A stretch of 64,000 bases of DNA, taken from the NCBI RefSeq assembly GCF_000237325.1, contig NC_017542.1:4728001-4792000 (forward strand), read 5' to 3'. Positions 1 to 64,000 of this stretch are shown piece after piece. Origin of the DNA: Paenibacillus polymyxa M1 (GTDB lineage: Bacteria > Bacillota > Bacilli > Paenibacillales > Paenibacillaceae). The notes beneath the pieces are model-generated. The model saw only the letters and a list, made by a program, of their open reading frames with translations. It was not told the DNA's origin and did no database searches. The number at the start of each line of letters is the position of its first letter. Position 1 is the first letter of the stretch. The translations under genes were made by a program, and so were the position numbers.

Positions 1-232
1 TACCGGTCGTTTTAGACTCTTGTCCTTTGATATACTAAGTATAACACATTAAGTCCGTTTTCATTTCCCAACTTGTCGTTTTATGATAAAAAATGATACA
101 TTTTGCGCATTTTCAGCATAATTTCTTTCTTTTCATGCCAATCATTAGGAATAGTTTATACACAAATACACAAGAAAACGCCTATCTGGCAAAAGAAAGA
201 CGTCTCCACGTTGATGCTTAAGCAGTATGCAT

Positions 233-523
233 TTATAGAGGTTTCGTACATTCCCAACCGTGTGAACGATACTCACGCACAGCATCTCGTATATCCTCAA
301 TATCATCTGTATGCAGCAAAATGGCAGGTAGAATTACCCAGTACTCATTCTCCGCTAGATCAATAAATACGTCCTCGACATCATAATATTGCATATCGCC
401 AAATGCCGTATCCCTGATTTTCTGTCCAACCAAAGGTGTAAAAGGGGAATCAAATGTTTTGGTCACCTTCGTATATTCCTTCACACCCGTTGCCGAGATT
501 TGCTGTGAAACAATGACGCTCAA
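233..523 (-). CDS. Small hypothetical protein (96 aa)
   Basis: Soluble acidic protein that I do not recognise. The start is a TTG with a strong GGGAGGT site 7 nt upstream, which makes it a convincing gene despite the small size. There is no signal peptide, membrane segment or cysteine motif; the middle is rich in aspartate and hydrophobic residues. It lies 18 nt downstream of the small membrane protein at 542-868 on the same strand, so the two, and perhaps the gene at 938-1552, are probably one transcript. No function can be given. Confidence 0.7.
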   Translation of the reverse strand: MSVIVSQQISATGVKEYTKVTKTFDSPFTPLVGQKIRDTAFGDMQYYDVEDVFIDLAENEYWVILPAILLHTDDIEDIRDAVREYRSHGWECTKPL

Positions 524-541
524 TGGTGTTACCTCCCTGAC

Positions 542-868
542 CTAATAATGCTCATTATAACCTTCTCTCAGACCTTCTACAAAACCTTGCGCGAAAAAAA
601 TCATAAAAATCAACAGGCCAATGCCAATGGCGACGGAGCTGATGACGATAATCAGGATGCCCTGCGTGTTTCTTTGTTCCATCTTTCTAGTCAAAATTCC
701 GAAAACAAGGCCGATAAGCCCAAGTAAGCCTCCAATGACAAAAAAACTAAATACGAACCCCAAACCTGAAAAAATCCAGCCAAATAGAGCGAGCACCCAG
801 CCTTGCGGCTGCGGCTCACTCTGTTTCATCTGCCAGCGTTCCCTCGCTGTAGGTGTGTATCTGTCCAT
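542..868 (-). CDS. Small membrane protein (108 aa), two or more TM helices
   Basis: An N-terminal polar stretch of about 22 residues with a PQPQG segment is followed by two clearly hydrophobic blocks (about residues 24-58 and 68-96) rich in Gly, Ile, Val and Phe. The arrangement resembles DUF4190/TM2-like small bacterial membrane proteins, but I cannot place it firmly in a family. The ATG is preceded by GGGGGAG at 7 nt. It sits between two other small genes on the same strand (69 nt and 18 nt gaps), suggesting an operon. Function unknown. Confidence 0.7.
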   Translation of the reverse strand: MDRYTPTARERWQMKQSEPQPQGWVLALFGWIFSGLGFVFSFFVIGGLLGLIGLVFGILTRKMEQRNTQGILIIVISSVAIGIGLLIFMIFFAQGFVEGLREGYNEHY

Positions 869-937
869 TTCTTAGCTCCCCCGCTCATAAGACAAAGATC
901 TGTAATGCCCAGCATCGGATTAACGTTAGGTCCCTTC

Positions 938-1552
938 CTATTGCTGACCAGTGAGCTTAAAAATGCCGCCTTCCCGCTTACCAAGCGGATAATTTTGAAC
1001 CGTCATTTCCACCTTCGTATTCTTATCCCATACCGGAAGCTTGTCAGATGTATTGTACTCTTTCATAGCTATGTTGATGACTTCCTCTGCCTTCTTCGTC
1101 AATGCAGCAGAAGACATATTATATTTGCCATAACCTTGATAAGCACCGCCAAAACCGAGATTAGGTTGGTTGTTCACATTCAGTAGCACACCCTTCAACT
1201 TACCATCCTCTGCCACATTAAAAGTCACTTTTTCCAATACAAAATCATCAGTAACGACAGATGTCTGCTCTAACAGATGCGTTATGGATGACAGGTTGGC
1301 TGCTAATTTAACTTTTCCCAGTAGCGCCTCTGTATCATTTTGTTGCTTGGTTAAGGCTTGTGTTGTCTGTTTTAGCGATGCATTCGCCATAGTTAAAGAA
1401 TTGACCTTCGTATTCAGATTATAGTTCCATACCGCCAAGGCTATACAGCCTAGTACAGCTACTACTGAAATGACCGTTGCTACAACTGCCAGCTTACGAA
1501 TAGACTTTGGTTGCGGCTCCACAGTCTGAGTATGACCACTTAACTCTCCCAT
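938..1552 (-). CDS. Membrane-anchored hypothetical protein (204 aa)
   Basis: After a short cytoplasmic N-terminus (about 20 residues) there is one transmembrane helix (about 22-44), then a region with coiled-coil character (about 48-85, heptad-like Leu/Val with many Gln, Asn and Lys) and a soluble extracytoplasmic domain. The topology suggests a protein anchored by its N-terminus and facing the cell wall. The start has GAGGAAG 6 nt upstream. It is the first of three small same-strand genes reading toward 233. No recognisable catalytic motif; function unknown. Confidence 0.7.
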   Translation of the reverse strand: MGELSGHTQTVEPQPKSIRKLAVVATVISVVAVLGCIALAVWNYNLNTKVNSLTMANASLKQTTQALTKQQNDTEALLGKVKLAANLSSITHLLEQTSVVTDDFVLEKVTFNVAEDGKLKGVLLNVNNQPNLGFGGAYQGYGKYNMSSAALTKKAEEVINIAMKEYNTSDKLPVWDKNTKVEMTVQNYPLGKREGGIFKLTGQQ

Positions 1553-1636
1553 ACCAAACTTCCTCTCTATTTATATAGTCATATTTTACCATTCTCCCTT
1601 CTGATATTCTAGTATATTTTTCCTAATCCTATATTT

Positions 1637-2566
1637 CTAAGCATTTGTACAGGAATTCGTTTCATCAGCCTTCGAGCTTTGGTTCGCTCGTTTTCCGGGA
1701 GAAGCCGTATTTACCAAATACACACTAACTGCAATCAGCACCAACCCTACTACAAATGTCAAAGTGAGGGATTCTCTGAGCATGACCATACTAAAGACCG
1801 TGGACAGTACCGGAATCATAAACGTATATGAGCCGACGGTTCCTGCATCCCCGTTGTCGATTAGCTTAAAATAAATCAGCCAGCCCATCGCAATCACAAA
1901 TATTGAAATAAATAATAGAATCGCGATAAAGGAGGCTGTCCAGTGAATATCGCTCCATTTCTCGGTCGTAAACCCAATCCCGTTGAGTAGGACCCCTCCC
2001 AGAATAAGCTGCATCGTCACCGCCCAAATGGAGTCCAGTTGTTTGCTTTTTTTCTTCATATAAATTGTTCCGAGCGCCCAGCACAGTCCTGAGGCTAGCC
2101 CCAACACAATGCCCAGCACAGACAAATGGCCTGCCATTCCACCGGAGCTAATCACGATCACTCCGCCAAAACCCAGTACCAGTCCAATGACTTTCAGGGG
2201 AAACATACGCTCTCCTAACCACAACCAGGAGAATAATCCCAACAAGATCGGCTGAAAGAATACTAAAGTGGAGAACAACCCAGCAGGCAGATAACGCAAC
2301 CCTACCGTCTGCAAGCCATAGTAGCCTGCAATATTAAATATAGCCAGCACAAGATAAGTCCACGCATTTTGTCTAAGTCGTAAGGTTTTCCGGTTACGCA
2401 TAGCGAACAACAGCAGAATCACACCACCCAGCAGCGTGCGGATTCCCGAAAAAAATATCGGCGGCGTATCTGGCAAAGCCAGCTTGGTCAACGGCCAGTT
2501 GATCCCCCATACCATCACTAATATCAAGACAAGCCACAACGTAGCTTTAGGCGTTAATTTTTTCAT
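1637..2566 (-). CDS. EamA/DMT-superfamily transporter
   Basis: About 309 residues with ten hydrophobic segments in two repeated halves, the usual layout of drug/metabolite transporter (EamA) exporters of the cytoplasmic membrane. The N-terminal half has the WGxNWP-like motif after the first helix (WGINWPLTK), typical of this family. An upstream in-frame codon would add 11 residues, but the AAGGAGAG site fits the ATG at 2566. The gene is divergent from a LysR regulator (146 bp between starts), so the regulator probably controls it. The substrate cannot be told from sequence; amino acids or metabolites are typical. Confidence 0.9.
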   Translation of the reverse strand: MKKLTPKATLWLVLILVMVWGINWPLTKLALPDTPPIFFSGIRTLLGGVILLLFAMRNRKTLRLRQNAWTYLVLAIFNIAGYYGLQTVGLRYLPAGLFSTLVFFQPILLGLFSWLWLGERMFPLKVIGLVLGFGGVIVISSGGMAGHLSVLGIVLGLASGLCWALGTIYMKKKSKQLDSIWAVTMQLILGGVLLNGIGFTTEKWSDIHWTASFIAILLFISIFVIAMGWLIYFKLIDNGDAGTVGSYTFMIPVLSTVFSMVMLRESLTLTFVVGLVLIAVSVYLVNTASPGKRANQSSKADETNSCTNA

Positions 2567-2629
2567 AGATGTCTCTCTCCTTAAAATTTCATTGCGCATT
2601 GCTTACGACTAAAATCTGAATAGCCGTTT

Positions 2630-2641
2630 GCAAAGTTTTGC
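2630..2641. promoter_or_regulatory. Candidate LysR operator (short inverted repeat)
   Basis: GCAAA-GT-TTTGC inverted repeat in the divergent region between the EamA gene and the LysR-type gene. It contains a T-N11-A-like arrangement, which is the general form of LysR binding sites. Assignment is by position and symmetry only. Confidence 0.3.
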
Positions 2642-2712
2642 TTTACTAGCTTATACTGTGGTCACTAATAAATAAAATGAATGTTTTCAATAAGGGAGAT
2701 AACTTTTCACTT

Positions 2713-3591
2713 ATGACTATAACTCAGATTATGATCTTTGTTCGCGTAGCTGAAACACTAAACTTTACTCAAACTGCCCATGAGCTGCATATGACGCAAC
2801 CTGCGGTCAGCCATGCCATCGCTAGTATCGAGAACGAGCTTGATGTCCAGCTATTGCTGCGCGATCGAAAAAGAGGCGTGCTCCTGACAGAAATCGGACA
2901 AAAGGTGCTGCTGCAATTCCGCATGGTGCTGCAAAGCATGGAAAAAGTACAGCAGCAGGTGGCCGCTGAAAAAGGCTTGGACGTAGGTACAATCACGATT
3001 GGTGCCTTTCCTTCTGCCTCAGCCTATTTTCTGCCCCCCATTATTCATCATATCCGTCAGCACTATCCGAACCTTGTTTTCGATTTACATGAAGGCTCTA
3101 CCAATGAGGTCAAGGAGTGGGTGCATACCAGAGAAATTGAAGCGGGAATCATCTTGTTGCCAGACCCTGAGGTAGATGTAATTCCTTTATGTCAGGATGA
3201 CATGATTATTCTCTTGCCTGACGGTCATCCTTTTCAATCGCACGACAAAATCGCCATCCGAGACTTGAATCAACAGGAAATGATCTTTTGTAAAGGTGGA
3301 CATGAGGTCGCCATTATGGAAGGGTTTGAACGCGAACAAAGTCAGTTGCAAGCACAATTTATTACTCACAATATCAGCACGCTGGTCAGCATGGTCCGAC
3401 AAGGACTAGGTATGGGCATTGTCTCTTCTCTCGCCTTATCTACGTTCCCCCATGATCTGACCGTCAAGGAAACCACGCCTCTGATCACGCGTCAAATTGG
3501 TATCGCTATCCCCTCTCTACACAATGCTTCACTTGCTGTACAGTTATTTGTGCGAACCGCGCAGGAGCTGTTTACGGATTTGAAGCAATAG
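2713..3591 (+). CDS. LysR-family transcriptional regulator
   Basis: 292 residues, normal for the family. An N-terminal winged helix-turn-helix covers about residues 4-63, with the recognition region MTQPAVSHAI, followed by a two-lobed effector-binding domain. A longer in-frame version begins at 2677 with no ribosome site; the ATG at 2713 has GGGAG about 14 nt upstream, so the start is not certain. It is divergent from the EamA transporter, the common arrangement in which the LysR protein activates the neighbouring exporter in response to a ligand. The ligand is unknown. Confidence 0.9.
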   Translation: MTITQIMIFVRVAETLNFTQTAHELHMTQPAVSHAIASIENELDVQLLLRDRKRGVLLTEIGQKVLLQFRMVLQSMEKVQQQVAAEKGLDVGTITIGAFPSASAYFLPPIIHHIRQHYPNLVFDLHEGSTNEVKEWVHTREIEAGIILLPDPEVDVIPLCQDDMIILLPDGHPFQSHDKIAIRDLNQQEMIFCKGGHEVAIMEGFEREQSQLQAQFITHNISTLVSMVRQGLGMGIVSSLALSTFPHDLTVKETTPLITRQIGIAIPSLHNASLAVQLFVRTAQELFTDLKQ

Positions 3592-3673
3592 AGCATTGGT
3601 CACGGGATTTCGGTAGGTGTATAATATTTCCTAAATATGACTTGAAACATTATTATAAGAGGTGTCTATTCAT

Positions 3674-4039
3674 ATGCAGAATAATCAAATCATCGAATAC
3701 GAGGAAAAACTGCGTAAGGCGATGCTGGCCAGTGATGTGCAGATCTTGAACGAGCTAATTCATGACGATCTTATATTTGTGAATCACTTTGGACAAGTAA
3801 TAAACAAAGAAGCAGATCTGGAAGCCCACCGTTCGGGTGTTTTACATTTTACGGATATTCAAGTTCTTAATCAATCAGTAATTCCGCTGGATGATACTGT
3901 CGTTACGGTGACCCGCGTTTCTTTACGAGGAACGGTAGGCAATGATCCCATTGAAGATGAAATGTGCTATACACGCGTTTGGCACAATATAGATGGTGCG
4001 TTGAAGATCATCTCAGGGCATTGTAGCACGGTAAAATAA
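3674..4039 (+). CDS. NTF2-like / SnoaL-type protein (DUF4440-like)
   Basis: 121 residues. The pattern of an N-terminal helix pair (EYEEKLRKAMLASD), then LIHDDLIFVNHFGQVINKE and a C-terminal strand ending in ISGHCS, is that of nuclear-transport-factor-2-like fold proteins, often annotated DUF4440 or SnoaL-like. Members bind small ligands or act as isomerases; no specific activity can be assigned. An in-frame GTG lies at 3662, but the AGAGGTG site overlaps it and suits the ATG at 3674. Monocistronic, followed by a likely terminator. Confidence 0.8.
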   Translation: MQNNQIIEYEEKLRKAMLASDVQILNELIHDDLIFVNHFGQVINKEADLEAHRSGVLHFTDIQVLNQSVIPLDDTVVTVTRVSLRGTVGNDPIEDEMCYTRVWHNIDGALKIISGHCSTVK

Positions 4040-4139
4040 GATTAGTCGCGAATCCGCCATGGATGCTAAATCTGACTAAGACAGGTGAGCAGCTACGGCA
4101 AGAATCTTCGTAATTAAATCAATGGCACGGTGTAAGCAC

Positions 4140-4179
4140 AAGAGCACTAACCATTTTAGGGATAGCGCTCTTCATTTTT
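4140..4179 (+). terminator. Intrinsic terminator of the NTF2-like gene
   Basis: Ten-base arms AAGAGCACTA and TAGCGCTCTT (one mismatch) separated by 13 nt and followed by CATTTTTA. It is about 100 nt after the stop at 4039 and just before the convergent S-layer-homology gene. Confidence 0.6.
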
Positions 4180-4193
4180 ACAGTCTTGTTAAG

Positions 4194-4961
4194 TCACTTG
4201 GTTGTAGCATCATACAAACGCTGTAAAAGGGTAACAGCTTCAGCACGTGTGACCTGTGCCTTTGGGCGAAGGTATCCATTGTCAGCGGTAAGGACGCCCA
4301 TCTTGGTAAGGGTGTAGAATGCTTCTGCCTTTTGATCCTGGAAATCTCCATCATAGGAGTACTCTTCTCCCGTTGTGTCGATGTACAGTACCGGATAGTA
4401 GGCTGAGAATTTGTCATTGTAATTTGCCTGACGAACTTTCATATCGTTGTACTGTGCAGCTGAGGAAATTACTTCGGCAATCTCAGGATGAAGCGTCTGA
4501 TTGGTATAATCTGTTCGAACAGAAGCAATCATCATCATATCCCAACGGGTCAGCGGTTTGTCAGGATTGACATAGAATTGATAGTTTGGATATTTGCCCC
4601 CTACACTTTCAGCAAACGGCCACACATAATCCCCGTTGAATATAGCTGCAAAATCTTGATTCGCCCAGTGCTTGCGTGCATCTACAAACTCTGAAGATTT
4701 ACCCGCTGAATAATTGACTTCTGGAAAAAGTTTATGAAACATATGTACAAATTCTGCTTTTGTTATGGTTTTGCCTGGCTTGAAGGTCCCATCCGTATAG
4801 CCGCTGACAACACCTTTGTCGACCATCGAATGAATGGATTCGGCAGCCCATTCATATTTTGTACCATTCACATCAGGAAACGTATTTGCCGCCAATGCGG
4901 ATTGACTGAACAACAGTGCCACCGCAACCACAGGGGTAATCAGCCATTTCTTTTTCAACAT
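4194..4961 (-). CDS. Secreted S-layer homology (SLH) domain protein
   Basis: 255 residues. A Sec signal peptide (residues 1-24, MLKKKW then a hydrophobic core, cleavage after SALA) leads into a first SLH domain (about 28-80, with FPDV, VSGYTDGTFKPG and TKAEF). The centre (about 85-185) is a degenerate SLH-like region, and a last SLH domain (about 200-252) carries GVLTADNGYLRPKAQVTRAEA. SLH domains bind pyruvylated secondary cell-wall polymer, so the protein should sit on the cell surface. It has no catalytic domain and is small for a structural S-layer protein. The start has AGGAAGTG upstream. No operon partner. Confidence 0.88.
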   Translation of the reverse strand: MLKKKWLITPVVAVALLFSQSALAANTFPDVNGTKYEWAAESIHSMVDKGVVSGYTDGTFKPGKTITKAEFVHMFHKLFPEVNYSAGKSSEFVDARKHWANQDFAAIFNGDYVWPFAESVGGKYPNYQFYVNPDKPLTRWDMMMIASVRTDYTNQTLHPEIAEVISSAAQYNDMKVRQANYNDKFSAYYPVLYIDTTGEEYSYDGDFQDQKAEAFYTLTKMGVLTADNGYLRPKAQVTRAEAVTLLQRLYDATTK

Positions 4962-5060
4962 CTTGTTCCACTTCCTTTAGGTAAATTTACGTAGAAAATA
5001 GTTCTCCAGACTCAATGTTATATCGGTATTTCCTATGCAAAAGATGAACCTAAACACAAA

Positions 5061-5101
5061 AACGACCTTCGCAACGAGTAAAATTCGTTACAAAGGCCGT
5101 T
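5061..5101 (-). terminator. Terminator downstream of erpA
   Basis: On the minus strand AACGGCCTTTGTAACGA pairs imperfectly with TCGTTGCGAAGGTCGTT and is followed by TTTTGTG. It lies 55 nt past the erpA stop and separates it from the SLH gene. Confidence 0.6.
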
Positions 5102-5155
5102 ATCCGTAACCTAAACGTGTATCTTTAGGAATAATTCAGACCACCATTCGAAAAA

Positions 5156-5515
5156 TTAACAAGGCTCTTCGTTTGGTTTTCCTGCATCTGTAGCTGTACG
5201 GAAGCTTGAACCGCAGCCACATGTAGCTACAGCATTTGGATTATGAATCGTGAAACCGCCGGACATACCAGACTCTTCAAAGTCGATTTCCAGACCGTCC
5301 AGATAGCGGATACTATCCTTTTCCACGACTACTTTCATATCTTGTACATTCATATATATATCTTGATCCGTCTCGTTGTCGTCAAAGCCCATGGCGTACG
5401 AAAATCCGGTACAACCACCTGGCGTAACACCCAGACGTAAAAACATATTCGGCGTTTCCTGCTGCTCCAGCATTTCTTTCAGGCGTTCAGCAGCGGAATC
5501 GGTGATGTTAATCAT
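5156..5515 (-). CDS. erpA: Iron-sulfur cluster A-type carrier (HesB/IscA/ErpA family)
   Basis: 119 residues with the complete A-type carrier signature: one Cys in GGCTGFSY (about residue 35) and two in the C-terminal CGCGSSF (about 99 and 101), which bind and pass on Fe-S clusters to target proteins. It is the counterpart of B. subtilis YutM. The ATG has AGGAGG 8 nt upstream. It is divergent from mqnE, a radical SAM enzyme that itself needs a 4Fe-4S cluster, and close to the NifU-like gene at 8733, so the neighbourhood is rich in Fe-S biogenesis. Cytoplasmic. Confidence 0.95.
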   Translation of the reverse strand: MINITDSAAERLKEMLEQQETPNMFLRLGVTPGGCTGFSYAMGFDDNETDQDIYMNVQDMKVVVEKDSIRYLDGLEIDFEESGMSGGFTIHNPNAVATCGCGSSFRTATDAGKPNEEPC

Positions 5516-5813
5516 AGCTCCATCCTCCTCTTTTACTTCATGCTCCCCTTCAGTATACTCTCTTATTTGCAGGTGCTCAAGTCATGGAATGTCCTTCCGT
5601 TACAGGCTTAAACACCTCTTTTTCTACTCGTTTGTATTGAACACCAGTGGTGTGAGGTTTATAATAGGTAAAGAGTGTGTTAAAGAAACTGTCGGAAATT
5701 TGTCATTTCAAAGGCGAAATTAAGAGACATTCGTCATTGTAGCCTGGCATTGTAACATTTTTCACATATCCTATATCCGCGCTGCCGGATTCTTACCGAC
5801 GGAACGGGACATC

Positions 5814-5864
5814 CTGTGCGCATCAAGCGCTTGTGCCGCTAATTTGGCGGGCAGCCTCGCACAG
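5814..5864 (+). promoter_or_regulatory. Structured leader of mqnE (uncharacterised)
   Basis: The mqnE 5' region (5516-5887) is long. Just before its ribosome site CTGTGCG (5814-5820) pairs exactly with CGCACAG (5858-5864), enclosing a smaller CCGC/GCGG hairpin (5836-5839 with 5847-5850) and an AAGCGCTT palindrome. I do not recognise a known riboswitch. It may simply be a leader hairpin or a regulatory element. The rest of 5516-5813 shows nothing I can name beyond the divergent promoter region. Confidence 0.35.
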
Positions 5865-5887
5865 AGCAACTTGAAGGAGGAATAGGC

Positions 5888-6994
5888 ATGTCCACATTAG
5901 TTACACCTTTTACAGACCGCAGAATGGCGGAAATTGTAGAAAAGGTACAAAACGGGATTCGTTTGAACCTCGAAGATGGTATATATTTGTATGAAACTGA
6001 CGATATTCTCACATTGGGCCAGTTGGCTAACGAAGCTAATTTACGCAAGAACGGAAAAAAGGTTTATTTTATTGAAAACATGAGCCTGTACTTCACCAAT
6101 GTATGCGAAGCGCGCTGCGCGTTCTGCAATTTCCGCAAGGATCAGGGGGAGGAAGGCTCTTATACGTTGTCCGGACAGGAAATGATTGATTATGTAGAGC
6201 AACATATCCATCCAGGCGTAAGAGAATTCCATATCGTCGGCGGTCATAATAATCATGTACCTTTCCAATACTATGTAGATTCACTGAAAGCGCTGAACGA
6301 AAAGTATCCCAACGTTACACTGAAAGCATACACTGCGGCGGAAATTGACTTTTTCACACGCATAAGCGGCTTGAGTATTAAAGAAGTTCTTCAAGAGCTG
6401 CAAAAGGCAGGACTTCAATCTCTGACTGGTGGGGGCGCGGAAATCTTATCTGATGAATATCGGAAGAAGATGCGTGTTACCAAAGCCAATGTGGACCGTT
6501 ATCTTGAAGTACATCGTACGGCCCATAATCTCGGTATGAAAACTCATACGACCATGCTGTACGGTTCAGTCGAAACTTATCAGGATCGTATTGAGCATAT
6601 GCTGCAAATTCGTGAATTGCAGGACGAAACAAACGGATTTATGGTATTTATCCCACTGTCCATGCAGCCGAAAAGCAAAAACGCCAACATCATGCGTCGC
6701 AACTCTGCTTACGAGGATCTCAAAACCATTGCGATCAGCCGCTTGATGCTGGACAATATCGACCATGTTAAAGCTTACTTCATTAATATTGGTCCACAAT
6801 TGACGCAGGTCGCTCTTACCTTTGGCGCATCAGATGTCCATGGCACGATTGTGCGCGAGCAGATCAGCCATGCTGCAGGTGCGTTAACCCCTTCCGGATT
6901 GACACGTAAAGAGCTAATCTGGCTGGTCAAAGGTGCTGGACGCATACCTGTAGAACGTGACACCTTCTATAACGAAATCGAAGTTTTCGAATAA
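5888..6994 (+). CDS. mqnE: Aminofutalosine synthase MqnE (radical SAM)
   Basis: 368 residues. Radical SAM cysteines C73, C77 and C80 (CEARCAFC) bind the 4Fe-4S cluster; HIVGGHNN, LKAYTAAEIDFF, SLTGGGAEI and the C-terminal PVERDTFYNE match MqnE rather than its paralogue MqnC. MqnE joins the MqnA product 3-[(1-carboxyvinyl)oxy]benzoate to S-adenosylmethionine to give aminofutalosine in the futalosine route to menaquinone. The ATG has GGAGGA 7 nt upstream. Its neighbour on the same strand is a type II NADH dehydrogenase, which reduces menaquinone. The mqnA, mqnB, mqnC and mqnD genes are not in the window. Family assignment is firm; the presence of the complete pathway is inferred. Confidence 0.93.
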   Translation: MSTLVTPFTDRRMAEIVEKVQNGIRLNLEDGIYLYETDDILTLGQLANEANLRKNGKKVYFIENMSLYFTNVCEARCAFCNFRKDQGEEGSYTLSGQEMIDYVEQHIHPGVREFHIVGGHNNHVPFQYYVDSLKALNEKYPNVTLKAYTAAEIDFFTRISGLSIKEVLQELQKAGLQSLTGGGAEILSDEYRKKMRVTKANVDRYLEVHRTAHNLGMKTHTTMLYGSVETYQDRIEHMLQIRELQDETNGFMVFIPLSMQPKSKNANIMRRNSAYEDLKTIAISRLMLDNIDHVKAYFINIGPQLTQVALTFGASDVHGTIVREQISHAAGALTPSGLTRKELIWLVKGAGRIPVERDTFYNEIEVFE

Positions 6995-7199
6995 GTGTAA
7001 CATCGGATTCAGATTTCCCGCGTGCATTTTATCCCCATTACTCACACCATGCAGCCTCAAGTTGCCCCGGAACACACTGGTCTGTCTGCCAAAGGCAGGC
7101 CCGCTTTTCCGGGTTTTACAACAACAAAAACTTGTGGCTAGATCGACAAGACACCAGACCATTGCCGGGGACACGGTAACGAAAGGACGGCGGATTTTG

Positions 7200-8267
7200 A
7201 TGAAAAATTTCGTTATTCTGGGGGGCGGCTATGGCGGCCTTACCATTGCCAAAGAATTGCTGGATAAACACATTCCCGACAATATTCAAGTTATTTTAGT
7301 GGATCGGATGCCCTTTCAGGGCTTGAAAACAGAATACTATGCCCTTGCGGCAGGTACCGTATCTGATTTTGATTTGCGGGTACATTTTCCCGATGAACAA
7401 CGCCTTATTCGCAAATATGGAGAAGTCACATCGATGGATCTTGAGAATAAAATGGTCCATTTTCAAGACGGTGAGCCTTTGCCCTATGACCAGCTTGTCA
7501 TTGCACTAGGTTGTACCGACCGCTTTCATAATACACCGGGGGCAGAAGAATACAGCTGTACAATCCAGTCCTTTAATCATACTCGCCAAACGTATCTGCG
7601 CTTGAATGAAATCAAGCCTTATGGACATGTCCATATTGTAGGTGGCGGCCTAAGTGGTGTCGAGATTGCTGCGGAGTTACGTGAAAGCCGCGCGGATTTG
7701 AATATTACGATTATGGATCGGGGCGAGCGGGTGCTATCAGCATTTCCGCAACGTTTGTCTGCCTATGTACATGCCTGGTTCAAGGAGCATCATGTGAATG
7801 CGCTAAATCATGTTGCGGTTTCCCGTATCGAGCCAGGAGCTATTTACAACCGTGACGAGCAAATTATGACCGATGCGGTTGTATGGACAGCTGGGATTCA
7901 GCCCGTTAAAATTGTACAGGATTTAGCAGTTCCTAAAGACCCTCAGGGTCGCATCGTGCTAAATGAATATTATCAAATACCGGATCATCCTGAAGTGTAC
8001 GTCGTCGGAGACTGTGCGAGCCTTCCTTACTCTCCAAGCGCTCAGGCGGCAGAGGTGCAAGGAGAGCAGATTGCCCACATTGTACGCGACCTGTGGAAAG
8101 GCCAAACGCCTCACCCGCATCCTTTAAAGCTACGTGGTACATTAGGTGCGCTGGGCAAGAAGGCCGGATTCGGTTATGGCTTTATGGGCAGTACCTCATT
8201 GCGTGGACGAGTGCCACGTCTGCTGAAAAGCGGTGTGCTCTGGAAGTCCAAACGCCATTTTGGCTAA
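7200..8267 (+). CDS. yutJ: Type II NADH dehydrogenase (YutJ-like flavoprotein)
   Basis: 355 residues, the same length as B. subtilis YutJ as I recall it. The FAD-binding Rossmann motif GGGYGG is at residues 8-13 and the NADH-binding GGGLSG at about 150; the C-terminal FAD contact appears as YVVGDCAS. NDH-2 enzymes pass electrons from NADH to menaquinone without pumping protons. The open frame extends 81 codons upstream, but AAGGACGG precedes the ATG at 7200 and the Rossmann fold begins there. The 205 bp after mqnE holds no obvious terminator, so the two may be co-transcribed. Confidence 0.92.
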   Translation: MKNFVILGGGYGGLTIAKELLDKHIPDNIQVILVDRMPFQGLKTEYYALAAGTVSDFDLRVHFPDEQRLIRKYGEVTSMDLENKMVHFQDGEPLPYDQLVIALGCTDRFHNTPGAEEYSCTIQSFNHTRQTYLRLNEIKPYGHVHIVGGGLSGVEIAAELRESRADLNITIMDRGERVLSAFPQRLSAYVHAWFKEHHVNALNHVAVSRIEPGAIYNRDEQIMTDAVVWTAGIQPVKIVQDLAVPKDPQGRIVLNEYYQIPDHPEVYVVGDCASLPYSPSAQAAEVQGEQIAHIVRDLWKGQTPHPHPLKLRGTLGALGKKAGFGYGFMGSTSLRGRVPRLLKSGVLWKSKRHFG

Positions 8268-8281
8268 TTGGATACTCAACA

Positions 8282-8320
8282 AACAAAGAAGACCTGCTTC
8301 CACAGCTGGTCTTCTTTGTT
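8282..8320. terminator. Bidirectional hairpin between yutJ and yuzB
   Basis: Perfect 13-bp arms AACAAAGAAGACC and GGTCTTCTTTGTT with a 13-nt loop, placed between two convergent genes. The flanking T-runs are short, so efficiency is uncertain. Confidence 0.6.
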
Positions 8321-8386
8321 TGTTGCATCTATGAATAATATATATTTTCTTCAAGAGAAGGCTGGCCCTGCGGATGACTTCTATTT

Positions 8387-8644
8387 TCAATCCAAATCCA
8401 GGTTGTCCCATGCTTCGGCTTCTTTAATTTTGTTTAGAATCACTTCGTACAGAAGCTCTGCTGAATCTGCGGATACAATTTCACCGTTAACCATCGCATA
8501 AGGCTCAGCGTTACACTGACCGCAATTGCTTAGGCAGCCGTATTCAATCACATCATAATCTGGATTTTGTTCCAGTTTAGCCATAATCTCATCGGTACCA
8601 AAATGCATGTTACTGGTGCAAAATTCAATAATAGGTCTTAACAT
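8387..8644 (-). CDS. yuzB: YuzB-like DUF1450 protein
   Basis: 85 residues. Thioredoxin-like ferredoxin-type small protein with cysteines in IIEFC (residue 9) and YGCLSNCGQC, the pattern of DUF1450 (B. subtilis YuzB). A GTG at 8653 would overlap the AGGTG ribosome site, so the ATG at 8644 is the better start. It is divergent from the NifU-like gene, as in B. subtilis where yuzB also sits beside yutI and yutJ. Its role is unknown; the four clustered cysteines suggest metal, Fe-S or redox function. Confidence 0.88.
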   Translation of the reverse strand: MLRPIIEFCTSNMHFGTDEIMAKLEQNPDYDVIEYGCLSNCGQCNAEPYAMVNGEIVSADSAELLYEVILNKIKEAEAWDNLDLD

Positions 8645-8732
8645 TTTTTTCACCTGCTTTGGATGACGGGCATTTTAATTTGGCCCGCTTTGTAATATAA
8701 TAAACAAGGTATAGGAAAGGAGTTGAATTCTA

Positions 8733-8978
8733 ATGAGCGAAGCACAAAGCGTTCAGATGTATGATGAAGTAGCAGACGTACTGGATAAGCTCCGTCCGTT
8801 CCTGCAACGCGATGGCGGTGACGTTGAGCTGGTTGACGTTGAAGACGGCATCGTTAAGCTGAAGCTGGTAGGTGCTTGCGGCAGTTGCCCAAGTTCTACA
8901 ATTACGCTGAAAGCAGGGATTGAACGCGCTCTTCTCGAAGAAGTTGAAGGCGTCCAAGAAGTGGTACAAGTATTCTAA
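8733..8978 (+). CDS. yutI: NifU C-terminal domain Fe-S protein (YutI-like)
   Basis: 81 residues forming a single NifU C-terminal (Nfu) domain. The cluster-binding CxxC is [24 protein letters not shown] is the conserved N-terminal part. Nfu proteins carry 4Fe-4S clusters to target enzymes in the cytoplasm. The ATG has AAGGAG 9 nt upstream and a strong terminator follows. Together with erpA and mqnE it forms an Fe-S-linked neighbourhood. Confidence 0.94.
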
Positions 8979-8999
8979 TGCTAGATGCATAATGATCAG

Positions 9000-9039
9000 A
9001 GAGTCTTGAGTTCGGTAACGAAGCTCAAGACTCTTTTTT
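9000..9039 (+). terminator. Intrinsic terminator after yutI
   Basis: AGAGTCTTGAG pairs with CTCAAGACTCT, followed by a run of six T. It begins 21 nt after the yutI stop. Confidence 0.85.
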
Positions 9040-9068
9040 GTATTACAGCGTCTAAAGCTCTCTCAAGC

Positions 9069-9833
9069 TTATATGGTTGGCCGAATGGGGTCCAATCCTC
9101 CGGACACATCCATAATATTGCCTGTTATAAAATCTGAATGCTCCTCACACAAATAGGCGATCACTCGCGCAATGTCCTCTCCGCTTCCTGGACGCCCACG
9201 CGGTGTCTCTTTATCCTGCATGCCGATGACATCGGCAATCGACTTTTCCTTGTTCGCTCCTCGGATATCCCCTGGACAGATCATATTGACCGTGATGCCA
9301 TAGGGAGCTTCCTCTACAGCTAGTGACTTCGTAAAAGACACCAGCCCCACCTTGGCAGCTGCGTAGACAGCCCGATGCGGCCAAGCCCTTGCTTCTCCAG
9401 CATGACCAAAGCCAAAATGAATAATACGTCCCCATTGCTGGCTACGCATGTGCGGCAATACCAAATGATCCAGCAACATGGTACCGACCAAATTTCCCTG
9501 TATCATGGCATGAATCTCAGCTACACTGTAGTCCGCAAAAAGACGGCGTTCCCGGATGAAGGGTCCGGCATTGTTCACCATAATATCAACCCCGCCCAGA
9601 CGATCCTGCACTTCACCGATCAGCCTGGTGATATCTTCCTGAACAGAGATATCTGCTTGTAAAGATAGACAGCGTACTCCCTTAGATTCAATTACCTGCT
9701 TAAGCGCTTCGGCTTCAACCTGGCTATGGACATAATTTAGTGCAATGTCACAACCTTCATCAGCCAAACGCAGAGCGGTCATTTTACCTAAACCTTTGGC
9801 ACTGCCCGTTATGAGTGCGACTTTGTCTCTCAA
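9069..9833 (-). CDS. Short-chain dehydrogenase/reductase
   Basis: 254 residues, classical SDR size. NAD(P)-binding TGSAKGLGK (residues 9-17), NNAGPF and the active-site YAAAK are present, and PGDI follows. The catalytic serine that normally lies about 13 residues before the tyrosine is not seen: the segment reads IIHFGFGHAGEARAW. TTG start with GAGGAGG 7 nt upstream. The enzyme should be a cytoplasmic oxidoreductase, perhaps 3-oxoacyl-ACP-reductase-like; the substrate is unknown and the missing Ser makes the activity itself uncertain. It stands alone between terminators. Confidence 0.88.
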   Translation of the reverse strand: MRDKVALITGSAKGLGKMTALRLADEGCDIALNYVHSQVEAEALKQVIESKGVRCLSLQADISVQEDITRLIGEVQDRLGGVDIMVNNAGPFIRERRLFADYSVAEIHAMIQGNLVGTMLLDHLVLPHMRSQQWGRIIHFGFGHAGEARAWPHRAVYAAAKVGLVSFTKSLAVEEAPYGITVNMICPGDIRGANKEKSIADVIGMQDKETPRGRPGSGEDIARVIAYLCEEHSDFITGNIMDVSGGLDPIRPTI

Positions 9834-9913
9834 CAGTTTTCCTCCTCTTCACAGAGAACGGTCACCCCCAAGTATAAAATATTTAAGCAATCCCTACAAC
9901 TCCAGCCAAGAAG

Positions 9914-9950
9914 AAACCCCAGTCCTCTTGTTCAAGAGAATCTGGGGTTT
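9914..9950 (-). terminator. Terminator after metQ
   Basis: On the minus strand AAACCCCAG and CTGGGGTTT enclose a second stem CTCTTG/CAAGAG, followed by TTTCTTCTT. It lies 27 nt after the metQ stop. Confidence 0.7.
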
Positions 9951-9976
9951 ACGTTCAGCGGTTTCTTATTTTCTGC

Positions 9977-10819
9977 TTAAAATGCAGGGATAATTGCGCC
10001 TTGATATTTGTCTTCAATGAATTTTTTAGTTTCTGGAGATTGCAAAGCTTTAAACAATTTTTGGATCGCTTCGGAATCTTTATTGTCAGGACGTGCTACC
10101 AGTACATTAGCATATGGAGAATCTTTGTCTTCCAGTGCCAATGCATCCTTGGTCGGGTTCAGCTTGGCTTCCAAAGCGTAGTTTGTATTGATTAACGCAA
10201 TATCTACTTCAGGCAACTGACGTGGCAGCATAGCTGCTTCCAGCTCTTTGAATTTCAGGTTTTTCTTATTTTCAGTAATATCTTTTACGGTAGCTTCAAT
10301 GTTGCTTGCATCCTTCAGCTTGATCAGACCTTGTTTCTCCAACAGTAGCAATGCACGGCCTCCATTGGTTGCATCGTTCGGAATCGCTACTGTTGCACCG
10401 TCTGGAAGTTCATCAAGCTTTTTATATTTTTGGGAGTAGATACCGAATGGCTCCAGATGAACCGCGCCAATAGATACCAGATCCATTTTACGCTCTTTAT
10501 TCATCACATTCAGGTAAGGTACATGTTGATAAAAGTTAGCATCCAGTTGCTTGTCGAACAATTGCACGTTCGGCTGTACATAGTCGTTAAACTGAACGAC
10601 TTGAAGGCGAACTCCTTCTTTTTCCAACTGAGGCTTGATCGCTTCCAAAATTTCCGCATGTGGCACAGGAGAAGCTCCAACTTTCAGTTCGACTTCACGT
10701 GGTGAACCGCCTGTATTTTCGGCCGCATTGTTTGTATCCGATGTAGTGCTCTTTGTACCGCAAGCAGCCAGTACCGCAATTAATGTCAAGCTCAATACAG
10801 CCAATACCCATTTCTTCAT
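9977..10819 (-). CDS. metQ: Methionine ABC transporter substrate-binding lipoprotein MetQ
   Basis: 280 residues with a lipoprotein signal peptide: positive start, hydrophobic core and lipobox LAAC (Cys at about 20), then a Thr/Ser/Asn-rich linker. The mature part carries the NlpA/MetQ motifs GASPVPHAEIL and HLEPFGIYS. It captures methionine outside the membrane for MetNI. Third gene of the SAM-riboswitch-controlled metN-metI-metQ operon; the gap after metI (74 nt) has no terminator. The ATG has GGAGGGG upstream. Confidence 0.95.
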   Translation of the reverse strand: MKKWVLAVLSLTLIAVLAACGTKSTTSDTNNAAENTGGSPREVELKVGASPVPHAEILEAIKPQLEKEGVRLQVVQFNDYVQPNVQLFDKQLDANFYQHVPYLNVMNKERKMDLVSIGAVHLEPFGIYSQKYKKLDELPDGATVAIPNDATNGGRALLLLEKQGLIKLKDASNIEATVKDITENKKNLKFKELEAAMLPRQLPEVDIALINTNYALEAKLNPTKDALALEDKDSPYANVLVARPDNKDSEAIQKLFKALQSPETKKFIEDKYQGAIIPAF

Positions 10820-10893
10820 GTTGTTACCCCTCCAATAATTTGTAATATTCAGGATCAGACGTCCTGATCAATAAGGATATCTATATGTTTTCC

Positions 10894-11562
10894 CTATTTC
10901 CGAGTATAATGCCGCACAAGGCGATCTCCTGCCATTTGCAGCAATTGTACCAATACGACCATCAGTACGACTGCAACGATCATTACAGCCGTTTCGTAAC
11001 GATAATAGCCGTAGTTGATTGCCAGCGTACCCAGCCCACCGCCCCCGATCATACCGGACATTGCCGTGTACGATACGAGTGTAACGACGGTAATGGTTAA
11101 TGCGGCAAGCAGGCCCGGAAGTGCCTCACGCAACAGCACACGCCGGATAATTTGTCCTGTCGAGGCTCCCATCGCTTGTGCAGCCTCAATGACACCTTTG
11201 TCCACTTCACGCAGAGACGTTTCGACAAGACGTGCAAAGAAAGGGGCAGCCCCGATAACCAATGGCGGAATGGTTCCCAGCACTCCGGTCGAGGTACCTA
11301 CCAACGATCGTGTAAAAGGAATAAGTGCAACGATCAAAATGATAAATGGTACGGAACGCAAAATATTAACGATGAAGGATAATACAATGTATATCACTTT
11401 CATCAGAGTCAACGAGGAGCGGCTCGCCAGAAACAACAATATACCGAGCGGCAAACCAATAACGAGGGTGAACAATGCAGATGCCCCGAGCATCTGAAGG
11501 GTTTCCAGAGTAGAATTCCCTAGCTCTTCCCAACTCACTTGCGAAAAATCAAGTTCGCTCAT
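10894..11562 (-). CDS. metI: Methionine ABC transporter permease MetI
   Basis: 222 residues with about five membrane helices and the ABC-permease EAA loop (EAAQAMGAS near residue 150), which contacts the ATPase MetN. The start at 11562 has GGAGGTG 7 nt upstream; a TTG two codons earlier is less well placed. Its first codons overlap the end of metN by 14 bp, so the two genes are translationally coupled. Confidence 0.95.
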   Translation of the reverse strand: MSELDFSQVSWEELGNSTLETLQMLGASALFTLVIGLPLGILLFLASRSSLTLMKVIYIVLSFIVNILRSVPFIILIVALIPFTRSLVGTSTGVLGTIPPLVIGAAPFFARLVETSLREVDKGVIEAAQAMGASTGQIIRRVLLREALPGLLAALTITVVTLVSYTAMSGMIGGGGLGTLAINYGYYRYETAVMIVAVVLMVVLVQLLQMAGDRLVRHYTRK

Positions 11563-12580
11563 TGTCAATCACCTCCACATCAAGTCCTTGTCCAGATACT
11601 TCGCGCAGCGTATGCTCTATATCTGAATGGTTTCCTTCAAAACGAACGATCAGCTGTCCATACGGTACATTTTTAATCGTAGAGATGGTTCCCTGCAAGA
11701 TTGCAAAATCAACCCCCGTACTTCGAGCCGTACGCGACAGAATCGCATCATAAGTTTTACTGCCTAAGAAGGAGATACGTACCACCTGTGCCGATTCCCC
11801 GCTACCTGCAGCTGCAATCGCTGCTTGTAACTCCTCGGGATGTTCTGCCTCCCGCTGGATAAAGTCCTTAGTTACCTGATGCTGTGGCTTCAAAAACACT
11901 TCCGCCACCGGACCTTGCTCCACGATATCGCCCTGATGAATGACGCCAACACGATCACAAATGCTTTGAATGACATGCATCTCATGAGTAATCAATACGA
12001 TGGTCAAATTAAAACGTTGATTAATATCCAACAGCAATTTCAGGATAGACCCTGTCGTCTGCGGATCAAGCGCAGACGTCGCTTCGTCACACAGCAACAC
12101 ATGCGGATCACTAGCCAGTGCCCGTGCAATTCCTACCCGCTGCTTCTGTCCACCCGAGAGCTGTGACGGATATTTTCCACTGTGTTCTTTCAGCCCCACT
12201 AGTTCCAGCAGCTCGCGAACTTTCTTGTCCATCTCCTGCTTAGGGGTATTTACCAGGCGCAATGGAAATGCAATGTTGTCATACACTGTCGCCGAAGACA
12301 ACAAATTAAAATGTTGAAAAATCATTCCGATTTTTCGACGTTGCTTCTGTAACTGGGATTGACTCACAGTGACAAGATTAACCCCATCTACCCATACTTC
12401 GCCTGAAGTAGGGCGCTCCAATAAATTAATACAGCGGATCAACGTACTTTTGCCCGCTCCGGAATGACCAATCACCCCGAATATTTCTCCACGCTTTATA
12501 GAAAGATTCAACCCGGACAACGCATTAACGCGTCGGTTGCCTTTACCATAATGCTTGGTTAATTGCTTAAGCTCTATCAA
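11549..12580 (-). CDS. metN: Methionine ABC transporter ATP-binding protein MetN
   Basis: 343 residues. Walker A GHSGAGKST, Q-loop, signature LSGGQKQR and Walker B VLLCDEATSAL form the ATPase domain (about 1-240); the C-terminal 95 residues are the NIL/ACT-like domain that binds methionine and inhibits transport when the cell is replete. TTG start with AAGGGGGT 9 nt upstream. First gene of the operon behind the SAM-I riboswitch, so it should be expressed when S-adenosylmethionine is low. Confidence 0.96.
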   Translation of the reverse strand: MIELKQLTKHYGKGNRRVNALSGLNLSIKRGEIFGVIGHSGAGKSTLIRCINLLERPTSGEVWVDGVNLVTVSQSQLQKQRRKIGMIFQHFNLLSSATVYDNIAFPLRLVNTPKQEMDKKVRELLELVGLKEHSGKYPSQLSGGQKQRVGIARALASDPHVLLCDEATSALDPQTTGSILKLLLDINQRFNLTIVLITHEMHVIQSICDRVGVIHQGDIVEQGPVAEVFLKPQHQVTKDFIQREAEHPEELQAAIAAAGSGESAQVVRISFLGSKTYDAILSRTARSTGVDFAILQGTISTIKNVPYGQLIVRFEGNHSDIEHTLREVSGQGLDVEVIDNERT

Positions 12581-12665
12581 CGTGCTGCGACCCCCTTCAC
12601 TTCTTCCTTACCCTTTTAACCAGTTGTCATCTCTCAGGATTGTATAAAATCGCTATTTATTTATA

Positions 12666-12702
12666 CAAAAAAGAGCCCCTTTCACAGAATGAAAAGGGCC
12701 CC
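12666..12702 (-). terminator. Expression-platform terminator of the SAM-I riboswitch
   Basis: GGGCCCTTTTCA and TGAAAGGGGCTC pair (with G-U wobbles) and are followed by six T on the minus strand. It lies directly after the aptamer and about 85 nt before metN, as expected for an OFF switch acting by termination. Confidence 0.9.
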
Positions 12703-12717
12703 ACCTTGCGAACCTTT

Positions 12718-12854
12718 TCTCATCTGCCAAAATCGCTATAACTCTAGCGGTTTTGTAGGAATTAGCACCATATGTTCCCTCCCGGTGCATTACACCGGGA
12801 AAGAACGGGTTGCCGGGCTTCATCGGGCCAGTCCCTCCACCTCTCTGGATAAGA
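12718..12854 (-). promoter_or_regulatory. SAM-I (S-box) riboswitch controlling metNIQ
   Basis: All S-box landmarks are present on the minus strand: P1 TCTTATC pairing with GATGAGA at the far end, the AGAGAGGTGGAGGGA segment, GATGAAGCCCGGCAACC, a GGTGTAATGCACC hairpin, GGTGCTAATTCC, and the final GCAGATGAGA. Binding of S-adenosylmethionine should favour the terminator at 12666-12702 and shut off metNIQ. Confidence 0.95.
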
Positions 12855-12935
12855 AAATATGTTAAACTCCAGCTTTAGCTGTCCGTTTAGTTTATATAAA
12901 AAAATAATTCAAGCATTTTTCTGAAACTAGGTTTC

Positions 12936-12964
12936 AGTATAGATAGTTTACATTGCTTTGTCAA
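12936..12964 (-). promoter_or_regulatory. Sigma-A promoter of the metNIQ operon
   Basis: On the minus strand TTGACA (12959-12964), a 17-nt spacer and TATACT (12936-12941). Transcription should begin about 75 nt upstream of the SAM-I aptamer. Confidence 0.8.
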
Positions 12965-12983
12965 AGGATATTTTCTGTCATAA

Positions 12984-13703
12984 TTATGGGCGCACTGCCC
13001 GGTTCTCCCATTGTTTCGCAGTATAAGAAAATGCGTTTGATAGCGACCGGCATACCATTTCCAAGCCCTGCTGCAAATCTTCCAGATGGTGATCGAGGTC
13101 CTCCAGTTGGATTTTGCCATATAAAGCACGGTGACGTTGCCAGAGATCATCCTGCATTTCCGTATTCATATAGTGTATCTCCGTATTTCGCCGCTTACGC
13201 AGGCGATTGATCGCATCGTTGTATGTGTCCTTGATATCAATTAGATTATCGGTCAATACAGGATGCATTTTGAGATACTTCAGCTGTCGCAACACGGTAA
13301 AATAAGAATAGTGCGCCTTATACTGCCCTGTTTTCAAATCATACAGGTCATTCATCCAGTTACCCAACTTATCCAAAATAGAGAATACCCGCACAAACCC
13401 ATCCTTATAAAAGAATACGTACAAGGCATAATCGGATTTTTCATCCTTGCTCATATCTTCAGCGTATCCGGCTTTTACTTTCATACGAAAAAAGGCGGCA
13501 GCATGATGGCTCTGCTCCAGTTCATCCAATGACGACATCAGACCACGTGTCAAAATATCCGCCTTCCGAAAGTCATGAGTCGGATCACCACTGGCCTGGA
13601 TTTGTCGTTCCAGCAAATGTAACATGTCTGACATGCTATTCATGGCATCCAGCAGGAAACCATTATTTACACGCGAGGGCTCGCCCAACAGCTTGCGTAT
13701 CAT
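12984..13703 (-). CDS. HEPN-like protein (Cthe_2314-type)
   Basis: 239 residues, almost wholly alpha-helical in composition, with no signal peptide or membrane segment. Near residues 172-177 it has RNTEIH, an R-x4-H pattern in a charged helix (RLRKRRNTEIHYMN) such as HEPN domains use as an RNase active site. The layout recalls the Cthe_2314 HEPN family. The ATG has AAGGAGG 7 nt upstream. It lies upstream of the met promoter and downstream of the UbiD gene on the same strand. No adjacent nucleotidyltransferase (MNT) or antitoxin gene is seen, so a toxin role is not supported. Domain assignment from memory, not a search. Confidence 0.65.
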   Translation of the reverse strand: MIRKLLGEPSRVNNGFLLDAMNSMSDMLHLLERQIQASGDPTHDFRKADILTRGLMSSLDELEQSHHAAAFFRMKVKAGYAEDMSKDEKSDYALYVFFYKDGFVRVFSILDKLGNWMNDLYDLKTGQYKAHYSYFTVLRQLKYLKMHPVLTDNLIDIKDTYNDAINRLRKRRNTEIHYMNTEMQDDLWQRHRALYGKIQLEDLDHHLEDLQQGLEMVCRSLSNAFSYTAKQWENRAVRP

Positions 13704-13759
13704 GCTTCACGCCTCCTTCATATCTGTAAAATCCGGCTGTTAAGATGCTTTAATAGGCG

Positions 13760-15526
13760 TCAAGCGAAATAACTCGTCCATCGTTGATCTACAAGCCTAA
13801 CAATATCTTCACGTGGCAGTACCTCATCAGGGTAGCCCGGTTTCATACGTGCATCCACCACAATCGGCAGCTTATAGTTCAGGTGATGCAAACGCACTTC
13901 GCTGACAGCGTACATATCTGTAGCCGGGTTAAAGCGTGTGAATACCGTCCACAGGAACGAAGCTTGGGAGCGAACAACTTCTTTGGCATCGTCCACGATA
14001 AAGACAAGCGGCCACTCTTGCTCACCCGCAGCTAATCGCTCCAATACACGCGCAGCGAGTTCAGGCTCCTGCTCAAAGGACGAGCCAGATACAACGAGGC
14101 ATCCTCCGCAATAGGGTTCGATGTCACGAATTCCCGGCAGATCGCCCCCTTCATAAACGCGAGGCAATTCACGCACAGGCTCGCCTACTCCCATCAGAAT
14201 CGCCTTACTGCCATGATTCAGCTTACGGCCCGTGTAATCGAGTGTATCGTGAGACGTATGGTTGAAAATAAACAAATCTCTGGCTGGATTAAATCGTTCC
14301 AAAATGGTTTCGAGCAGCAGGTTAAAGTCGGATAAATCGATTACCCGATCCGTCAGCATCAGGAATTTGGTCAACGACAATTGGCCTTGACCCAGAATGG
14401 TAAAGCCGGATACCAGCGCTTCACGGGAGTAGCTTTCACGTACGACTGCCGCTGCCAGCGCATGTACACCTGTTTCCGCATATGCCCATAACGACTTGAC
14501 GGAAGGCATTACAAGCGGATAGGCGGGCGACAACAGACGTTGTAAAAACTCGCCGAGATAGTAGTCTTCCTGCCGCGGCTTACCTACAATGGTTGCCGGA
14601 TAAATGGCATCTTTACGGTGATGCATATGTTTGACATGAAACACAGGGAAATCATGTTGTAATGAGTAATAGCCAAAATGATCGCCAAACGGTCCTTCCG
14701 GGCGGCGTTCATGAGGCGGCACATAGCCGCTGATCGCAAATTCGGCTTCTGCCGGAATCCGGTGACCTCCGAGCGGGTCTTCTGTCATGGGCAGCTTGCC
14801 CCCCATAATAAGGGAAGCCAGCAATAACTCAGGCAAATTTTCCGGGGCAGGAGCAATCGCAGACGCAATCAGAGCAGGCGGGCCACCGATGATGATCGTC
14901 GTAGGCAACGGCTCATTACGCAGCTCTGCTTCATGATAATGGAAGCCGCCGCCTTTATGGATCTGCCAGTGAATCCCAGTCGTATGATCATCATAAATCT
15001 GGATGCGATACATCCCCAAATTATGATCCTTGGACTGACCTGGCTTTTCGGTATACACGAGCGGAAGCGTAATGAACGGTCCTCCATCCTCGTGCCAGCT
15101 GGTCACTCTAGGCAGTGGAGCCAGCGGAGCATCAGTACGGCGAACGCCCAATACAGGGGCTTCGTTATGAGATACTGTTTTTAGTCCTACTTTTAGCATG
15201 TCCTTAATCAGCCCACGTTCATTCCACAACGCTTTGGGGGTAGGTGGAAGCAACGTTTTGGTCGCACCTACAATTGCATCCATCAGTTGCTCTGGACGAG
15301 GGCCAAAAGCCATGTCCACACGGCGATTCGTACCGAACAAATTACTGGCTACAGGAAACGGGGTTCCTTTGACATTTGTGAACAGCAGCGCCGGGCCTTC
15401 TTCCTCAATGACTCTTCGGTGGATCTCGGCCAGCTCCAAATAAGGATCGACAGGTGCTTCTATAATTTTAAGATCATTTTCTTTACGCAGCGCTTCAATA
15501 AATTGGCGCAAATTCTGGTAGATCAA
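13760..15526 (-). CDS. UbiD-family prenylated-FMN decarboxylase (candidate MqnL)
   Basis: 588 residues. Family signatures include NLGMYRIQ (Arg about 174), HWQIHKGGGFHYHEA and RPEGPFGDHFGYYS, which hold the metal/prFMN-binding and catalytic acidic residues of UbiD enzymes. Because the futalosine enzyme MqnE is encoded nearby, the likely role is decarboxylation of prenylated 1,4-dihydroxy-6-naphthoate in menaquinone synthesis (MqnL); another aromatic acid decarboxylase role is possible. An in-frame TTG at 15553 lies before the AGGAGGA site, so the TTG at 15526 is preferred. No UbiX flavin prenyltransferase is in the window. Confidence 0.88.
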   Translation of the reverse strand: MIYQNLRQFIEALRKENDLKIIEAPVDPYLELAEIHRRVIEEEGPALLFTNVKGTPFPVASNLFGTNRRVDMAFGPRPEQLMDAIVGATKTLLPPTPKALWNERGLIKDMLKVGLKTVSHNEAPVLGVRRTDAPLAPLPRVTSWHEDGGPFITLPLVYTEKPGQSKDHNLGMYRIQIYDDHTTGIHWQIHKGGGFHYHEAELRNEPLPTTIIIGGPPALIASAIAPAPENLPELLLASLIMGGKLPMTEDPLGGHRIPAEAEFAISGYVPPHERRPEGPFGDHFGYYSLQHDFPVFHVKHMHHRKDAIYPATIVGKPRQEDYYLGEFLQRLLSPAYPLVMPSVKSLWAYAETGVHALAAAVVRESYSREALVSGFTILGQGQLSLTKFLMLTDRVIDLSDFNLLLETILERFNPARDLFIFNHTSHDTLDYTGRKLNHGSKAILMGVGEPVRELPRVYEGGDLPGIRDIEPYCGGCLVVSGSSFEQEPELAARVLERLAAGEQEWPLVFIVDDAKEVVRSQASFLWTVFTRFNPATDMYAVSEVRLHHLNYKLPIVVDARMKPGYPDEVLPREDIVRLVDQRWTSYFA

Positions 15527-15551
15527 CTGGATGATTCCTCCTAAGCAAATC

Positions 15552-15577
15552 AAGCCCTCGAGAAACTCGTGGGCCTG
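15552..15577 (-). terminator. Possible terminator between ctaA and the UbiD gene
   Basis: AGGCCCACGAG and CTCGAGGGCTT pair around a three-base loop on the minus strand. The following TTGATTTG is only weakly T-rich, so it may attenuate rather than stop transcription. Confidence 0.45.
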
Positions 15578-15656
15578 GTTTGTTTCTTATGATGTTATTA
15601 TACGTGTTCCAACGCCTCTTGGGCAAAAATACGCTTCATTATAATCTACAAAATGC

Positions 15657-16589
15657 TTAGGTACGCTGTGCTTGGGTCGGAACAAGCTTGCGGTCCGGTG
15701 ACAATTGCCATACACGATAGCTCAGATAAGCCAAAATGGAGAACAACGATGCAATCACCAGCATATGTCCCAGCACGATAAACATGTAAATTTCAGGTCT
15801 GTTGACGTACAGCAAGATAATGCCAATCACCACTTGAAGAATAATCAATACGACCGATACGACACCCAGGGTACGAATATCCCGGTGATTCGGGTGATAA
15901 CGGTATGAGTAGTGACCCACAGCCAAAATAATGACAAACAGCAGACCGGCTGAAATCTGATGAAGCAGCAGTGGAGATATGAAACCCCCGATATTTACAA
16001 CCTTCTGGATGACCGAATGACTAAGCAACGCTCCTGAATAGACAGCAATATAGGTATAAATCGTTGATAGCCATATAAAGTTACGATAGCCCCGACTGAC
16101 ACGCCCAGGAATCAGACGCGGAGTGTAGCGTGAATCCGCATGCTCCTGCCAGGCCCCCAGCGTCATCATGGTCGCACTGGCAAAAGCAATAAGTGCAAAG
16201 CCAAAATGCAGCCCCATGACTGCAGCCGATTGGGAGAAGATGACAGCCAATGCCCCCATCGCACCTTGTATGATAACAAACAATAGCGTGAGTAAGGAGA
16301 ATAGCTGTAAATCCTTCCGATGCTTCATAAACAGCAAAAAGCCGACAAACGAGGCGATAGAAAGAATTCCGGCCATGGCACTGACGGAGCGATGAGAGAA
16401 CTCAATAAGGGATGCGATGGTATGCGCCGGAACCAGCTTACCATTACAAAGTGGGAATTCTCTTCCACAGCCGAGACCCGAATCCGTTCGCGTCACGACA
16501 CCTCCACCGAAGGTGGCCAAAAACATGACAATACATGTTACGAGTGCCAGCCATTTTAATATTCTGATTTTGTTATTCAATGAATTCAC
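15657..16589 (-). CDS. ctaA: Heme A synthase CtaA
   Basis: 310 residues, eight membrane helices in two four-helix halves. The conserved extracytoplasmic cysteine pair is C41/C48 (GLGCGREFPLC) and the heme-ligating EFSHR motif has His at 66; a second HR-type motif (HQIS) is in the C-terminal half. It oxidises heme O to heme A for cytochrome aa3. Its partner ctaB is at 30073. Start is taken as GTG at 16589 after GGAAGGA; a TTG three codons later is also possible. Confidence 0.94.
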   Translation of the reverse strand: MNSLNNKIRILKWLALVTCIVMFLATFGGGVVTRTDSGLGCGREFPLCNGKLVPAHTIASLIEFSHRSVSAMAGILSIASFVGFLLFMKHRKDLQLFSLLTLLFVIIQGAMGALAVIFSQSAAVMGLHFGFALIAFASATMMTLGAWQEHADSRYTPRLIPGRVSRGYRNFIWLSTIYTYIAVYSGALLSHSVIQKVVNIGGFISPLLLHQISAGLLFVIILAVGHYSYRYHPNHRDIRTLGVVSVVLIILQVVIGIILLYVNRPEIYMFIVLGHMLVIASLFSILAYLSYRVWQLSPDRKLVPTQAQRT

Positions 16590-16715
16590 CCGTATCCTTC
16601 CAAATATAATATTTATTCACTTTATATGTTGTGAAATGATCACTTAAAGTAATTATAACTGATATATCGTTCCTTGACATACGAGCTTTGTTGACAAAAT
16701 GTGAACGTGTCCGTA

Positions 16716-16750
16716 AGAAAGCCGCCTCCTTCGGAAGGAAGCGGCTTTCT
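16716..16750. terminator. Hairpin after the thioredoxin-like gene
   Basis: AGAAAGCCGC and GCGGCTTTCT are perfect arms with an inner CTTC/GAAG stem. It separates the thioredoxin-like gene from ctaA. The T-run is weak on both strands. Confidence 0.6.
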
Positions 16751-16804
16751 GAATATCCTGATGATTAAGGTTCCCTGCGGAGCCCTCATACATACTATTA
16801 TCCG

Positions 16805-17149
16805 TTATTTTGCCAAGTTAGCATGGACTTCTACAGCCCGGTCCAAAAACTGCTCGATTTCCTCGCGGGATTTACGCAATCTGTTCACCAGACGTACTAG
16901 TTCTCGCCCTTCACTGTAAGCGATAAAGCTAGGAATCCCTAGAACATTTTGCTCTTGGCTGACACTTTCGGCCTGTTCTACATCAATCTCAATTAATGTA
17001 AGCTTGTCTGCATATTGTTGCTCTACATCAGGCATGAATGGATCAATAAAATGGCAATCCCCGCACCAGTCCGCCTTGAACACAGCTACCGTTACACCTG
17101 GAGTGGATATAGCCTTATTAAAGTCTTCATGAGAGACGATTTTTTGCAT
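16805..17149 (-). CDS. Thioredoxin-like protein
   Basis: 114 residues with a thioredoxin fold and the redox motif WCGDC (usual thioredoxin WCGPC, here Asp replaces Pro) and the cis-proline at GIPSF. The open frame extends upstream to 17335, but the GGAGGA site 7 nt before the ATG at 17149 fixes the start. It resembles B. subtilis YtpP-type cytoplasmic thioredoxins. The Asp in the active site should change its redox potential. Probably a general disulfide reductase; partner unknown. It is divergent from the DUF2515 gene. Confidence 0.9.
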   Translation of the reverse strand: MQKIVSHEDFNKAISTPGVTVAVFKADWCGDCHFIDPFMPDVEQQYADKLTLIEIDVEQAESVSQEQNVLGIPSFIAYSEGRELVRLVNRLRKSREEIEQFLDRAVEVHANLAK

Positions 17150-17384
17150 ACATAATTCCTCCTTAAACTTCTTTTGTGCAGGAGATCCTGTACTTTCTAT
17201 TGTAACGCCAAGTGAAGCTTTTGCACACTCCCCTATTATGCTCACATGCCGATTGGATGCCCTCTCATTGAGACATACTATAGGTATACTTAAGAATCCA
17301 CATAGGCGACGACATCCCAATAGCATACCCAACATACTTGGTGGAATACGGGGATGCCTGCATTTGAAAGGAGGTTATTTAAAC

Positions 17385-18674
17385 ATGTCTCTCACCGAAT
17401 GGCTCCATGTCGCATCTCGACAGCTTCAGGGGGGGCTCAAGTTGCTGGGTTCCGTTCCGCGTGTTGCGGAGGAGGCATGGGAGGGCAAACGTGCGGCCTG
17501 GACCGAATCCCGTAAATTACGCTATCCCTTGCGTGATCTGCCGTGGGATTATCATTCGGCACAAGCCGCCATGAATGAAGCTGAAGCATTAATGCTGGTG
17601 AACGGACCCGCTACGCGTCCCTCTTCTCTAAATATGCCCTTATGCGAAACAGACTGTGAGCTGCTGGAGCGGATCAAGAACGATACAGCACAGGAGAATC
17701 GCAGCAACATCACGCGCACTGCCGCTTATCTTGAATGCTATCGTGGCTACCCGGAATTACACTGGGCATTACTGGCCCATCTGGTTTCTCGTAATGGCGG
17801 CTATAATATGACTGACCTGAAGGGGGAGCTCATTGGCAACCTGTTCGGCGAACAGGAAAAGGAGTGGCTGTATCGGCTACTTGAGCGCTGTAACGCTCTT
17901 ATTTTTCAAGACGCTTATCCACAGTTGCAGCTTTACATGCACAGCCGTCATTTGGGACGGAGTTGCTTCCATTTGTTGCCTCATTTTCACGTTTCGCCAT
18001 TCATGAAGCCCTTTTGGGAACGTTTCTGGGCTTGGCGGGATAGTTCTCTTTTGACGGTGGCGCTCATTATTAATGAACAAAACTATATTGAAGGACGGGT
18101 CGTGAAAAATCCGTACTTTCAAAAATTTGTGACACACAAGCCAGGCTTTTATTTGCATGACTGGCTTCAGCTCAATCAGGTTATATTTCCGCTTGGGCTA
18201 AACGGTGGGCTTGCCGGACTTGTCATGGAGCGTTTCGGCCATCTGGATGAGCGGATCGGTTTTGGTAAAAGTCTTTACGCTATGTTATTTGGCCATCAGC
18301 AGGTACTGGATCAGGTATCCGCATTTGCTGCCAGCGTGCCGCATACCGGGTCTCGCAGCGACTATTGGCCCGGACTATTCACACCAAATGTACAAAAAGC
18401 GCTGCGCTCTCCAGAAGAGAGTGCAACGCTTTTAGCACATGAATGGCTCCCGCCAAGTCAACGTCTGTACAGCCCGGAGCTGAACGCCGTCTGGTCAGAT
18501 ACAGCCTATGATCCGATTCCCCGTTATGACTGGTTTCAGGACGGTTCTACACTTGGGCATATCAGTGAACCAAGACGGCCTCTGTTATTTGCCATGCGCC
18601 ATGAGCATCGCCATGGCATTCAAAAAACAGCAATGGCCCATGATGCTCATAACAGCTTAAGGTCCTTTCACTGA
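17385..18674 (+). CDS. DUF2515 family protein (YppC-like)
   Basis: 429 residues, soluble, rich in Trp and His. The central segment (NRSNITRTAAYLECYRGYPE, then LLAHLVSRNGGYNMTDLKG) is the DUF2515 signature found in B. subtilis YppC and spore-formers. The protein is longer than YppC. The start at 17385 has AAAGGAGG about 10 nt upstream. No catalytic motif is known for the family. Convergent with the flippase gene at 18693, with only 18 bp between stops. Confidence 0.85.
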   Translation: MSLTEWLHVASRQLQGGLKLLGSVPRVAEEAWEGKRAAWTESRKLRYPLRDLPWDYHSAQAAMNEAEALMLVNGPATRPSSLNMPLCETDCELLERIKNDTAQENRSNITRTAAYLECYRGYPELHWALLAHLVSRNGGYNMTDLKGELIGNLFGEQEKEWLYRLLERCNALIFQDAYPQLQLYMHSRHLGRSCFHLLPHFHVSPFMKPFWERFWAWRDSSLLTVALIINEQNYIEGRVVKNPYFQKFVTHKPGFYLHDWLQLNQVIFPLGLNGGLAGLVMERFGHLDERIGFGKSLYAMLFGHQQVLDQVSAFAASVPHTGSRSDYWPGLFTPNVQKALRSPEESATLLAHEWLPPSQRLYSPELNAVWSDTAYDPIPRYDWFQDGSTLGHISEPRRPLLFAMRHEHRHGIQKTAMAHDAHNSLRSFH

Positions 18675-18692
18675 ACAGATGAGAGGGCTTTT

Positions 18693-20327
18693 TTAGCCTC
18701 GTTGTCCAGTGGACTCACGCTGTAGGCGCATTAACGGACGCAATACCTTCTGCAACACGCGCGGATAGTTACCCAGCTCGTCCCTGCGCAATACGCGCAG
18801 TACAACCAGCAATACCAAGTAGCATACCAGTACAACCGCTCCGGCAATGCAGCACGCAATCAAGAAGGCTACACGCGCAGGCATCAGATGTACCAGCAAA
18901 ATGCAGGCTTCATTTACTCCGTACCCGATAGCTCCCGAGACAACGACTGCGGTTAGGAAGCCTGCCCAGCGACGACCCATGATTGAGAAGGAAACAATCC
19001 CTTTCAGTACACGTAAATTCAGCAACGTAATGACGAGAAAACATAATCCGGTTGCGGCAATAATTCCGTAAATCCCTAGCCAACCAGCCAGCAGCCAGCT
19101 CGCTGCCAACTTCACGACGATCCCAACCATCACATTGACCATTGAAATACGCGGCTTGCCCATACCAATCAATATCGAATTAGAGGTCATCATCGTAATC
19201 TGAAAGATCGTTCCGAGTGTCAGAACAGCGATAATCCCGCTGCCTCCAAGCGAGCTGAACAGCAGACCATTAATAGAATAGGCAGTTACACATAAAGCCA
19301 GCACAATCGGCATTCCAGTCAGAATAGAGATGCGCAAGGCCAGCGTCATCTGATTTTGTAAATGCTGTTCATCCTTACGGGCAAAAGCCGCTGAAATGAT
19401 CGGAATGAGCGATTGACTGAGTGCAATGGCCAAAATCGGAGGGATACCTGCCACACTCTGTGCCCTAGAGCCTAGATAACCCAACTGAGTAGTCGCCTGA
19501 TCCAATCCCACTTGTCCAGACAGCAGTCTAACTACAATCGACGTATCAATAAAATTAACCGCCGGAACCGTCAGAGACGACAATACGATAGGAATAGAGA
19601 GCTTGAAAATATCTTTGTAAATGCGCATCATTGGTAGCGCGGAGCTTTCCTCTTGGAATTGCTCTTGACGATCTTGGCGATCCTGACGACGCAATTTCAC
19701 CGTGTAGTACAGCATCACCCCCAGAGCGCCAAGACTTCCCATGACACCCCCAAAGGAGGCCCCCGCCGCTACCTCACGATCTCCATAGCCAAGCTTCAAA
19801 ATAATAAAAGCGAGCAGAATTGCGGTGGCTACCCGTGCGACCTGCTCCACAATCTGTGAAATACCGCCTGCGGTCATATTACCGCGTCCCTGGAAGTATC
19901 CGCGCATCATCGCAATGGCAGGAAACAACAGCAAAGCGGGTGCCAAAGCCTGAATAGCCAAAGCAGACTGCGGAACCCCTGCTACATGCTCGGCAAAATA
20001 AGGCGCTCCAAAATACAGCAGCGCCGTAATGATAACACCGGCCACGGCCGCGAATATCAAAGCCGCACGATACACACGTCGCGCTTCCGCAGGCCGATCC
20101 AGTGCGTAGCGTTCCGAAACCATTTTGCTCAGTGTGCTGGGAATACCGGCCGTAGCGACCGTGAGCAGCATCAAATAAGCGTTGTTCGCAATGGTAAACG
20201 AGGCGTTCCCGACGGAGCCGAGCAAATGCTCCAATGGAACGCGCTGTACCAGACCAAGCACTCTGGCCACCAAAGCGGCAGCGGCTAAAATAAGCGTACC
20301 TTTAAGGAATGTTTCTTTATTGGACAA
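18693..20327 (-). CDS. MATE-like lipid/polysaccharide flippase (SpoVB/YtgP-MurJ family)
   Basis: About 544 residues and around fourteen membrane helices, with the SpoVB/YtgP signature at the N-terminus (KGTLILAAAALVARVLG) and FTIANNAYLMLLTVATAGIPSTLSK. Such proteins flip lipid II or similar undecaprenyl-linked precursors across the membrane for cell wall or spore cortex synthesis. The start is set at a TTG (20327) preceded by AAGGGAA at 6 nt; the frame runs 13 codons further upstream to 20366 without a better site. Which of SpoVB or YtgP it corresponds to cannot be decided without comparison. Confidence 0.88.
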   Translation of the reverse strand: MSNKETFLKGTLILAAAALVARVLGLVQRVPLEHLLGSVGNASFTIANNAYLMLLTVATAGIPSTLSKMVSERYALDRPAEARRVYRAALIFAAVAGVIITALLYFGAPYFAEHVAGVPQSALAIQALAPALLLFPAIAMMRGYFQGRGNMTAGGISQIVEQVARVATAILLAFIILKLGYGDREVAAGASFGGVMGSLGALGVMLYYTVKLRRQDRQDRQEQFQEESSALPMMRIYKDIFKLSIPIVLSSLTVPAVNFIDTSIVVRLLSGQVGLDQATTQLGYLGSRAQSVAGIPPILAIALSQSLIPIISAAFARKDEQHLQNQMTLALRISILTGMPIVLALCVTAYSINGLLFSSLGGSGIIAVLTLGTIFQITMMTSNSILIGMGKPRISMVNVMVGIVVKLAASWLLAGWLGIYGIIAATGLCFLVITLLNLRVLKGIVSFSIMGRRWAGFLTAVVVSGAIGYGVNEACILLVHLMPARVAFLIACCIAGAVVLVCYLVLLVVLRVLRRDELGNYPRVLQKVLRPLMRLQRESTGQRG

Positions 20328-20364
20328 AATGCGTTCCCTTCTTTCTTGCTGTTCACATGCATGC

Positions 20365-20414
20365 AAAAGCCCCGCAACAAACAGTCATGGCCTGAGCCAT
20401 CACCGGTGCGGAGC
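20365..20414 (-). terminator. Terminator between DUF456 and the flippase gene
   Basis: GCTCCGCA and TGCGGGGC arms (with an inner ATGGCTCAGGCCAT palindrome) followed by TTTTGC on the minus strand. Confidence 0.65.
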
Positions 20415-20460
20415 CGCATGTCGATTCTGTCTCTGCAAATCATAATAAACGAATCTCTGG

Positions 20461-20940
20461 TTAAAACACCCAAATCAAGAATACAATAATCATGGCAAGC
20501 TGCAAAATTACTTTCATCACGGTGCTAGTAAATAGGCCCAAGACGGAGCCAAAGCCCACTTTTATAGCTCGATCCAGCGGGGCTTTGCCAATCAGCTCAC
20601 CCAGCACAGCACCGATAAATGGTCCCAAAATCAAACCGAATGCTGGAATAACAAAGGGGCCAATTATGATTCCCACAGTACTAAGGATCGCTGACAAACG
20701 CGAGCCGCCAAATCGCTTGACTCCCCACGCATTCACAGCATAATCCGCAATAAAAAGGGCAACGACGATTAGTGTTTGTATAATCCAAAACAAAGCATTG
20801 TATGGAGCAAACGAGAAAAACCAGCCGTATACAAAAAATGCAAAATAAATGGCGAGCGCCCCCGGCAATACGGGATACACCGCTCCCGCCATGCCCACAA
20901 TGAACAGTACAATGACAACAATCCAACCTACAACGTCCAT
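20461..20940 (-). CDS. DUF456 membrane protein
   Basis: 159 residues with four or five hydrophobic segments and the glycine-rich GPFIGAVLGELIGK motif of DUF456 proteins (B. subtilis YqgC-like). The Gly-zipper-like C-terminus is characteristic. Function is unknown. The ATG has GGAGGAGG upstream. It is 50 nt downstream of the HAD phosphatase on the same strand. Confidence 0.88.
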   Translation of the reverse strand: MDVVGWIVVIVLFIVGMAGAVYPVLPGALAIYFAFFVYGWFFSFAPYNALFWIIQTLIVVALFIADYAVNAWGVKRFGGSRLSAILSTVGIIIGPFVIPAFGLILGPFIGAVLGELIGKAPLDRAIKVGFGSVLGLFTSTVMKVILQLAMIIVFLIWVF

Positions 20941-20990
20941 GGGCCTCCTCCTTCTCGTCTATTCATCTTGCTTGTGCACTATTCATTTTA

Positions 20991-21740
20991 TTACACAAGC
21001 ACATAATCTCGAATCACTTCTACAATGCCGTCCTCATTATTCGAAGCCACAACCACATTAGCGGCTTCTTTTACCGTATCCTGAGCATTCCCCATCGCTA
21101 CGCCCAGTCCAGCCGCTTGAATCACAGCCAGGTCATTCAAACTGTCGCCAACGGCAACCACCTGCTCCATGGTAATGCCGAGCAGGTCGCACACTTCAGC
21201 GATGCCACTGGCTTTGGATATACCGGCCGGATTAATTTCCAGATTCGTCATCGAAGAATTGGAAATTTCAAGTCCTCCCATCTCCTGAAGCTTGAGCAAA
21301 ATTTGATGGCGAATTTCGTCATTTTCCGTATTAAAACCGAATTTGAGCCATTCCTGTGTGTCCAATGTGTCCGGCCAACGATCTCTGTTGTATAACTCCT
21401 CGGTTGAGTAAGCCCAGAACCAAGAGCCTGTTTCTACGGCAATCTGGTGCATCTTGCGAATAAGCTCCTTATCAAGTAAATAGCGGCGCCACAATTCGTG
21501 AGGTGATTTCCATACTTCACTGCCGTTTACAGTTACCATTGGCGTCTCCAGGCCGAGTTGCTGACCGTAAGGTAAAGCATGCATCGCTGCACGTCCGGTG
21601 GACAAGCATACATGAATCCCTTCCTGAATCGCCTTATTAATCCAGTTAATCGTTTCCAAGCTTATTTCATGATTATCATTCAGTAAAGTTCCATCCATGT
21701 CGAGCGCAAGCAGTTTGTATTTATATTGGTTTTCTCCCAT
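20991..21740 (-). CDS. Cof-type HAD-IIB phosphatase
   Basis: 249 residues. HAD motif I DMDGTLL (near residue 14), motif II in STGRA, Lys before the cap and motif IV GDSLNDL are all present, with the Cof-type C2 cap between motifs II and III. These enzymes dephosphorylate sugar phosphates, nucleotide or cofactor phosphates such as pyridoxal phosphate or FMN; the specific substrate is unknown. The ATG has GGAGG upstream. Cytoplasmic. Confidence 0.92.
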   Translation of the reverse strand: MGENQYKYKLLALDMDGTLLNDNHEISLETINWINKAIQEGIHVCLSTGRAAMHALPYGQQLGLETPMVTVNGSEVWKSPHELWRRYLLDKELIRKMHQIAVETGSWFWAYSTEELYNRDRWPDTLDTQEWLKFGFNTENDEIRHQILLKLQEMGGLEISNSSMTNLEINPAGISKASGIAEVCDLLGITMEQVVAVGDSLNDLAVIQAAGLGVAMGNAQDTVKEAANVVVASNNEDGIVEVIRDYVLV

Positions 21741-21821
21741 GGTCTCTCTTCCTCCTGTTGTCCCTTATGTCCAACGACATTTTACCATGAAAAAGAGAAG
21801 CCCACAAAAGTATTCAAGTCC

Positions 21822-23900
21822 TTATTTCGCTACCAGAGGCTTTTTAGGATTACCATCAAGCCCGTATACTTCGTCATACGCATCAAATATTTTACGCGCA
21901 ACCGGTCCCGCACTCGTCGCACCAAAGCCCCCTTCAGGAATGATAACCGCTACAGCCAGCTTCGGATTTTGGCGTGGAGCAAAAGCGATGAACACCCCGT
22001 TATCTTTAACCGTACGTCCCACCACCTGCTGAGAAGTCCCCGTTTTGCGGGCATAATCATAGGGAAATCCGTTAAAGGCTTTAACATCGGTAGCCATGCC
22101 GCGAATCACAGTATTCCAGTACGTATCTGAAAAAGCGACCTCATTCAGCACCTTCGGCTTAAACTCACGTACGAGATTCCCCTGGTCATCCACAATTTTA
22201 CTGACTAGATGAGGCTGCATTCGCTTGCCCTTGGTTGCCAGCACAGTCGTATACTGGGCCAGCTGCATCGCTGTATATTTCCCTTGCTGACCAAAGGATG
22301 CCTGTACCAAACGTGTCAGCGCACTTTCATGCTTGCTCGTATACTCAAGTCTGCCTGCCCACTCGCCTGGCAGATCGACTTCAGTCGGAACGCCTAATCC
22401 AAATTCCTTCATATACTTGTCCCATACATCAATTCCCTGATGCATCCCTGCATTACTTCCGTATTTGGCATACAGTGGCTTGCCGATCATATCCACCATA
22501 AACGTATTCGACGAGACCTCAATTGCCCTGCTAGGTGTCAAAGAACCATACACATGTCCGCTAGAGTTCCCAACCCGGCTGGAGCGATTTTTGCCGTAAT
22601 ACGCACTTCCCGTATCCTGATAAGTCTGTCCGGGAGAAAACAGGTTTTCCTTCAACCCGATCAGCACGGTTAGCGGCTTAATGGTTGAACCCAGCAGAAC
22701 CGAGGATTCCGGGTGCGGGCCCACTTTTCCACTAGGTACGGATTTAATTGTTCCATTTCCCATTTTATGCTGAATTTCGTCATATACCGAAGGTGAGGTA
22801 CTTCCACTTTTCCATACATTAGAGTCATAATCCGGCATACTGGCCATTGCCACGATATTTCCGGTCTCTACCTCCATCGCTACAGCGAAGCCAGTGGTTG
22901 CGTCTTGATGAAGCTTCCCCGATACGGCATGAGTATGAAGCCAGCGAAGCTGATCCATAATGGCCTGTTCGGTTTTCTGCTGAATTTCCTTGTTGATGGT
23001 GGAGTATAGATGATGTCCTTTTTCCGGAGGAGTAATGGATTCAATACCCTCCGGCATGCTGCGAGGATTGACCTCTACCGTTTTATATCCGTTTTTTCCT
23101 CTCAGCTCGTCCTGGTACTGAAGCTCCAAGCCATCATATCCGACCGTTTCACTTTCCGAATAAACTTGTGCCGGTTTTAAAACCTCCGAATTAGCTTCAT
23201 AGAGCTCTTTATATTTGGGCCGGTTCGTTCGAGCTCCTTTGAACTTGTACATATATCCAATCGTTTGCACTGCCACCCGATCCGGGTCATAATGGCGTAC
23301 ACTTTCTTCTACAACCTCTACACCAGGGAACTCTGTCCGATGTTCCAGAAAATAAGCGATTTCCTCCCGACTCAGGTCGGATTTGACCAAACGTGGGGTA
23401 AATCCCCTATATTGATTATAGTCCGGGTCCAGTCTCTTTTTTATTTCCTCTGCATTAAGCTGCTCTCCTTCGGGACGACCCAGTTCGTTTAATTTGGCAG
23501 CAAGCTTGGCAGCAAAAGCATTGAGCTCAGGGAGCAGCTTTTCCCCCGGCTTGCGATCTTTCTCCGTACGTTTGCTATAATCCTTAGGCAAAGTTACGTA
23601 CAGGGACTGCACCGAGGTGGAATATGCCAGTCTAACCTTACCTGTGGAGTCATAAATCGTACCGCGACTCGGGGTTAGCGGGACATTTTTGGTATTTATC
23701 GATTGCTGCTGGCCCTTTAGCTCCTCTGATTGTATAAACTGCAATACAGCTAGTCTGGTAATGATCAGGGCAAACAGCACAAAAGTACTAAAAAACAGTA
23801 GGTTGGTTCGTAAAACCGTCCGTTTTTTTCGCGACTCTTCATTCTCTTCAACATTTTTCTTTTTAAATGAAAACTTTTTATCCAAACTTCCTCTGTCCAT
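21822..23900 (-). CDS. Class B penicillin-binding protein (PBP2-like transpeptidase), copy A
   Basis: 692 residues. A basic cytoplasmic N-terminus, one membrane helix (about 33-53), the PBP dimerisation domain (VPLTPSRGTIYD onward) and the transpeptidase domain with STIK at 405-408, SSN (in SSNTFM) and KTGTS. It should crosslink peptidoglycan at the outer face of the membrane, in elongation (PBP2/MrdA-like) or sporulation. The ribosome site AGGAG is about 15 nt before the ATG, longer than usual. It is a close relative, along its whole length, of the next gene upstream at 24081, so the pair arose by tandem duplication. Confidence 0.93.
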   Translation of the reverse strand: MDRGSLDKKFSFKKKNVEENEESRKKRTVLRTNLLFFSTFVLFALIITRLAVLQFIQSEELKGQQQSINTKNVPLTPSRGTIYDSTGKVRLAYSTSVQSLYVTLPKDYSKRTEKDRKPGEKLLPELNAFAAKLAAKLNELGRPEGEQLNAEEIKKRLDPDYNQYRGFTPRLVKSDLSREEIAYFLEHRTEFPGVEVVEESVRHYDPDRVAVQTIGYMYKFKGARTNRPKYKELYEANSEVLKPAQVYSESETVGYDGLELQYQDELRGKNGYKTVEVNPRSMPEGIESITPPEKGHHLYSTINKEIQQKTEQAIMDQLRWLHTHAVSGKLHQDATTGFAVAMEVETGNIVAMASMPDYDSNVWKSGSTSPSVYDEIQHKMGNGTIKSVPSGKVGPHPESSVLLGSTIKPLTVLIGLKENLFSPGQTYQDTGSAYYGKNRSSRVGNSSGHVYGSLTPSRAIEVSSNTFMVDMIGKPLYAKYGSNAGMHQGIDVWDKYMKEFGLGVPTEVDLPGEWAGRLEYTSKHESALTRLVQASFGQQGKYTAMQLAQYTTVLATKGKRMQPHLVSKIVDDQGNLVREFKPKVLNEVAFSDTYWNTVIRGMATDVKAFNGFPYDYARKTGTSQQVVGRTVKDNGVFIAFAPRQNPKLAVAVIIPEGGFGATSAGPVARKIFDAYDEVYGLDGNPKKPLVAK

Positions 23901-24015
23901 ATTAGCTGGTCATTACTCCTTTCAGTTAGGTTTTTATATTCCTGATCCTACCATATCCAAAGCAATAAACGATGAATTCCCAGATGACAATTTTGTAAGA
24001 AAACGTAGAAAAAGC

Positions 24016-24054
24016 ATAAAAAGCTTCCCGCAGCCCAAAGGCTAAGAGAAGCTT
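24016..24054 (-). terminator. Terminator between the two penicillin-binding protein genes
   Basis: Minus-strand arms AAGCTTCTC and GGGAAGCTT enclose AGCC/GGCT, followed by a T-run. It suggests the two paralogues are separately transcribed. Confidence 0.8.
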
Positions 24055-24080
24055 TCGTGAATTGATATTATATAAAATGA

Positions 24081-26162
24081 TTATGGCTGTTTAGTAGTGT
24101 TAGGATCGGTTGCTGTGGCCTCCTTTTTCTTAGGCACCCCGTCCAGACCGTACACTTCGTCGTAAGCATCAAATATTTTACGTGCCACAGGTCCGGCGCT
24201 CCAAGCTCCGAAGCCTCCTTCAGGAATGACAACTGCTACTGCAAGTTTAGGATTCTGGCGTGGTGCAAAGGCGATAAATACCCCGTTATCTTTTAGTTCT
24301 CTGCCTACACTCTGCTGTGATGTCCCCGTTTTGCGAGCAAAGTCATAAGGGAAACCTTTAAATGCGCTGACATCTGTTGCCATCCCGCGTATGACTTCAT
24401 TCCAGTAAGCATCCGGAAATTTCACTTCATTCAGCACCTTCGGCTTAAACGTTTGAACCACATTACCGTTGGTATCTTTAATTTGACTGACCAAATGCGG
24501 CTCCATCCGTTTGCCCTTTGTTGCAATCATCGTTGTATACTGGGCAAGTTGCATAGGTGTATATTTACCTTGTTGACCAAAGGAAGCATACGCTAGTCTA
24601 GAAAGTACCGACTCGGATTTATTCGTATACTCTCGCCAACCCCGGAACTCACCAGGCAAGTCTACTCCAGTGGAAACGCCTAATCCAAACTCCTTCATAT
24701 AACGGTCCCATACATTTATCCCCTGGTCTTCTGTAGCATTATTTCTGTATTTGTTATATAGGCGCTTGCCAACCATATCGACCATGAAAGCATTAGAGGA
24801 ATGACGTATAGCGGTAGCCGGGTCCATTGAACCGTACACATGACCAGACGAGTTCCGCACCCGTGCGGAATTATTACGTCCGAAATAAGCAGCCCCTGTG
24901 TCTTGATAGTACGTATTTGTCGTAAATAGTCCTTCTTCCAATCCAATAAGAACAGACAGCGGTTTAATAGTTGATCCGAGAAGCACGGTAGAATCTGGGT
25001 GCTGTCCAGATTGGCCTGAGCCAACGTTCTTAATTGTAGCGTTTTGATACACATGTTTTATCTCTTCATATTTGTCTTTTGAAATCGTACCCGTTTGCCA
25101 ATAATTCGCATCATAATCCGGCATACTAGCCATCGCGACTACATTCCCTGTATCCACTTCCATGGCTACAGCAAAGCCTGTTTTCGCATAAGGATGAGTC
25201 CTGCCAGATACAGCGTGTGTATGGAGCCATCTCAATTGATCCATAATGGCATTTTCAGTCTTCACCTGAATTTCTTTGTTAATAGTGGAATAGACATTAT
25301 CCCCTTTTTGCGGAGGAGTAACAGAATCTACACCTTCCGGCATATTGCGTGGATCAATGGGTACTGTTTTATAGCCATTTTTCCCCCGTAATTGTTCCTG
25401 ATATTGATATTCCAGCCCGTCAAAGCCCACAGATTCGTTATCCATATAAATGAGGCCCGGATCATTTTCAGCTGACATGGATTTTTGAATATTCTTATAT
25501 TTATCCAACGTTTCACGTGCACTTTTATAACTTTTAATATAACCAACCGTTTGAACAGCTACCGTGTCAGGATCGTAATGGCGTACCGTTTCTTCAACGA
25601 CATCTACGCCTGGAAACTCACTTTTATGCTCCATAAAATAAGCGACTTCTTCTGGAGTAAGATTGGTTTTAATCAGACGAGGCGTAAAACCGCTAAATCG
25701 TTGATAGTTCCGGTCCATGGCGTCCATAATTTGTTCTGGCGTCATTTTAGGCTCATCTTTATTGCCATATTCAGCAAATCGATTCGCCAGCTTCTGTGTC
25801 ATTTTCTCCAGCTCAGGCAATAGCTTTTTGTCATTATCACGCTTTTCTTCCATACCATCACTGTAGTTCTTGGAGAGCGTGATATACAGCGATTGTACAG
25901 GTGTCGAATACGCCAGTCTGTTCTGTCCGGTGGAATCATAGATCGTCCCGCGAATCGGCGTAAGTGGTACATTTTTGGTAACATTACTGGCCTCCTGCTG
26001 TTTGAGCTGAGGTCCATCTACAAATTGAAGTATCGCCAATCTTACAATAATGACTGTAAATATAATGAACGAGCTGAAAAAGAACAGATTGATCCGGAAG
26101 CTAAATCTTTTTCGGTCGGATGTCTCATTGTCTTTTCCTTGCTCGTTGTCCATCTTTCTCAT
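24081..26162 (-). CDS. Class B penicillin-binding protein (PBP2-like transpeptidase), copy B
   Basis: 693 residues with the same architecture as copy A: one membrane helix (about 23-45), dimerisation domain beginning VPLTPIRGTIYD, and transpeptidase motifs STIK, SSNAFM and KTGTS. All catalytic residues are intact, so both copies should work. The C-terminus has a Lys/Thr/Pro-rich tail absent from copy A. It is 20 nt downstream of the transglutaminase-fusion gene, so probably its operon partner. The exact start is uncertain: ATG codons are at 26162 and 26153 with an imperfect GGAG site. Confidence 0.92.
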   Translation of the reverse strand: MRKMDNEQGKDNETSDRKRFSFRINLFFFSSFIIFTVIIVRLAILQFVDGPQLKQQEASNVTKNVPLTPIRGTIYDSTGQNRLAYSTPVQSLYITLSKNYSDGMEEKRDNDKKLLPELEKMTQKLANRFAEYGNKDEPKMTPEQIMDAMDRNYQRFSGFTPRLIKTNLTPEEVAYFMEHKSEFPGVDVVEETVRHYDPDTVAVQTVGYIKSYKSARETLDKYKNIQKSMSAENDPGLIYMDNESVGFDGLEYQYQEQLRGKNGYKTVPIDPRNMPEGVDSVTPPQKGDNVYSTINKEIQVKTENAIMDQLRWLHTHAVSGRTHPYAKTGFAVAMEVDTGNVVAMASMPDYDANYWQTGTISKDKYEEIKHVYQNATIKNVGSGQSGQHPDSTVLLGSTIKPLSVLIGLEEGLFTTNTYYQDTGAAYFGRNNSARVRNSSGHVYGSMDPATAIRHSSNAFMVDMVGKRLYNKYRNNATEDQGINVWDRYMKEFGLGVSTGVDLPGEFRGWREYTNKSESVLSRLAYASFGQQGKYTPMQLAQYTTMIATKGKRMEPHLVSQIKDTNGNVVQTFKPKVLNEVKFPDAYWNEVIRGMATDVSAFKGFPYDFARKTGTSQQSVGRELKDNGVFIAFAPRQNPKLAVAVVIPEGGFGAWSAGPVARKIFDAYDEVYGLDGVPKKKEATATDPNTTKQP

Positions 26163-26182
26163 GTGCCCTTTTCCACTCCTTC

Positions 26183-27334
26183 TTAAATCACTTTATCCTT
26201 GATATGTGTTTGGGCAAAACCTGGCGGGTTAAACCAGTCTCCACTTTGTGCCCAGGTCGGGTCCAGCGGTACCCACTGATCCTGTCCGCTCAAATATACC
26301 TCATTCCAGGCATGGGACCCGTATCCTCCCTGTCCGTTGTATCCAAGGCCTGTTACAACCTTGACCTGTAGTCCCTGCGAACGAGCCATCATTGAGTAAA
26401 GGCGGGCATAATCAATGCACACTCCTTTACGTGTATCAAACGTATCTCTGGGAGTCTGTTCATGCCAGTCACCACGTTGCTCATAGGCTTCCACCTTACT
26501 GTAATCATAGCTAATACGGGTGCCTACCCATTCATACAACGCTCTGGCTTTTTGCTCGTCACCGCTAGCCCCTTCTGTAATCTTGGCCGCTGCCTGGACG
26601 ATATCGCTTGGAATGTCCCGGTCGATTATTTCATATTTGCGCTGCATGATACCATTCAATTCCTTGGTAACAGCCTGCGTAAATACGGGCAGCTTATCCT
26701 TAATCAGAGTCCCGGACAGCGGCTCAATGACCGATTGCGCACCTTGCTTATAAACCGGCGAAGCTTGTACGTAGCTGCTAAACCCGCTGTCTGGATACAG
26801 ACTTACGCCTATGAACAGCAGGGCTATGATCATCATGGCGCGAGCTCCACCAATAAGAGTACCTATGCCGGCCCCTGCCACCCTGCTGAAAAAGCCCGAT
26901 TTTTTTGGATGCTCATGGAGGGAGGAATCTGATTTGCCACCTACCATCAACACATAAATGGCACGCAGTATAAACTGGGCAATAGCATAACTGAGCATGA
27001 ACAATACGGCGAACCGCAGCAGCGGAAAACCCTCTATCCCCGCCACAAGCGTATAATAGAATTGCTCAATCCCACTTAGTTTTCGCTGTGGCAAATGCCC
27101 CATATAAGCTGCCAGCCATTGTTGCACCTTCGGTGAAAGCCACATGGCTAACCCGAGCGAGCACAAAATGCCCGCCACAGTGAGTATGCCATCCACAATG
27201 AGACTAAACAGCGCACCTACAGATCTGGAGGCCCCTCGCCTCCACCCCTGTATCAACGACAATACTACGATGGCGATCAGAAACACCGTCACGCCATTCC
27301 AATGAAGAATAGACTCCAGCCAGGATGGGTTCAT
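26183..27334 (-). CDS. CvpA-like membrane protein fused to a transglutaminase-like domain
   Basis: 383 residues. The first ~200 residues hold several membrane helices with the CvpA pattern (SLIQGWRRGASR after helix 1, further helices and a Gly-rich loop). The last ~130 form a transglutaminase-like (Transglut_core) domain with Cys in GVCIDYARLY, His in GSHAWNEVYL and Asp in PLDPTW, the catalytic triad. The ATG at 27334 has AGGAGG 6 nt upstream. Such domains act as cysteine proteases or amidases outside or inside the membrane. Its position next to a PBP suggests a cell-envelope role (inference). Confidence 0.87.
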   Translation of the reverse strand: MNPSWLESILHWNGVTVFLIAIVVLSLIQGWRRGASRSVGALFSLIVDGILTVAGILCSLGLAMWLSPKVQQWLAAYMGHLPQRKLSGIEQFYYTLVAGIEGFPLLRFAVLFMLSYAIAQFILRAIYVLMVGGKSDSSLHEHPKKSGFFSRVAGAGIGTLIGGARAMMIIALLFIGVSLYPDSGFSSYVQASPVYKQGAQSVIEPLSGTLIKDKLPVFTQAVTKELNGIMQRKYEIIDRDIPSDIVQAAAKITEGASGDEQKARALYEWVGTRISYDYSKVEAYEQRGDWHEQTPRDTFDTRKGVCIDYARLYSMMARSQGLQVKVVTGLGYNGQGGYGSHAWNEVYLSGQDQWVPLDPTWAQSGDWFNPPGFAQTHIKDKVI

Positions 27335-27350
27335 TGTGTTCCTCCTGTCT

Positions 27351-27833
27351 CTACGGCGACTGTGGCTGCTGTACAGCAGCCAAGTCTTTCGCACTTTCGA
27401 TATATTTCTTGACTGTGTCGCTCATACTCCATTCGCCCAGCGACATTCCCTGAAACCATACCTTGACCTTGTCACCCTCAAACGGGCCTTTTACTTCCAG
27501 GTTGGAACTGGTCACTGTAAATGTACCATCTCCGTTGGAGGTGTATTTGGCATTTTGCCCCTCTTTTATCATCATGTTCAAAGCCTCGCTCTGAACCTTG
27601 TTAATTGCATCATCCTTTGCCTGAGTCACGACCTTGCCGACCTGTTCAAAGGAAATACCACTGTAGACTAGCAAGCCTGCAATCACAACAATGACGATCA
27701 GCCATTTTACGAGAGTTCTTACAATCTTCAATATGACTAACAATAGGACAAGCCCAATCACTATATACAGCCAGTTATCCTGAACGATCTGCCAATTATG
27801 TTCCAAAAACTCTGACCAGACGTTCTTATCCAT
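27351..27833 (-). CDS. Membrane-anchored hypothetical protein (160 aa)
   Basis: Two hydrophobic segments (about 23-40 and 45-63, the second VKWLIVIVVIAGLLVYSGI), then a soluble C-terminal part with a TSNGDGTFTV beta region. I do not recognise a family. The gap to the transglutaminase fusion start is 16 nt, so they are co-transcribed and followed by PBP copy B. The ATG has GGGAG upstream. Possibly an accessory of the envelope enzymes, by context only. Confidence 0.72.
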   Translation of the reverse strand: MDKNVWSEFLEHNWQIVQDNWLYIVIGLVLLLVILKIVRTLVKWLIVIVVIAGLLVYSGISFEQVGKVVTQAKDDAINKVQSEALNMMIKEGQNAKYTSNGDGTFTVTSSNLEVKGPFEGDKVKVWFQGMSLGEWSMSDTVKKYIESAKDLAAVQQPQSP

Positions 27834-28055
27834 TCGCTACACTCCCGTTTCCAACTACATGATTCAAATTGCAAAATTGTCTCTGTAATTATACATGATT
27901 ACGCAATGTCCTGTCAGCTTAGGTATTTTACATACCTTGTTATTGAATTCTTGTCCATACAAAGTGGTCTATGTTCGTCCAATCTGGCGTACAACTTAGG
28001 AAGGGCCAATACGAAGTAACATGAAAGTTTACATTAAGGAAAGGGGGTCATTCAC

Positions 28056-29225
28056 ATGAAAACAGCCCTCTGGCTGTATCTCTTCTTGTTCATTGCCTTT
28101 TTTGATCTGCATGCACAATATCCTATTTTGACACCATTCGCCATCTCTTTGGGGGCAGCTCCTACCTTTATCGGTTGGATGATGGGAATTTACTCTCTGA
28201 CTCACCTGCCTGGCAATTTGATGGCAGGTCCCAAAGTCGACAAACATGGCAGTCGCCGATATATTATGTTCAGCCTGACAGCCGCAGGCCTGATCCTGAT
28301 CATTCAATCGTACATCCATACACCGTGGGAATTACTTTTTCTGCGTGCGATTAGTGGCTATGTGTTGGCCTTTTTATCTCCAGCCTGTCTGGCCATGCTG
28401 GCGCAACTGTCTGATCATCCGGTTACCCAGGGCAAATATATGTCGGGACATGGTGTCGTCCACACGTTGGCCTCTGTTCTATCTCCTGCCGCAGGCGCAT
28501 TTATCGTTGCCAGCTTTGGCTTTAGCGAGACATTTAGTTCCCTTGGTATCATTCTCGTAATCACGGGGCTTATGGCTTATTTCACCTTACCCAAAAAGGC
28601 ACCCGCTCCGCAGGCCCAATTATCTGATGGTCATACGACACCTGCTCCACTCTCGGCAGCACAGACGCGGTTACCATTCAATTGGCGTTACCTGCTTCTA
28701 CCTTTTGTTTTGGCGTGCGCACAAGGCATTTTATTTTACGAGATCCCATTACGAAATAACGGTTCTGCGTCCATGATGTCCACCGGATTGCTCTTTTCCA
28801 TCATCAGTTTGGGAGCACTCTGTACGCTCAGTTTGCTTTTTCTGAACAAATATTCACCGATGGTAAGGCTACTTTGCGGCATTATTCTGATGTCTTTAAG
28901 CTTCTACGCACTCGCCACTACGCCCGAAGCGATAATAGGCATTATCCTGTTTATTTTGGGAACAGCCAAAGGCATCATTTTTCCAGCGCTGGCCTCTCTC
29001 TTCATACGGATTGGAGGTGCTCGATTGGGCAAAACCTTTGCCCTGCAATCCATTGCAACGTCTATCGGCTCCTTTGCCGGGCCTGTACTGGCGGGTCAGC
29101 TTCCGGATCACATATCTCCTTTTTTTATCGCATTTCTGATTCTGATGACTGGCCTACTATTCGTTCCCATTCAGCGATTATCTCCTACACCACCACTATC
29201 TGCCTCGGGTCCTTACCATTCCTAA
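28056..29225 (+). CDS. MFS transporter
   Basis: 389 residues, twelve hydrophobic segments, with the cytoplasmic loop 2-3 motif resembling the MFS A-motif (GPKVDKHGSRRYIM). Likely an exporter of small molecules in the cytoplasmic membrane. The ATG has GGGGG upstream. Stands alone and divergent from the 27351-27833 gene; substrate unknown. Confidence 0.88.
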   Translation: MKTALWLYLFLFIAFFDLHAQYPILTPFAISLGAAPTFIGWMMGIYSLTHLPGNLMAGPKVDKHGSRRYIMFSLTAAGLILIIQSYIHTPWELLFLRAISGYVLAFLSPACLAMLAQLSDHPVTQGKYMSGHGVVHTLASVLSPAAGAFIVASFGFSETFSSLGIILVITGLMAYFTLPKKAPAPQAQLSDGHTTPAPLSAAQTRLPFNWRYLLLPFVLACAQGILFYEIPLRNNGSASMMSTGLLFSIISLGALCTLSLLFLNKYSPMVRLLCGIILMSLSFYALATTPEAIIGIILFILGTAKGIIFPALASLFIRIGGARLGKTFALQSIATSIGSFAGPVLAGQLPDHISPFFIAFLILMTGLLFVPIQRLSPTPPLSASGPYHS

Positions 29226-29364
29226 TTACAACTAAGGGGGCATGCTGAGATACTACCTTTAAAGCCCAAAATACGTTCTAGAGGGCATACGCACAGTACC
29301 TAATACCCTACTTAACATAGACTAATTTGACTGAACAATTCATTTACAAAGGGAGGTGCAGCCC

Positions 29365-29475
29365 GTGAGCCACTGTCATCCTGTAAGCCCTTGCCCTGTT
29401 TTCGGCACTTCAACTGGTACCATTCTTGTTCTTTATGTTCTGCTCGTCATCATTCTTCGTACTTGCTGGATCTGA
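29365..29475 (+). CDS. YjcZ-like sporulation micro-protein (36 aa)
   Basis: A GTG start with GGGAGGT 7 nt upstream opens a 36-codon frame. The product has an N-terminal Cys/His/Pro-rich part (SHCHPVSPCPVFG) and one hydrophobic helix ending LLVIILRTCWI. The short helix ending in -VIILR-x-W/F resembles the YjcZ/SscA family of tiny spore proteins. Such proteins are often missed by gene callers. Translation is supported by the ribosome site; the family link is from memory. Confidence 0.65.
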   Translation: MSHCHPVSPCPVFGTSTGTILVLYVLLVIILRTCWI

Positions 29476-29640
29476 TGTCTGATATGCCCTAATATGCTGA
29501 CTATGTACCTATGCCTGCCACTTCTGGCAGGCTGTTTTGTTGTTTTTTGCATGAGAACCCCTTTTAGAGCTAAACTATACACATATTCTTTCATTTCCCG
29601 GGGAATTTCGAGCACAGGCATCAAGCAAGGGGTGAGCAAA

Positions 29641-29982
29641 ATGGCGATAACCGTGATCGTCGAAGGAAAAAATGACCGCAGTAAACTCCGCCGATTACTC
29701 GATCCGGAGGTCAACATTTTATGCACCTTCGGTACACTAAACTCTATAAAATTGGAATCCCTCCGCCAGCGGACTAAGCATGACGAAATATATTTATTTA
29801 TGGACAACGACAGCTCAGGAAAAAAAATAAGAGGGGTGCTTGCAGACGCTTTTCCAGATGCACTTCATATGTATACACGCAAAGGCTATGCTGGTGTAGA
29901 AGGTACTCCGGATGAATATGTGATTGCCCAGTTGGAAAAAGCAGGGCTTGAGGAATACATTATATACCCTTCTGTTCTTTAG
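29641..29982 (+). CDS. Minimal Toprim-domain protein
   Basis: 113 residues consisting almost only of a Toprim domain: Glu in IVEGKNDR (residue 8) and the metal-binding DND in YLFMDNDSSGKKIRG (55-57). Toprim folds occur in primases, topoisomerases, RecR and RNase M5; tiny free-standing versions resemble B. subtilis YusF. The frame extends upstream to 29494, but AGGGGTG sits about 6 nt before the ATG at 29641. It probably binds or cleaves nucleic acid; the substrate is unknown. No operon partner. Confidence 0.85.
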   Translation: MAITVIVEGKNDRSKLRRLLDPEVNILCTFGTLNSIKLESLRQRTKHDEIYLFMDNDSSGKKIRGVLADAFPDALHMYTRKGYAGVEGTPDEYVIAQLEKAGLEEYIIYPSVL

Positions 29983-29992
29983 TCCTGTAAAT

Positions 29993-30035
29993 AAAAAAGC
30001 TGTCCTCAGGTCAATTTCATGCCTGTTGGACAGCT
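29993..30035 (-). terminator. Terminator after ctaB
   Basis: On the minus strand AGCTGTCC and GGACAGCT pair exactly and are followed by TTTTTTATTT; 38 nt past the ctaB stop. The A-rich side could also slow the convergent Toprim transcript. Confidence 0.8.
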
Positions 30036-30072
30036 ATATAGTGCACCATCACCAATCCCTCTAAGATTGGTA

Positions 30073-31017
30073 TTAGAACTTATGAACCGTATCAACAATC
30101 ATCAGCAAGAAGCTGAGTGTCAAATGGTTAATGGAAAAGAAAAATACTTTTTTTGCCCAGGAATCCGTTTCTTCTTCCTTAATCGTAAAGCCTTTGAAGG
30201 CATAAAACGCCCAAAGCACGGACAATAACACGGACACGATCATAAAAATCATACCGGCATATCCATAAGCATACATAAGGATGGGTACCGGAATCAGCAG
30301 CACAATATAAGGAATCATCTGAATCTTAGTCCGATGGATACCTTTCACGACTGGCAACAATGGAAATCCTGCTGCGCGATATTCCTCGACTCTGCGAATG
30401 GCAAGTGCCCAGAAGTGAGGCGGTTGCCATAAGAACAGTAGTGCGAATAAGAGCCAAGCGCCCATATCAATACGGCCCGATGCGGCCACATAACCAATTA
30501 CCGGAGGCATAGCCCCAGAAATACCGCCGATGGATGTACTCCATGTAGACGAACGTTTCAACCAGAGCGTATAGATGCCAACGTAGACAATCATACCTAA
30601 TATGCCCAGTAGCCCTGCCTTCACACCAGAGAAGGAGAATAAAACAGCCAATCCGACGATGCCCAAAATAATAGCGTATGACAGCACCGTTGTGGGGGTC
30701 AGACGCCCAGTCGGCAGTGAGCGATTACGTGTCCGCTCCATCTTCAAATCCAACTCACGGTCAAAGTAGTTGTTAAAAACACAAGAAGATGCCATAACCA
30801 ACATTGTACCTAGAAGTGTAAGAATTAACTTTATATAGTCAACGTCCCATTGCGATGCTAACCAAAAACCACCGAAGGCTGCAACCAGATTAGTACGAAG
30901 GATGCCTGGCTTGGTAACTGTAATAAAATCTTTCCAAGTGCCCGCCTTGCCGGGTGGTTTAGATTTTACAGAATAGGTAGCCGCATCCGAAGAAGTCTTA
31001 TAACTAATATTATCCAT
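30073..31017 (-). CDS. ctaB: Protoheme IX farnesyltransferase CtaB
   Basis: 314 residues, UbiA-superfamily prenyltransferase with nine helices. The Asp-rich prenyl-diphosphate motif is NNYFDRELD, with the second in the DxxxD region after helix 6. It converts heme B to heme O, the substrate of CtaA (15657). The start at 31017 has GGGGGAG 9 nt upstream; the longer frame to 31131 has no site. The signature separates it from MqnP/MenA. Confidence 0.95.
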   Translation of the reverse strand: MDNISYKTSSDAATYSVKSKPPGKAGTWKDFITVTKPGILRTNLVAAFGGFWLASQWDVDYIKLILTLLGTMLVMASSCVFNNYFDRELDLKMERTRNRSLPTGRLTPTTVLSYAIILGIVGLAVLFSFSGVKAGLLGILGMIVYVGIYTLWLKRSSTWSTSIGGISGAMPPVIGYVAASGRIDMGAWLLFALLFLWQPPHFWALAIRRVEEYRAAGFPLLPVVKGIHRTKIQMIPYIVLLIPVPILMYAYGYAGMIFMIVSVLLSVLWAFYAFKGFTIKEEETDSWAKKVFFFSINHLTLSFLLMIVDTVHKF

Positions 31018-31220
31018 TGTGAGTAACTCCCCCTTAGAGATGTATGAATTCGGGAGTAAGTTGAACTCCGATATAAATTTTATCATATACCTACCCCAAA
31101 AAGTTTGACAGAAAACGCACAAAACGTTCACAATTCAGATGGCAAATCACCCCTGTTGATCGTTTACAGTAAATTTGGGTAGTAATAAGTACAGGAAACA
31201 ATACAAAAGGAGCGACAGAT

Positions 31221-32204
31221 ATGGATACAGCCACACACTTTGTCATGGGAGTCGGGTTGGCCGGGCTGGCCTATACTGATCCTGTCGTCGCCGGAGATCC
31301 CAAGCTAGCAGCAGTCATACTGCTCGCTACAGTCGTAGGGTCACAAGCTCCGGATTTCGATACCTTGCTTCGATTGAAAAATAATGCAGCCTATATTCGC
31401 AATCACCGTGGACTGTCGCATTCTATCCCCTTCTGGTTGATATGGATCTTGTCCATAACGGGACTGATTTGCCTGATCTTCAGGGATGTGCCCCCGGGTC
31501 ATGTAGCATTATGGGTAACGATTGCCGTCTGCCTGCATGTATTCACAGATTTATTCAATACGTACGGAACCCAGGCATTTCGGCCGTTCACGAATAAGTG
31601 GATATCTTGGAATATCATCCATATTTTTGACCCCTTTATTTTCGGCACTCATGTTGCTGCGATAATGCTATGGGTCACCGGATTGGTTCCGCCCGCTCCC
31701 TTATTTATTACGCTGTACGTCATTATTGGCCTCTATTACATTTGGCGAACCTGGAGTCATTTTATTACCAGAAAAGCGGTACGTGATATGGACAACAAGC
31801 GTCAGGAAGGCGACACCTATTATATCATTCCCACAGTATCATGGAACCGGTGGCATGTGGTAAAAGCTCATCAGAATGGAAGCTATGACATTGGTGGATT
31901 AAATGGTAAGCATTTATTTTGGACGAAACACGCAACTCCATCCACACACCCAGCCGTAGAAGCCTCCACATCCTATCGCGATGTGCAAGCATTTCGCTAT
32001 TTTTCCTCCTTTGCCGTCGCCGAGGTGGAAGAACTGGAGTGGGGTTATATTGTGCGATGGGGGGACGTCAGGTATCGACACCGGAGGCAGTATCCATTCG
32101 TGGCGGTGGTCGCGATGGATAAGCAATTCGGACTGATCAGCAGTTATATCGGATGGCTCAGTGACGAAAAAATGCAAAAACGTCTTTCCCTGCATACGAA
32201 TTAA
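31221..32204 (+). CDS. yfhP: YfhP-like membrane-bound metal-dependent hydrolase (DUF457)
   Basis: 327 residues, the length of B. subtilis YfhP. N-terminal HF motif (MDTATHFVMG), PDFDTLLR, NHRGLSHSI and a later HVFTDLFNTYG carry the His/Asp residues of the DUF457 (LexA-binding/YdjM) metal hydrolases, within four or five helices; the C-terminal ~120 residues are soluble. Physiological role unclear. The ATG has AAGGAG upstream. Confidence 0.88.
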   Translation: MDTATHFVMGVGLAGLAYTDPVVAGDPKLAAVILLATVVGSQAPDFDTLLRLKNNAAYIRNHRGLSHSIPFWLIWILSITGLICLIFRDVPPGHVALWVTIAVCLHVFTDLFNTYGTQAFRPFTNKWISWNIIHIFDPFIFGTHVAAIMLWVTGLVPPAPLFITLYVIIGLYYIWRTWSHFITRKAVRDMDNKRQEGDTYYIIPTVSWNRWHVVKAHQNGSYDIGGLNGKHLFWTKHATPSTHPAVEASTSYRDVQAFRYFSSFAVAEVEELEWGYIVRWGDVRYRHRRQYPFVAVVAMDKQFGLISSYIGWLSDEKMQKRLSLHTN

Positions 32205-32243
32205 AAATATTTACAAGCTAACAATAAGCCGCAGTGAATTACA

Positions 32244-32284
32244 GACAGCAAGTCTCCCTTAAACGGGAGCTTGCTGTTTTTTTG
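32244..32284 (+). terminator. Terminator after yfhP
   Basis: ACAGCAAGTCTCCC and GGGAGCTTGCTGT form a long stem with a TTAAAC-type loop, then seven T. Confidence 0.85.
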
Positions 32285-32368
32285 ACCATTCCCGTAAAAA
32301 AGCATCTCATGTAAGCGCCCTCTTGACGAAGCAGACTGACGTGATTCACAATGGTCATAAGCATGCGC

Positions 32369-32398
32369 AAAAAAATCCGGAGCATGATCGCTCCGGAT
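32369..32398 (-). terminator. Terminator after the SASP at 32455
   Basis: On the minus strand ATCCGGAGC and GCTCCGGAT pair perfectly and are followed by seven T, 56 nt past the SASP stop. Confidence 0.9.
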
Positions 32399-32454
32399 TT
32401 CCTTCATCACAGCTGCTCATAATACAGCTTCCAAGATGGGAGTGTTTATGTGTA

Positions 32455-32676
32455 TTACTGCAAGCGGCTGCTGCCCGACAAGGATTGTTCTGCTTGTTGG
32501 ACCAGCTTTTTCGTGATGTATCCCCCAAGAGAACCTGTTTCGCGGGAAACGACATTACCGAAGTAACCGTCCTGAGGGATAGTGATGCCCAGTTCTTGAG
32601 CTGCCTCATATTTTAATTGTTGTAAAGCGGCGTTGGCCTGCGGTACTTGCAGGTTGTTTGAACGACGTCTGCTCAT
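32455..32676 (-). CDS. Alpha/beta-type small acid-soluble spore protein (SASP)
   Basis: 73 residues. The family motif is visible twice: LKYEAAQELGI and GSLGGYITKKLVQ. These proteins coat spore DNA and protect it, then are degraded at germination by the GPR protease. The usual GPR site E-(I/F)-A-S-E reads E-A-A-Q-E here. A longer frame to 32715 exists, but AAAGGAG precedes the ATG at 32676. It should be expressed in the forespore by sigma-G. A paralogue lies at 35508. Confidence 0.93.
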   Translation of the reverse strand: MSRRRSNNLQVPQANAALQQLKYEAAQELGITIPQDGYFGNVVSRETGSLGGYITKKLVQQAEQSLSGSSRLQ

Positions 32677-32796
32677 ATTTGAATCTCCTTTCAGTTCTTT
32701 GTGAGTGAGGTTCATTGCAAGCTTGCAAGATTATTATGGCTCACTTACATCTACTTATTCCTGAAATTCAACATTCGAAGGCTGGAGGTTTTTACC

Positions 32797-32964
32797 ATGA
32801 GCAAAGGTCTATCCCTATGGTTCGCCGTTTCATCCATTGTCCTGCTGACAGCAGCCGCTATATCCATCAGCTATTCTGCATGGCTTGCTATATTACTGGG
32901 GCTTTTATCTGTCGGCAATATCGGCTGGGGCTTCGTAATCAAGGCCCGACAACGTCGCTCTTAA
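32797..32964 (+). CDS. Small two-helix membrane protein (DUF5325-like)
   Basis: 55 residues starting at an ATG with GGAGG 8 nt upstream. Two hydrophobic helices (about 5-25 and 27-46) are followed by a short basic tail (KARQRRS). It resembles the DUF5325/YlaF small membrane proteins of Bacillaceae. No function known. Confidence 0.65.
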   Translation: MSKGLSLWFAVSSIVLLTAAAISISYSAWLAILLGLLSVGNIGWGFVIKARQRRS

Positions 32965-33007
32965 GTCAATTTGTAGAAAACCCCAACTGCCTTGTCTTCA
33001 ATGGGCT

Positions 33008-33997
33008 CTAGCGTACACGTGGCAAAAAGCCCATACGCTCTTTAACCGCAGACAGCGTGACTTCAGCAGCTTCTTGAGCACGCTCTGCGGATTGGGCCAA
33101 AATATGTCCAATTTCACCGGATTCCCGGATATCGCGATAGCGCTGCTGAATCGGTTCAAGCATAGCTACAACCGTCTCTGCCAGTTCTTTTTTAAATGTC
33201 CCGTACATTTGGCCTTCATAACGATCCTGCACTTCTTGGAGCGACAAACCGGAACACTGGCTGTAAATGCTCATTAGATTACTAATTTCCGGTTTATTGG
33301 CCGGATCATATTTAACTTCACTGCCCGAATCGGTAGTGGCGCGGCTGATTTTTTTGCGTATAACTTTCGGATCGTCCAGCAGCGCAATAAAACTGCCTGC
33401 ATTCGGATTACTCTTGCTCATTTTTTTGGATGCATCATCCAGGGACATAATTCTCGCCCCTACTTCAGGAATATACGGCTCGGGAACAGTAAAATAATCT
33501 CCATAACGGTGATTAAAGCGGCCCGCCAAATCCCGTGTCAGCTCCAGATGCTGTTTCTGGTCATCACCTACTGGGACAAGATCCGCATTGTAGAGCAAAA
33601 TGTCGGCTGCCATTAACGACGGATATACGAACAGCCCTGCTCCTACGGAATCCTTGCCAGCAGACTTGTCCTTAAACTGAGTCATACGTTCGAGCTCGCC
33701 CATATTCGTCAGTGTCGTCATCAACCATCCCAGCTCAGCGTGCTGAGGAACATGGGATTGTAAAAAGACGTTGGATTTCTCTGGGTTAATACCCGCTGCG
33801 ATAAATAATGCCGCCACCGCCTCCGACTGCTCGCGTAATTGAGCTGGTTCCTGCGGTACGGTAATCGCATGAAGATCTGGAACCATAAAGTAACATTGGT
33901 GATCCTCTTGCAATTTAACAAAGTTTTTCATTGCGCCGATGTAATTACCCAAAGTAAGTTGTCCACTAGGCTGAATACCTGAAAGTACGATTTTCAT
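33008..33997 (-). CDS. trpS: Tryptophanyl-tRNA synthetase TrpS
   Basis: 329 residues. Class I motifs: the HIGH-like element in PSGQLTLGNYIGA and the KMSKS loop in KKMSKSNPN. It charges tRNA-Trp in the cytoplasm. It is controlled by the Trp T-box leader at 34033-34333, so expression should rise when uncharged tRNA-Trp accumulates. Confidence 0.97.
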   Translation of the reverse strand: MKIVLSGIQPSGQLTLGNYIGAMKNFVKLQEDHQCYFMVPDLHAITVPQEPAQLREQSEAVAALFIAAGINPEKSNVFLQSHVPQHAELGWLMTTLTNMGELERMTQFKDKSAGKDSVGAGLFVYPSLMAADILLYNADLVPVGDDQKQHLELTRDLAGRFNHRYGDYFTVPEPYIPEVGARIMSLDDASKKMSKSNPNAGSFIALLDDPKVIRKKISRATTDSGSEVKYDPANKPEISNLMSIYSQCSGLSLQEVQDRYEGQMYGTFKKELAETVVAMLEPIQQRYRDIRESGEIGHILAQSAERAQEAAEVTLSAVKERMGFLPRVR

Positions 33998-34032
33998 ATT
34001 CTTCCTCCTCCGTTTATTTCAATATTTTAGAA

Positions 34033-34333
34033 CGCAAAAAGGCCCCGCATCCTCAAGGGACGCGAGACCGTGGTACCACCCTTATTCATTGCCGTCAGCC
34101 TATTAGTTGTCGGAGCTATCCCCCGTGGCCGCTGCAATCTTAAAGCTCCGTTAACGGGGAGCAATCGGCCGTCATACTGAGGAAAGCAAAATCCTGTTCT
34201 GTGCGGCACTCCAAGGTCCATTCAGCAGTGCTGGCTCACCGGTTCTCATCCACCACCGGCTTTCTGAAGAGCTTATGCAAAAGCTTACTTGTCCTCATCA
34301 TCGTGTTATCCATGTCATTTCTTTCTAAGCTAC
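34033..34333 (-). promoter_or_regulatory. T-box leader controlling trpS (specifier TGG)
   Basis: On the minus strand the stem I features AGAAAGCCGGTGGTGG and GAGAACCGG are followed by the specifier loop GAATGGACC; its codon TGG (34218-34220) is tryptophan. The conserved T-box AGGGTGGTACCACGG is at about 34069-34083, next to the terminator. Uncharged tRNA-Trp pairs with both sites and favours readthrough into trpS. Confidence 0.95.
34035..34069 (-). terminator. T-box regulated terminator of trpS
   Basis: GGTCTCGCGTCC and GGATGCGGGGCC arms (12 bp including G-U) around TTGA-type loop, then five T. The competing antiterminator uses the T-box bases just upstream. Confidence 0.9.
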
Positions 34334-34339
34334 ATTAAT

Positions 34340-34368
34340 GATAATTCCGCTTACTGTTATTGTCAAAT
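34340..34368 (-). promoter_or_regulatory. Sigma-A promoter of trpS
   Basis: TTGACA (34363-34368), 17-nt spacer, TATCAT (34340-34345), on the minus strand immediately upstream of the T-box leader. Confidence 0.75.
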
Positions 34369-34451
34369 GACGATTGTGCCATATGACCAAAAATCTGTTA
34401 TCATAATGACACGAAGCTTCAACCGATTATAGTGGACAAAGGAGCATGAAT

Positions 34452-35417
34452 ATGAAACAAGTGACCAAAGAACACTGGAACGGTTACGACACGTATGTTT
34501 TACATAGTGGTGAATTGGAAGTTACAATGATCCCTCGTCTCGGGAATAATATTATTTCCGTGCGTGATCTGAAGCTGAACCGGGATATCGTACGTCGACC
34601 TGGCGAGGAAGAATTGGCATTTTATTTACAAAAGCCATATCATTTTGGCTTACCTATTTTGATTCCTCCTGGCCGAATTCGCAAAGGACAATTTGAGTTT
34701 GACGGCGTCCCATATCAGTTTGACCGTAATACAGCCAACGACAATCATATACACGGTCTGCATCGCAATCAATCCTGGCGTTGCAGCGATATTGAAGAGG
34801 ATGAAGATGGTTGCAGCGTAACAACCGAGCTTCTGACAGAAAGTGATCCGCACTGGATGGAACAATACCCCATTCCTTTGCGGCTGGAAATGACGTATCG
34901 TTTGCAGGGCACCGTATTAAGTCAAACGCTGCGCGTCACAAATCTAGGTGAAAAAACAGCCCCATTCGGCTTGGGATACCACACTTGGTTTATGGTGGAT
35001 GGAGAACCTGAGCGCTGGCGCCTGAAGCTACCGGTGAATGGAGTATACGAACAGGATATTGAGCAGCTGCCTACAGGTGTCATTACTTCTTTAGATCATT
35101 TGGAACAGCTCTCCTCAGGTCTATCTCTGAAAGGAACAAATTTGGATACTGTGCTGCGAGCAACGGAAGGCCCTGCTGAAGCTGTTTTGACTCGTGATGA
35201 TGGCTATCAAATCCGCTACACAGCAGATGAGCAATACTTTAAATATTGGGTGCTATATACCAAAGGGGAATGCGATCAGTATCTTTGCATTGAGCCTTAT
35301 ACCTGGCTATCTGATGCTCCCAATTTCCCAGACCCAGTCGGAGATGGTGGGTTGATCCGTCTGGAGCCTCAACAATCCATCGACCTCAAAACTCAGATTC
35401 ATATCATATATCCGTAA
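34452..35417 (+). CDS. Aldose 1-epimerase (mutarotase)
   Basis: 321 residues. Galactose mutarotase-like family: the two active-site histidines lie in HIHGLHR and GYHTWF, and the acid in CIEPYTWLSDAPNFP. It interconverts alpha and beta anomers of hexoses. Two ATG codons (34446, 34452) are in frame; the AAAGGAG spacing favours 34452. Monocistronic; divergent from trpS. It is separated from sugar-transport genes, so the sugar is not clear. Confidence 0.9.
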   Translation: MKQVTKEHWNGYDTYVLHSGELEVTMIPRLGNNIISVRDLKLNRDIVRRPGEEELAFYLQKPYHFGLPILIPPGRIRKGQFEFDGVPYQFDRNTANDNHIHGLHRNQSWRCSDIEEDEDGCSVTTELLTESDPHWMEQYPIPLRLEMTYRLQGTVLSQTLRVTNLGEKTAPFGLGYHTWFMVDGEPERWRLKLPVNGVYEQDIEQLPTGVITSLDHLEQLSSGLSLKGTNLDTVLRATEGPAEAVLTRDDGYQIRYTADEQYFKYWVLYTKGECDQYLCIEPYTWLSDAPNFPDPVGDGGLIRLEPQQSIDLKTQIHIIYP

Positions 35418-35507
35418 TTTCCCTATAGTCACTTTCCTTCCTTCGGCGCATATTTTCATAACTCTGTCGCATACTAACCTCATCACAGCCGAAGGAGGTG
35501 ACTACAC

Positions 35508-35744
35508 ATGTATGAAGCCAATCAAGGCAGAGGACGTCGTAGCAATACTCTAGTCGTTCCTCAAGCCAACAACGCATTGCAACAATTGAAATATGAAGCT
35601 GCGCAAGAACTGGGCATCACCATTCCGGCAGACGGTTACTATGGTGATATGCCGTCCCGTGAAGCTGGGTCTCTGGGAGGCTATATCACTAAACGCTTAG
35701 TACAGCTGGCCGAACAGCAATTATCCGGTCGTTCAGGTCAATAA
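35508..35744 (+). CDS. Alpha/beta-type small acid-soluble spore protein (SASP)
   Basis: 78 residues, paralogue of the 32455 gene: LKYEAAQELGI and GSLGGYITKRLVQ. DNA-coating spore protein. Same change at the GPR site (EAAQE). The ATG has GAAGGAGGTG at 7 nt, and a terminator follows. Confidence 0.93.
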   Translation: MYEANQGRGRRSNTLVVPQANNALQQLKYEAAQELGITIPADGYYGDMPSREAGSLGGYITKRLVQLAEQQLSGRSGQ

Positions 35745-35816
35745 GCGTCATTATTCCACATGAGCATTCCGTTATCGTAATTTACCAAAATACGTTATAA
35801 CGGGTATATAACAAAG

Positions 35817-35846
35817 GCGGTCTTCATAAGAAGACCGCTCTTTACT
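35817..35846. terminator. Bidirectional terminator after the SASP
   Basis: GCGGTCTTC and GAAGACCGC arms with an ATAA loop. T-rich downstream in both directions; located between the convergent SASP and the 133-aa protein gene. Confidence 0.75.
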
Positions 35847-35868
35847 TTGCTCTTTTTAATGTCGATGA

Positions 35869-36270
35869 TTATTCAGATTTAGCCGCGCGATATGTAGGCT
35901 TGTTATAGCGGATCATGAGATTCGCCATGTTGTAGTTGGATTCTAAGGTTGCATCTACCAAGATTGTTCCTTGTCTGATGGCAAAATCGAAAGCAATCTC
36001 ACCATGAGTCCAGCTACGCTTGTGATTTAGCGTTTCCAGAGCCATACGCCGAAAATGATCCCGATGCTGTACAGATAAGCCTGGTTCTACTGCTGCAAAT
36101 GTGCCTCCTTTGCCTGCAATTGGATTATGCCGAATCCCAAATTTACCAACTACATTATTCCGTATTTGTACAAATACGATGCCTGACGATAAACCCGCCA
36201 GTTCATTATCCAATTCTTTAAAAACGATATCCATCTGCCTCGCCAACGACAATTGACCTACTTCATCCAT
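35869..36270 (-). CDS. Hypothetical protein (133 aa), unrecognised
   Basis: I do not recognise it. It is a soluble alpha/beta-type protein with an N-terminal helix (about 5-28), a strand GIVFVQIRNNVVGKFGIRHN, and a C-terminal strand-rich half ending YNMANLMIRYNKPTYRAAKSE. It has no signal peptide and no clear active-site motif. The ATG has GGAGG 9 nt upstream. It stands between terminators and so is its own unit. Confidence 0.68.
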   Translation of the reverse strand: MDEVGQLSLARQMDIVFKELDNELAGLSSGIVFVQIRNNVVGKFGIRHNPIAGKGGTFAAVEPGLSVQHRDHFRRMALETLNHKRSWTHGEIAFDFAIRQGTILVDATLESNYNMANLMIRYNKPTYRAAKSE

Positions 36271-36486
36271 TAAAAAAACCCTCCTATATACCTTGTATTA
36301 AAATATTTAATAGGTCTTACGACTCAATTATATGCGAAGGTTTTTAAGCTTACAATCAAATTCAACATAATTGGGTATTTATAACTATTTTCTAAGTATA
36401 TCCATCATTTTAAATTTCGCTAACAGGTAGTGTCAATTACACTTCGACATTTTGCGACTTTATTCATCATCCTCTGCAAAAATCAC

Positions 36487-36514
36487 AAAAAAGGCCCCCC
36501 TTACGGGAGACCTT
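36487..36514 (-). terminator. Terminator after the M3 peptidase gene
   Basis: AAGGTCTCCC and GGGGGGCCTT arms (one mismatch) with GTAA loop, then six T on the minus strand. Confidence 0.8.
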
Positions 36515-36528
36515 CTAAAATAACTCGG

Positions 36529-38316
36529 TTATTTTGTCATTTGCAAAAATTGCTCAATATCCTGAACAGTAACTTGTGCGGCGTTACGCCAGAAGTCAGC
36601 CTGTGTTAAATCGGTACCCAAGTGCTTGGAGGCCAGTTCTTCTACTGTCATGCGACCTGTATCACGCAGCAAAGCATCATATTGGTCGGCAAAGCCATCC
36701 GAATTTTCCTTCGCAAAAGCGTAAATCCCTGCACTGAACATATACCCGAATGTGTATGGGAAGTTGTAGAAAGGAGTTTCCGTAATATAGAAGTGCAACT
36801 TGGAAGCCCAAAAATGAGGATGAGCCTCATCCAGAACATCACAAAACGCTTCACGCTGCGCTTCTTCCATCAACTCACTTAATTGCTGTGCTCCTACAAC
36901 ACCTTTTTTCCGCAGTTCGTAAAAACGGGTTTCAAATAGGAAACGGGCATGAATATTCATGAAGAAGGCTACACCACGCTGAATTTTATCCTCCAGCAAA
37001 GCTACCTTCTCCTGACCCTCAGCAGCTTCCAGCAAAGCATCTGATACAATCAGTTCTGCCAGCGTCGATGCCGTTTCAGCCACGTTCATAGCATAATTTT
37101 GATTCAATGGATGCAATTCATTCATCACATGCTGATGATAACCGTGTCCGAGCTCGTGGGCCAGTGTCGAAACGTTCGATGGTGATCCGGCATAGGTCAT
37201 AAAAATACGGGTTTCTTTGCTTAGACGCAAAGATGTACAAAACCCGCCTGGACGTTTGCCTGGACGATCCTCTGCTTCGATCCAGCTTTTCTCAAAAGCC
37301 ATCTGGGCAAAGTCAGCCATTCTCGAACTAAATTTACCAAATTGCTCAACAATCGTTGCGGCTGCATCGTCGTAAGGGATTTTAGTGGTTGATGTTCCCA
37401 GCGGAGCTTCAATGTCATGCCAGGACAGTTTTTCTAAGCCTAGAAGCTTGGCTTTCCGCTCCAGGTATTTAACTACAATAGGCTTGGTTTCATTAATCAC
37501 TTGCCACATCGTGTCCAACGTTTGGGCTGACATACGGCTGATTTTCAGCGGTTCCTTGAGCACGTCTGTCCAGCCTCGGTTTTCATATAGCTTGAGGCGG
37601 AAACCTGCCAGATGATTCAGTGTATCGGCGCAATAGTCCTCAACCTGAGTCCATGCCTCTTCCCAACGTGCAAATACGTCTTTACGTACGCTGCGATCTG
37701 CTTCATCCAGCTTATTAGCTGCCTGACCCACAGACAAGTTTACAATCTCACCATTTTCAGGCACAGGGATCGTCATATTTTTGACAATGGTATCATAAAA
37801 GTCACCCCAGCCATGGTAACCATCCACTGCCAAATCCAATGCAAGGCTCTCCAGCTCAGGAGCCATTTTTTCACGCGCTTCGTTCCGGTATTCAGTCAGG
37901 ACAAAAGAAATCGGCTTGATCGCTTCGCGCTCCATCCACTTCTGCCAAATGTCTTCACTGGTTTGTGCCAGCAAGTTCTGAAAAGCGACTAAAGCACTTT
38001 TCCCTTGGGCATATAATGAATTGACACGCGCCCCCAGTTGAACAGCCAGCTTGTCATGCTGATTTTGAGCAGTTAAACAAGATACAAAAGAACCTGCCTG
38101 CGATGCCCCATTAAACAGCTCCTGTATGCTATTCAGAACACTATCCAGACGCTCAGTATCCAACACCGTTTGTGGCACTTTGGCTACTTTAAGCTGGGAT
38201 TGCAGCTGTTGGACCTTGCTCTCCAGTTCTTCCAAAAATGCATGAAATGAGGCAGAGGAAGAGCCTCCGCTAAAAATAGATTCCAGATCCCAAGTTTGCT
38301 TTAACGGTGTTTTCAT
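36529..38316 (-). CDS. pepF: Oligoendopeptidase F-type M3 metallopeptidase
   Basis: 595 residues. Zinc-binding HELGHGYHQHV with the third ligand Glu in the ASTLAEL region (about 25 residues on) places it in peptidase family M3 (PepF). It degrades short peptides in the cytoplasm. A longer frame to 38349 exists, but AAGGTGGA precedes the ATG at 38316. It lies near the truncated globin at 39664, as in B. subtilis yjbG-yjbI. The adaptor YjbH is not seen between them; DUF2225 is there instead. Confidence 0.93.
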   Translation of the reverse strand: MKTPLKQTWDLESIFSGGSSSASFHAFLEELESKVQQLQSQLKVAKVPQTVLDTERLDSVLNSIQELFNGASQAGSFVSCLTAQNQHDKLAVQLGARVNSLYAQGKSALVAFQNLLAQTSEDIWQKWMEREAIKPISFVLTEYRNEAREKMAPELESLALDLAVDGYHGWGDFYDTIVKNMTIPVPENGEIVNLSVGQAANKLDEADRSVRKDVFARWEEAWTQVEDYCADTLNHLAGFRLKLYENRGWTDVLKEPLKISRMSAQTLDTMWQVINETKPIVVKYLERKAKLLGLEKLSWHDIEAPLGTSTTKIPYDDAAATIVEQFGKFSSRMADFAQMAFEKSWIEAEDRPGKRPGGFCTSLRLSKETRIFMTYAGSPSNVSTLAHELGHGYHQHVMNELHPLNQNYAMNVAETASTLAELIVSDALLEAAEGQEKVALLEDKIQRGVAFFMNIHARFLFETRFYELRKKGVVGAQQLSELMEEAQREAFCDVLDEAHPHFWASKLHFYITETPFYNFPYTFGYMFSAGIYAFAKENSDGFADQYDALLRDTGRMTVEELASKHLGTDLTQADFWRNAAQVTVQDIEQFLQMTK

Positions 38317-38414
38317 AATAGTTCCACCTTTCTTTTTTGGCGAATTCATGTGGTTTCATATACAATAAAGCTACATCGTGATGATACAATCACTACAATT
38401 AGGAGGAAAACAGG

Positions 38415-38585
38415 ATGAGACCCTTACAAATTTCGCCGGAAACGGCTGTGAAATTATCCGAAAAACTCGGCATTCCGCTGGAACACCTTATGCATACACC
38501 CCAGCACATTTTGATGCAAAAGCTGGCCGAACTGGCTAAAGAAGACACCGCTGGCTCGAACGGCGGAGAATCGGACAAATCATGA
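38415..38585 (+). CDS. YycC-like small protein
   Basis: 56 residues; RPLQISPETAVKLSEKLGIPLE and LMHTPQHILMQKLAEL closely recall the YycC-like family. AGGAGG is 8 nt before the ATG. Its TGA overlaps the ATG of the next gene (ATGA), so the two are coupled. Function unknown. Confidence 0.8.
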   Translation: MRPLQISPETAVKLSEKLGIPLEHLMHTPQHILMQKLAELAKEDTAGSNGGESDKS

Positions 38586-38818
38586 TTCCTTTTGATAAAA
38601 CCTGGCCTTATGACATTGTCATGGGAGATGTTTATGTACAGTCTTGTCCGTTTTGCAATCATGATAACGTCTTGCTACCCCTGAAGCCCAAAGAGCTTAA
38701 GCTCATTCATGAAGGCATGAAAAAGCTGCTTGTGTTTCCATGCTGCCATAACAAGGTTACTTTGGTGGATTGTGACGACGATTATTTGCTGTCAGATACC
38801 ACGTTGCGCCATCATTAA
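38582..38818 (+). CDS. Small CxxC protein (78 aa)
   Basis: Contains CPFC (residues 22-25) and CC (54-55) with His next to it (CCHN), a pattern that could bind zinc. I do not recognise a named family. It starts within the ATGA overlap of the YycC-like gene, with no separate ribosome site needed, so both are made from one message. Cytoplasmic; role unknown. Confidence 0.8.
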   Translation: MIPFDKTWPYDIVMGDVYVQSCPFCNHDNVLLPLKPKELKLIHEGMKKLLVFPCCHNKVTLVDCDDDYLLSDTTLRHH

Positions 38819-38860
38819 CTTATGAGGCAGTTGCAAGATAAGATAACTCGTTTTACAAAC

Positions 38861-38903
38861 AAGGTGTGAACCATGAGCCTAGATCGCTCATAGTGCACAC
38901 CTT
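38861..38903. terminator. Terminator between the CxxC gene and DUF2225
   Basis: AAGGTGTG/CACACCTT outer stem and ATGAGC/GCTCAT inner stem, followed by TTATTTCTTC. Both neighbouring genes converge here. Confidence 0.75.
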
Positions 38904-38910
38904 TATTTCT

Positions 38911-39621
38911 TCAAGAGGAGCTTGCGTTCTGCATTTCCTCAGGTAGCTGGAAGTTTTTTGCCAGCATTTGTTCACGCAGGACAGACCACTGTTCACGAGA
39001 AGCTCTAATCATCGCTGCATCCATAATTTTCTTGTCATTAATGACACGCGAAAACCAGCGCACTGCTTCGTTAAAGTTACCCGTACGTCGATGCAGTTCA
39101 CCAATCAGATAAAGCAGTTTGGCATTATTCGCACCGACGCCCTCCAGCTCATAGACTCGAACATAGGAATCCAAACTAAATTTGAGAAAGCGAAGCTCCT
39201 GCTCCTCATTCCCCTGGTATCTGTACATCCATGCAATATGCTGCAATAGACTGGCTACTACGCGTTCCTTTTCTCCGATGACCTGTGCACAGAGTAAACC
39301 CAATTTGTACGTTTCTAATGCCTCTTCCCAGCTACGATGCCCGCCATATTCGCGAGGCTGCCAGCGATTACCGATTTTATCCTTAAATAGCTTGGTTTGC
39401 TGATCGCTTAACTGAACGGTAGAGTGCTCTGTCGAAGTAAATCCACAATGAGGACAGACCCGTACGACATAAAAATCCGGATTTTCGTTCTTATAATAAG
39501 CGCAAAAATCTGAATCGGTACGAATAGCCTTCTTTAGGCTTGGTCTGACACGGGATGTCTGAAATTCTTGTTCGCACTGCGGGCAGACGATTTTGATCTG
39601 ATATAACGGTTCAAGTTCCAA
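38911..39621 (-). CDS. DUF2225 zinc-ribbon/TPR-like protein
   Basis: About 236 residues from a TTG at 39621. Two CxxC pairs (CPQC near residue 13 and CPHC near 57) can form a zinc ribbon; the C-terminal helical repeats are TPR-like. Matches DUF2225. Function unknown. A TTG at 39642 would extend it by seven residues but has no ribosome site, while GAGAGGG precedes 39621. Confidence 0.85.
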   Translation of the reverse strand: MELEPLYQIKIVCPQCEQEFQTSRVRPSLKKAIRTDSDFCAYYKNENPDFYVVRVCPHCGFTSTEHSTVQLSDQQTKLFKDKIGNRWQPREYGGHRSWEEALETYKLGLLCAQVIGEKERVVASLLQHIAWMYRYQGNEEQELRFLKFSLDSYVRVYELEGVGANNAKLLYLIGELHRRTGNFNEAVRWFSRVINDKKIMDAAMIRASREQWSVLREQMLAKNFQLPEEMQNASSS

Positions 39622-39663
39622 TGTTTTTACAACCCTCTCCAAAATTCGGCAATCCCCGAAAGC

Positions 39664-40041
39664 TTACGGGGTATTTACAAAATGATGCGCAGGACCGGAC
39701 AAACGACTAAGTATGATGGAACGAAGCGGCTCCTCAATTCCCGTATCCGTTAACGCATCTGCCATACAAGACAACCATGCCTCTGCTCGCTCCTCCGTCA
39801 CGGGGAACTTCATATGTCTGGCACGTAACATCGGATGACCATATGCATCAGAAAAGAGGGACGGCCCTCCAAAAAACTGGCTCAGGAACATAAACTGCTT
39901 TTCCTTTACCGGCTCCATGTCTTTAGGAAACAGGGGACTTAACAACGGATCTTTATAAACTCTCGGGTAGAAGGCCTCAATAATAGCACGAATACCTTCT
40001 GCACCCCCAAGGTTGTCATAAATGCTCAGGCTAGGATTCAC
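39664..40041 (-). CDS. Group II truncated hemoglobin
   Basis: 125 residues; counterpart of B. subtilis YjbI. SIYDNLGGAEGI at the start, and the proximal His in LRARHMKFPV. It binds heme and oxygen or NO. The ATG has GGAGG upstream. The pepF neighbourhood conserves B. subtilis order. Cytoplasmic. Confidence 0.93.
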   Translation of the reverse strand: MNPSLSIYDNLGGAEGIRAIIEAFYPRVYKDPLLSPLFPKDMEPVKEKQFMFLSQFFGGPSLFSDAYGHPMLRARHMKFPVTEERAEAWLSCMADALTDTGIEEPLRSIILSRLSGPAHHFVNTP

Positions 40042-40103
40042 TTTTCCTCCAACTTTCTGTGCTATGGTAATAAATATACACTCGTATTATAACAAAAAAC
40101 AAA

Positions 40104-40131
40104 AAATGACGCTAAAAATAAGCGTCATTTT
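40104..40131. terminator. Terminator between the micro-ORF and the globin gene
   Basis: AATGACGCT and AGCGTCATT arms with TTATTTTT-type loop, flanked by T-runs on both strands. On the minus strand it ends the transcript from the 31-aa frame at 40194-40289; a TATAAT sits just after it for the globin gene. Confidence 0.8.
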
Positions 40132-40193
40132 ATCAATTTAACATATGAAGAGGTTTGCTTCGCTGCACATAGCTTCGTCATTCCATGATACCA

Positions 40194-40289
40194 CTAATAA
40201 CTCCGCCAATCCTCTTCACCGGGATGGACGAGAGAGGCACGAATTACATACACAAAAGCACATACAAACAGACCGGCAACGATACTCAT
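40194..40289 (-). CDS. Candidate 31-aa membrane micro-protein
   Basis: ATG at 40289 with GGAG 8 nt upstream, 31 codons, stop TAG at 40194. The product has one short helix (AGLFVCAFVYVI) then a polar tail (RASLVHPGEEDWRSY). A well-formed terminator follows within 90 nt. The rest of the 410-bp gap between the globin and ylbJ genes holds nothing else I can see. Could be spurious, but the signals are good. Confidence 0.5.
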   Translation of the reverse strand: MSIVAGLFVCAFVYVIRASLVHPGEEDWRSY

Positions 40290-40451
40290 CCTGATCACTC
40301 CATCCTTAAGGTTATGGAATCGTTGTTTTTTTATTTTAACATACTCTTTACAAAAAAACAGCATTCCATGTAATCGTTTTCTTTACTTTTTTGTACTCTT
40401 TGTCCATCCCCGACATAGGTATAATAGTACAACTCCAAAGGAGGGGCCTCT

Positions 40452-41750
40452 ATGTCGCTGTATCGCCGTTTCTCGCTTCCTTTGCTCATCCTTATGCTGT
40501 TATTCCTATTCATACTGATGGCCGCGTATCCGCAATCTTCTCTGAATGCCGGGCTTCGCGGTCTTGCCATCTGGTGGGATGTGCTATTCCCGTCCTTATT
40601 CCCATTTTTCGTTATTTCCGAGCTTCTTCTCGGCTTTGGAATTGTTCATTTCATAGGTGCGCTACTGGACCCACTGATGCAACCTCTATTCCGTGTACCT
40701 GGCTGCGGGGGGTTTGTCGCTGCGGTCAGCTGTGCATCCGGCTACCCTATAGGGGCCAAATTAACCGCAAAGCTGTGGGAGCAAAAATGGATCACACGCA
40801 TTGAAGGTGAACGTTTGGTCGCGTTTACGACTTCCTCTGATCCGATATTTCTGATCGGTGCAGTTTCGGTTGGCTTCTTCCATCAACCCGAAATTGCACT
40901 CGTACTGGGAGCGGCCCATTACGGTGGTGTTCTCATCATCGGACTACTCATGCGTTTTCATGGTTCCCGTTCAGAAAAAAACGATATTCGCAGCGACCGT
41001 TCTCAGCTTCCTCAAAAAACCTGGTCGAAGTCTGCTAACACAATAACAACAGGTCGCAATAAGCAGCCTGGACCACTGCGCCAAGCGTTATATGCTATGC
41101 ATACAGCACGTTTGGAAGACGGACGTCCATTGGGTGAGTTGCTTCGTCAGGCGATTGCTTCCTCCCTACGCCTTATTATTGTCGTAGGAGGGCTGGTTGT
41201 ATTCTTCTGCGTCATTTTAGAAGCTTTGACGAACTCTGGCTTAATGAGCGGACTACATCTGCTTACGGCTAGCCTATTGTCTGCCTGTGGTCTTCCTCCT
41301 GCATTAACAGAGTCCATCGTAGGTGGTATTTTTGAAGTCACTTTAGGTGCGCAAGCTGCAGGTGGAGCCGCAGCAGCGGCATTACCGTTCAAGGTAGCTG
41401 CAGCAGCTTTTGTTCTCTCCTGGGGCGGGCTATCGGTCCATGCACAGGTTGCAAGTATTTTAAATATGACGAATCTCCGCTATATGCCATTTTTGCTGGC
41501 CCGGGCTGCGCATGGGATCATCTCCGCACTGCTAGCTCTCGTGTTATGGCGCCCGTTAATGGGACAGGGAAGCTCTCCGGTCTTTTCTCCGGTACATGAT
41601 ATCGCATGGTCCCCTGGCTTCTCGTCCGCTATGCTACTGCAAAGTCTGCTGCTTCTTGCTTGTATACTGACTGGAATGCTGGCTCTCTCCTGGTTAAGCG
41701 TGGGTACAAATCGCTTATTCGTACGATTGAGAGGAATACACCGGCAATGA
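40452..41750 (+). CDS. ylbJ: Sporulation integral membrane protein YlbJ
   Basis: 432 residues, many helices, with the YlbJ/nucleoside-recognition (Gate) repeats: LFPSLFPFFVISELLLGFG and a second LP/Gly-rich repeat near the C-terminus (IFEVTLGAQAAGG). The B. subtilis protein is made in the mother cell under sigma-E and is required for normal spore cortex formation. AAAGGAGG is 8 nt before the ATG. It is 66 nt upstream of nadK. Confidence 0.92.
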   Translation: MSLYRRFSLPLLILMLLFLFILMAAYPQSSLNAGLRGLAIWWDVLFPSLFPFFVISELLLGFGIVHFIGALLDPLMQPLFRVPGCGGFVAAVSCASGYPIGAKLTAKLWEQKWITRIEGERLVAFTTSSDPIFLIGAVSVGFFHQPEIALVLGAAHYGGVLIIGLLMRFHGSRSEKNDIRSDRSQLPQKTWSKSANTITTGRNKQPGPLRQALYAMHTARLEDGRPLGELLRQAIASSLRLIIVVGGLVVFFCVILEALTNSGLMSGLHLLTASLLSACGLPPALTESIVGGIFEVTLGAQAAGGAAAAALPFKVAAAAFVLSWGGLSVHAQVASILNMTNLRYMPFLLARAAHGIISALLALVLWRPLMGQGSSPVFSPVHDIAWSPGFSSAMLLQSLLLLACILTGMLALSWLSVGTNRLFVRLRGIHRQ

Positions 41751-41816
41751 ACGATTGTGTTCTTGCTCATAATTGATTATGATCGGTATATACCCATGAC
41801 AAAGGAGCTTTTCATC

Positions 41817-42620
41817 TTGAGATATTATGTTCTGGATCGCGGGGATCAGCACTCCATGGACTTGAGTCAGCAATTTCACCGTCTTGCCCAAGAAAAGAAT
41901 TTCAAGCTGGATGCCGAATCGCCGGAAATCGTCGTGTCTATAGGAGGCGATGGTACGATGCTTCATGCGTTTCATACCTTCATTGACCGCATTCCGGATA
42001 TAGCCTTTGTTGGTGTACATACCGGTCATCTGGGCTTTTACGCGGATTGGCGTGCGGACGAGCTGGAGGAGCTAATCCACCTGATGAGCCAAAGCGGATC
42101 TGAGGGACCGCTTAACCCGAGAATCGTTAAGTATCCACTGATTGAGTTGGAAATTCACAAGAAATCAGGCAATGCTTCTTTTATTGCCCTGAATGAGTTT
42201 ACGTTAAAAGGGGTAGATGGCACGGTCGTTGCCCAAGTAGATATTAACGATATCACCTTTGAAATGTTCCGTGGTGACGGAATATGTGTTTCTACACCTT
42301 CAGGAACGACCGCCTATAATAAGGCACTTGGCGGAGCTATGGTTCACCCTACCATCGAAGCATTGCAATTAACTGAGATCGCTTCCATTAATAACCGTGT
42401 GTACCGGACACTGGGATCACCACTGCTACTGCCAAAACATCATCATTGTGATATTTTTTCACGGAAAGATCAGCGTCTTCTACTGACAGTAGATCACCTG
42501 AACTTTCCTGTGGATGACTTAATCTCTGTTCGATGTCAGGTTGCAAGTCAGAAGATCAGCTTCGCTCGTTACCGTCCTTTCCCATTTTGGGATCGGGTAC
42601 GCAACGCTTTTCTCAATTAG
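41817..42620 (+). CDS. nadK: NAD kinase
   Basis: 267 residues from a TTG at 41817, matching the size of B. subtilis NadF. The nucleotide-binding GGDGT is at 43-47 and NE/D motif at FIALNEFTLK; DGICVSTPSGTTAYN is also conserved. It phosphorylates NAD to NADP. Frames starting at 41757 and 41796 exist, but AAAGGAG and the conserved N-terminus (RYYVLDRGD) fit 41817. Confidence 0.95.
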   Translation: MRYYVLDRGDQHSMDLSQQFHRLAQEKNFKLDAESPEIVVSIGGDGTMLHAFHTFIDRIPDIAFVGVHTGHLGFYADWRADELEELIHLMSQSGSEGPLNPRIVKYPLIELEIHKKSGNASFIALNEFTLKGVDGTVVAQVDINDITFEMFRGDGICVSTPSGTTAYNKALGGAMVHPTIEALQLTEIASINNRVYRTLGSPLLLPKHHHCDIFSRKDQRLLLTVDHLNFPVDDLISVRCQVASQKISFARYRPFPFWDRVRNAFLN

Positions 42621-42630
42621 AACTTGTAAA

Positions 42631-42655
42631 AGAGCCGACTCCGGCTCTTTTTTTA
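42631..42655 (+). terminator. Terminator after nadK
   Basis: AAGAGCCG/CGGCTCTT stem, then seven T; starts 11 nt after the stop. Confidence 0.92.
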
Positions 42656-42735
42656 ATTGATCAGGAGGGCATATCCCCACTTTAAATAGGCAAAAAGTTG
42701 GTCATAACTTGGCAGCCTTGGAGGAACTTACAAAC

Positions 42736-42770
42736 AAAACGGCTCCTGAAAATTCAGGAACCGTTTTGTT
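42736..42770 (-). terminator. Terminator overlapping the end of yutD
   Basis: AAAACGGTTCCTGA and TCAGGAGCCGTTTT arms on the minus strand, followed by GTTTGT. The 5' arm contains the last yutD codons and its TGA. Confidence 0.8.
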
Positions 42771-43617
42771 GTGGAGATGTGAATGTTTTATTTTTTTGAC
42801 GCTGGCCCTCGGGTTCACGCGAGACACGAACTTGCCGTCCCTCCCGATTTTCCTTGGGCTGGCGATCATAGCGTGGCCCACGCGATTCTTTTTTATCGAA
42901 ATTTCCTTGCGGATTGCGCTGCCTACGTGGTTCACGGGCTTGCTGCCCTTCCCCCGAACTTCGCCCATCTTTTGCTTCACGCGGTTCTCTTGGCTGGCGC
43001 GAATCACGTGCTTCACGCTGCCGATTTCCTTCACGTCCTTCTCTGGATGGCCGACTTTCGCGAGCTTCACGTGGCTGTCGTTCACGCACTTCCTGAGCAT
43101 CCTTCGGTTCCCTACGTTGCAACTCGCGTGGTTCACGGGCTTCTGAAGGCTGTTCCACTCGTGACTCCTCTGTAGCTGCGGAATCCTGCTGTGGTTGCGG
43201 CCATTCCGTTTGTCCAGCTGAAGGCTGCGATACCTCTTGGCGCTCTTCGGAATCTAACGTTCCCGCTTGTTCCCTTTGAGCATCTACCAACTGCTGGATG
43301 TCGGGAGGAACGAAGTCATCACTGGTGCCGTTCTTATTTTCAACTTCACGGCTTTTTTGCAGCACAAAATAGGCACAGCCAAAATTGCAGTATTCATTAA
43401 TATAATCGTCCAATACCACAATGGATGTATCCTTATTGGCTTTGGGGTGCCCCTCTCGATAAAACCCCTTCAGACGAAGCTGATTGTAACCCCAATCGCC
43501 AATAATGTAATCATAGCGATCCAACACTTCACTATATCGATCACGAAAGGCTTCGGGATTCCACCCGTTCTTGTGATCCTGCAACACTTCATAGTTTTTA
43601 CCACCGATTTGAAACAA
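42754..43617 (-). CDS. yutD: YutD-family protein with long Arg/Glu/Pro-rich tail
   Basis: 287 residues. The first ~100 match YutD/DUF1027 (KNGWNPEAFRDRYSEVLDRYDYIIGDWGYNQLRLKGFY, CNFGCAYF). The remaining ~185 form a low-complexity tail built of repeating RE, EP, QR and RQPRE-like units; B. subtilis YutD is about 100 residues and lacks it. TTG start at 43617 with AAGGCGG upstream. It is 24 nt downstream of lipA. The tail would be disordered and may bind RNA or other proteins (inference). Confidence 0.85.
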   Translation of the reverse strand: MFQIGGKNYEVLQDHKNGWNPEAFRDRYSEVLDRYDYIIGDWGYNQLRLKGFYREGHPKANKDTSIVVLDDYINEYCNFGCAYFVLQKSREVENKNGTSDDFVPPDIQQLVDAQREQAGTLDSEERQEVSQPSAGQTEWPQPQQDSAATEESRVEQPSEAREPRELQRREPKDAQEVRERQPREARESRPSREGREGNRQREARDSRQPREPREAKDGRSSGEGQQAREPRRQRNPQGNFDKKESRGPRYDRQPKENREGRQVRVSREPEGQRQKNKTFTSPQQNGS

Positions 43618-43641
43618 GCTATTCTGACCGCCTTTCCCGGA

Positions 43642-44550
43642 TCAAACCTGCGAAAGGGCGCTTTCTTCCTTATGCTGAGCGGCCGACTTCACCTGCTCAT
43701 GCGCTTGGTAGGAGCTGCGGACCATCGGACCGGATTCGACGTGGCTGAATCCTCGCTGTAATCCCTCTTCCTTTAACTTCGCAAAATCTTCCGGTGGATA
43801 ATATTTTTGCACATATAAATGTTTCTCGGACGGCTGCAAGTATTGACCAATTGTCATAATGTCACAATCGACTTTGCGCAGATCATCCATGGTTTGTATG
43901 ATCTCGTCCCACTCTTCTCCGACACCTAACATGATGCTTGATTTCGTTGGGATCGCCGGATTTAATTGTTTTGCACGTTGAAGCAGCTCCAGAGAGCGAT
44001 GGTATTTCGCTTTAGCCCGAACCTTGTCGGACATGCGTTCCACTGTTTCAATATTATGATTGAGAATATCTGGCTTGGCATCCATGACAATTCGCAGCGA
44101 CTCAATATCGCCCATAAAATCGGGAATCAATACTTCTACACTGCAAAAAGGCAATCGGCGGCGAATCGCACGAACCGTTTCTGCAAATATTGTAGCGCCC
44201 CCATCTTTCAAATCATCACGTGCCACACTGGTTACGACACAGTGCTTTAGATTCATGTTCTCAGCCGCTTCCGCGACGCGTTCAGGCTCCTGCAAGTCCA
44301 GTTCCGTAGGCATTCCCGTATTTACTGCGCAAAAACGACACGCACGCGTACAAATATCACCCAAAATCATAAATGTAGCTGTCCTGTTGGCCCAGCATTC
44401 ATATATATTAGGGCACCGTGCCTCCTCACATACGGTATGTAATGTCTTGGAACGCATCATGCTCTTGATTTCCTGATAGTTATCGCCTGTCGTAAGTTTA
44501 ATACGAATCCAGTCGGGCTTAGCTTCCTTCACTTTTTTAGACAATGGCAT
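43642..44550 (-). CDS. lipA: Lipoyl synthase LipA
   Basis: 302 residues. Two Fe-S cysteine sets: the auxiliary-cluster [12 protein letters not shown] and the radical [11 protein letters not shown]. It inserts sulfur into octanoyl groups on lipoyl domains. The start is set at 44550, where the family's N-terminus begins ([15 protein letters not shown]); the frame reaches 44649. Neighbour of yutD and lytH as in B. subtilis yutB. Confidence 0.96.
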
Positions 44551-44787
44551 AGACCTTCTTTCTGATGTGCTTAAGCTGTCATTGCCATACATTATAGCAT
44601 GAAAGCCATGGAAAAACCTCCATTCATTGTTCCCTTTTTGATATGACATTGATGCCGGAAAAAGTAAACTCTTGAGATGGATAAAAGCGGCGGATATGGC
44701 TCAATCTAATCAAAAGCGCCCTATTTACGCGAATACGGGCCAAGAATTTACTGGGCGGTTAAGCCCTTTTATAGGAGGTCGGTTCAC

Positions 44788-45894
44788 GTGCCTTACCCTA
44801 CGCGGGCAGTCCGCGCTGTTCGTCTGTTATCGCTGCTGTTGTGCGCTACTACACTGACAACGGCTTGTCCGCTTCCTGCTCATGCCTCTGCAGAGCACAC
44901 AAAGTCCTCGTCAGCCGGAAATAACCTGACAGCAAATATCGATGCTTCACACGCTTCGTCTTCATTGTATACGTCCAGACTTGCTTTATATCACTCCATC
45001 GAAGCCCTGACAGGAGTCCCTTGGTACAGACTGGCTGCCATCGACCAGTACGAACGCACACTTACGGTGGCCCATCCCAAGGATCGCAAGCATGCGGAAC
45101 GGATCATAGGTATTTTTGTGACAGGACCAGTATGGTCCGGTCTGTTGAACCCTGATTCCGAGGATCAAAATCCACGTTCCATTGAACTATTTTCCGGGCT
45201 GGGACAAGACGGCTCAGGCGATGGAATCGCTGACCGCAATAATGACAAGGATTTGCTGTTCAGCATCGCTTCTTATCTCGGAAAGTATGGAAATAGCGAG
45301 GATGAATTTGGTATTGCCGTGTGGGAATATTACCATAACAGCCGCTCGGTTCAAAGAGTTCAGCAGTTTGCCAAGCTGTATCAGACGTATGGCAAGCTTG
45401 ATCTGGTCAGTCAAGCTTTTCCGCTGCCTCTAGGCAGCATTTATAGCTACCGCAGCACTTGGGGAAGCCGTCGCAGCTGGGGCGGCTACCGTATACACGA
45501 AGGGACTGACCTGTTTGCAGGCTACGGAGTTCCGGTTCGCAGCACCTGCTACGGTGTGGTTGAAATGAAAGGCTGGAATCCCTTCGGAGGCTGGCGAATC
45601 GGTATTCGTGATCTCAACAACCGCTATCACTACTATGCACACCTTTCCGGCTTTGATAAAACCGTTCATAACGGAGACATCGTCAAGCCTGGTCAGACGG
45701 TTGGCTGGGTCGGAAGCTCGGGCTATGGAAAACCGGGTACCCAAGGCAAGTTTCCACCACATCTGCACTATGGTATATACCGGGACAATGGCTGGACAGA
45801 CTGGTCCTTTGACCCATATCCGTTATTGAGACAGTGGGAGCAGAGCGAACGTAAAGCGCTAAAATCAGGAAAAACCAAAGGGACCTCCTCATAG
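44788..45894 (+). CDS. lytH: M23-family peptidase LytH-like (L-Ala-D-Glu endopeptidase)
   Basis: 368 residues. A signal peptide (about 1-35) is followed by a unique region and a C-terminal LytM/M23 domain with zinc ligands in HEGTDLFAGYG (H, D) and HLHYGIY (H). It sits between lipA and yunB, the position of lytH (yunA) in B. subtilis, where it trims cortex peptides during sporulation. GTG start with AGGAGGT at 8 nt. Confidence 0.9.
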   Translation: MPYPTRAVRAVRLLSLLLCATTLTTACPLPAHASAEHTKSSSAGNNLTANIDASHASSSLYTSRLALYHSIEALTGVPWYRLAAIDQYERTLTVAHPKDRKHAERIIGIFVTGPVWSGLLNPDSEDQNPRSIELFSGLGQDGSGDGIADRNNDKDLLFSIASYLGKYGNSEDEFGIAVWEYYHNSRSVQRVQQFAKLYQTYGKLDLVSQAFPLPLGSIYSYRSTWGSRRSWGGYRIHEGTDLFAGYGVPVRSTCYGVVEMKGWNPFGGWRIGIRDLNNRYHYYAHLSGFDKTVHNGDIVKPGQTVGWVGSSGYGKPGTQGKFPPHLHYGIYRDNGWTDWSFDPYPLLRQWEQSERKALKSGKTKGTSS

Positions 45895-45910
45895 GTCCCT
45901 TTGGTTTTTC
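45871..45910. terminator. Bidirectional terminator overlapping the lytH stop
   Basis: AAAACCAAAGGGACC and GGTCCCTTTGGTTTT arms; the lytH TAG lies in the loop. Lies between convergent lytH and yunB. Confidence 0.85.
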
Positions 45911-45940
45911 CTGAGTATCTCACACCAATCCCCTCTTTGT

Positions 45941-46750
45941 TTATGGCGTTGGAGACTGCCTGAGGGAATTGGGTTCTTCCTGTATCTCTGGAACACTTTC
46001 TATGCTGGAATCTACAGCGCCGCTACTCTCTATAGAATGGGAAGGCAGTGCCAACTGCGGAGCGGTTGCACCATTTTTGCCGACAGGTTTACCCTGATTG
46101 TCATAGTAGTACATCGGGACGTTGCCCACCACCAACAGATAAGAAACCGGGATTTCCGTCTCCACAATCTGAGGTTGCATCTCAAACGGTATAACCACAG
46201 ACACTTCCGTTGTAATTCGAATGTACACTTCCACCAAGATCATGTTTATGCCCGCATCCTGCTGACGTGTATTTAAATCCACCTTGATTGCTCCATGCGG
46301 CTCCACCTTTAGAGGGACCTTGGGTCCATAAGCTGCCAGGAGCGGACTCCCCAATGCCTGACCAATCGGAACGCTCTCGTCAAAATGACTCATACTGTCC
46401 ATCGTTGCCTTGACTGCTTTGAGTGTGTCTGACGTAATTCTCATATGCTCCGCATAATTTAGAACAAATCCAGAGGTTCTCCCTTGTGTATCCGTTCTCC
46501 ATTCGATCAAATTATCAGCAGTCTTCCCCTGCTCTACCTGCGCAGTAATTGCTGAATTAATTGCCTCCGTCGCCATTTGTTTGACCCGCACTTTAGCCAG
46601 ATGCATCATGGGCGGCTTCAAATGCTGTTCCACATAAGCGGCCACCTGTACGATTCCTACCAGCAGCGCCAATGCCACAATGAGCCACATTCTGTGCCTG
46701 CCGCGTCGCCGTCTGCTCGGTCTGCTGTGCCATTGCGGTTTTCTATTCAT
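45941..46750 (-). CDS. yunB: Sporulation protein YunB
   Basis: 269 residues with a very basic N-terminus (SRPSRRRRGRHR), one helix (about 22-42) and an outer domain with the YunB pattern (ATEAINSAI, GSPLLAAYGP, PFEMQPQIVETEIPVSYLLVVG). In B. subtilis it is a sigma-E sporulation gene; exact role unclear. The last ~50 residues are a polar, Ser/Pro-rich extension. GGGGGAT precedes the ATG. Confidence 0.93.
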   Translation of the reverse strand: MNRKPQWHSRPSRRRRGRHRMWLIVALALLVGIVQVAAYVEQHLKPPMMHLAKVRVKQMATEAINSAITAQVEQGKTADNLIEWRTDTQGRTSGFVLNYAEHMRITSDTLKAVKATMDSMSHFDESVPIGQALGSPLLAAYGPKVPLKVEPHGAIKVDLNTRQQDAGINMILVEVYIRITTEVSVVIPFEMQPQIVETEIPVSYLLVVGNVPMYYYDNQGKPVGKNGATAPQLALPSHSIESSGAVDSSIESVPEIQEEPNSLRQSPTP

Positions 46751-46805
46751 TCTGATCCCCCCGCAGCGATGAGCTTACTTTAGAAGGATATGCCGCAAAT
46801 AAACG

Positions 46806-46832
46806 AAAAAGAAGCCGCCCGTCCGGCAGCTC
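46806..46832 (-). terminator. Possible terminator after the aldo/keto reductase gene
   Basis: AGCTGCC/GGCGGCT arms with a CGGAC-type loop, then TCTTTTTC on the minus strand. Confidence 0.6.
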
Positions 46833-46886
46833 CTCCTGGTGTTAAACATATATGATTTCAAATCCGATTCAGTTCAACTCAACTTA

Positions 46887-47819
46887 TTATTTGAAAATGT
46901 GGTCAATCTTTTCGATATCCGCCTGACTCAGTTGGACATTCAGCGTTTTCAGATTCGCCAGAACCTGCTCCGGTCCCTTCGCGCCTGGAATGAGGGCATC
47001 AATCGAATCGCGGGTCAAATACCATGCAAGCACCACATGAGCAACCTCTGCATTCAACGCATTGGCAATCTCACGTACCTGCTCCACTTTGTCCAAATTA
47101 CGGGCAAATGCATCTCCCTGAAACAATGGATCTTTCGCTCTGATGTCCGTGAAGGTCATGTCTTTCGTATACTTACCACCTAGCAGTCCAGAAGCTAGCG
47201 GGAAATACGGCACAAACGAAATGCCATTTTCCTTAGTATAAGGCAGCAGATCCTTCTCAGCTTCCCGTTGCAACAGATTATAATGGGATTGAAGCACATC
47301 TACATAGCCGTCACTATTCGCATCTTTAAGTTGTTCAATGGTAAAGTTAGATACACCGATAGCCTTAATTTTACCTTCGTCTTTGAGCTTCTTCAGTTCT
47401 CCGACTGCTTCTGCCTTCGGTGTAGCTTCATCTGGGAAATGAATATAGAACAGATCAATATAATCTGTTTGCAATCTTTTCAGACTGGATTCGACGGATT
47501 CACGTAAAAAAGCAGGCGAGTTGTCAAAAACAACCTCTCCGTTCACAAACTTATGTGCTCCCTTGGTCGCTATGACAGCTTCCTCACGTTTGCCGCGCTC
47601 TTTAAGTACCTCACCGATCAACCGCTCTGAGTGCTCAGGCCCATAAATAAAAGCTGTATCCAGGAAGTTGATGCCGTTATCCAAAGCTGTGCGAACGACT
47701 TCTTTGCCCGTTTCATTGTTCAAACCGGAAAAAAGATTATGTCCTCCTACCTTATTCGCACCCAAACCGATTGGTTTTACATATAAATCTGTTTTGCCAA
47801 TACGCACTTGCTCTGCCAA
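46887..47819 (-). CDS. Aldo/keto reductase
   Basis: 310 residues, TIM-barrel AKR. Catalytic Asp and Tyr in FLDTAFIYG, Lys in VIATKGAH, and His in [14 protein letters not shown] and the C-terminal NADPH-binding IPGAK are conserved. It reduces carbonyl compounds with NADPH; the substrate is unknown. TTG start with GGAG about 10 nt upstream. It follows the sugar transporter genes on the same strand. Confidence 0.92.
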
Positions 47820-47902
47820 TTCACGTCATCTCCTTTTCGAAAGTTACTTCCATTTTATTATTAAATTCCAAAAAAAGCAAAGTGCGTACCTGGCTGCTGC
47901 TC

Positions 47903-48745
47903 TTATCCCTTAATCCCCGTTAAGGCAATGCCTTCCATAAAATACTTCTGCCCTATGGCAAAAAGAATGATAGCTGGCAACACGACAATTAAAGAAGCGG
48001 CCATCAAAACACCCCATTGCGCCGAATATATTCCCTGAAACTGCTGTAGCCCAATCGCCAACGTAAATTTGCTTTCATCATTAAGATAAACGAGCGGTCC
48101 CATAAAATCATTCCATGTGTTCAAAAATGTAAACAATCCGATGACCAAAATCGCTGACCGGGACAAAGGTAAAATAATGCGAGTAAAGATCGTAAAATGG
48201 TTGCCTCCATCCACAAATACAGCTTCATCCAGCTCTCGCGGAAGAGTCATGTAAAATTGTCTAAGCAAAAAAATGTTAAAAACGCCTCCACCAAAAAACG
48301 AAGGTAATACCAATGGAACGTAGGAATTAACCATGCCTAATGCCTGCCAACCAATAAAAGACGGAATTAGCGTGACCGCAAACGGCAGCATCATACTGCT
48401 TAATAACACGGCAAAAACCTTATCTCTTCCTTTCCATCTCATTCGCGCAAAGCTATAGGCAGAAATGGTACTCGACAGAAGTACACCCACTAAAGTACCT
48501 GCAACGACGATAAATGTGTTCACAAAATAGCGCCCAAACGATAACTCTTCAAACGGCTGTAAAAAATTTTCGAATACAAAAGGCTCGGGAATCCATTTCG
48601 GCGGGATCAAAAAAATCTGACTTAAATCCATCATGGAGCTTCTCACCAGCCAGTAAAAAGGAAACATGCAAAAAAGTGACCCCACAATGAGCACTGTGTA
48701 GAGAAAAACTCTGCTCCAACGCAAGCCATGTTTTTTCATCCTCAT
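47903..48745 (-). CDS. Carbohydrate ABC transporter permease (MalG-type)
   Basis: 281 residues, six helices, with the EAA loop (ELDEAVFVDGGNHFTIFTRIILPLS). CUT1-type inner permease. The ATG overlaps the previous gene's TGA (ATGA), and GGTGGGGG precedes it. The last gene of an SBP-permease-permease set, with no ATPase; a shared MsmX-like ATPase encoded elsewhere is presumably used. Sugar unknown. Confidence 0.93.
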   Translation of the reverse strand: MRMKKHGLRWSRVFLYTVLIVGSLFCMFPFYWLVRSSMMDLSQIFLIPPKWIPEPFVFENFLQPFEELSFGRYFVNTFIVVAGTLVGVLLSSTISAYSFARMRWKGRDKVFAVLLSSMMLPFAVTLIPSFIGWQALGMVNSYVPLVLPSFFGGGVFNIFLLRQFYMTLPRELDEAVFVDGGNHFTIFTRIILPLSRSAILVIGLFTFLNTWNDFMGPLVYLNDESKFTLAIGLQQFQGIYSAQWGVLMAASLIVVLPAIILFAIGQKYFMEGIALTGIKG

Positions 48746-49644
48746 GCCCCCCCACCTTCGTAATACACCCATTTTCGGGCTGTCTTGAACAGAAAGGCAG
48801 TGAATGTTAAAACTACAATAAAGAGCACCCAAGCAATCGCACAGGCATAACCCATATTCGAAAAAGTAAATGCCTCGCGGAATAAATAAAATGTATAGAA
48901 TAAGCTAGAATTGTTAGGTCCACCCTGAGTCATGACGTAAGGCTGGACAAACACCTGAAATCCACCGATGAAGCCCATAATCGTATTAAAGAAAATCGTA
49001 GGCGATGTCAATGGAATTGTGATATAGATAAGCTTATGAAGAGCGCTACCACCGTCAATTTCAATGGCTTCATAATAATGCCTAGGTATATCCTGCAAGC
49101 CAGCCAGAAAAATAATCATTGTTCCCCCAACGGTCCACAAACTCATTAAAACCAGTGTAGGAACTACCGACCCTTCACTATAAATCCATTGACTTTCGGG
49201 CAAATGCAGCGCACGCAACACCACATTCAGCAAGCCAAGGTCCGGATCAAACAGCCACATCCAGATCATAGACGATGCTATGAGTGGGACAATCGTGGGC
49301 AGATAAAAAACGGTCCTGAAAAAAGCCAAACCTTTTACCTTTTGATTGAGCAATATGGCCAGAAAGAAAGCCACTATAATTTGCAGGGGCACACTCAAAA
49401 ACACATAATAAAAAGTAACCGCAAGGGATTTGTAAAAAAATTGATCCGTACCGTCAAATAAGTGTACATAATTATCCAGACCAATAAAACGGGCCTGTGA
49501 AGCAACCTTGTAATCGGTAAGACTGAACCAGAGACTAGCGATCATCGGTCCCAGAACAAAAATGACAAAGCCCAGAATAGCAGGGGCGGCAAAAAGCCAT
49601 CCCAACCCATTTTCCTTCTTACGAATAGAAGATAACGATTGCAT
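48742..49644 (-). CDS. Carbohydrate ABC transporter permease (MalF-type)
   Basis: 300 residues, six helices and the EAA loop (YYEAIEIDGGSALHKLIYITIPLTSP). GAGGG precedes the ATG. Second gene of the importer set. The substrate-binding protein precedes it by 32 nt. Confidence 0.93.
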   Translation of the reverse strand: MQSLSSIRKKENGLGWLFAAPAILGFVIFVLGPMIASLWFSLTDYKVASQARFIGLDNYVHLFDGTDQFFYKSLAVTFYYVFLSVPLQIIVAFFLAILLNQKVKGLAFFRTVFYLPTIVPLIASSMIWMWLFDPDLGLLNVVLRALHLPESQWIYSEGSVVPTLVLMSLWTVGGTMIIFLAGLQDIPRHYYEAIEIDGGSALHKLIYITIPLTSPTIFFNTIMGFIGGFQVFVQPYVMTQGGPNNSSLFYTFYLFREAFTFSNMGYACAIAWVLFIVVLTFTAFLFKTARKWVYYEGGGA

Positions 49645-49676
49645 TCTATCCCTCTCTTTCTGTCAAGACCCTCACC

Positions 49677-51038
49677 TTATTTTTTCGGATATGTTCCCTT
49701 AAATTCAGCGTTCGCCTTGGCGGAAACCTCCTTAAATGCTTGCTCCACCGTTTTCTTGCCCAGCCATACCTGATCTAGCGCCGGGTTAATAATCGCATTG
49801 ATTTTTTCCGAGTTTTTCAGATAGTAGTCGTAAGAATTGACACCGTTATGCAACGTTTGGATCATGACTGCATCACGATATCCATCCGCATGGCCTGGCT
49901 TGACATCTGCCCATTTGCTAATCAAGTCTGGTTCGGTGTACCACTTTTTCATGACAGGCATCCACAATCCGCTGGAATGCATGTCAAGTCCGCTTTCAGC
50001 ATCCAGCAAGAATTTATAAAACATCCACGCTTCTTTCGGATGTTTGGTTTTGGCAGAAATCACTTCCGGTTCACCAAACAGGATTGTTTTACTGCTTTTC
50101 AGTTTGGGTAACACGCCTACACCAAAATTCACCTTCGATTCTCCAAGATCCAATTGGACCCACTGCCCATCCAGATCCATCGCTACACGTTTGCTTTGCA
50201 ATGCTACGGCCGGAGAAGGAATATTTTTGGACTGCGTCGGCGACGGTGCCACATGATACACGTTGATCAGATCCGCCATCTTTTGCACGGCTTCAATCAC
50301 ATCAGGGTTTTCAAGGTTAAGCGAGTCCCCTTTGTCTGAAATAACACTTACATTATTGGAAGGAACTAGCAGGTGCCACATCCATGTGTCAAACCGAACT
50401 CCATACTGTTTGATGTTACTTGCATCAAAATTGGGGCTGAGCGCATTATTTCCCGCTTTATCAATGGTGAGCTTTTGTGCTGTCTCTAAGAACTGTTCCC
50501 ATGTCCAAGCCTCTTCAGCTTTGACTGGCGGCAAGGCAACACCAGCCTCATCAAACAAATCCTTGTTGTAATAAAGCGCAAAGGCTTCCTCCGTCACCTT
50601 GACCCCTGCCACTTTATCCTTATCCCAATAGATAACTGAATTAGGAATGAGGCTTTCCTTCGTTAGCTCCTTATCCTCCTTCAAAAATTCATTTAAATTA
50701 TATAGTTTGCCTTGTTCAGCCCATTGCAGAGCCTGTGCTTTATAAATAGGAAATACATCTGGTGCCTGGTTGGCGGCAAACATCGTCGTTAATTTAGTTA
50801 CGTAATCCCCGGGGATGTGCATATAGTTGATTTTGATCCACGGATATTTCTCTGTGAATTTTTTGGCAATCTCCTGCTGAACCTTCTTTTCATTGGTGCT
50901 CCCCCAGCTGGCATAGGTCAGTGTCACTTGCTCGTGCCCCTGCAAATCTACTGGCTTGCTGCTCTCATTTGAACTACAGGCTGACATAAGTCCAACGATC
51001 AAGCACATGCAGACGATCCATAACTTTCGTTTTAACAT
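49677..51038 (-). CDS. Sugar ABC transporter substrate-binding lipoprotein
   Basis: About 453 residues. Lipoprotein signal with lipobox MSAC (MLKRKLWIVCMCLIVGLMSAC), then an SBP_bac_1 domain (LTYASWGSTNEKKV, TTMFAANQAPDVFPI). It captures an oligosaccharide for the permeases. The ATG at 51038 has GGGGGCG upstream. It is 97 nt below the YesM-like kinase gene and carries an upstream cre-like site. Confidence 0.92.
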   Translation of the reverse strand: MLKRKLWIVCMCLIVGLMSACSSNESSKPVDLQGHEQVTLTYASWGSTNEKKVQQEIAKKFTEKYPWIKINYMHIPGDYVTKLTTMFAANQAPDVFPIYKAQALQWAEQGKLYNLNEFLKEDKELTKESLIPNSVIYWDKDKVAGVKVTEEAFALYYNKDLFDEAGVALPPVKAEEAWTWEQFLETAQKLTIDKAGNNALSPNFDASNIKQYGVRFDTWMWHLLVPSNNVSVISDKGDSLNLENPDVIEAVQKMADLINVYHVAPSPTQSKNIPSPAVALQSKRVAMDLDGQWVQLDLGESKVNFGVGVLPKLKSSKTILFGEPEVISAKTKHPKEAWMFYKFLLDAESGLDMHSSGLWMPVMKKWYTEPDLISKWADVKPGHADGYRDAVMIQTLHNGVNSYDYYLKNSEKINAIINPALDQVWLGKKTVEQAFKEVSAKANAEFKGTYPKK

Positions 51039-51103
51039 GAGTAGCGCCCCCAAACCGTTTATTTTTATCTTTTCGTTTGTTGCTTCGTCACTAAATCCAT
51101 TCT

Positions 51104-51117
51104 AGCAAACGCTTACA
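51104..51117 (-). promoter_or_regulatory. Cre-like CcpA site before the sugar importer
   Basis: TGTAAGCGTTTGCT on the minus strand, close to the cre consensus TGWAANCGNTNWCA with two mismatches. Lies between the kinase and the SBP gene, so carbon-catabolite repression of the importer is likely. Confidence 0.55.
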
Positions 51118-51135
51118 TTTTGAAAAGTCGTACTC

Positions 51136-52980
51136 TCATTGGATTGGTGTCATTTGATTAGATCTATGCGTTTCTCCGATTCGGATCAGGACAATTGTTC
51201 CCTTGCCTTCTGACGAGTGGAGTGCAACCCCATATAACAGCCGCACTCTTCTGTCTACATTTTTAATGCCTGTTGACCGGATTTCTCCAGCTTGAATTCG
51301 GCGTATATGATCTTCTTGAATTCCTAATCCATTATCCTCGACTTTAAAACACACCAATTGCGTTTCGATCCAGGCTGTGATCTTAATCTGACCGCCTGAT
51401 TCCATTTCGGCGAAACCGTGAATAATTGAATTCTCCACAAAAGGCTGCAAGAAGAGTTTGGGAACCTCCATCTGAAGCAAAATGGGATCAATATCATATT
51501 CCACCGTGAACTTGTTCTCAAAGCGATTTTGCATAATGTAAATGTATTTTTCCAGCCAATTCAGATCGGTTTCCAGGCTCCATGTATCATTTTTGTTTCG
51601 AGTCGTAATTTGCAGCATTTCCGCCAGACTAATGATCAATTGGCCCAGTTCCTGTTGTTTATGCTCTAGTGCGATCCAATACATTGTCGTTAAGGTGTTA
51701 TACAAAAAATGGGGATTAAGCTGTAAATTAAGTGCCATTAACTCCGACTCTTTAGCTCGCAGACGTGATTTGTAATTTTCTTCGATCAAATCTTTAATTT
51801 TCTCATTCATTTGATTAAATCGGATCACCAGGTCCCCCAATTCATCATAGCCACGTTCAGGAATTCGAATATCAAAATCTCCCTTCTCCATTACCTTCAT
51901 CGCCTGTTTCATATCTGTAATGGGCTTACTGATGTATACAGACAGCAAATAAGCAAGGATAACAGCAATGAGCATCATAATGCCTAAAAAAAACAAGGTG
52001 TAGGTACGAATCGTTGACAGATGTCCCAGTACATCTTCCATGGGAATGGCTATATACGATACCCAGCCCGTCGTCTTCATCGCTTCGTAAACCAGTAATA
52101 TGCTTTGACCCTTAACGTTTACCATTTTCGTCCCTTGTTCCGAAGTAATGGCCTTCTTCAGCCAATCTGCCACCGGCTCCCCCGCTTGTTGCTGTCGATC
52201 TGAACTCATGACTATCCCATTGTTATCGTGAATCATACCGTAGGATAGATGTGCAAATCCGCTGCGGGCTGCATAATCTTCAAAACCGACCTTTAGCAAA
52301 TCAGGCCGGAAATTCAATATAAGTATAGGCTTTTCCTTGCCTTCAGGAAGCGTATGAAAGGTTCCAGCATCATCTAATGCAGTCAAATGAAGCTGCTTAA
52401 CCACAGCAAATAAAGAACTAAAATCATAGGAACCTTGTTTTAAATCCTGCTGATGAAAGGTGTCGGCATACGAATAGGCAGGAATCCACTTGGTAGCCCC
52501 CTCTGCTTGCACCGCTGTTGTCGCCAAGGGAGAAGAATAAAACGGCTGAACGGGAATATACATCCGCTCTGTACTTCCGTATGCATACTTTTGCGTCATA
52601 ATTTGAGAAGCGTATACTTCCTCCATATTGCCAAAGTATCTGTACAAAATTTTCGTAATACTGCGATCAGTTCGTAAAAGCGATGAAGAATCCGTAGTAT
52701 CCACGTCTGTAATGGTCTGTAGAAGGTCATGATCAATTGGAATCATATCTACGGTTTTTTGAATAGCTGTCAGCTTGTTATCCAGCAGCTGGTTATTACT
52801 TCGAAGTACACTTGTAACACTATCTGTTACGTTTGCAGTAATATTCCGCGCACTAGTTTCGAAGTAGACAAAGCCCAGGATCAAAACGATAAAACCAGAC
52901 AACAAAAAATAGGACAGCATCAACTTCGTACGAAAGCTACTGTCCAAAAATTTTTGATATATATATTTGACTCGGCGCAT
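51136..52980 (-). CDS. YesM-type sensor histidine kinase
   Basis: 614 residues. Two helices (about 18-38 and 295-320) around an extracellular dCache-like sensor, HAMP (about 321-375), the His_kinase segment with NPHFLYNT, and an HATPase domain (about 480-590). It probably senses the sugar and phosphorylates the YesN-like regulator, encoded 23 nt upstream. GGAAGG precedes the ATG. Confidence 0.93.
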   Translation of the reverse strand: MRRVKYIYQKFLDSSFRTKLMLSYFLLSGFIVLILGFVYFETSARNITANVTDSVTSVLRSNNQLLDNKLTAIQKTVDMIPIDHDLLQTITDVDTTDSSSLLRTDRSITKILYRYFGNMEEVYASQIMTQKYAYGSTERMYIPVQPFYSSPLATTAVQAEGATKWIPAYSYADTFHQQDLKQGSYDFSSLFAVVKQLHLTALDDAGTFHTLPEGKEKPILILNFRPDLLKVGFEDYAARSGFAHLSYGMIHDNNGIVMSSDRQQQAGEPVADWLKKAITSEQGTKMVNVKGQSILLVYEAMKTTGWVSYIAIPMEDVLGHLSTIRTYTLFFLGIMMLIAVILAYLLSVYISKPITDMKQAMKVMEKGDFDIRIPERGYDELGDLVIRFNQMNEKIKDLIEENYKSRLRAKESELMALNLQLNPHFLYNTLTTMYWIALEHKQQELGQLIISLAEMLQITTRNKNDTWSLETDLNWLEKYIYIMQNRFENKFTVEYDIDPILLQMEVPKLFLQPFVENSIIHGFAEMESGGQIKITAWIETQLVCFKVEDNGLGIQEDHIRRIQAGEIRSTGIKNVDRRVRLLYGVALHSSEGKGTIVLIRIGETHRSNQMTPIQ

Positions 52981-53003
52981 TGTACCTTCCTTTCACCTAA
53001 CGA

Positions 53004-54599
53004 TTAATTGAATTTTCTGCGAAATTCTTCAGGTGTGTGCTTTACGTTTTTTTTGAACACTTTAAAGAAGTATTTGATATCTTTATAACCAACCTGTCTA
53101 CTAATTTCTGCGACCTTGGCGTCTGTATGCAGCAGTAAGTGCTGAGCCTTTTGCATTCTGAGCTTCACCATATATTCCGTGAACGAGAGCCCAAAATAGT
53201 TTTTGAACAGAATGCTAAAATAGGACGCATTATAGTGAAAGCGCCGGGCCACAATCTCCAGACTTAGGTCTTCATGTAGATGTGTATCCAGAAATTCCTT
53301 GCATTTTTTCATGATAGGTTCACCTTTGGAGCTGCCGTCAAGCTCAAGAATCAGCTCTTTTAACCATGCTGCAATACGATCCTCAAGATTCTGAAGACAT
53401 GTGGCCTCTTCGACAGCTCGGTTCAACTGTTCCGAGTAACGTGAGTAGGCTTCCTCACTCCACCCTATATTTAACCGTGGTAAACTAACTAGGAGAAGGT
53501 GTATTAATTTAGCTTTAAGCGCATCAGGTGGAGGGTACCCTTGCGTCATTCGTCCAATGAAATGTTGTACCCATTCCAATAGCTGATCGGGCTTTCCATT
53601 GGAGATAGCGCTTTCAACGAATTTTAGAAAGGCTATTTGTTCATGAGTGCTCAATTCCTGTACCGGCTGGTCATCATCTGAAGCGACAAGGTTCAAACAT
53701 CTGATGTGAGGTGTATAAAAACGCATGGAGATCAGGCGAACAGCCCTTTCGTGAGATGGGCTTATTTGCATTTCATCAAAATCAAAAGGCTGACCCCAAG
53801 CAAACCAAATGGAGATAGCTTGCTGCTGCTCCAACTTTTTCAGACCAGCTTGAAGTGCACCTTTGGCCTCCTTGCCTTCAGTCCTGTCTCTCCAATTCAC
53901 CACGGCGATCATATGGTCTTTATGGACTTCAAGTGGGAACACGACAGAAGACGCCCAAGGCCGCAATATTTCAACAACCGTGTTTTGTAGCTTAGAATCC
54001 CACATATAAATATCCTCTGGGCGGGATGCAGATGCCCCCAATGCGAGAACTTCACCTACCCCCTGCCACCCAAAGTGACTTTTTAATAGGCTTTTCTCGT
54101 TCGACTGCAACTTGTCTGTCACGCATCTGCTAAACAAATGCTCCACAAATGCAGGCATGCTCTGCTCGATTTGATTTAACGCTGTTCGATTTTCACCGAG
54201 TACTTCCTGCTCCTCTAGAATGATCTTCTCCATGTGTTGAATCACTTCAATAAGCTTCTGTGATTGCACCGGTTTTACCAAATAATCATTCGCTCCGTAT
54301 CGTACCGCCTGCTGTGCATAGCTAAATTCCTGGTAGACTGTCACTAAAATAACTTTGGTCTCATGCTGACCCGATGTCCTCAATTGTTGAAGATATTCAA
54401 TCCCGTTCATAATCGGCATCTGAATATCTGTAAAAACGATCTGGATCGGTTGGGATAATGAAATGTTTAAAGCATCTTTCCCGTTCTTGGCTTCCCAAAC
54501 CTCGTATTCTGGACGTAAATCCCGGACCATGGCAGCCAACCCACGGCGCTGCCTAGTTTCATCATCTACAACCAGCACTCCCAGCGGGATAGAATTCAC
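53004..54599 (-). CDS. YesN-type response regulator, AraC output
   Basis: 531 residues. Receiver domain with phospho-Asp in FTDIQMPIMNG (about 55), a long middle region, and a C-terminal AraC-type double HTH (about 430-530). GTG start with AGGAGGGGAG upstream. Likely activates the downstream sugar importer genes. Confidence 0.93.
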   Translation of the reverse strand: MNSIPLGVLVVDDETRQRRGLAAMVRDLRPEYEVWEAKNGKDALNISLSQPIQIVFTDIQMPIMNGIEYLQQLRTSGQHETKVILVTVYQEFSYAQQAVRYGANDYLVKPVQSQKLIEVIQHMEKIILEEQEVLGENRTALNQIEQSMPAFVEHLFSRCVTDKLQSNEKSLLKSHFGWQGVGEVLALGASASRPEDIYMWDSKLQNTVVEILRPWASSVVFPLEVHKDHMIAVVNWRDRTEGKEAKGALQAGLKKLEQQQAISIWFAWGQPFDFDEMQISPSHERAVRLISMRFYTPHIRCLNLVASDDDQPVQELSTHEQIAFLKFVESAISNGKPDQLLEWVQHFIGRMTQGYPPPDALKAKLIHLLLVSLPRLNIGWSEEAYSRYSEQLNRAVEEATCLQNLEDRIAAWLKELILELDGSSKGEPIMKKCKEFLDTHLHEDLSLEIVARRFHYNASYFSILFKNYFGLSFTEYMVKLRMQKAQHLLLHTDAKVAEISRQVGYKDIKYFFKVFKKNVKHTPEEFRRKFN

Positions 54600-54669
54600 T
54601 GACTCCCCTCCTGTCGATCTTATACACGTATGTTTTTTTCAGTATAACACTTACAGGCGGGGACCCATC

Positions 54670-55359
54670 CTATTTTCTTTTTCGTTTCATACTACGAATG
54701 GTCGTTTTCGTTGCCTGATCCACCCGGTATGATTCTGTGATTTTTTGCAGAGCCTTGTTGAAAGTAAAATCGTCTAATGCATTATGACTTAAATACGCCA
54801 TCGTTACCTCAGGCAGCTTGATATAACAGATAGATATAGCCCAGGCTACCGCCATTTGTACATAATAATCCTCACGATGGGTCTGATCTAGCAAAGTAAG
54901 CACCCGGTTAATATACTGTTCTTCAATATAAAAATTCAGCAGCATAACCACCCCAAACCGAATTTCATATTCTTTCTTAGAGAACAGATAGGGCTGAATA
55001 AAATCCCATACTTTTTCTTTATGTTGTTTCGTGATTTTCAATCCGGCACAGAAACTATCGCATACGGACCAATTATCAATTTTAGGAACAAACTTGGCGG
55101 TATAACTCAAAACTTCCTCAATATCTGTTTTTACAGAACCAATCACCATACCTTGCAGCATCACTTCTTCAAAGTGCTCACTTTCGGCGGTCTCCAGATA
55201 AAGTCGCCAATCTCCTTTGGCAATATCTTGAGCCAGCTTACGCAGCACCGGCAGACGCACACCCAGCACATTATTAATCGTTGGCAGCAATGCAGCCGTA
55301 AATTTCTGAAAATCCGTATCCACTTGTGACAGTATCTGCTCTCTGATGGTCTTCTCCAT
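54670..55359 (-). CDS. AlkD-like DNA alkylation repair protein (HEAT-like repeats)
   Basis: 229 residues, all-helical, of the ALK repeat family: VRLPVLRKLAQDIAKGD, KIDNWSVCDSFCAGLK and WAISICYIKLPE are characteristic. These proteins excise or bind alkylated bases such as 3-methyl- or 7-methyl-purines. A longer frame reaches 55455, but GGGAG precedes 55359. Last gene of the adaAB cluster, 19 nt after the AlkA-like gene. Confidence 0.9.
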   Translation of the reverse strand: MEKTIREQILSQVDTDFQKFTAALLPTINNVLGVRLPVLRKLAQDIAKGDWRLYLETAESEHFEEVMLQGMVIGSVKTDIEEVLSYTAKFVPKIDNWSVCDSFCAGLKITKQHKEKVWDFIQPYLFSKKEYEIRFGVVMLLNFYIEEQYINRVLTLLDQTHREDYYVQMAVAWAISICYIKLPEVTMAYLSHNALDDFTFNKALQKITESYRVDQATKTTIRSMKRKRK

Positions 55360-55378
55360 ATTTTCCACTCCCTGTTTG

Positions 55379-55996
55379 TTAACGAAATGAAATGCTCCAC
55401 AAATAAATGGAAGCCACTGAACCATAAGGTGAATACACTCGGCGATACTCCTCAAATTGCTGCTTGGTCAGTGTATCTAAATGGTACAACTTCATCATTC
55501 CCCGCCGAATAGCCATATCGCCCCAACTGACGACGTCCGGACGTTCCATGCAATTAATCAGCATCATTTCAGCTGTCCAAGGGCCTATCCCTTGTAGCGA
55601 GGATAATTTCTGGATCACCTGTGTATCAGAAAGCTCATATAATTCCTGTAAATCCAACAATCCCTGCTCGATCGTTTGGGCTATATTCAGGATACATGCT
55701 GCTTTTTTCATGGTTATGCCACAGCTTTGAATTTCCTGAGCCGTCTGAACGGCTATATTTTGCGGAGTGATCGCGCCTAATTTCTCCTGCATCCTTGTCC
55801 ATATGGTCTGAACCGCCTTGGCCGAAATAAGCTGCCCCACAATCGCATGAACAAGCGCTGCAAACAGGTCGGGAATGATTACGCGTTCTACCTTGCCCAT
55901 TTGCGTTATAGCGGCACCAAGTACGGTATCTACCGTTTTCAGGTAGTTGATTTCCTTTTCTCCATAGTCAAAGTTTTTGGTCATGACCGTTTCCAT
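55379..55996 (-). CDS. HhH-GPD DNA-3-methyladenine glycosylase (AlkA-like)
   Basis: 205 residues, shorter than E. coli AlkA. Helix-hairpin-helix LQGIGPWTAE (about 134-143) and a probable catalytic Asp at about 160 (VSWGDMAIRRG). It excises alkylated bases. The ATG at 55996 has GGGAG at 5 nt. 62 nt downstream of the radical SAM gene in the adaAB cluster. Confidence 0.9.
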   Translation of the reverse strand: METVMTKNFDYGEKEINYLKTVDTVLGAAITQMGKVERVIIPDLFAALVHAIVGQLISAKAVQTIWTRMQEKLGAITPQNIAVQTAQEIQSCGITMKKAACILNIAQTIEQGLLDLQELYELSDTQVIQKLSSLQGIGPWTAEMMLINCMERPDVVSWGDMAIRRGMMKLYHLDTLTKQQFEEYRRVYSPYGSVASIYLWSISFR

Positions 55997-56058
55997 TCGT
56001 TCTCCCGCTCCCCTTGTATGGTACACTCTTCATTTTAATTGCATAGGCTGCTTTCATA

Positions 56059-56874
56059 TCAGGGCTCAAATCCTTCTTTGCTCACATAGAGCTGTTCTTC
56101 GGGAAAAACATGAAGAAAACGCTCATAAACCGCCTTATAGGCGGCAGGGTGATACCATTCTTCCAGCCCCAATGACTCGTACAGCGCACCAATGTTCAAG
56201 CTGCGCGTCCGCCTTCCCCCGCTGCCGTCTCCCATAAAATAATCATCAATACAGACACGGTTGACCAGAGGCACAAGCTTGTCTGCAAAATGCTCACTGC
56301 TTGGCAGCATCGGAGCAATAGTAGCTTGCGTCGGCACACCTGCCTCTTTTAAAAGTTGCAGCGTTTGGAGACGAGCCTGGATGGGAGGAGCTTCCGGAGT
56401 GAAATGTTTGCGTATATCCTCACGGTCTGTTTCTACCGTGATACTCACACGTACACGTTCCTTCAATTGGAGCAATAAATCAACATCTCGTCGTACAAGC
56501 GGACTACGCGTCTGTACAAAGAGAAAATCTGGCGGATCTTCCACCATCACTTCCAGCAGAGATCGGGTCACCTCTTCCTTGTACTCGGCCGGCTGATAAG
56601 GGTCAGTGCTTGACGACATAAAAATCGTGACTTTCCCTCTAGATTGGGCCCTGCGAAGCTCCTTGCGAAGAATATCTGCCGCCTCTTTTTTAATATCAAC
56701 CCATGTTCCCCAGGCTTCCCTCCGAAACGTAGAGACTGGCAATTGGCGTACATAACAATACGAGCAACCAAAGGTACAGCCGGTATACGGGTTCAACGAG
56801 TGTGTATACCCTGACAAGAAGCCGGTTCCTTTATTCAATAGAGTCTTGGGAGATTTGTAATACTCATTTTTCAT
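56059..56874 (-). CDS. Radical SAM protein, spore photoproduct lyase-like (SPL family)
   Basis: 271 residues. Radical SAM cysteines C33, C37 and C40 (CTFGCSYC) after LNPYTGC, and SSSTDPYQPAE in the next strand, as in SPL-family/Rv2578c-like proteins. The true spore photoproduct lyase repairs UV spore lesions, but this family also has members of unknown activity. The ATG at 56874 has GAGG at 6 nt and lies 14 nt after adaB, so it belongs to the alkylation-response operon. Confidence 0.87.
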   Translation of the reverse strand: MKNEYYKSPKTLLNKGTGFLSGYTHSLNPYTGCTFGCSYCYVRQLPVSTFRREAWGTWVDIKKEAADILRKELRRAQSRGKVTIFMSSSTDPYQPAEYKEEVTRSLLEVMVEDPPDFLFVQTRSPLVRRDVDLLLQLKERVRVSITVETDREDIRKHFTPEAPPIQARLQTLQLLKEAGVPTQATIAPMLPSSEHFADKLVPLVNRVCIDDYFMGDGSGGRRTRSLNIGALYESLGLEEWYHPAAYKAVYERFLHVFPEEQLYVSKEGFEP

Positions 56875-56888
56875 ACCTAACCTCACTA

Positions 56889-57422
56889 CTATATTGATTT
56901 GTGTGTGCGATTTTTTTCAAGCTGCAAAAGCTTCACCTTCATGTCCAGCCCCCCACGATACCCGGTCAAAGCTCCATTCTTACCAATGACCCGGTGACAA
57001 GGGATGGTGACCAAAATCGGATTAGCACCGATGGCAGAACCTACCGCACGAACAGAGTTCGGCTTTTGAATAGCGTTGGCAATATCTGAATAGGATTGTG
57101 TCTCCCCATACGGAATATTACACAGCGCGTTCCATACAGCCATTTGAAATGCAGTTCCATGAAAGTCAAAAGGGAATGTAAAATGTGTGCGCTCCCCTTG
57201 GAAATATTCAATCAACTCCTTGGCATAGAGCTGTAAAACGATATCCTCTTCAACTAAAGGACTGTCGGGAAATCGACTTCCTGCCCATGTTATCAATTCC
57301 TCTACAGGTTGATTAAGCGAACCGACATAACATAATCCTTCCGATGTAGCTGCAATATATAAATTCCAATCCTCGTGCGTCAATAATGACCAATAGATCG
57401 TTTTATTCATTTGATGTACCAT
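56889..57422 (-). CDS. adaB: O6-methylguanine-DNA methyltransferase AdaB/Ogt
   Basis: 177 residues. Acceptor Cys in PCHRVIG (about 132) and the DNA-binding SVRAVGSAIGANP segment. It removes methyl groups from O6-methylguanine irreversibly. ATG at 57422 with GGAGGT 7 nt upstream; overlaps adaA by 20 nt, so the two are coupled, as in B. subtilis adaAB. Confidence 0.94.
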   Translation of the reverse strand: MVHQMNKTIYWSLLTHEDWNLYIAATSEGLCYVGSLNQPVEELITWAGSRFPDSPLVEEDIVLQLYAKELIEYFQGERTHFTFPFDFHGTAFQMAVWNALCNIPYGETQSYSDIANAIQKPNSVRAVGSAIGANPILVTIPCHRVIGKNGALTGYRGGLDMKVKLLQLEKNRTHKSI

Positions 57423-58008
57423 GCTGTGTACCTCCTTTTTGAGTTGCTTTGGATTCGAGTTGGCGATACTGCAACGGGGTGTAACCTGTATTCTTTTTAA
57501 ACAACGTAATAAAGTAAGGGATATTGGACAGACCTACGTTCTCCCCCACTTCCGCAACAGATTGATGTGAGCAAATAAGCAGCTTCTTCGCTTGTTTCAA
57601 CCTAGTACGCTGTATATATTCCATCGGAGTGACATGCATGATTCGCTTGAAGGTACGATGTAAATGATACGGGCTTCCATGACTTATCTCTGCCAGGACG
57701 TGCAATGTTAAGTCCTTCATATAGTTCGAATCTACGTATTCTGCAACTCCTGCGATCCAGTCGTGATCAGGCAATCGTTGTCCTGTCGGTTTACATCTTT
57801 TACACGGACGAAAATGCTCAGCCAAAGCCTGCTCTGCTGATGTAAATAAACGGATGTTCTCTCTTTTAGGAGGTCGGGATTTGCAGGAGGGGCGACAAAA
57901 TATTTTCGTTGTCTTCACAGCATACAAAAATACCCCGTCATAAGACTTGTCATTTTCTACAATAGCTCTCCACTTTTCGTCTGTTATGGATAAATCGGAT
58001 GTGCTCAT
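57403..58008 (-). CDS. adaA: AdaA-type methylphosphotriester-DNA methyltransferase and activator
   Basis: 201 residues. N-terminal Ada domain with zinc cysteines C38, C42, C69 and C72 (FCRPSC, RPCKRC) and a C-terminal AraC-type HTH (LTLHVLAEISHGSPYHLHRTFK). Methyl transfer from a phosphotriester to a Cys turns it into an activator of the adaptive response. GAGGGGA precedes the ATG. First gene of the operon that ends at 54670. Confidence 0.94.
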   Translation of the reverse strand: MSTSDLSITDEKWRAIVENDKSYDGVFLYAVKTTKIFCRPSCKSRPPKRENIRLFTSAEQALAEHFRPCKRCKPTGQRLPDHDWIAGVAEYVDSNYMKDLTLHVLAEISHGSPYHLHRTFKRIMHVTPMEYIQRTRLKQAKKLLICSHQSVAEVGENVGLSNIPYFITLFKKNTGYTPLQYRQLESKATQKGGTQHGTSNE

Positions 58009-58051
58009 GTTAATCCCCTCTCTTGTGCAATGTCCCCTTCCTCATATCCAA

Positions 58052-58057
58052 ATTATA
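58052..58057 (-). promoter_or_regulatory. Candidate -10 element of the adaA promoter
   Basis: TATAAT on the minus strand about 44 nt upstream of adaA, with no good TTGACA 17 nt before it. Activator-dependent promoters often lack a -35, as expected for an AdaA-driven one. Confidence 0.35.
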
Positions 58058-58108
58058 AACTAAATAGTGAACATATGTACCCCTCCTGGAATGTAAAAGC
58101 AAGATAAC

Positions 58109-58137
58109 GAAAAAAAGTGACTCCGCGCGGAGCCACC
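58109..58137 (-). terminator. Terminator after the AGCS symporter
   Basis: GTGGCTCC/GGAGTCAC arms with GCGC loop, then seven T on the minus strand. Confidence 0.88.
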
Positions 58138-58161
58138 TTTGATTTTAGTTCTCTATCTTAT

Positions 58162-59652
58162 TTAGGCTTGCAGCTTACCGGGTTCAACCGTAATCTTCGT
58201 CTCATCTGAAGGATGCTGATATGCCTGTGACCAATAATCTGCATTTGAAATTCCCGCCTGCTTCGGGTCAAATACCGGGTCTAGCCCTTGGCGCCGTTGC
58301 CGCTCGTAATCCTTAAGCACGAGAAGCGCAGGCTTGGCCAAAAGGATCATAGCAATCAGATTCACCCACATCATAATACCGACCCCCATATCCCCCAGTG
58401 TCCACGCCAACGCAGATTCCTTGACGACCGTTCCATAAAAGGTCGAACCCAGAATAACCAACTTTAACAGGAACATAGGCCATCTGGCTTTACGGTCGGC
58501 AACCAGGTAGGCCATATTGGTTTCAGCGATGTAATAATAGGCGATAATGGTGGTAAAGGCGAAAAAGAACAAGGTTATGGACAAGAGGCTTGATCCGAAA
58601 CCCGGGAATACCGATTCAATAGCAGCCTGTGTATATTGTGTTCCTTCTTCAACACCCGGGAGATGCTGCACAATATAACCCCCACCCGGTCCCTTCACGT
58701 TGTACATCCCTGTAAACAAGACCATGAAAGCCGTGGACGTACAGACTAAAAAAGTATCTACATACACGGAAAATGCTTGAACCAGCCCCTGTTTTGCTGG
58801 ATGGGACACTTCTGCGGCTGCTGCCGGATGCGCACCAGAACCTTGTCCCGCTTCATTCGAATAAATGCCTCGTTTTACCCCCCAGGCAATGGCTGTCCCT
58901 GCTATACCACCGAACACTGAATCGATACCGAAGGCACTGCGAAAAATAAGGGTAAATACATCGGGAAGCGCAGTAATGTTCGTCACCATAATATAGAAAG
59001 AGACAAGGATGTAGCCAAGTGCCATGAAGGGTATGACTACCTGTGCCACATTGGCAATTCTTTTTACACCACCAAATATGATAAGCGCCAGCAACACGAC
59101 AACTACTATCCCGGAAACCTTCATATCCATACCAAACGAATTATGAAAAGCTACCGCAATCGAATTCGATTGAGTTCCCGGCAACAGTAAACACATAGCG
59201 ACCAACGCTACAACTGCGAAAATAACCGCAAACCATTTTAAGCCTGTCCCTTTTTCAATATAAAAGGCCGGGCCGCCTCGATACTGACCATCACGCTTTA
59301 CCTTATAGATCTGAGCCAGTGTAGATTCAACAAACGCAGTGGCCGATCCGATAAAAGCCATGACCCACATCCAAAATATTGCCCCAGGTCCCCCCATACC
59401 GACTGCCAATGCAATCCCAGCAATATTTCCCGTCCCTACACGTCCCGATAGCGCCATCGTAAAGGCTTGAAAAGAAGAAACGCCTGCCTCTGAACTTTTT
59501 CCTTTAAAGACGAGGCGAATCATCTCTTTGAAATGTCTGATTTGCAGAAATCGAGTCATAATTGAAAATAATAGCCCCACGCTCAAACAGACATATACCA
59601 CAGGATTGCTCCAAATGACGCCATTTACTGCCTCTGCCCACTTCTCTAACAT
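58162..59652 (-). CDS. Alanine/glycine:cation symporter (AGCS family)
   Basis: About 496 residues, eleven helices. Family signatures: GTGNIAGIALAVGMGGPGAIFWMW, GGPAFYIEKG and EAGQGSGAHPAAAA. It imports alanine or glycine with Na+ or H+. Start set at 59652, where a typical N-terminus begins (MLEKWAEAVNGVIW); an in-frame TTG/ATG lies at 59679. Alone between terminators. Confidence 0.92.
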   Translation of the reverse strand: MLEKWAEAVNGVIWSNPVVYVCLSVGLLFSIMTRFLQIRHFKEMIRLVFKGKSSEAGVSSFQAFTMALSGRVGTGNIAGIALAVGMGGPGAIFWMWVMAFIGSATAFVESTLAQIYKVKRDGQYRGGPAFYIEKGTGLKWFAVIFAVVALVAMCLLLPGTQSNSIAVAFHNSFGMDMKVSGIVVVVLLALIIFGGVKRIANVAQVVIPFMALGYILVSFYIMVTNITALPDVFTLIFRSAFGIDSVFGGIAGTAIAWGVKRGIYSNEAGQGSGAHPAAAAEVSHPAKQGLVQAFSVYVDTFLVCTSTAFMVLFTGMYNVKGPGGGYIVQHLPGVEEGTQYTQAAIESVFPGFGSSLLSITLFFFAFTTIIAYYYIAETNMAYLVADRKARWPMFLLKLVILGSTFYGTVVKESALAWTLGDMGVGIMMWVNLIAMILLAKPALLVLKDYERQRRQGLDPVFDPKQAGISNADYWSQAYQHPSDETKITVEPGKLQA

Positions 59653-59815
59653 TCCTTGCATTTCCCCCTGATCCATCAATTCATATTCAGTTAATGTTTT
59701 CAGAAAATTTTTTCATATTTACAAGAAATTATAGATTAGTTTTTACAACCGTACAAGCTAATTTAATTGACATATTGTCAATTACAAATCGACTTATCTG
59801 CTACCTGAAAGGACG

Positions 59816-59860
59816 ACAAAAAAGCTCTGAGGACCCAAAAAAGTGGATCGTCAGAGCTTG
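59816..59860 (-). terminator. Terminator after bglP
   Basis: AAGCTCTGA/TCAGAGCTT outer arms plus an inner GATCCAC/GGGTCC-like stem, then six T on the minus strand. Confidence 0.88.
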
Positions 59861-59873
59861 GTCTTTAAGAAAT

Positions 59874-61781
<1,908 letters not shown>

Positions 61782-61812
61782 CTAAGGGGCTTTTTACCAT
61801 ATTTAGGCACAC

Positions 61813-61876
61813 AAAAAACCTAAGCCTTGAAAAATGGTGGGCACTTGAGTCCCGCAATTTTTCATGACTTAGGTTT
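61813..61876 (-). terminator. LicT-controlled terminator before bglP
   Basis: AACCTAAGTC...AAAAAT arms pair with ATTTTT...GGCTTAGGTT, then five T. Its 5' arm overlaps the RAT at 61871-61900, so LicT binding blocks termination. Confidence 0.88.
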
Positions 61877-61900
61877 TGCCTGCATAACCAGTAACAATCC
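61871..61900 (-). promoter_or_regulatory. RAT antiterminator site before bglP
   Basis: 30-nt ribonucleic antiterminator on the minus strand beginning GGATTGTTACTGG and ending GCAGGCAAAACCT, the LicT/BglG family recognition pattern. Confidence 0.9.
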
Positions 61901-62013
61901 CAGTTAAAACTTATTAAATTCCTGTTACTCACATAATATAATTAAACTACCATATTTGTCAACAAAAACATTTAACCTTTTATTTTGATCCTTTTTCGAA
62001 TAAAAGGTTTAAC

Positions 62014-62844
62014 TTATCTATTCACCACTCGTTCAATATGCACAGTCAAATACAGCTTTTCTTCGTTCGTCAATTCGTGACCGTATTCTTTTTTTACAAA
62101 GGTTCCGATTTTCTCCGTACAAGCGGCTGCTTCCTTGTGCTTTTCCTTAATCATGTCATATAAATGATCATAGTTATTTTCATAGTGATTTCCCTTAAAT
62201 ACACGCTGGGCGAAAAATTTCAGATGCGTAATAAAGCGGAAATAACTCAAAGAATCCTCGTCAAAATCCACCTTAAAATGGTACTTGGCGATATTGATAA
62301 TTTGCTGGATGAACTTCGTAATACTCATGGTCGTAATGACTTCCTCGTTCATTTCAGCATTCACGATGTGAAGGGCAATATAAGCCGCTTCATCCACAGG
62401 CAGTTCAATACCGAGCTTTTGTTTGATTTGTTCCAGCGTTCTCAGACCAATAGCGAATTCTTCTTTGTACAGCTGCTTGATTTCCCACAATAACGCGTTT
62501 TTGATTTCCAGTCCTTCCCGGTACCTTTCAATAGCAAAATTGATATGGTCGGTCAGAGAAACATAAATATTTTCGTTTAGCTTTCTGTTCAGATTATGCT
62601 TGGCGTCATTAATGACTTCCTCCACAATCACGATCAAATCCATCGGTACCTCGCGCAGCAGCATTTTGAAGTTATCGGATGTCTGCTTGTTTTTCAGCGC
62701 AAATACCTTCTGAATCCTGGTTTCGTCTACTTTGTCTCCTGGCTTTTTCTTAAAAGCAATCCCTCGACCCATGACCACGAGTTCTGTACCGTCTGTCTGG
62801 TAGACACTAATTACATTGTTGTTGATGACCTTTGCTATATTCAT
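62014..62844 (-). CDS. licT: BglG/LicT-family transcription antiterminator
   Basis: 276 residues. CAT RNA-binding domain (about 1-55, MNIAKVINNNVISV), then PRD1 (about 65-170) and PRD2 (about 175-275), whose histidines are phosphorylated by HPr and EII. It binds the RATs at 61871 and 62965. GGGGGAT precedes the ATG. Lies upstream of bglP, so it activates both itself and bglP. Confidence 0.95.
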   Translation of the reverse strand: MNIAKVINNNVISVYQTDGTELVVMGRGIAFKKKPGDKVDETRIQKVFALKNKQTSDNFKMLLREVPMDLIVIVEEVINDAKHNLNRKLNENIYVSLTDHINFAIERYREGLEIKNALLWEIKQLYKEEFAIGLRTLEQIKQKLGIELPVDEAAYIALHIVNAEMNEEVITTMSITKFIQQIINIAKYHFKVDFDEDSLSYFRFITHLKFFAQRVFKGNHYENNYDHLYDMIKEKHKEAAACTEKIGTFVKKEYGHELTNEEKLYLTVHIERVVNR

Positions 62845-62905
62845 CTCGATCCCCCGTTCCCTATGCCAGCAAGAGCCACTCATGCTCCATCCACTTTATT
62901 GCAAA

Positions 62906-62970
62906 CAAAAAAAACCGAAGCACGCCAAATAAACTAGACTGTAAAATCCGCTTATTCGTGGCTTAGGTTT
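62906..62970 (-). terminator. LicT-controlled terminator before licT
   Basis: AAACCTAAGCCACG pairs imperfectly with CGTGCTTCGGTTT, followed by a T-run. Overlaps the RAT at 62965-62993. Confidence 0.75.
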
Positions 62971-62993
62971 TGCCTGCTATGCAGTAACAATCC
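62965..62993 (-). promoter_or_regulatory. RAT antiterminator site before licT
   Basis: 29-nt site on the minus strand, GGATTGTTACTGC to GCAGGCAAAACCT, a near match to the RAT at 61871-61900 with a one-base shorter centre. Confidence 0.88.
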
Positions 62994-63015
62994 TAAAAAT
63001 GATGGAATTGGGTCA

Positions 63016-63044
63016 AGTATAGCCCGAAAAGGAACGATTGTCAA
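63016..63044 (-). promoter_or_regulatory. Sigma-A promoter of the licT-bglP operon
   Basis: TTGACA (63039-63044), 17-nt spacer and TATACT (63016-63021) on the minus strand, just upstream of the first RAT. Confidence 0.85.
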
Positions 63045-63052
63045 CGCTTTCA
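63039..63052 (-). promoter_or_regulatory. Cre (CcpA) site overlapping the licT promoter
   Basis: TGAAAGCGTTGACA on the minus strand fits the cre consensus TGWAANCGNTNWCA at every position and overlaps the -35 TTGACA. CcpA binding should block the promoter when preferred sugars are present. Confidence 0.85.
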
Positions 63053-63065
63053 ATCAAGTAACGAG

Positions 63066-63104
63066 GATCGGAAATCCCCGTTGATTCAGGACGTCCGATC
63101 CTAT
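63066..63104 (-). terminator. Hairpin after the 6-phospho-beta-glucosidase gene
   Basis: AGGATCGGA and TCCGATCCT form an exact stem on the minus strand, enclosing about 20 nt. No clear T-run follows, so it may stabilise the mRNA end rather than terminate. Confidence 0.5.
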
Positions 63105-63119
63105 TTCCTTGTGGTACGA

Positions 63120-64000
<881 letters not shown>

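Follow-up and report, generated by a model that had tools for sequence, protein, structure and literature searches.

Within a cluster of alkylation-response genes on the genome of Paenibacillus polymyxa M1 lies a gene encoding a radical SAM protein, and the question raised by this locus is whether that protein is a part of the alkylation response. The window analyzed, a stretch of 64,000 nt, carries adaA, adaB, the radical SAM gene, a glycosylase gene, and an alkD-like gene on the same strand (Table 1). The arrangement proposed in the first-pass annotation, a five-gene alkylation cluster, was borne out by an adaA/adaB overlap of 20 nt and remaining intergenic gaps of 14, 59, and 19 nt. The radical SAM open reading frame starts with ATG, with GAGG upstream. 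When scanned without its first two residues, the AlkD-like protein exceeded the PF08713 gathering threshold (21 bits), indicating AlkD family membership. For the glycosylase, the domain scan detected HhH-GPD alone and AlkA_N was not found; as the score against the NCBIfam AlkA equivalog was 43.8 bits with a cutoff of 229, this protein is referred to as AlkA-like.

Table 1. The alkylation cluster (54670-58008) and its upstream signals, in window coordinates
Feature	Position	Strand	Basis
adaA, regulator	57403..58008	minus	Ada metal-binding domain (PF02805, 109.4 bits) and AraC HTH
adaB, O6-methylguanine-DNA methyltransferase family	56889..57422	minus	PF01035, 114.9 bits
Radical SAM protein, 271 aa, Ada-linked clade	56059..56874	minus	PF04055, 65.5 bits
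HhH-GPD DNA glycosylase, AlkA-like	55379..55999	minus	PF00730, 45.9 bits
AlkD-like DNA alkylation repair protein	54670..55359	minus	PF08713, 54.5 bits
Promoter element ('Ada box', name coined here)	58090..58113	minus	35.1 bits; ATCTTGC core from 58105
TATAAT -10-like box	58052..58057	minus	48 nt past start of ATCTTGC core
Terminator-like hairpin 3' of upstream agcS gene	58113..58140	minus	

The radical SAM protein belongs to the radical SAM superfamily as judged from its PF04055 score (gathering threshold, 29.5 bits), and its CX3CX2C cluster motif at C33/C37/C40 was invariant across 63 aligned sequences. Among the named NCBIfam models that it matched, the protein reached the cutoff of none. 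With SPL (SplB, TIGR04070/PF20903), it shares the CX3CX2C motif, Tyr residues flanking the third Cys on both sides, and the radical SAM barrel, and SPL structures are among its top fold matches; it differs in being shorter and in carrying Ser in place of the cysteine of the SPL CTSDP motif. In SPL, the hydrogen donor is a Cys after strand 2 (C140/C141); by hhalign, Ser89 was aligned opposite this Cys of the SPL from its own genome, and PDB titles among the fold matches name C140 mutants. Within the clade, Ser88 is conserved in 99% of members and Ser89 in 95%. The SPL models gave 27.7 bits against 400 (TIGR04070) and 20.3 against 27 (PF20903). The name 'SPL-like' given in the first-pass annotation thus holds loosely, in that 'SPL family radical SAM protein' is the database name of many relatives and a precomputed PF20903 match was present in 18 of 120 relatives among those listed, but it fails at the SPL cutoffs and the catalytic cysteine. 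Identity with SPL itself was rejected on the basis of the sub-cutoff scores, the Cys-to-Ser replacement, and the presence of a separate SPL in the same genome. As to proteins of the PA0069/Rv2578c type, NF033668 and NF038135 were among the best-scoring NCBIfam models, and the TDPYQxxE motif found in the radical SAM protein is common to remote relatives of this type. In contrast, the PA0069, Rv2578c, and mobile pair B cutoffs were not reached (130.2 against 360, 88.7 against 430, and 94.7 against 410 bits), and near ten relatives of the PA0069/Rv2578c type (L134-L143) neither an ada gene was recognized nor a box found.

Conservation of the ada linkage was examined at 80 loci, the best 80 of 192 relatives of the radical SAM gene. 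Either adaA or adaB was located within 5 kb at 63 of these loci, and at least one alkylation gene at 74. Two short radical SAM fragments (L045 and L067) were excluded from the tree, the C208 count, and the per-family count; for the 78 members in the tree, an alkylation partner was present in 55/60 of Paenibacillaceae, 13/13 of Bacillaceae, 3/4 of Thermoactinomycetaceae, and 1/1 of Anoxybacillaceae, the linked neighborhood being kept across four families of Bacillales. Co-occurrence with adaAB in other genomes, on which the first-pass annotation had staked its proposal, was thus found, and the proposal was not refuted. Another 60 regions and 12 later loci were hand-picked from the list of radical SAM matches, and their partner genes were recognized by HMMs built from the 80 loci, which may miss divergent partners. 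The neighbor families present in at least 20 of 140 loci were the radical SAM and alkylation families only, the next family being found in 14. These counts and the linkage across genomes and loci indicate that the five-gene grouping is not due to chance.

The AF2 model of the radical SAM protein was weak over residues 32-61, the cluster loop. Besides SPL, its fold also matched lipoyl synthase, viperin, and NifB, so that the structure gives no pointer toward nucleic acid. Fold matches include the tRNA-acting radical SAM enzymes Elp3 and TYW1, and RNA is also damaged by alkylating agents, as would suit an alkylation-induced enzyme for repair or modification of tRNA or rRNA; against this, the recurrent partners are annotated as DNA-repair families, and no further recurrent neighbor family was found among families that are partly annotated. 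We consider action on RNA quite improbable. Locus architectures varied, with rearrangements amid the recurrent linkage. The PF09859 2OG-Fe(II) oxygenase is found in ada operons of other species, and in one large Paenibacillus group adaA lies 12-30 nt directly 5' of the radical SAM gene with no adaB between. The latter arrangement could be taken to mean that the substrate to be repaired or modified is itself a protein, e.g. AdaA or AdaB, whose alkylated cysteine the radical SAM enzyme would regenerate. Copies without nearby adaB or adaA persist, however, and to our knowledge the reversal of S-methylcysteine by radical chemistry has no precedent, making a protein substrate very unlikely.

An order-wide survey was then performed with an even sample of 149 genomes, taking as near a distance within 10 kb of adaA. 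Of the 55 radical SAM matches of at least 380 bits, 48 were located downstream of a same-strand adaA, consisting of 34/37 at 400 bits or more and 14/18 between 380 and 400 bits, each within 10 kb. Below 380 bits, 5 of 93 among the matches listed were near adaA: two of the 34 between 300 and 380 bits, both intact and just under 380 (G057 and G084), and three of the 59 listed below 300 bits, which are pieces of broken or fragmentary copies (G101 and G129). Ada linkage of the whole family in the order was therefore rejected, the linkage being confined to a clade of at least about 370-380 bits. A shared role for the paralog in the same genome (L002/L116, 46% identical) was likewise rejected, no ada gene being recognized and no box found nearby. 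For adaA, the 90 strongest AdaA matches (at least 174 bits) were used, and from the radical SAM matches two G027 rows were left out; by eye, none of the weaker matches was within 10 kb of a listed radical SAM match. A radical SAM copy of at least 380 bits was absent from 38 of the 90 strong-adaA genomes, among which G057 and G084 carry a linked copy just below this score and two carry a broken copy, indicating that the radical SAM gene is not essential. These absences and broken copies could point to a passenger, kept in the operon through common descent with no role in the response, a reading on which the promoters bear.

An element was identified de novo upstream of adaA, and a PWM was trained on adaA upstream regions. 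In 1.93 Mb, 109 sites of at least 15 bits were detected, of which 101 adjoin the start of a same-strand regulon gene; one Markov-1 shuffle gave 2 such sites. A -10 box followed 47-48 nt on at 100 of the 109 sites, against 16 of 3000 random positions. At 74 of the 80 loci, a same-strand box was present no more than 3 kb upstream of the radical SAM gene, a count that is partly circular where adaA-linked loci had served for training, against 0 of 56 relatives without ada; no same-strand box was found downstream of the gene at the 80 loci. All 12 further Ada-linked loci, outside the training, carried the box (12.1-33.1 bits). The exact sequence TATCTTGCTNTTNNATT matched once in its own genome, at the element of Table 1; a reversed control pattern also gave one match there in the genome. 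An exact short pattern was less specific than the PWM, with 31 matches against 13 for the reversed control in the 149 genomes, and 19 of the 30 places fetched were beside a regulon gene.

Copies of this element are also located in front of oxygenase, glycosylase, alkD, and radical SAM genes in detached positions. By PWM, it was found at 14 of 18 separate glycosylase operons and at 7 of 15 radical SAM genes detached from ada and oxygenase, with none among 46 other radical SAM entries. For the other 8 detached genes it was not found within 220 nt upstream, but in three of these (L027, L068, and L074) it is located farther upstream; within the same distance, 26 divergent alkA genes gave no PWM match. 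In the genomes of the detached L010, L011, L031, and L081 copies, adaA-adaB-oxygenase is located elsewhere with its own box. Since architectures vary and detached copies carry the promoter element with correct spacing, selection is needed, and the passenger reading is hardly credible. The link to the alkylation response drawn in the first-pass annotation is thus strongly supported, both by the cross-genus adaA/adaB neighborhood conserved in four Bacillales families and by the adaA element shared even by detached copies. As judged from position and promoter, the radical SAM protein is assigned to the Ada regulon, its activity and substrate being putative.

C208 was present in all 77 members with an alkylation neighbor and in 18 of 61 without. 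Cys208 is invariant in linked members and specific to the clade, yet not sufficient, as partnerless members also carry it. This residue and the element kept in 7 of 15 detached cases argue against a general COG1533-type DNA-repair enzyme of broad or non-alkylation substrate (e.g. crosslinks or photoproducts) that has come under Ada control in this clade, and no SOS-type family recurs among the clade neighbors. Such an enzyme would fit the core residues common to relatives without ada link and the SOS control of other relatives. SplB-like radical SAM proteins are described as members of SOS regulons and as companions of ImuB-C and of uracil glycosylase/DUF4130 (PMC3765255; PMC8565304), and as adjoining archaeal NreB (PMC4929162). 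On balance, we regard this explanation as unlikely.

At the P. polymyxa locus, the T-run of the agcS hairpin falls within the promoter element. Own-strand promoter-like matches were detected inside the operon at 57383-57354 (10/12) and 56699-56671 (9/12), and terminator-like matches in its coding regions at 56546-56530 and 55223-55204. Because promoter-like sites across the whole window equal the shuffled rate (7 found against 7.6 expected) and terminator-like sites exceed it (9 against 3.4), a single unbroken transcript over the five genes is predicted as likely. The main transcription would start from the promoter at 58113-58052.

From these sequence features, the cluster is probably an Ada-type adaptive-response operon of Bacillales, with the radical SAM protein as a genuine effector of this regulon, which would perform radical chemistry on alkyl lesions. 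Alkylated AdaA would bind the element and turn on adaA-adaB-radical SAM-glycosylase-alkD and, in other species, the PF09859 oxygenase. The radical SAM protein, which may repair or sense damage of DNA or RNA, presumably binds one [4Fe-4S] cluster and AdoMet to form the 5'-deoxyadenosyl radical. Hydrogen would then be abstracted at an alkyl lesion of DNA or RNA that is poorly handled by transferases, glycosylases, and dioxygenases, and Cys208 would likely close the catalytic cycle by donating or relaying hydrogen. The protein would thus be SPL-like in kind, in that radical chemistry is used to reverse damage directly, but it would not be SPL. Tentatively, it might provide a fourth route of alkylation repair, an O2-independent direct reversal that begins with attack of the 5'-deoxyadenosyl radical on the alkyl group of a lesion and is brought to an end by Cys208. 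The three other routes are suicide transferase, glycosylase, and 2OG dioxygenase. If the fourth exists, alkyl adducts could be reversed where O2-dependent demethylases fail, or carbon-linked adducts that are otherwise irreversible could be removed.

SplB-like radical SAM proteins besides SPL are widespread, and PMC4929162 describes those of archaea as having no known substrate. Within the titles and abstracts listed on radical SAM, SPL-type proteins, or Paenibacillus with ada or alkylation, a radical SAM member of an Ada regulon was not found. Placement in this regulon together with the shared element offers a concrete inducing condition and few candidate lesions, making the substrate directly testable, and suggests an additional, radical-based handling of alkylation damage. 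The element itself is a candidate for the operator that serves the Bacillales Ada response, and the PF09859 oxygenase is added to the same regulon.

The Ada adaptive response of B. subtilis consists of the adaA-adaB operon and the adjacent alkA. The Bacillales loci described here resemble it in the order of adaA then adaB and in the divergent, longer alkA present at many of them. They differ in the addition of the radical SAM gene and, depending on species, of the PF09859 oxygenase, the short HhH-GPD glycosylase, and the AlkD-like gene. In the accessible part of PMC1976550, the Ada activities of B. subtilis are split into AdaA and AdaB, and splB and ada are treated as separate systems. The E. 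coli Ada regulon consists of ada, alkA, alkB, and aidB, and the list in the abstract of PMC3788762 contains no radical SAM member. The two regulons are alike in combining an alkylation-induced transferase, a glycosylase, and an oxidative demethylase, but unlike in E. coli, the oxygenase of the Bacillales regulon belongs to PF09859.

We confirmed the five minus-strand genes, from adaA to one encoding an AlkD-like protein, that the first-pass annotation had placed in a cluster of the window. Gaps of 14, 59, and 19 nt separate adaB from the radical SAM gene (rSAM), rSAM from the glycosylase gene, and the latter from the AlkD-like gene. The source genome is 6.2 Mb in size, and the closest named relatives of the rSAM gene are from Paenibacillus. 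At 58090-58140, the T-run of a terminator-like hairpin located 3' of agcS falls inside the promoter element upstream of adaA, herein designated the Ada box.

Features of the adaA-alkD cluster in the window
Feature	Position	Strand	Remark
Ada box	58113-58090	-	35.1 bits, sole strong site; next best 11.1 bits
TATAAT -10	58057-58052	-	
adaA	57403-58008	-	20-nt overlap with adaB
adaB	56889-57422	-	20-nt overlap with adaA
Radical SAM gene	56059-56874	-	
HhH-GPD glycosylase gene	55379-55999	-	
AlkD-like gene	54670-55359	-	

A scan of the rSAM protein against the species-genome collection gave 192 places, and the best 80 of these 192 were retained by sequence, context being ignored. Within 5 kb of rSAM, adaB was found in 61 of the 80 loci, adaA in 56, a PF09859 2OG-Fe(II) oxygenase in 42, alkD in 28, a glycosylase of the window type in 26, and the longer alkA with the OGG_N domain in 25. 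Co-occurrence with adaA or adaB, whose absence from other genomes would have refuted the first-pass proposal, was observed (either gene within 5 kb in 63/80 loci). At least one alkylation gene was present in 74 loci, and none in 6. For the 78 loci in the tree, at least one partner was detected in 55/60 of Paenibacillaceae, 13/13 of Bacillaceae, 3/4 of Thermoactinomycetaceae, and 1/1 of Anoxybacillaceae. After clustering of neighbours in 140 loci, the families found in at least 20 loci were rSAM and alkylation families only, the next commonest family being found in 14. The layouts vary, including divergent alkA together with adaA-adaB-oxygenase-rSAM, adaA-adaB-rSAM followed by glycosylase-alkD, adaA-adaB-rSAM with convergent alkD-glycosylase, oxygenase-adaA-adaB-rSAM, and further arrangements.

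As a control, an even sample of 149 genomes from the order was analyzed. Among rSAM matches of at least 400 bits, 34 of 37 follow adaA in the same orientation at no more than 10 kb, and in one large group of Paenibacillus the distance is just 12-30 nt; the same arrangement was observed for 14 of 18 matches at 380-400 bits. At 300-380 bits, only 2 of 34 were Ada-linked, both just below the upper limit (374.7 and 370.7 bits). Three of the 59 still weaker matches lie near adaA, and these represent two pieces of a broken copy in genome G101 and one fragment in G129. Such copies (G101:C1:2227491-2228307 and G129:C21:12385-12657) are cases of in-place rSAM loss beside adaA. Direct inspection of 60 regions, hand-picked mostly from weaker matches, left the boundary unchanged, with adaA or adaB nearby in 4 and alkA in 1 more. 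These observations altogether indicate that Ada linkage is a property of one rSAM clade and not of the whole family. The Ada system does not need rSAM; no copy of at least 380 bits was found in 38 of 90 genomes with a strong adaA.

The regulatory element was then analyzed. A motif discovered without a prior model, consensus ATTTCGtTATCTTGCTtTTacATT, was present upstream of 51 of 59 adaA genes. The weight matrix trained on it was run on genes outside the training set, and matched 14/18 separately transcribed glycosylase operons and 7/15 rSAM genes with neither ada nor the oxygenase inside a 5-kb distance (detached rSAM genes), but 0/26 divergent alkA upstream regions, 0/46 other rSAM entries, and 0-1% of shuffled controls. 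In 1.93 Mb of loci, 109 sites of at least 15 bits were detected, as against 2 in one Markov-1 shuffle. At 101 of the 109, a regulon gene in the same orientation begins beside the site (adaA 61, glycosylase 14, oxygenase 10, rSAM 7, adaB 5, alkD 3, and alkA 1). A TATAAT-like -10 is located 47-48 nt after the start of the ATCTTGC core at 100/109 sites, including 6 of the 7 preceding detached rSAM genes, but at only 16/3000 random positions. From its position, the Ada box would be bound by methylated AdaA.

A same-strand site was found within 3 kb upstream of rSAM in 74/80 loci and for 3/4 further Ada-linked rSAM genes (the site of locus L121 is more distant), in none of 56 relatives without ada, and never within 3 kb downstream of rSAM genes. 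In 12 further Ada-linked loci of the 149-genome sample, outside the training set and 9 of them from the group with adaA directly preceding rSAM, the element was upstream of adaA in all 12 (12.1-33.1 bits; 10 at 15 bits or more). Its exact short form matched 31 times in the 149 genomes, the reversed pattern used as a control 13 times; of the 30 places fetched, 19 adjoin a regulon gene. The short form alone is therefore only moderately specific, while the full element with the -10 spacing is far more so. One short-form match is at an oxygenase-rSAM pair without full adaA/adaB beside it (L179, genome G041), with an adaB-like scrap upstream. Upstream of more divergent AdaA genes (L191-L199), box-like sites of 15.8-24.1 bits were found in 6 of 9 loci, suggesting that the Ada box may be older than the linked rSAM clade. 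Strong boxes of their own were also observed for the glycosylase-alkD pair or alkD at L214:3661-3709, back to back with that of adaA, and at L216:5642-5665. At 1193-1216 of L176 (G065:C46), a strong site of 34.5 bits faces the contig end. No regulon gene was recognised in the roughly 1.2 kb between them, and the site could precede another regulon member cut off there; box-like sites without a recognised regulon gene beside them were noted at L162 1494-1517 (23.2 bits) and L154 1501-1524 (19.1 bits).

Detached rSAM genes carry the most weight for regulon membership. In L010, L011, L031, and L081, the detached rSAM has its own box and adaA-adaB-oxygenase has another elsewhere in the same genome, about 1 Mb apart for L010, assuming that contig C1 corresponds to the chromosome record. 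In the L016 and L026 genomes, the sole AdaA is a more distant one, which has a box (24.1 bits) in the former but not in the latter. Of the 8 detached genes for which no box was detected in the 220 nt scanned, 3 have a more remote upstream box: beside an adaA remnant in L027, preceding alkD-rSAM in L068, and at 6049 in L074, preceding a PEP-mutase-like gene (PF13714, L074:6203-6970) and then rSAM. No relatives of this gene were found among ORFs of loci L004-L143. For some detached genes with a box, an adaA-adaB stretch may have been lost while its promoter was retained, leaving such genes as remnants. Membership of rSAM in the Ada regulon is, in our judgement, nearly certain. The PF09859 oxygenase recurrent in this neighbourhood (e.g., L025:6304-7011 and L047:4859-5572) carries the box itself when first in the operon (10 sites); it was found in 33/149 genomes and not in that of the window.

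The rSAM protein carries PF04055 and CX3CX2C. Its best models, PA0069, mobile-pair-B, and Rv2578c, each scored far below cutoff, and spore photoproduct lyase (SPL) was rejected by model, SPL models being below cutoff; a true SPL is encoded elsewhere in the genome (494.5 bits, above cutoff). However, 'SPL family radical SAM protein' is the database name of many relatives, and a precomputed PF20903 match exists in 18 of 120 listed relatives. The genome also encodes a 46% identical paralog (L002:1456-2307), near which neither a recognised ada gene nor a box was found, and a shortened further copy of it (L003:1558-2079). Apart from the cluster cysteines, C208 is the sole Cys conserved without exception in an alignment of 63 members. 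It is present in 77/77 members with an alkylation neighbour but in 18/61 without, 10 of the latter being remote rows of unsure alignment at this position. The structure model, poor in the cluster loop, places C208 in strand 6 (E207-209), and in radical SAM barrels the substrate and AdoMet are on the side where this position lies. Fold matches of the model are radical SAM barrels generally. A distant relative on a conjugative Runella plasmid (L148:4944-8257) overlaps a UvrD-type helicase gene beside HipA-like genes.

The best reading is that rSAM would be a repair enzyme of the Ada regulon whose target is an alkyl lesion in nucleic acid. Action on nucleic acid is probable; any specific chemistry is proposed with much less confidence. 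As less favoured alternatives, rSAM could be a broad COG1533 repair enzyme placed under Ada control, an RNA enzyme, a protein-repair enzyme, or a passenger. In the open-access literature, covered mostly at the title and abstract level, no radical SAM protein was found described as part of an Ada regulon, and a survey of Ada-type regulators lacks the term radical SAM (PMC10957082). SplB-like radical SAM proteins have been reported for SOS regulons and for the neighbourhoods of repair genes (PMC3765255, PMC8565304), as well as next to archaeal NreB, their substrate being stated to be unknown (PMC4929162), and one is taken as the major photolyase of Paracoccus aminophilus (PMC3925955). After strand 2, rSAM has SSSTDPYQxxE, of which TDPYQxxE is common to PA0069-type relatives; by profile alignment, the SPL of the same genome has the Cys of ACTSDP where rSAM has Ser89.
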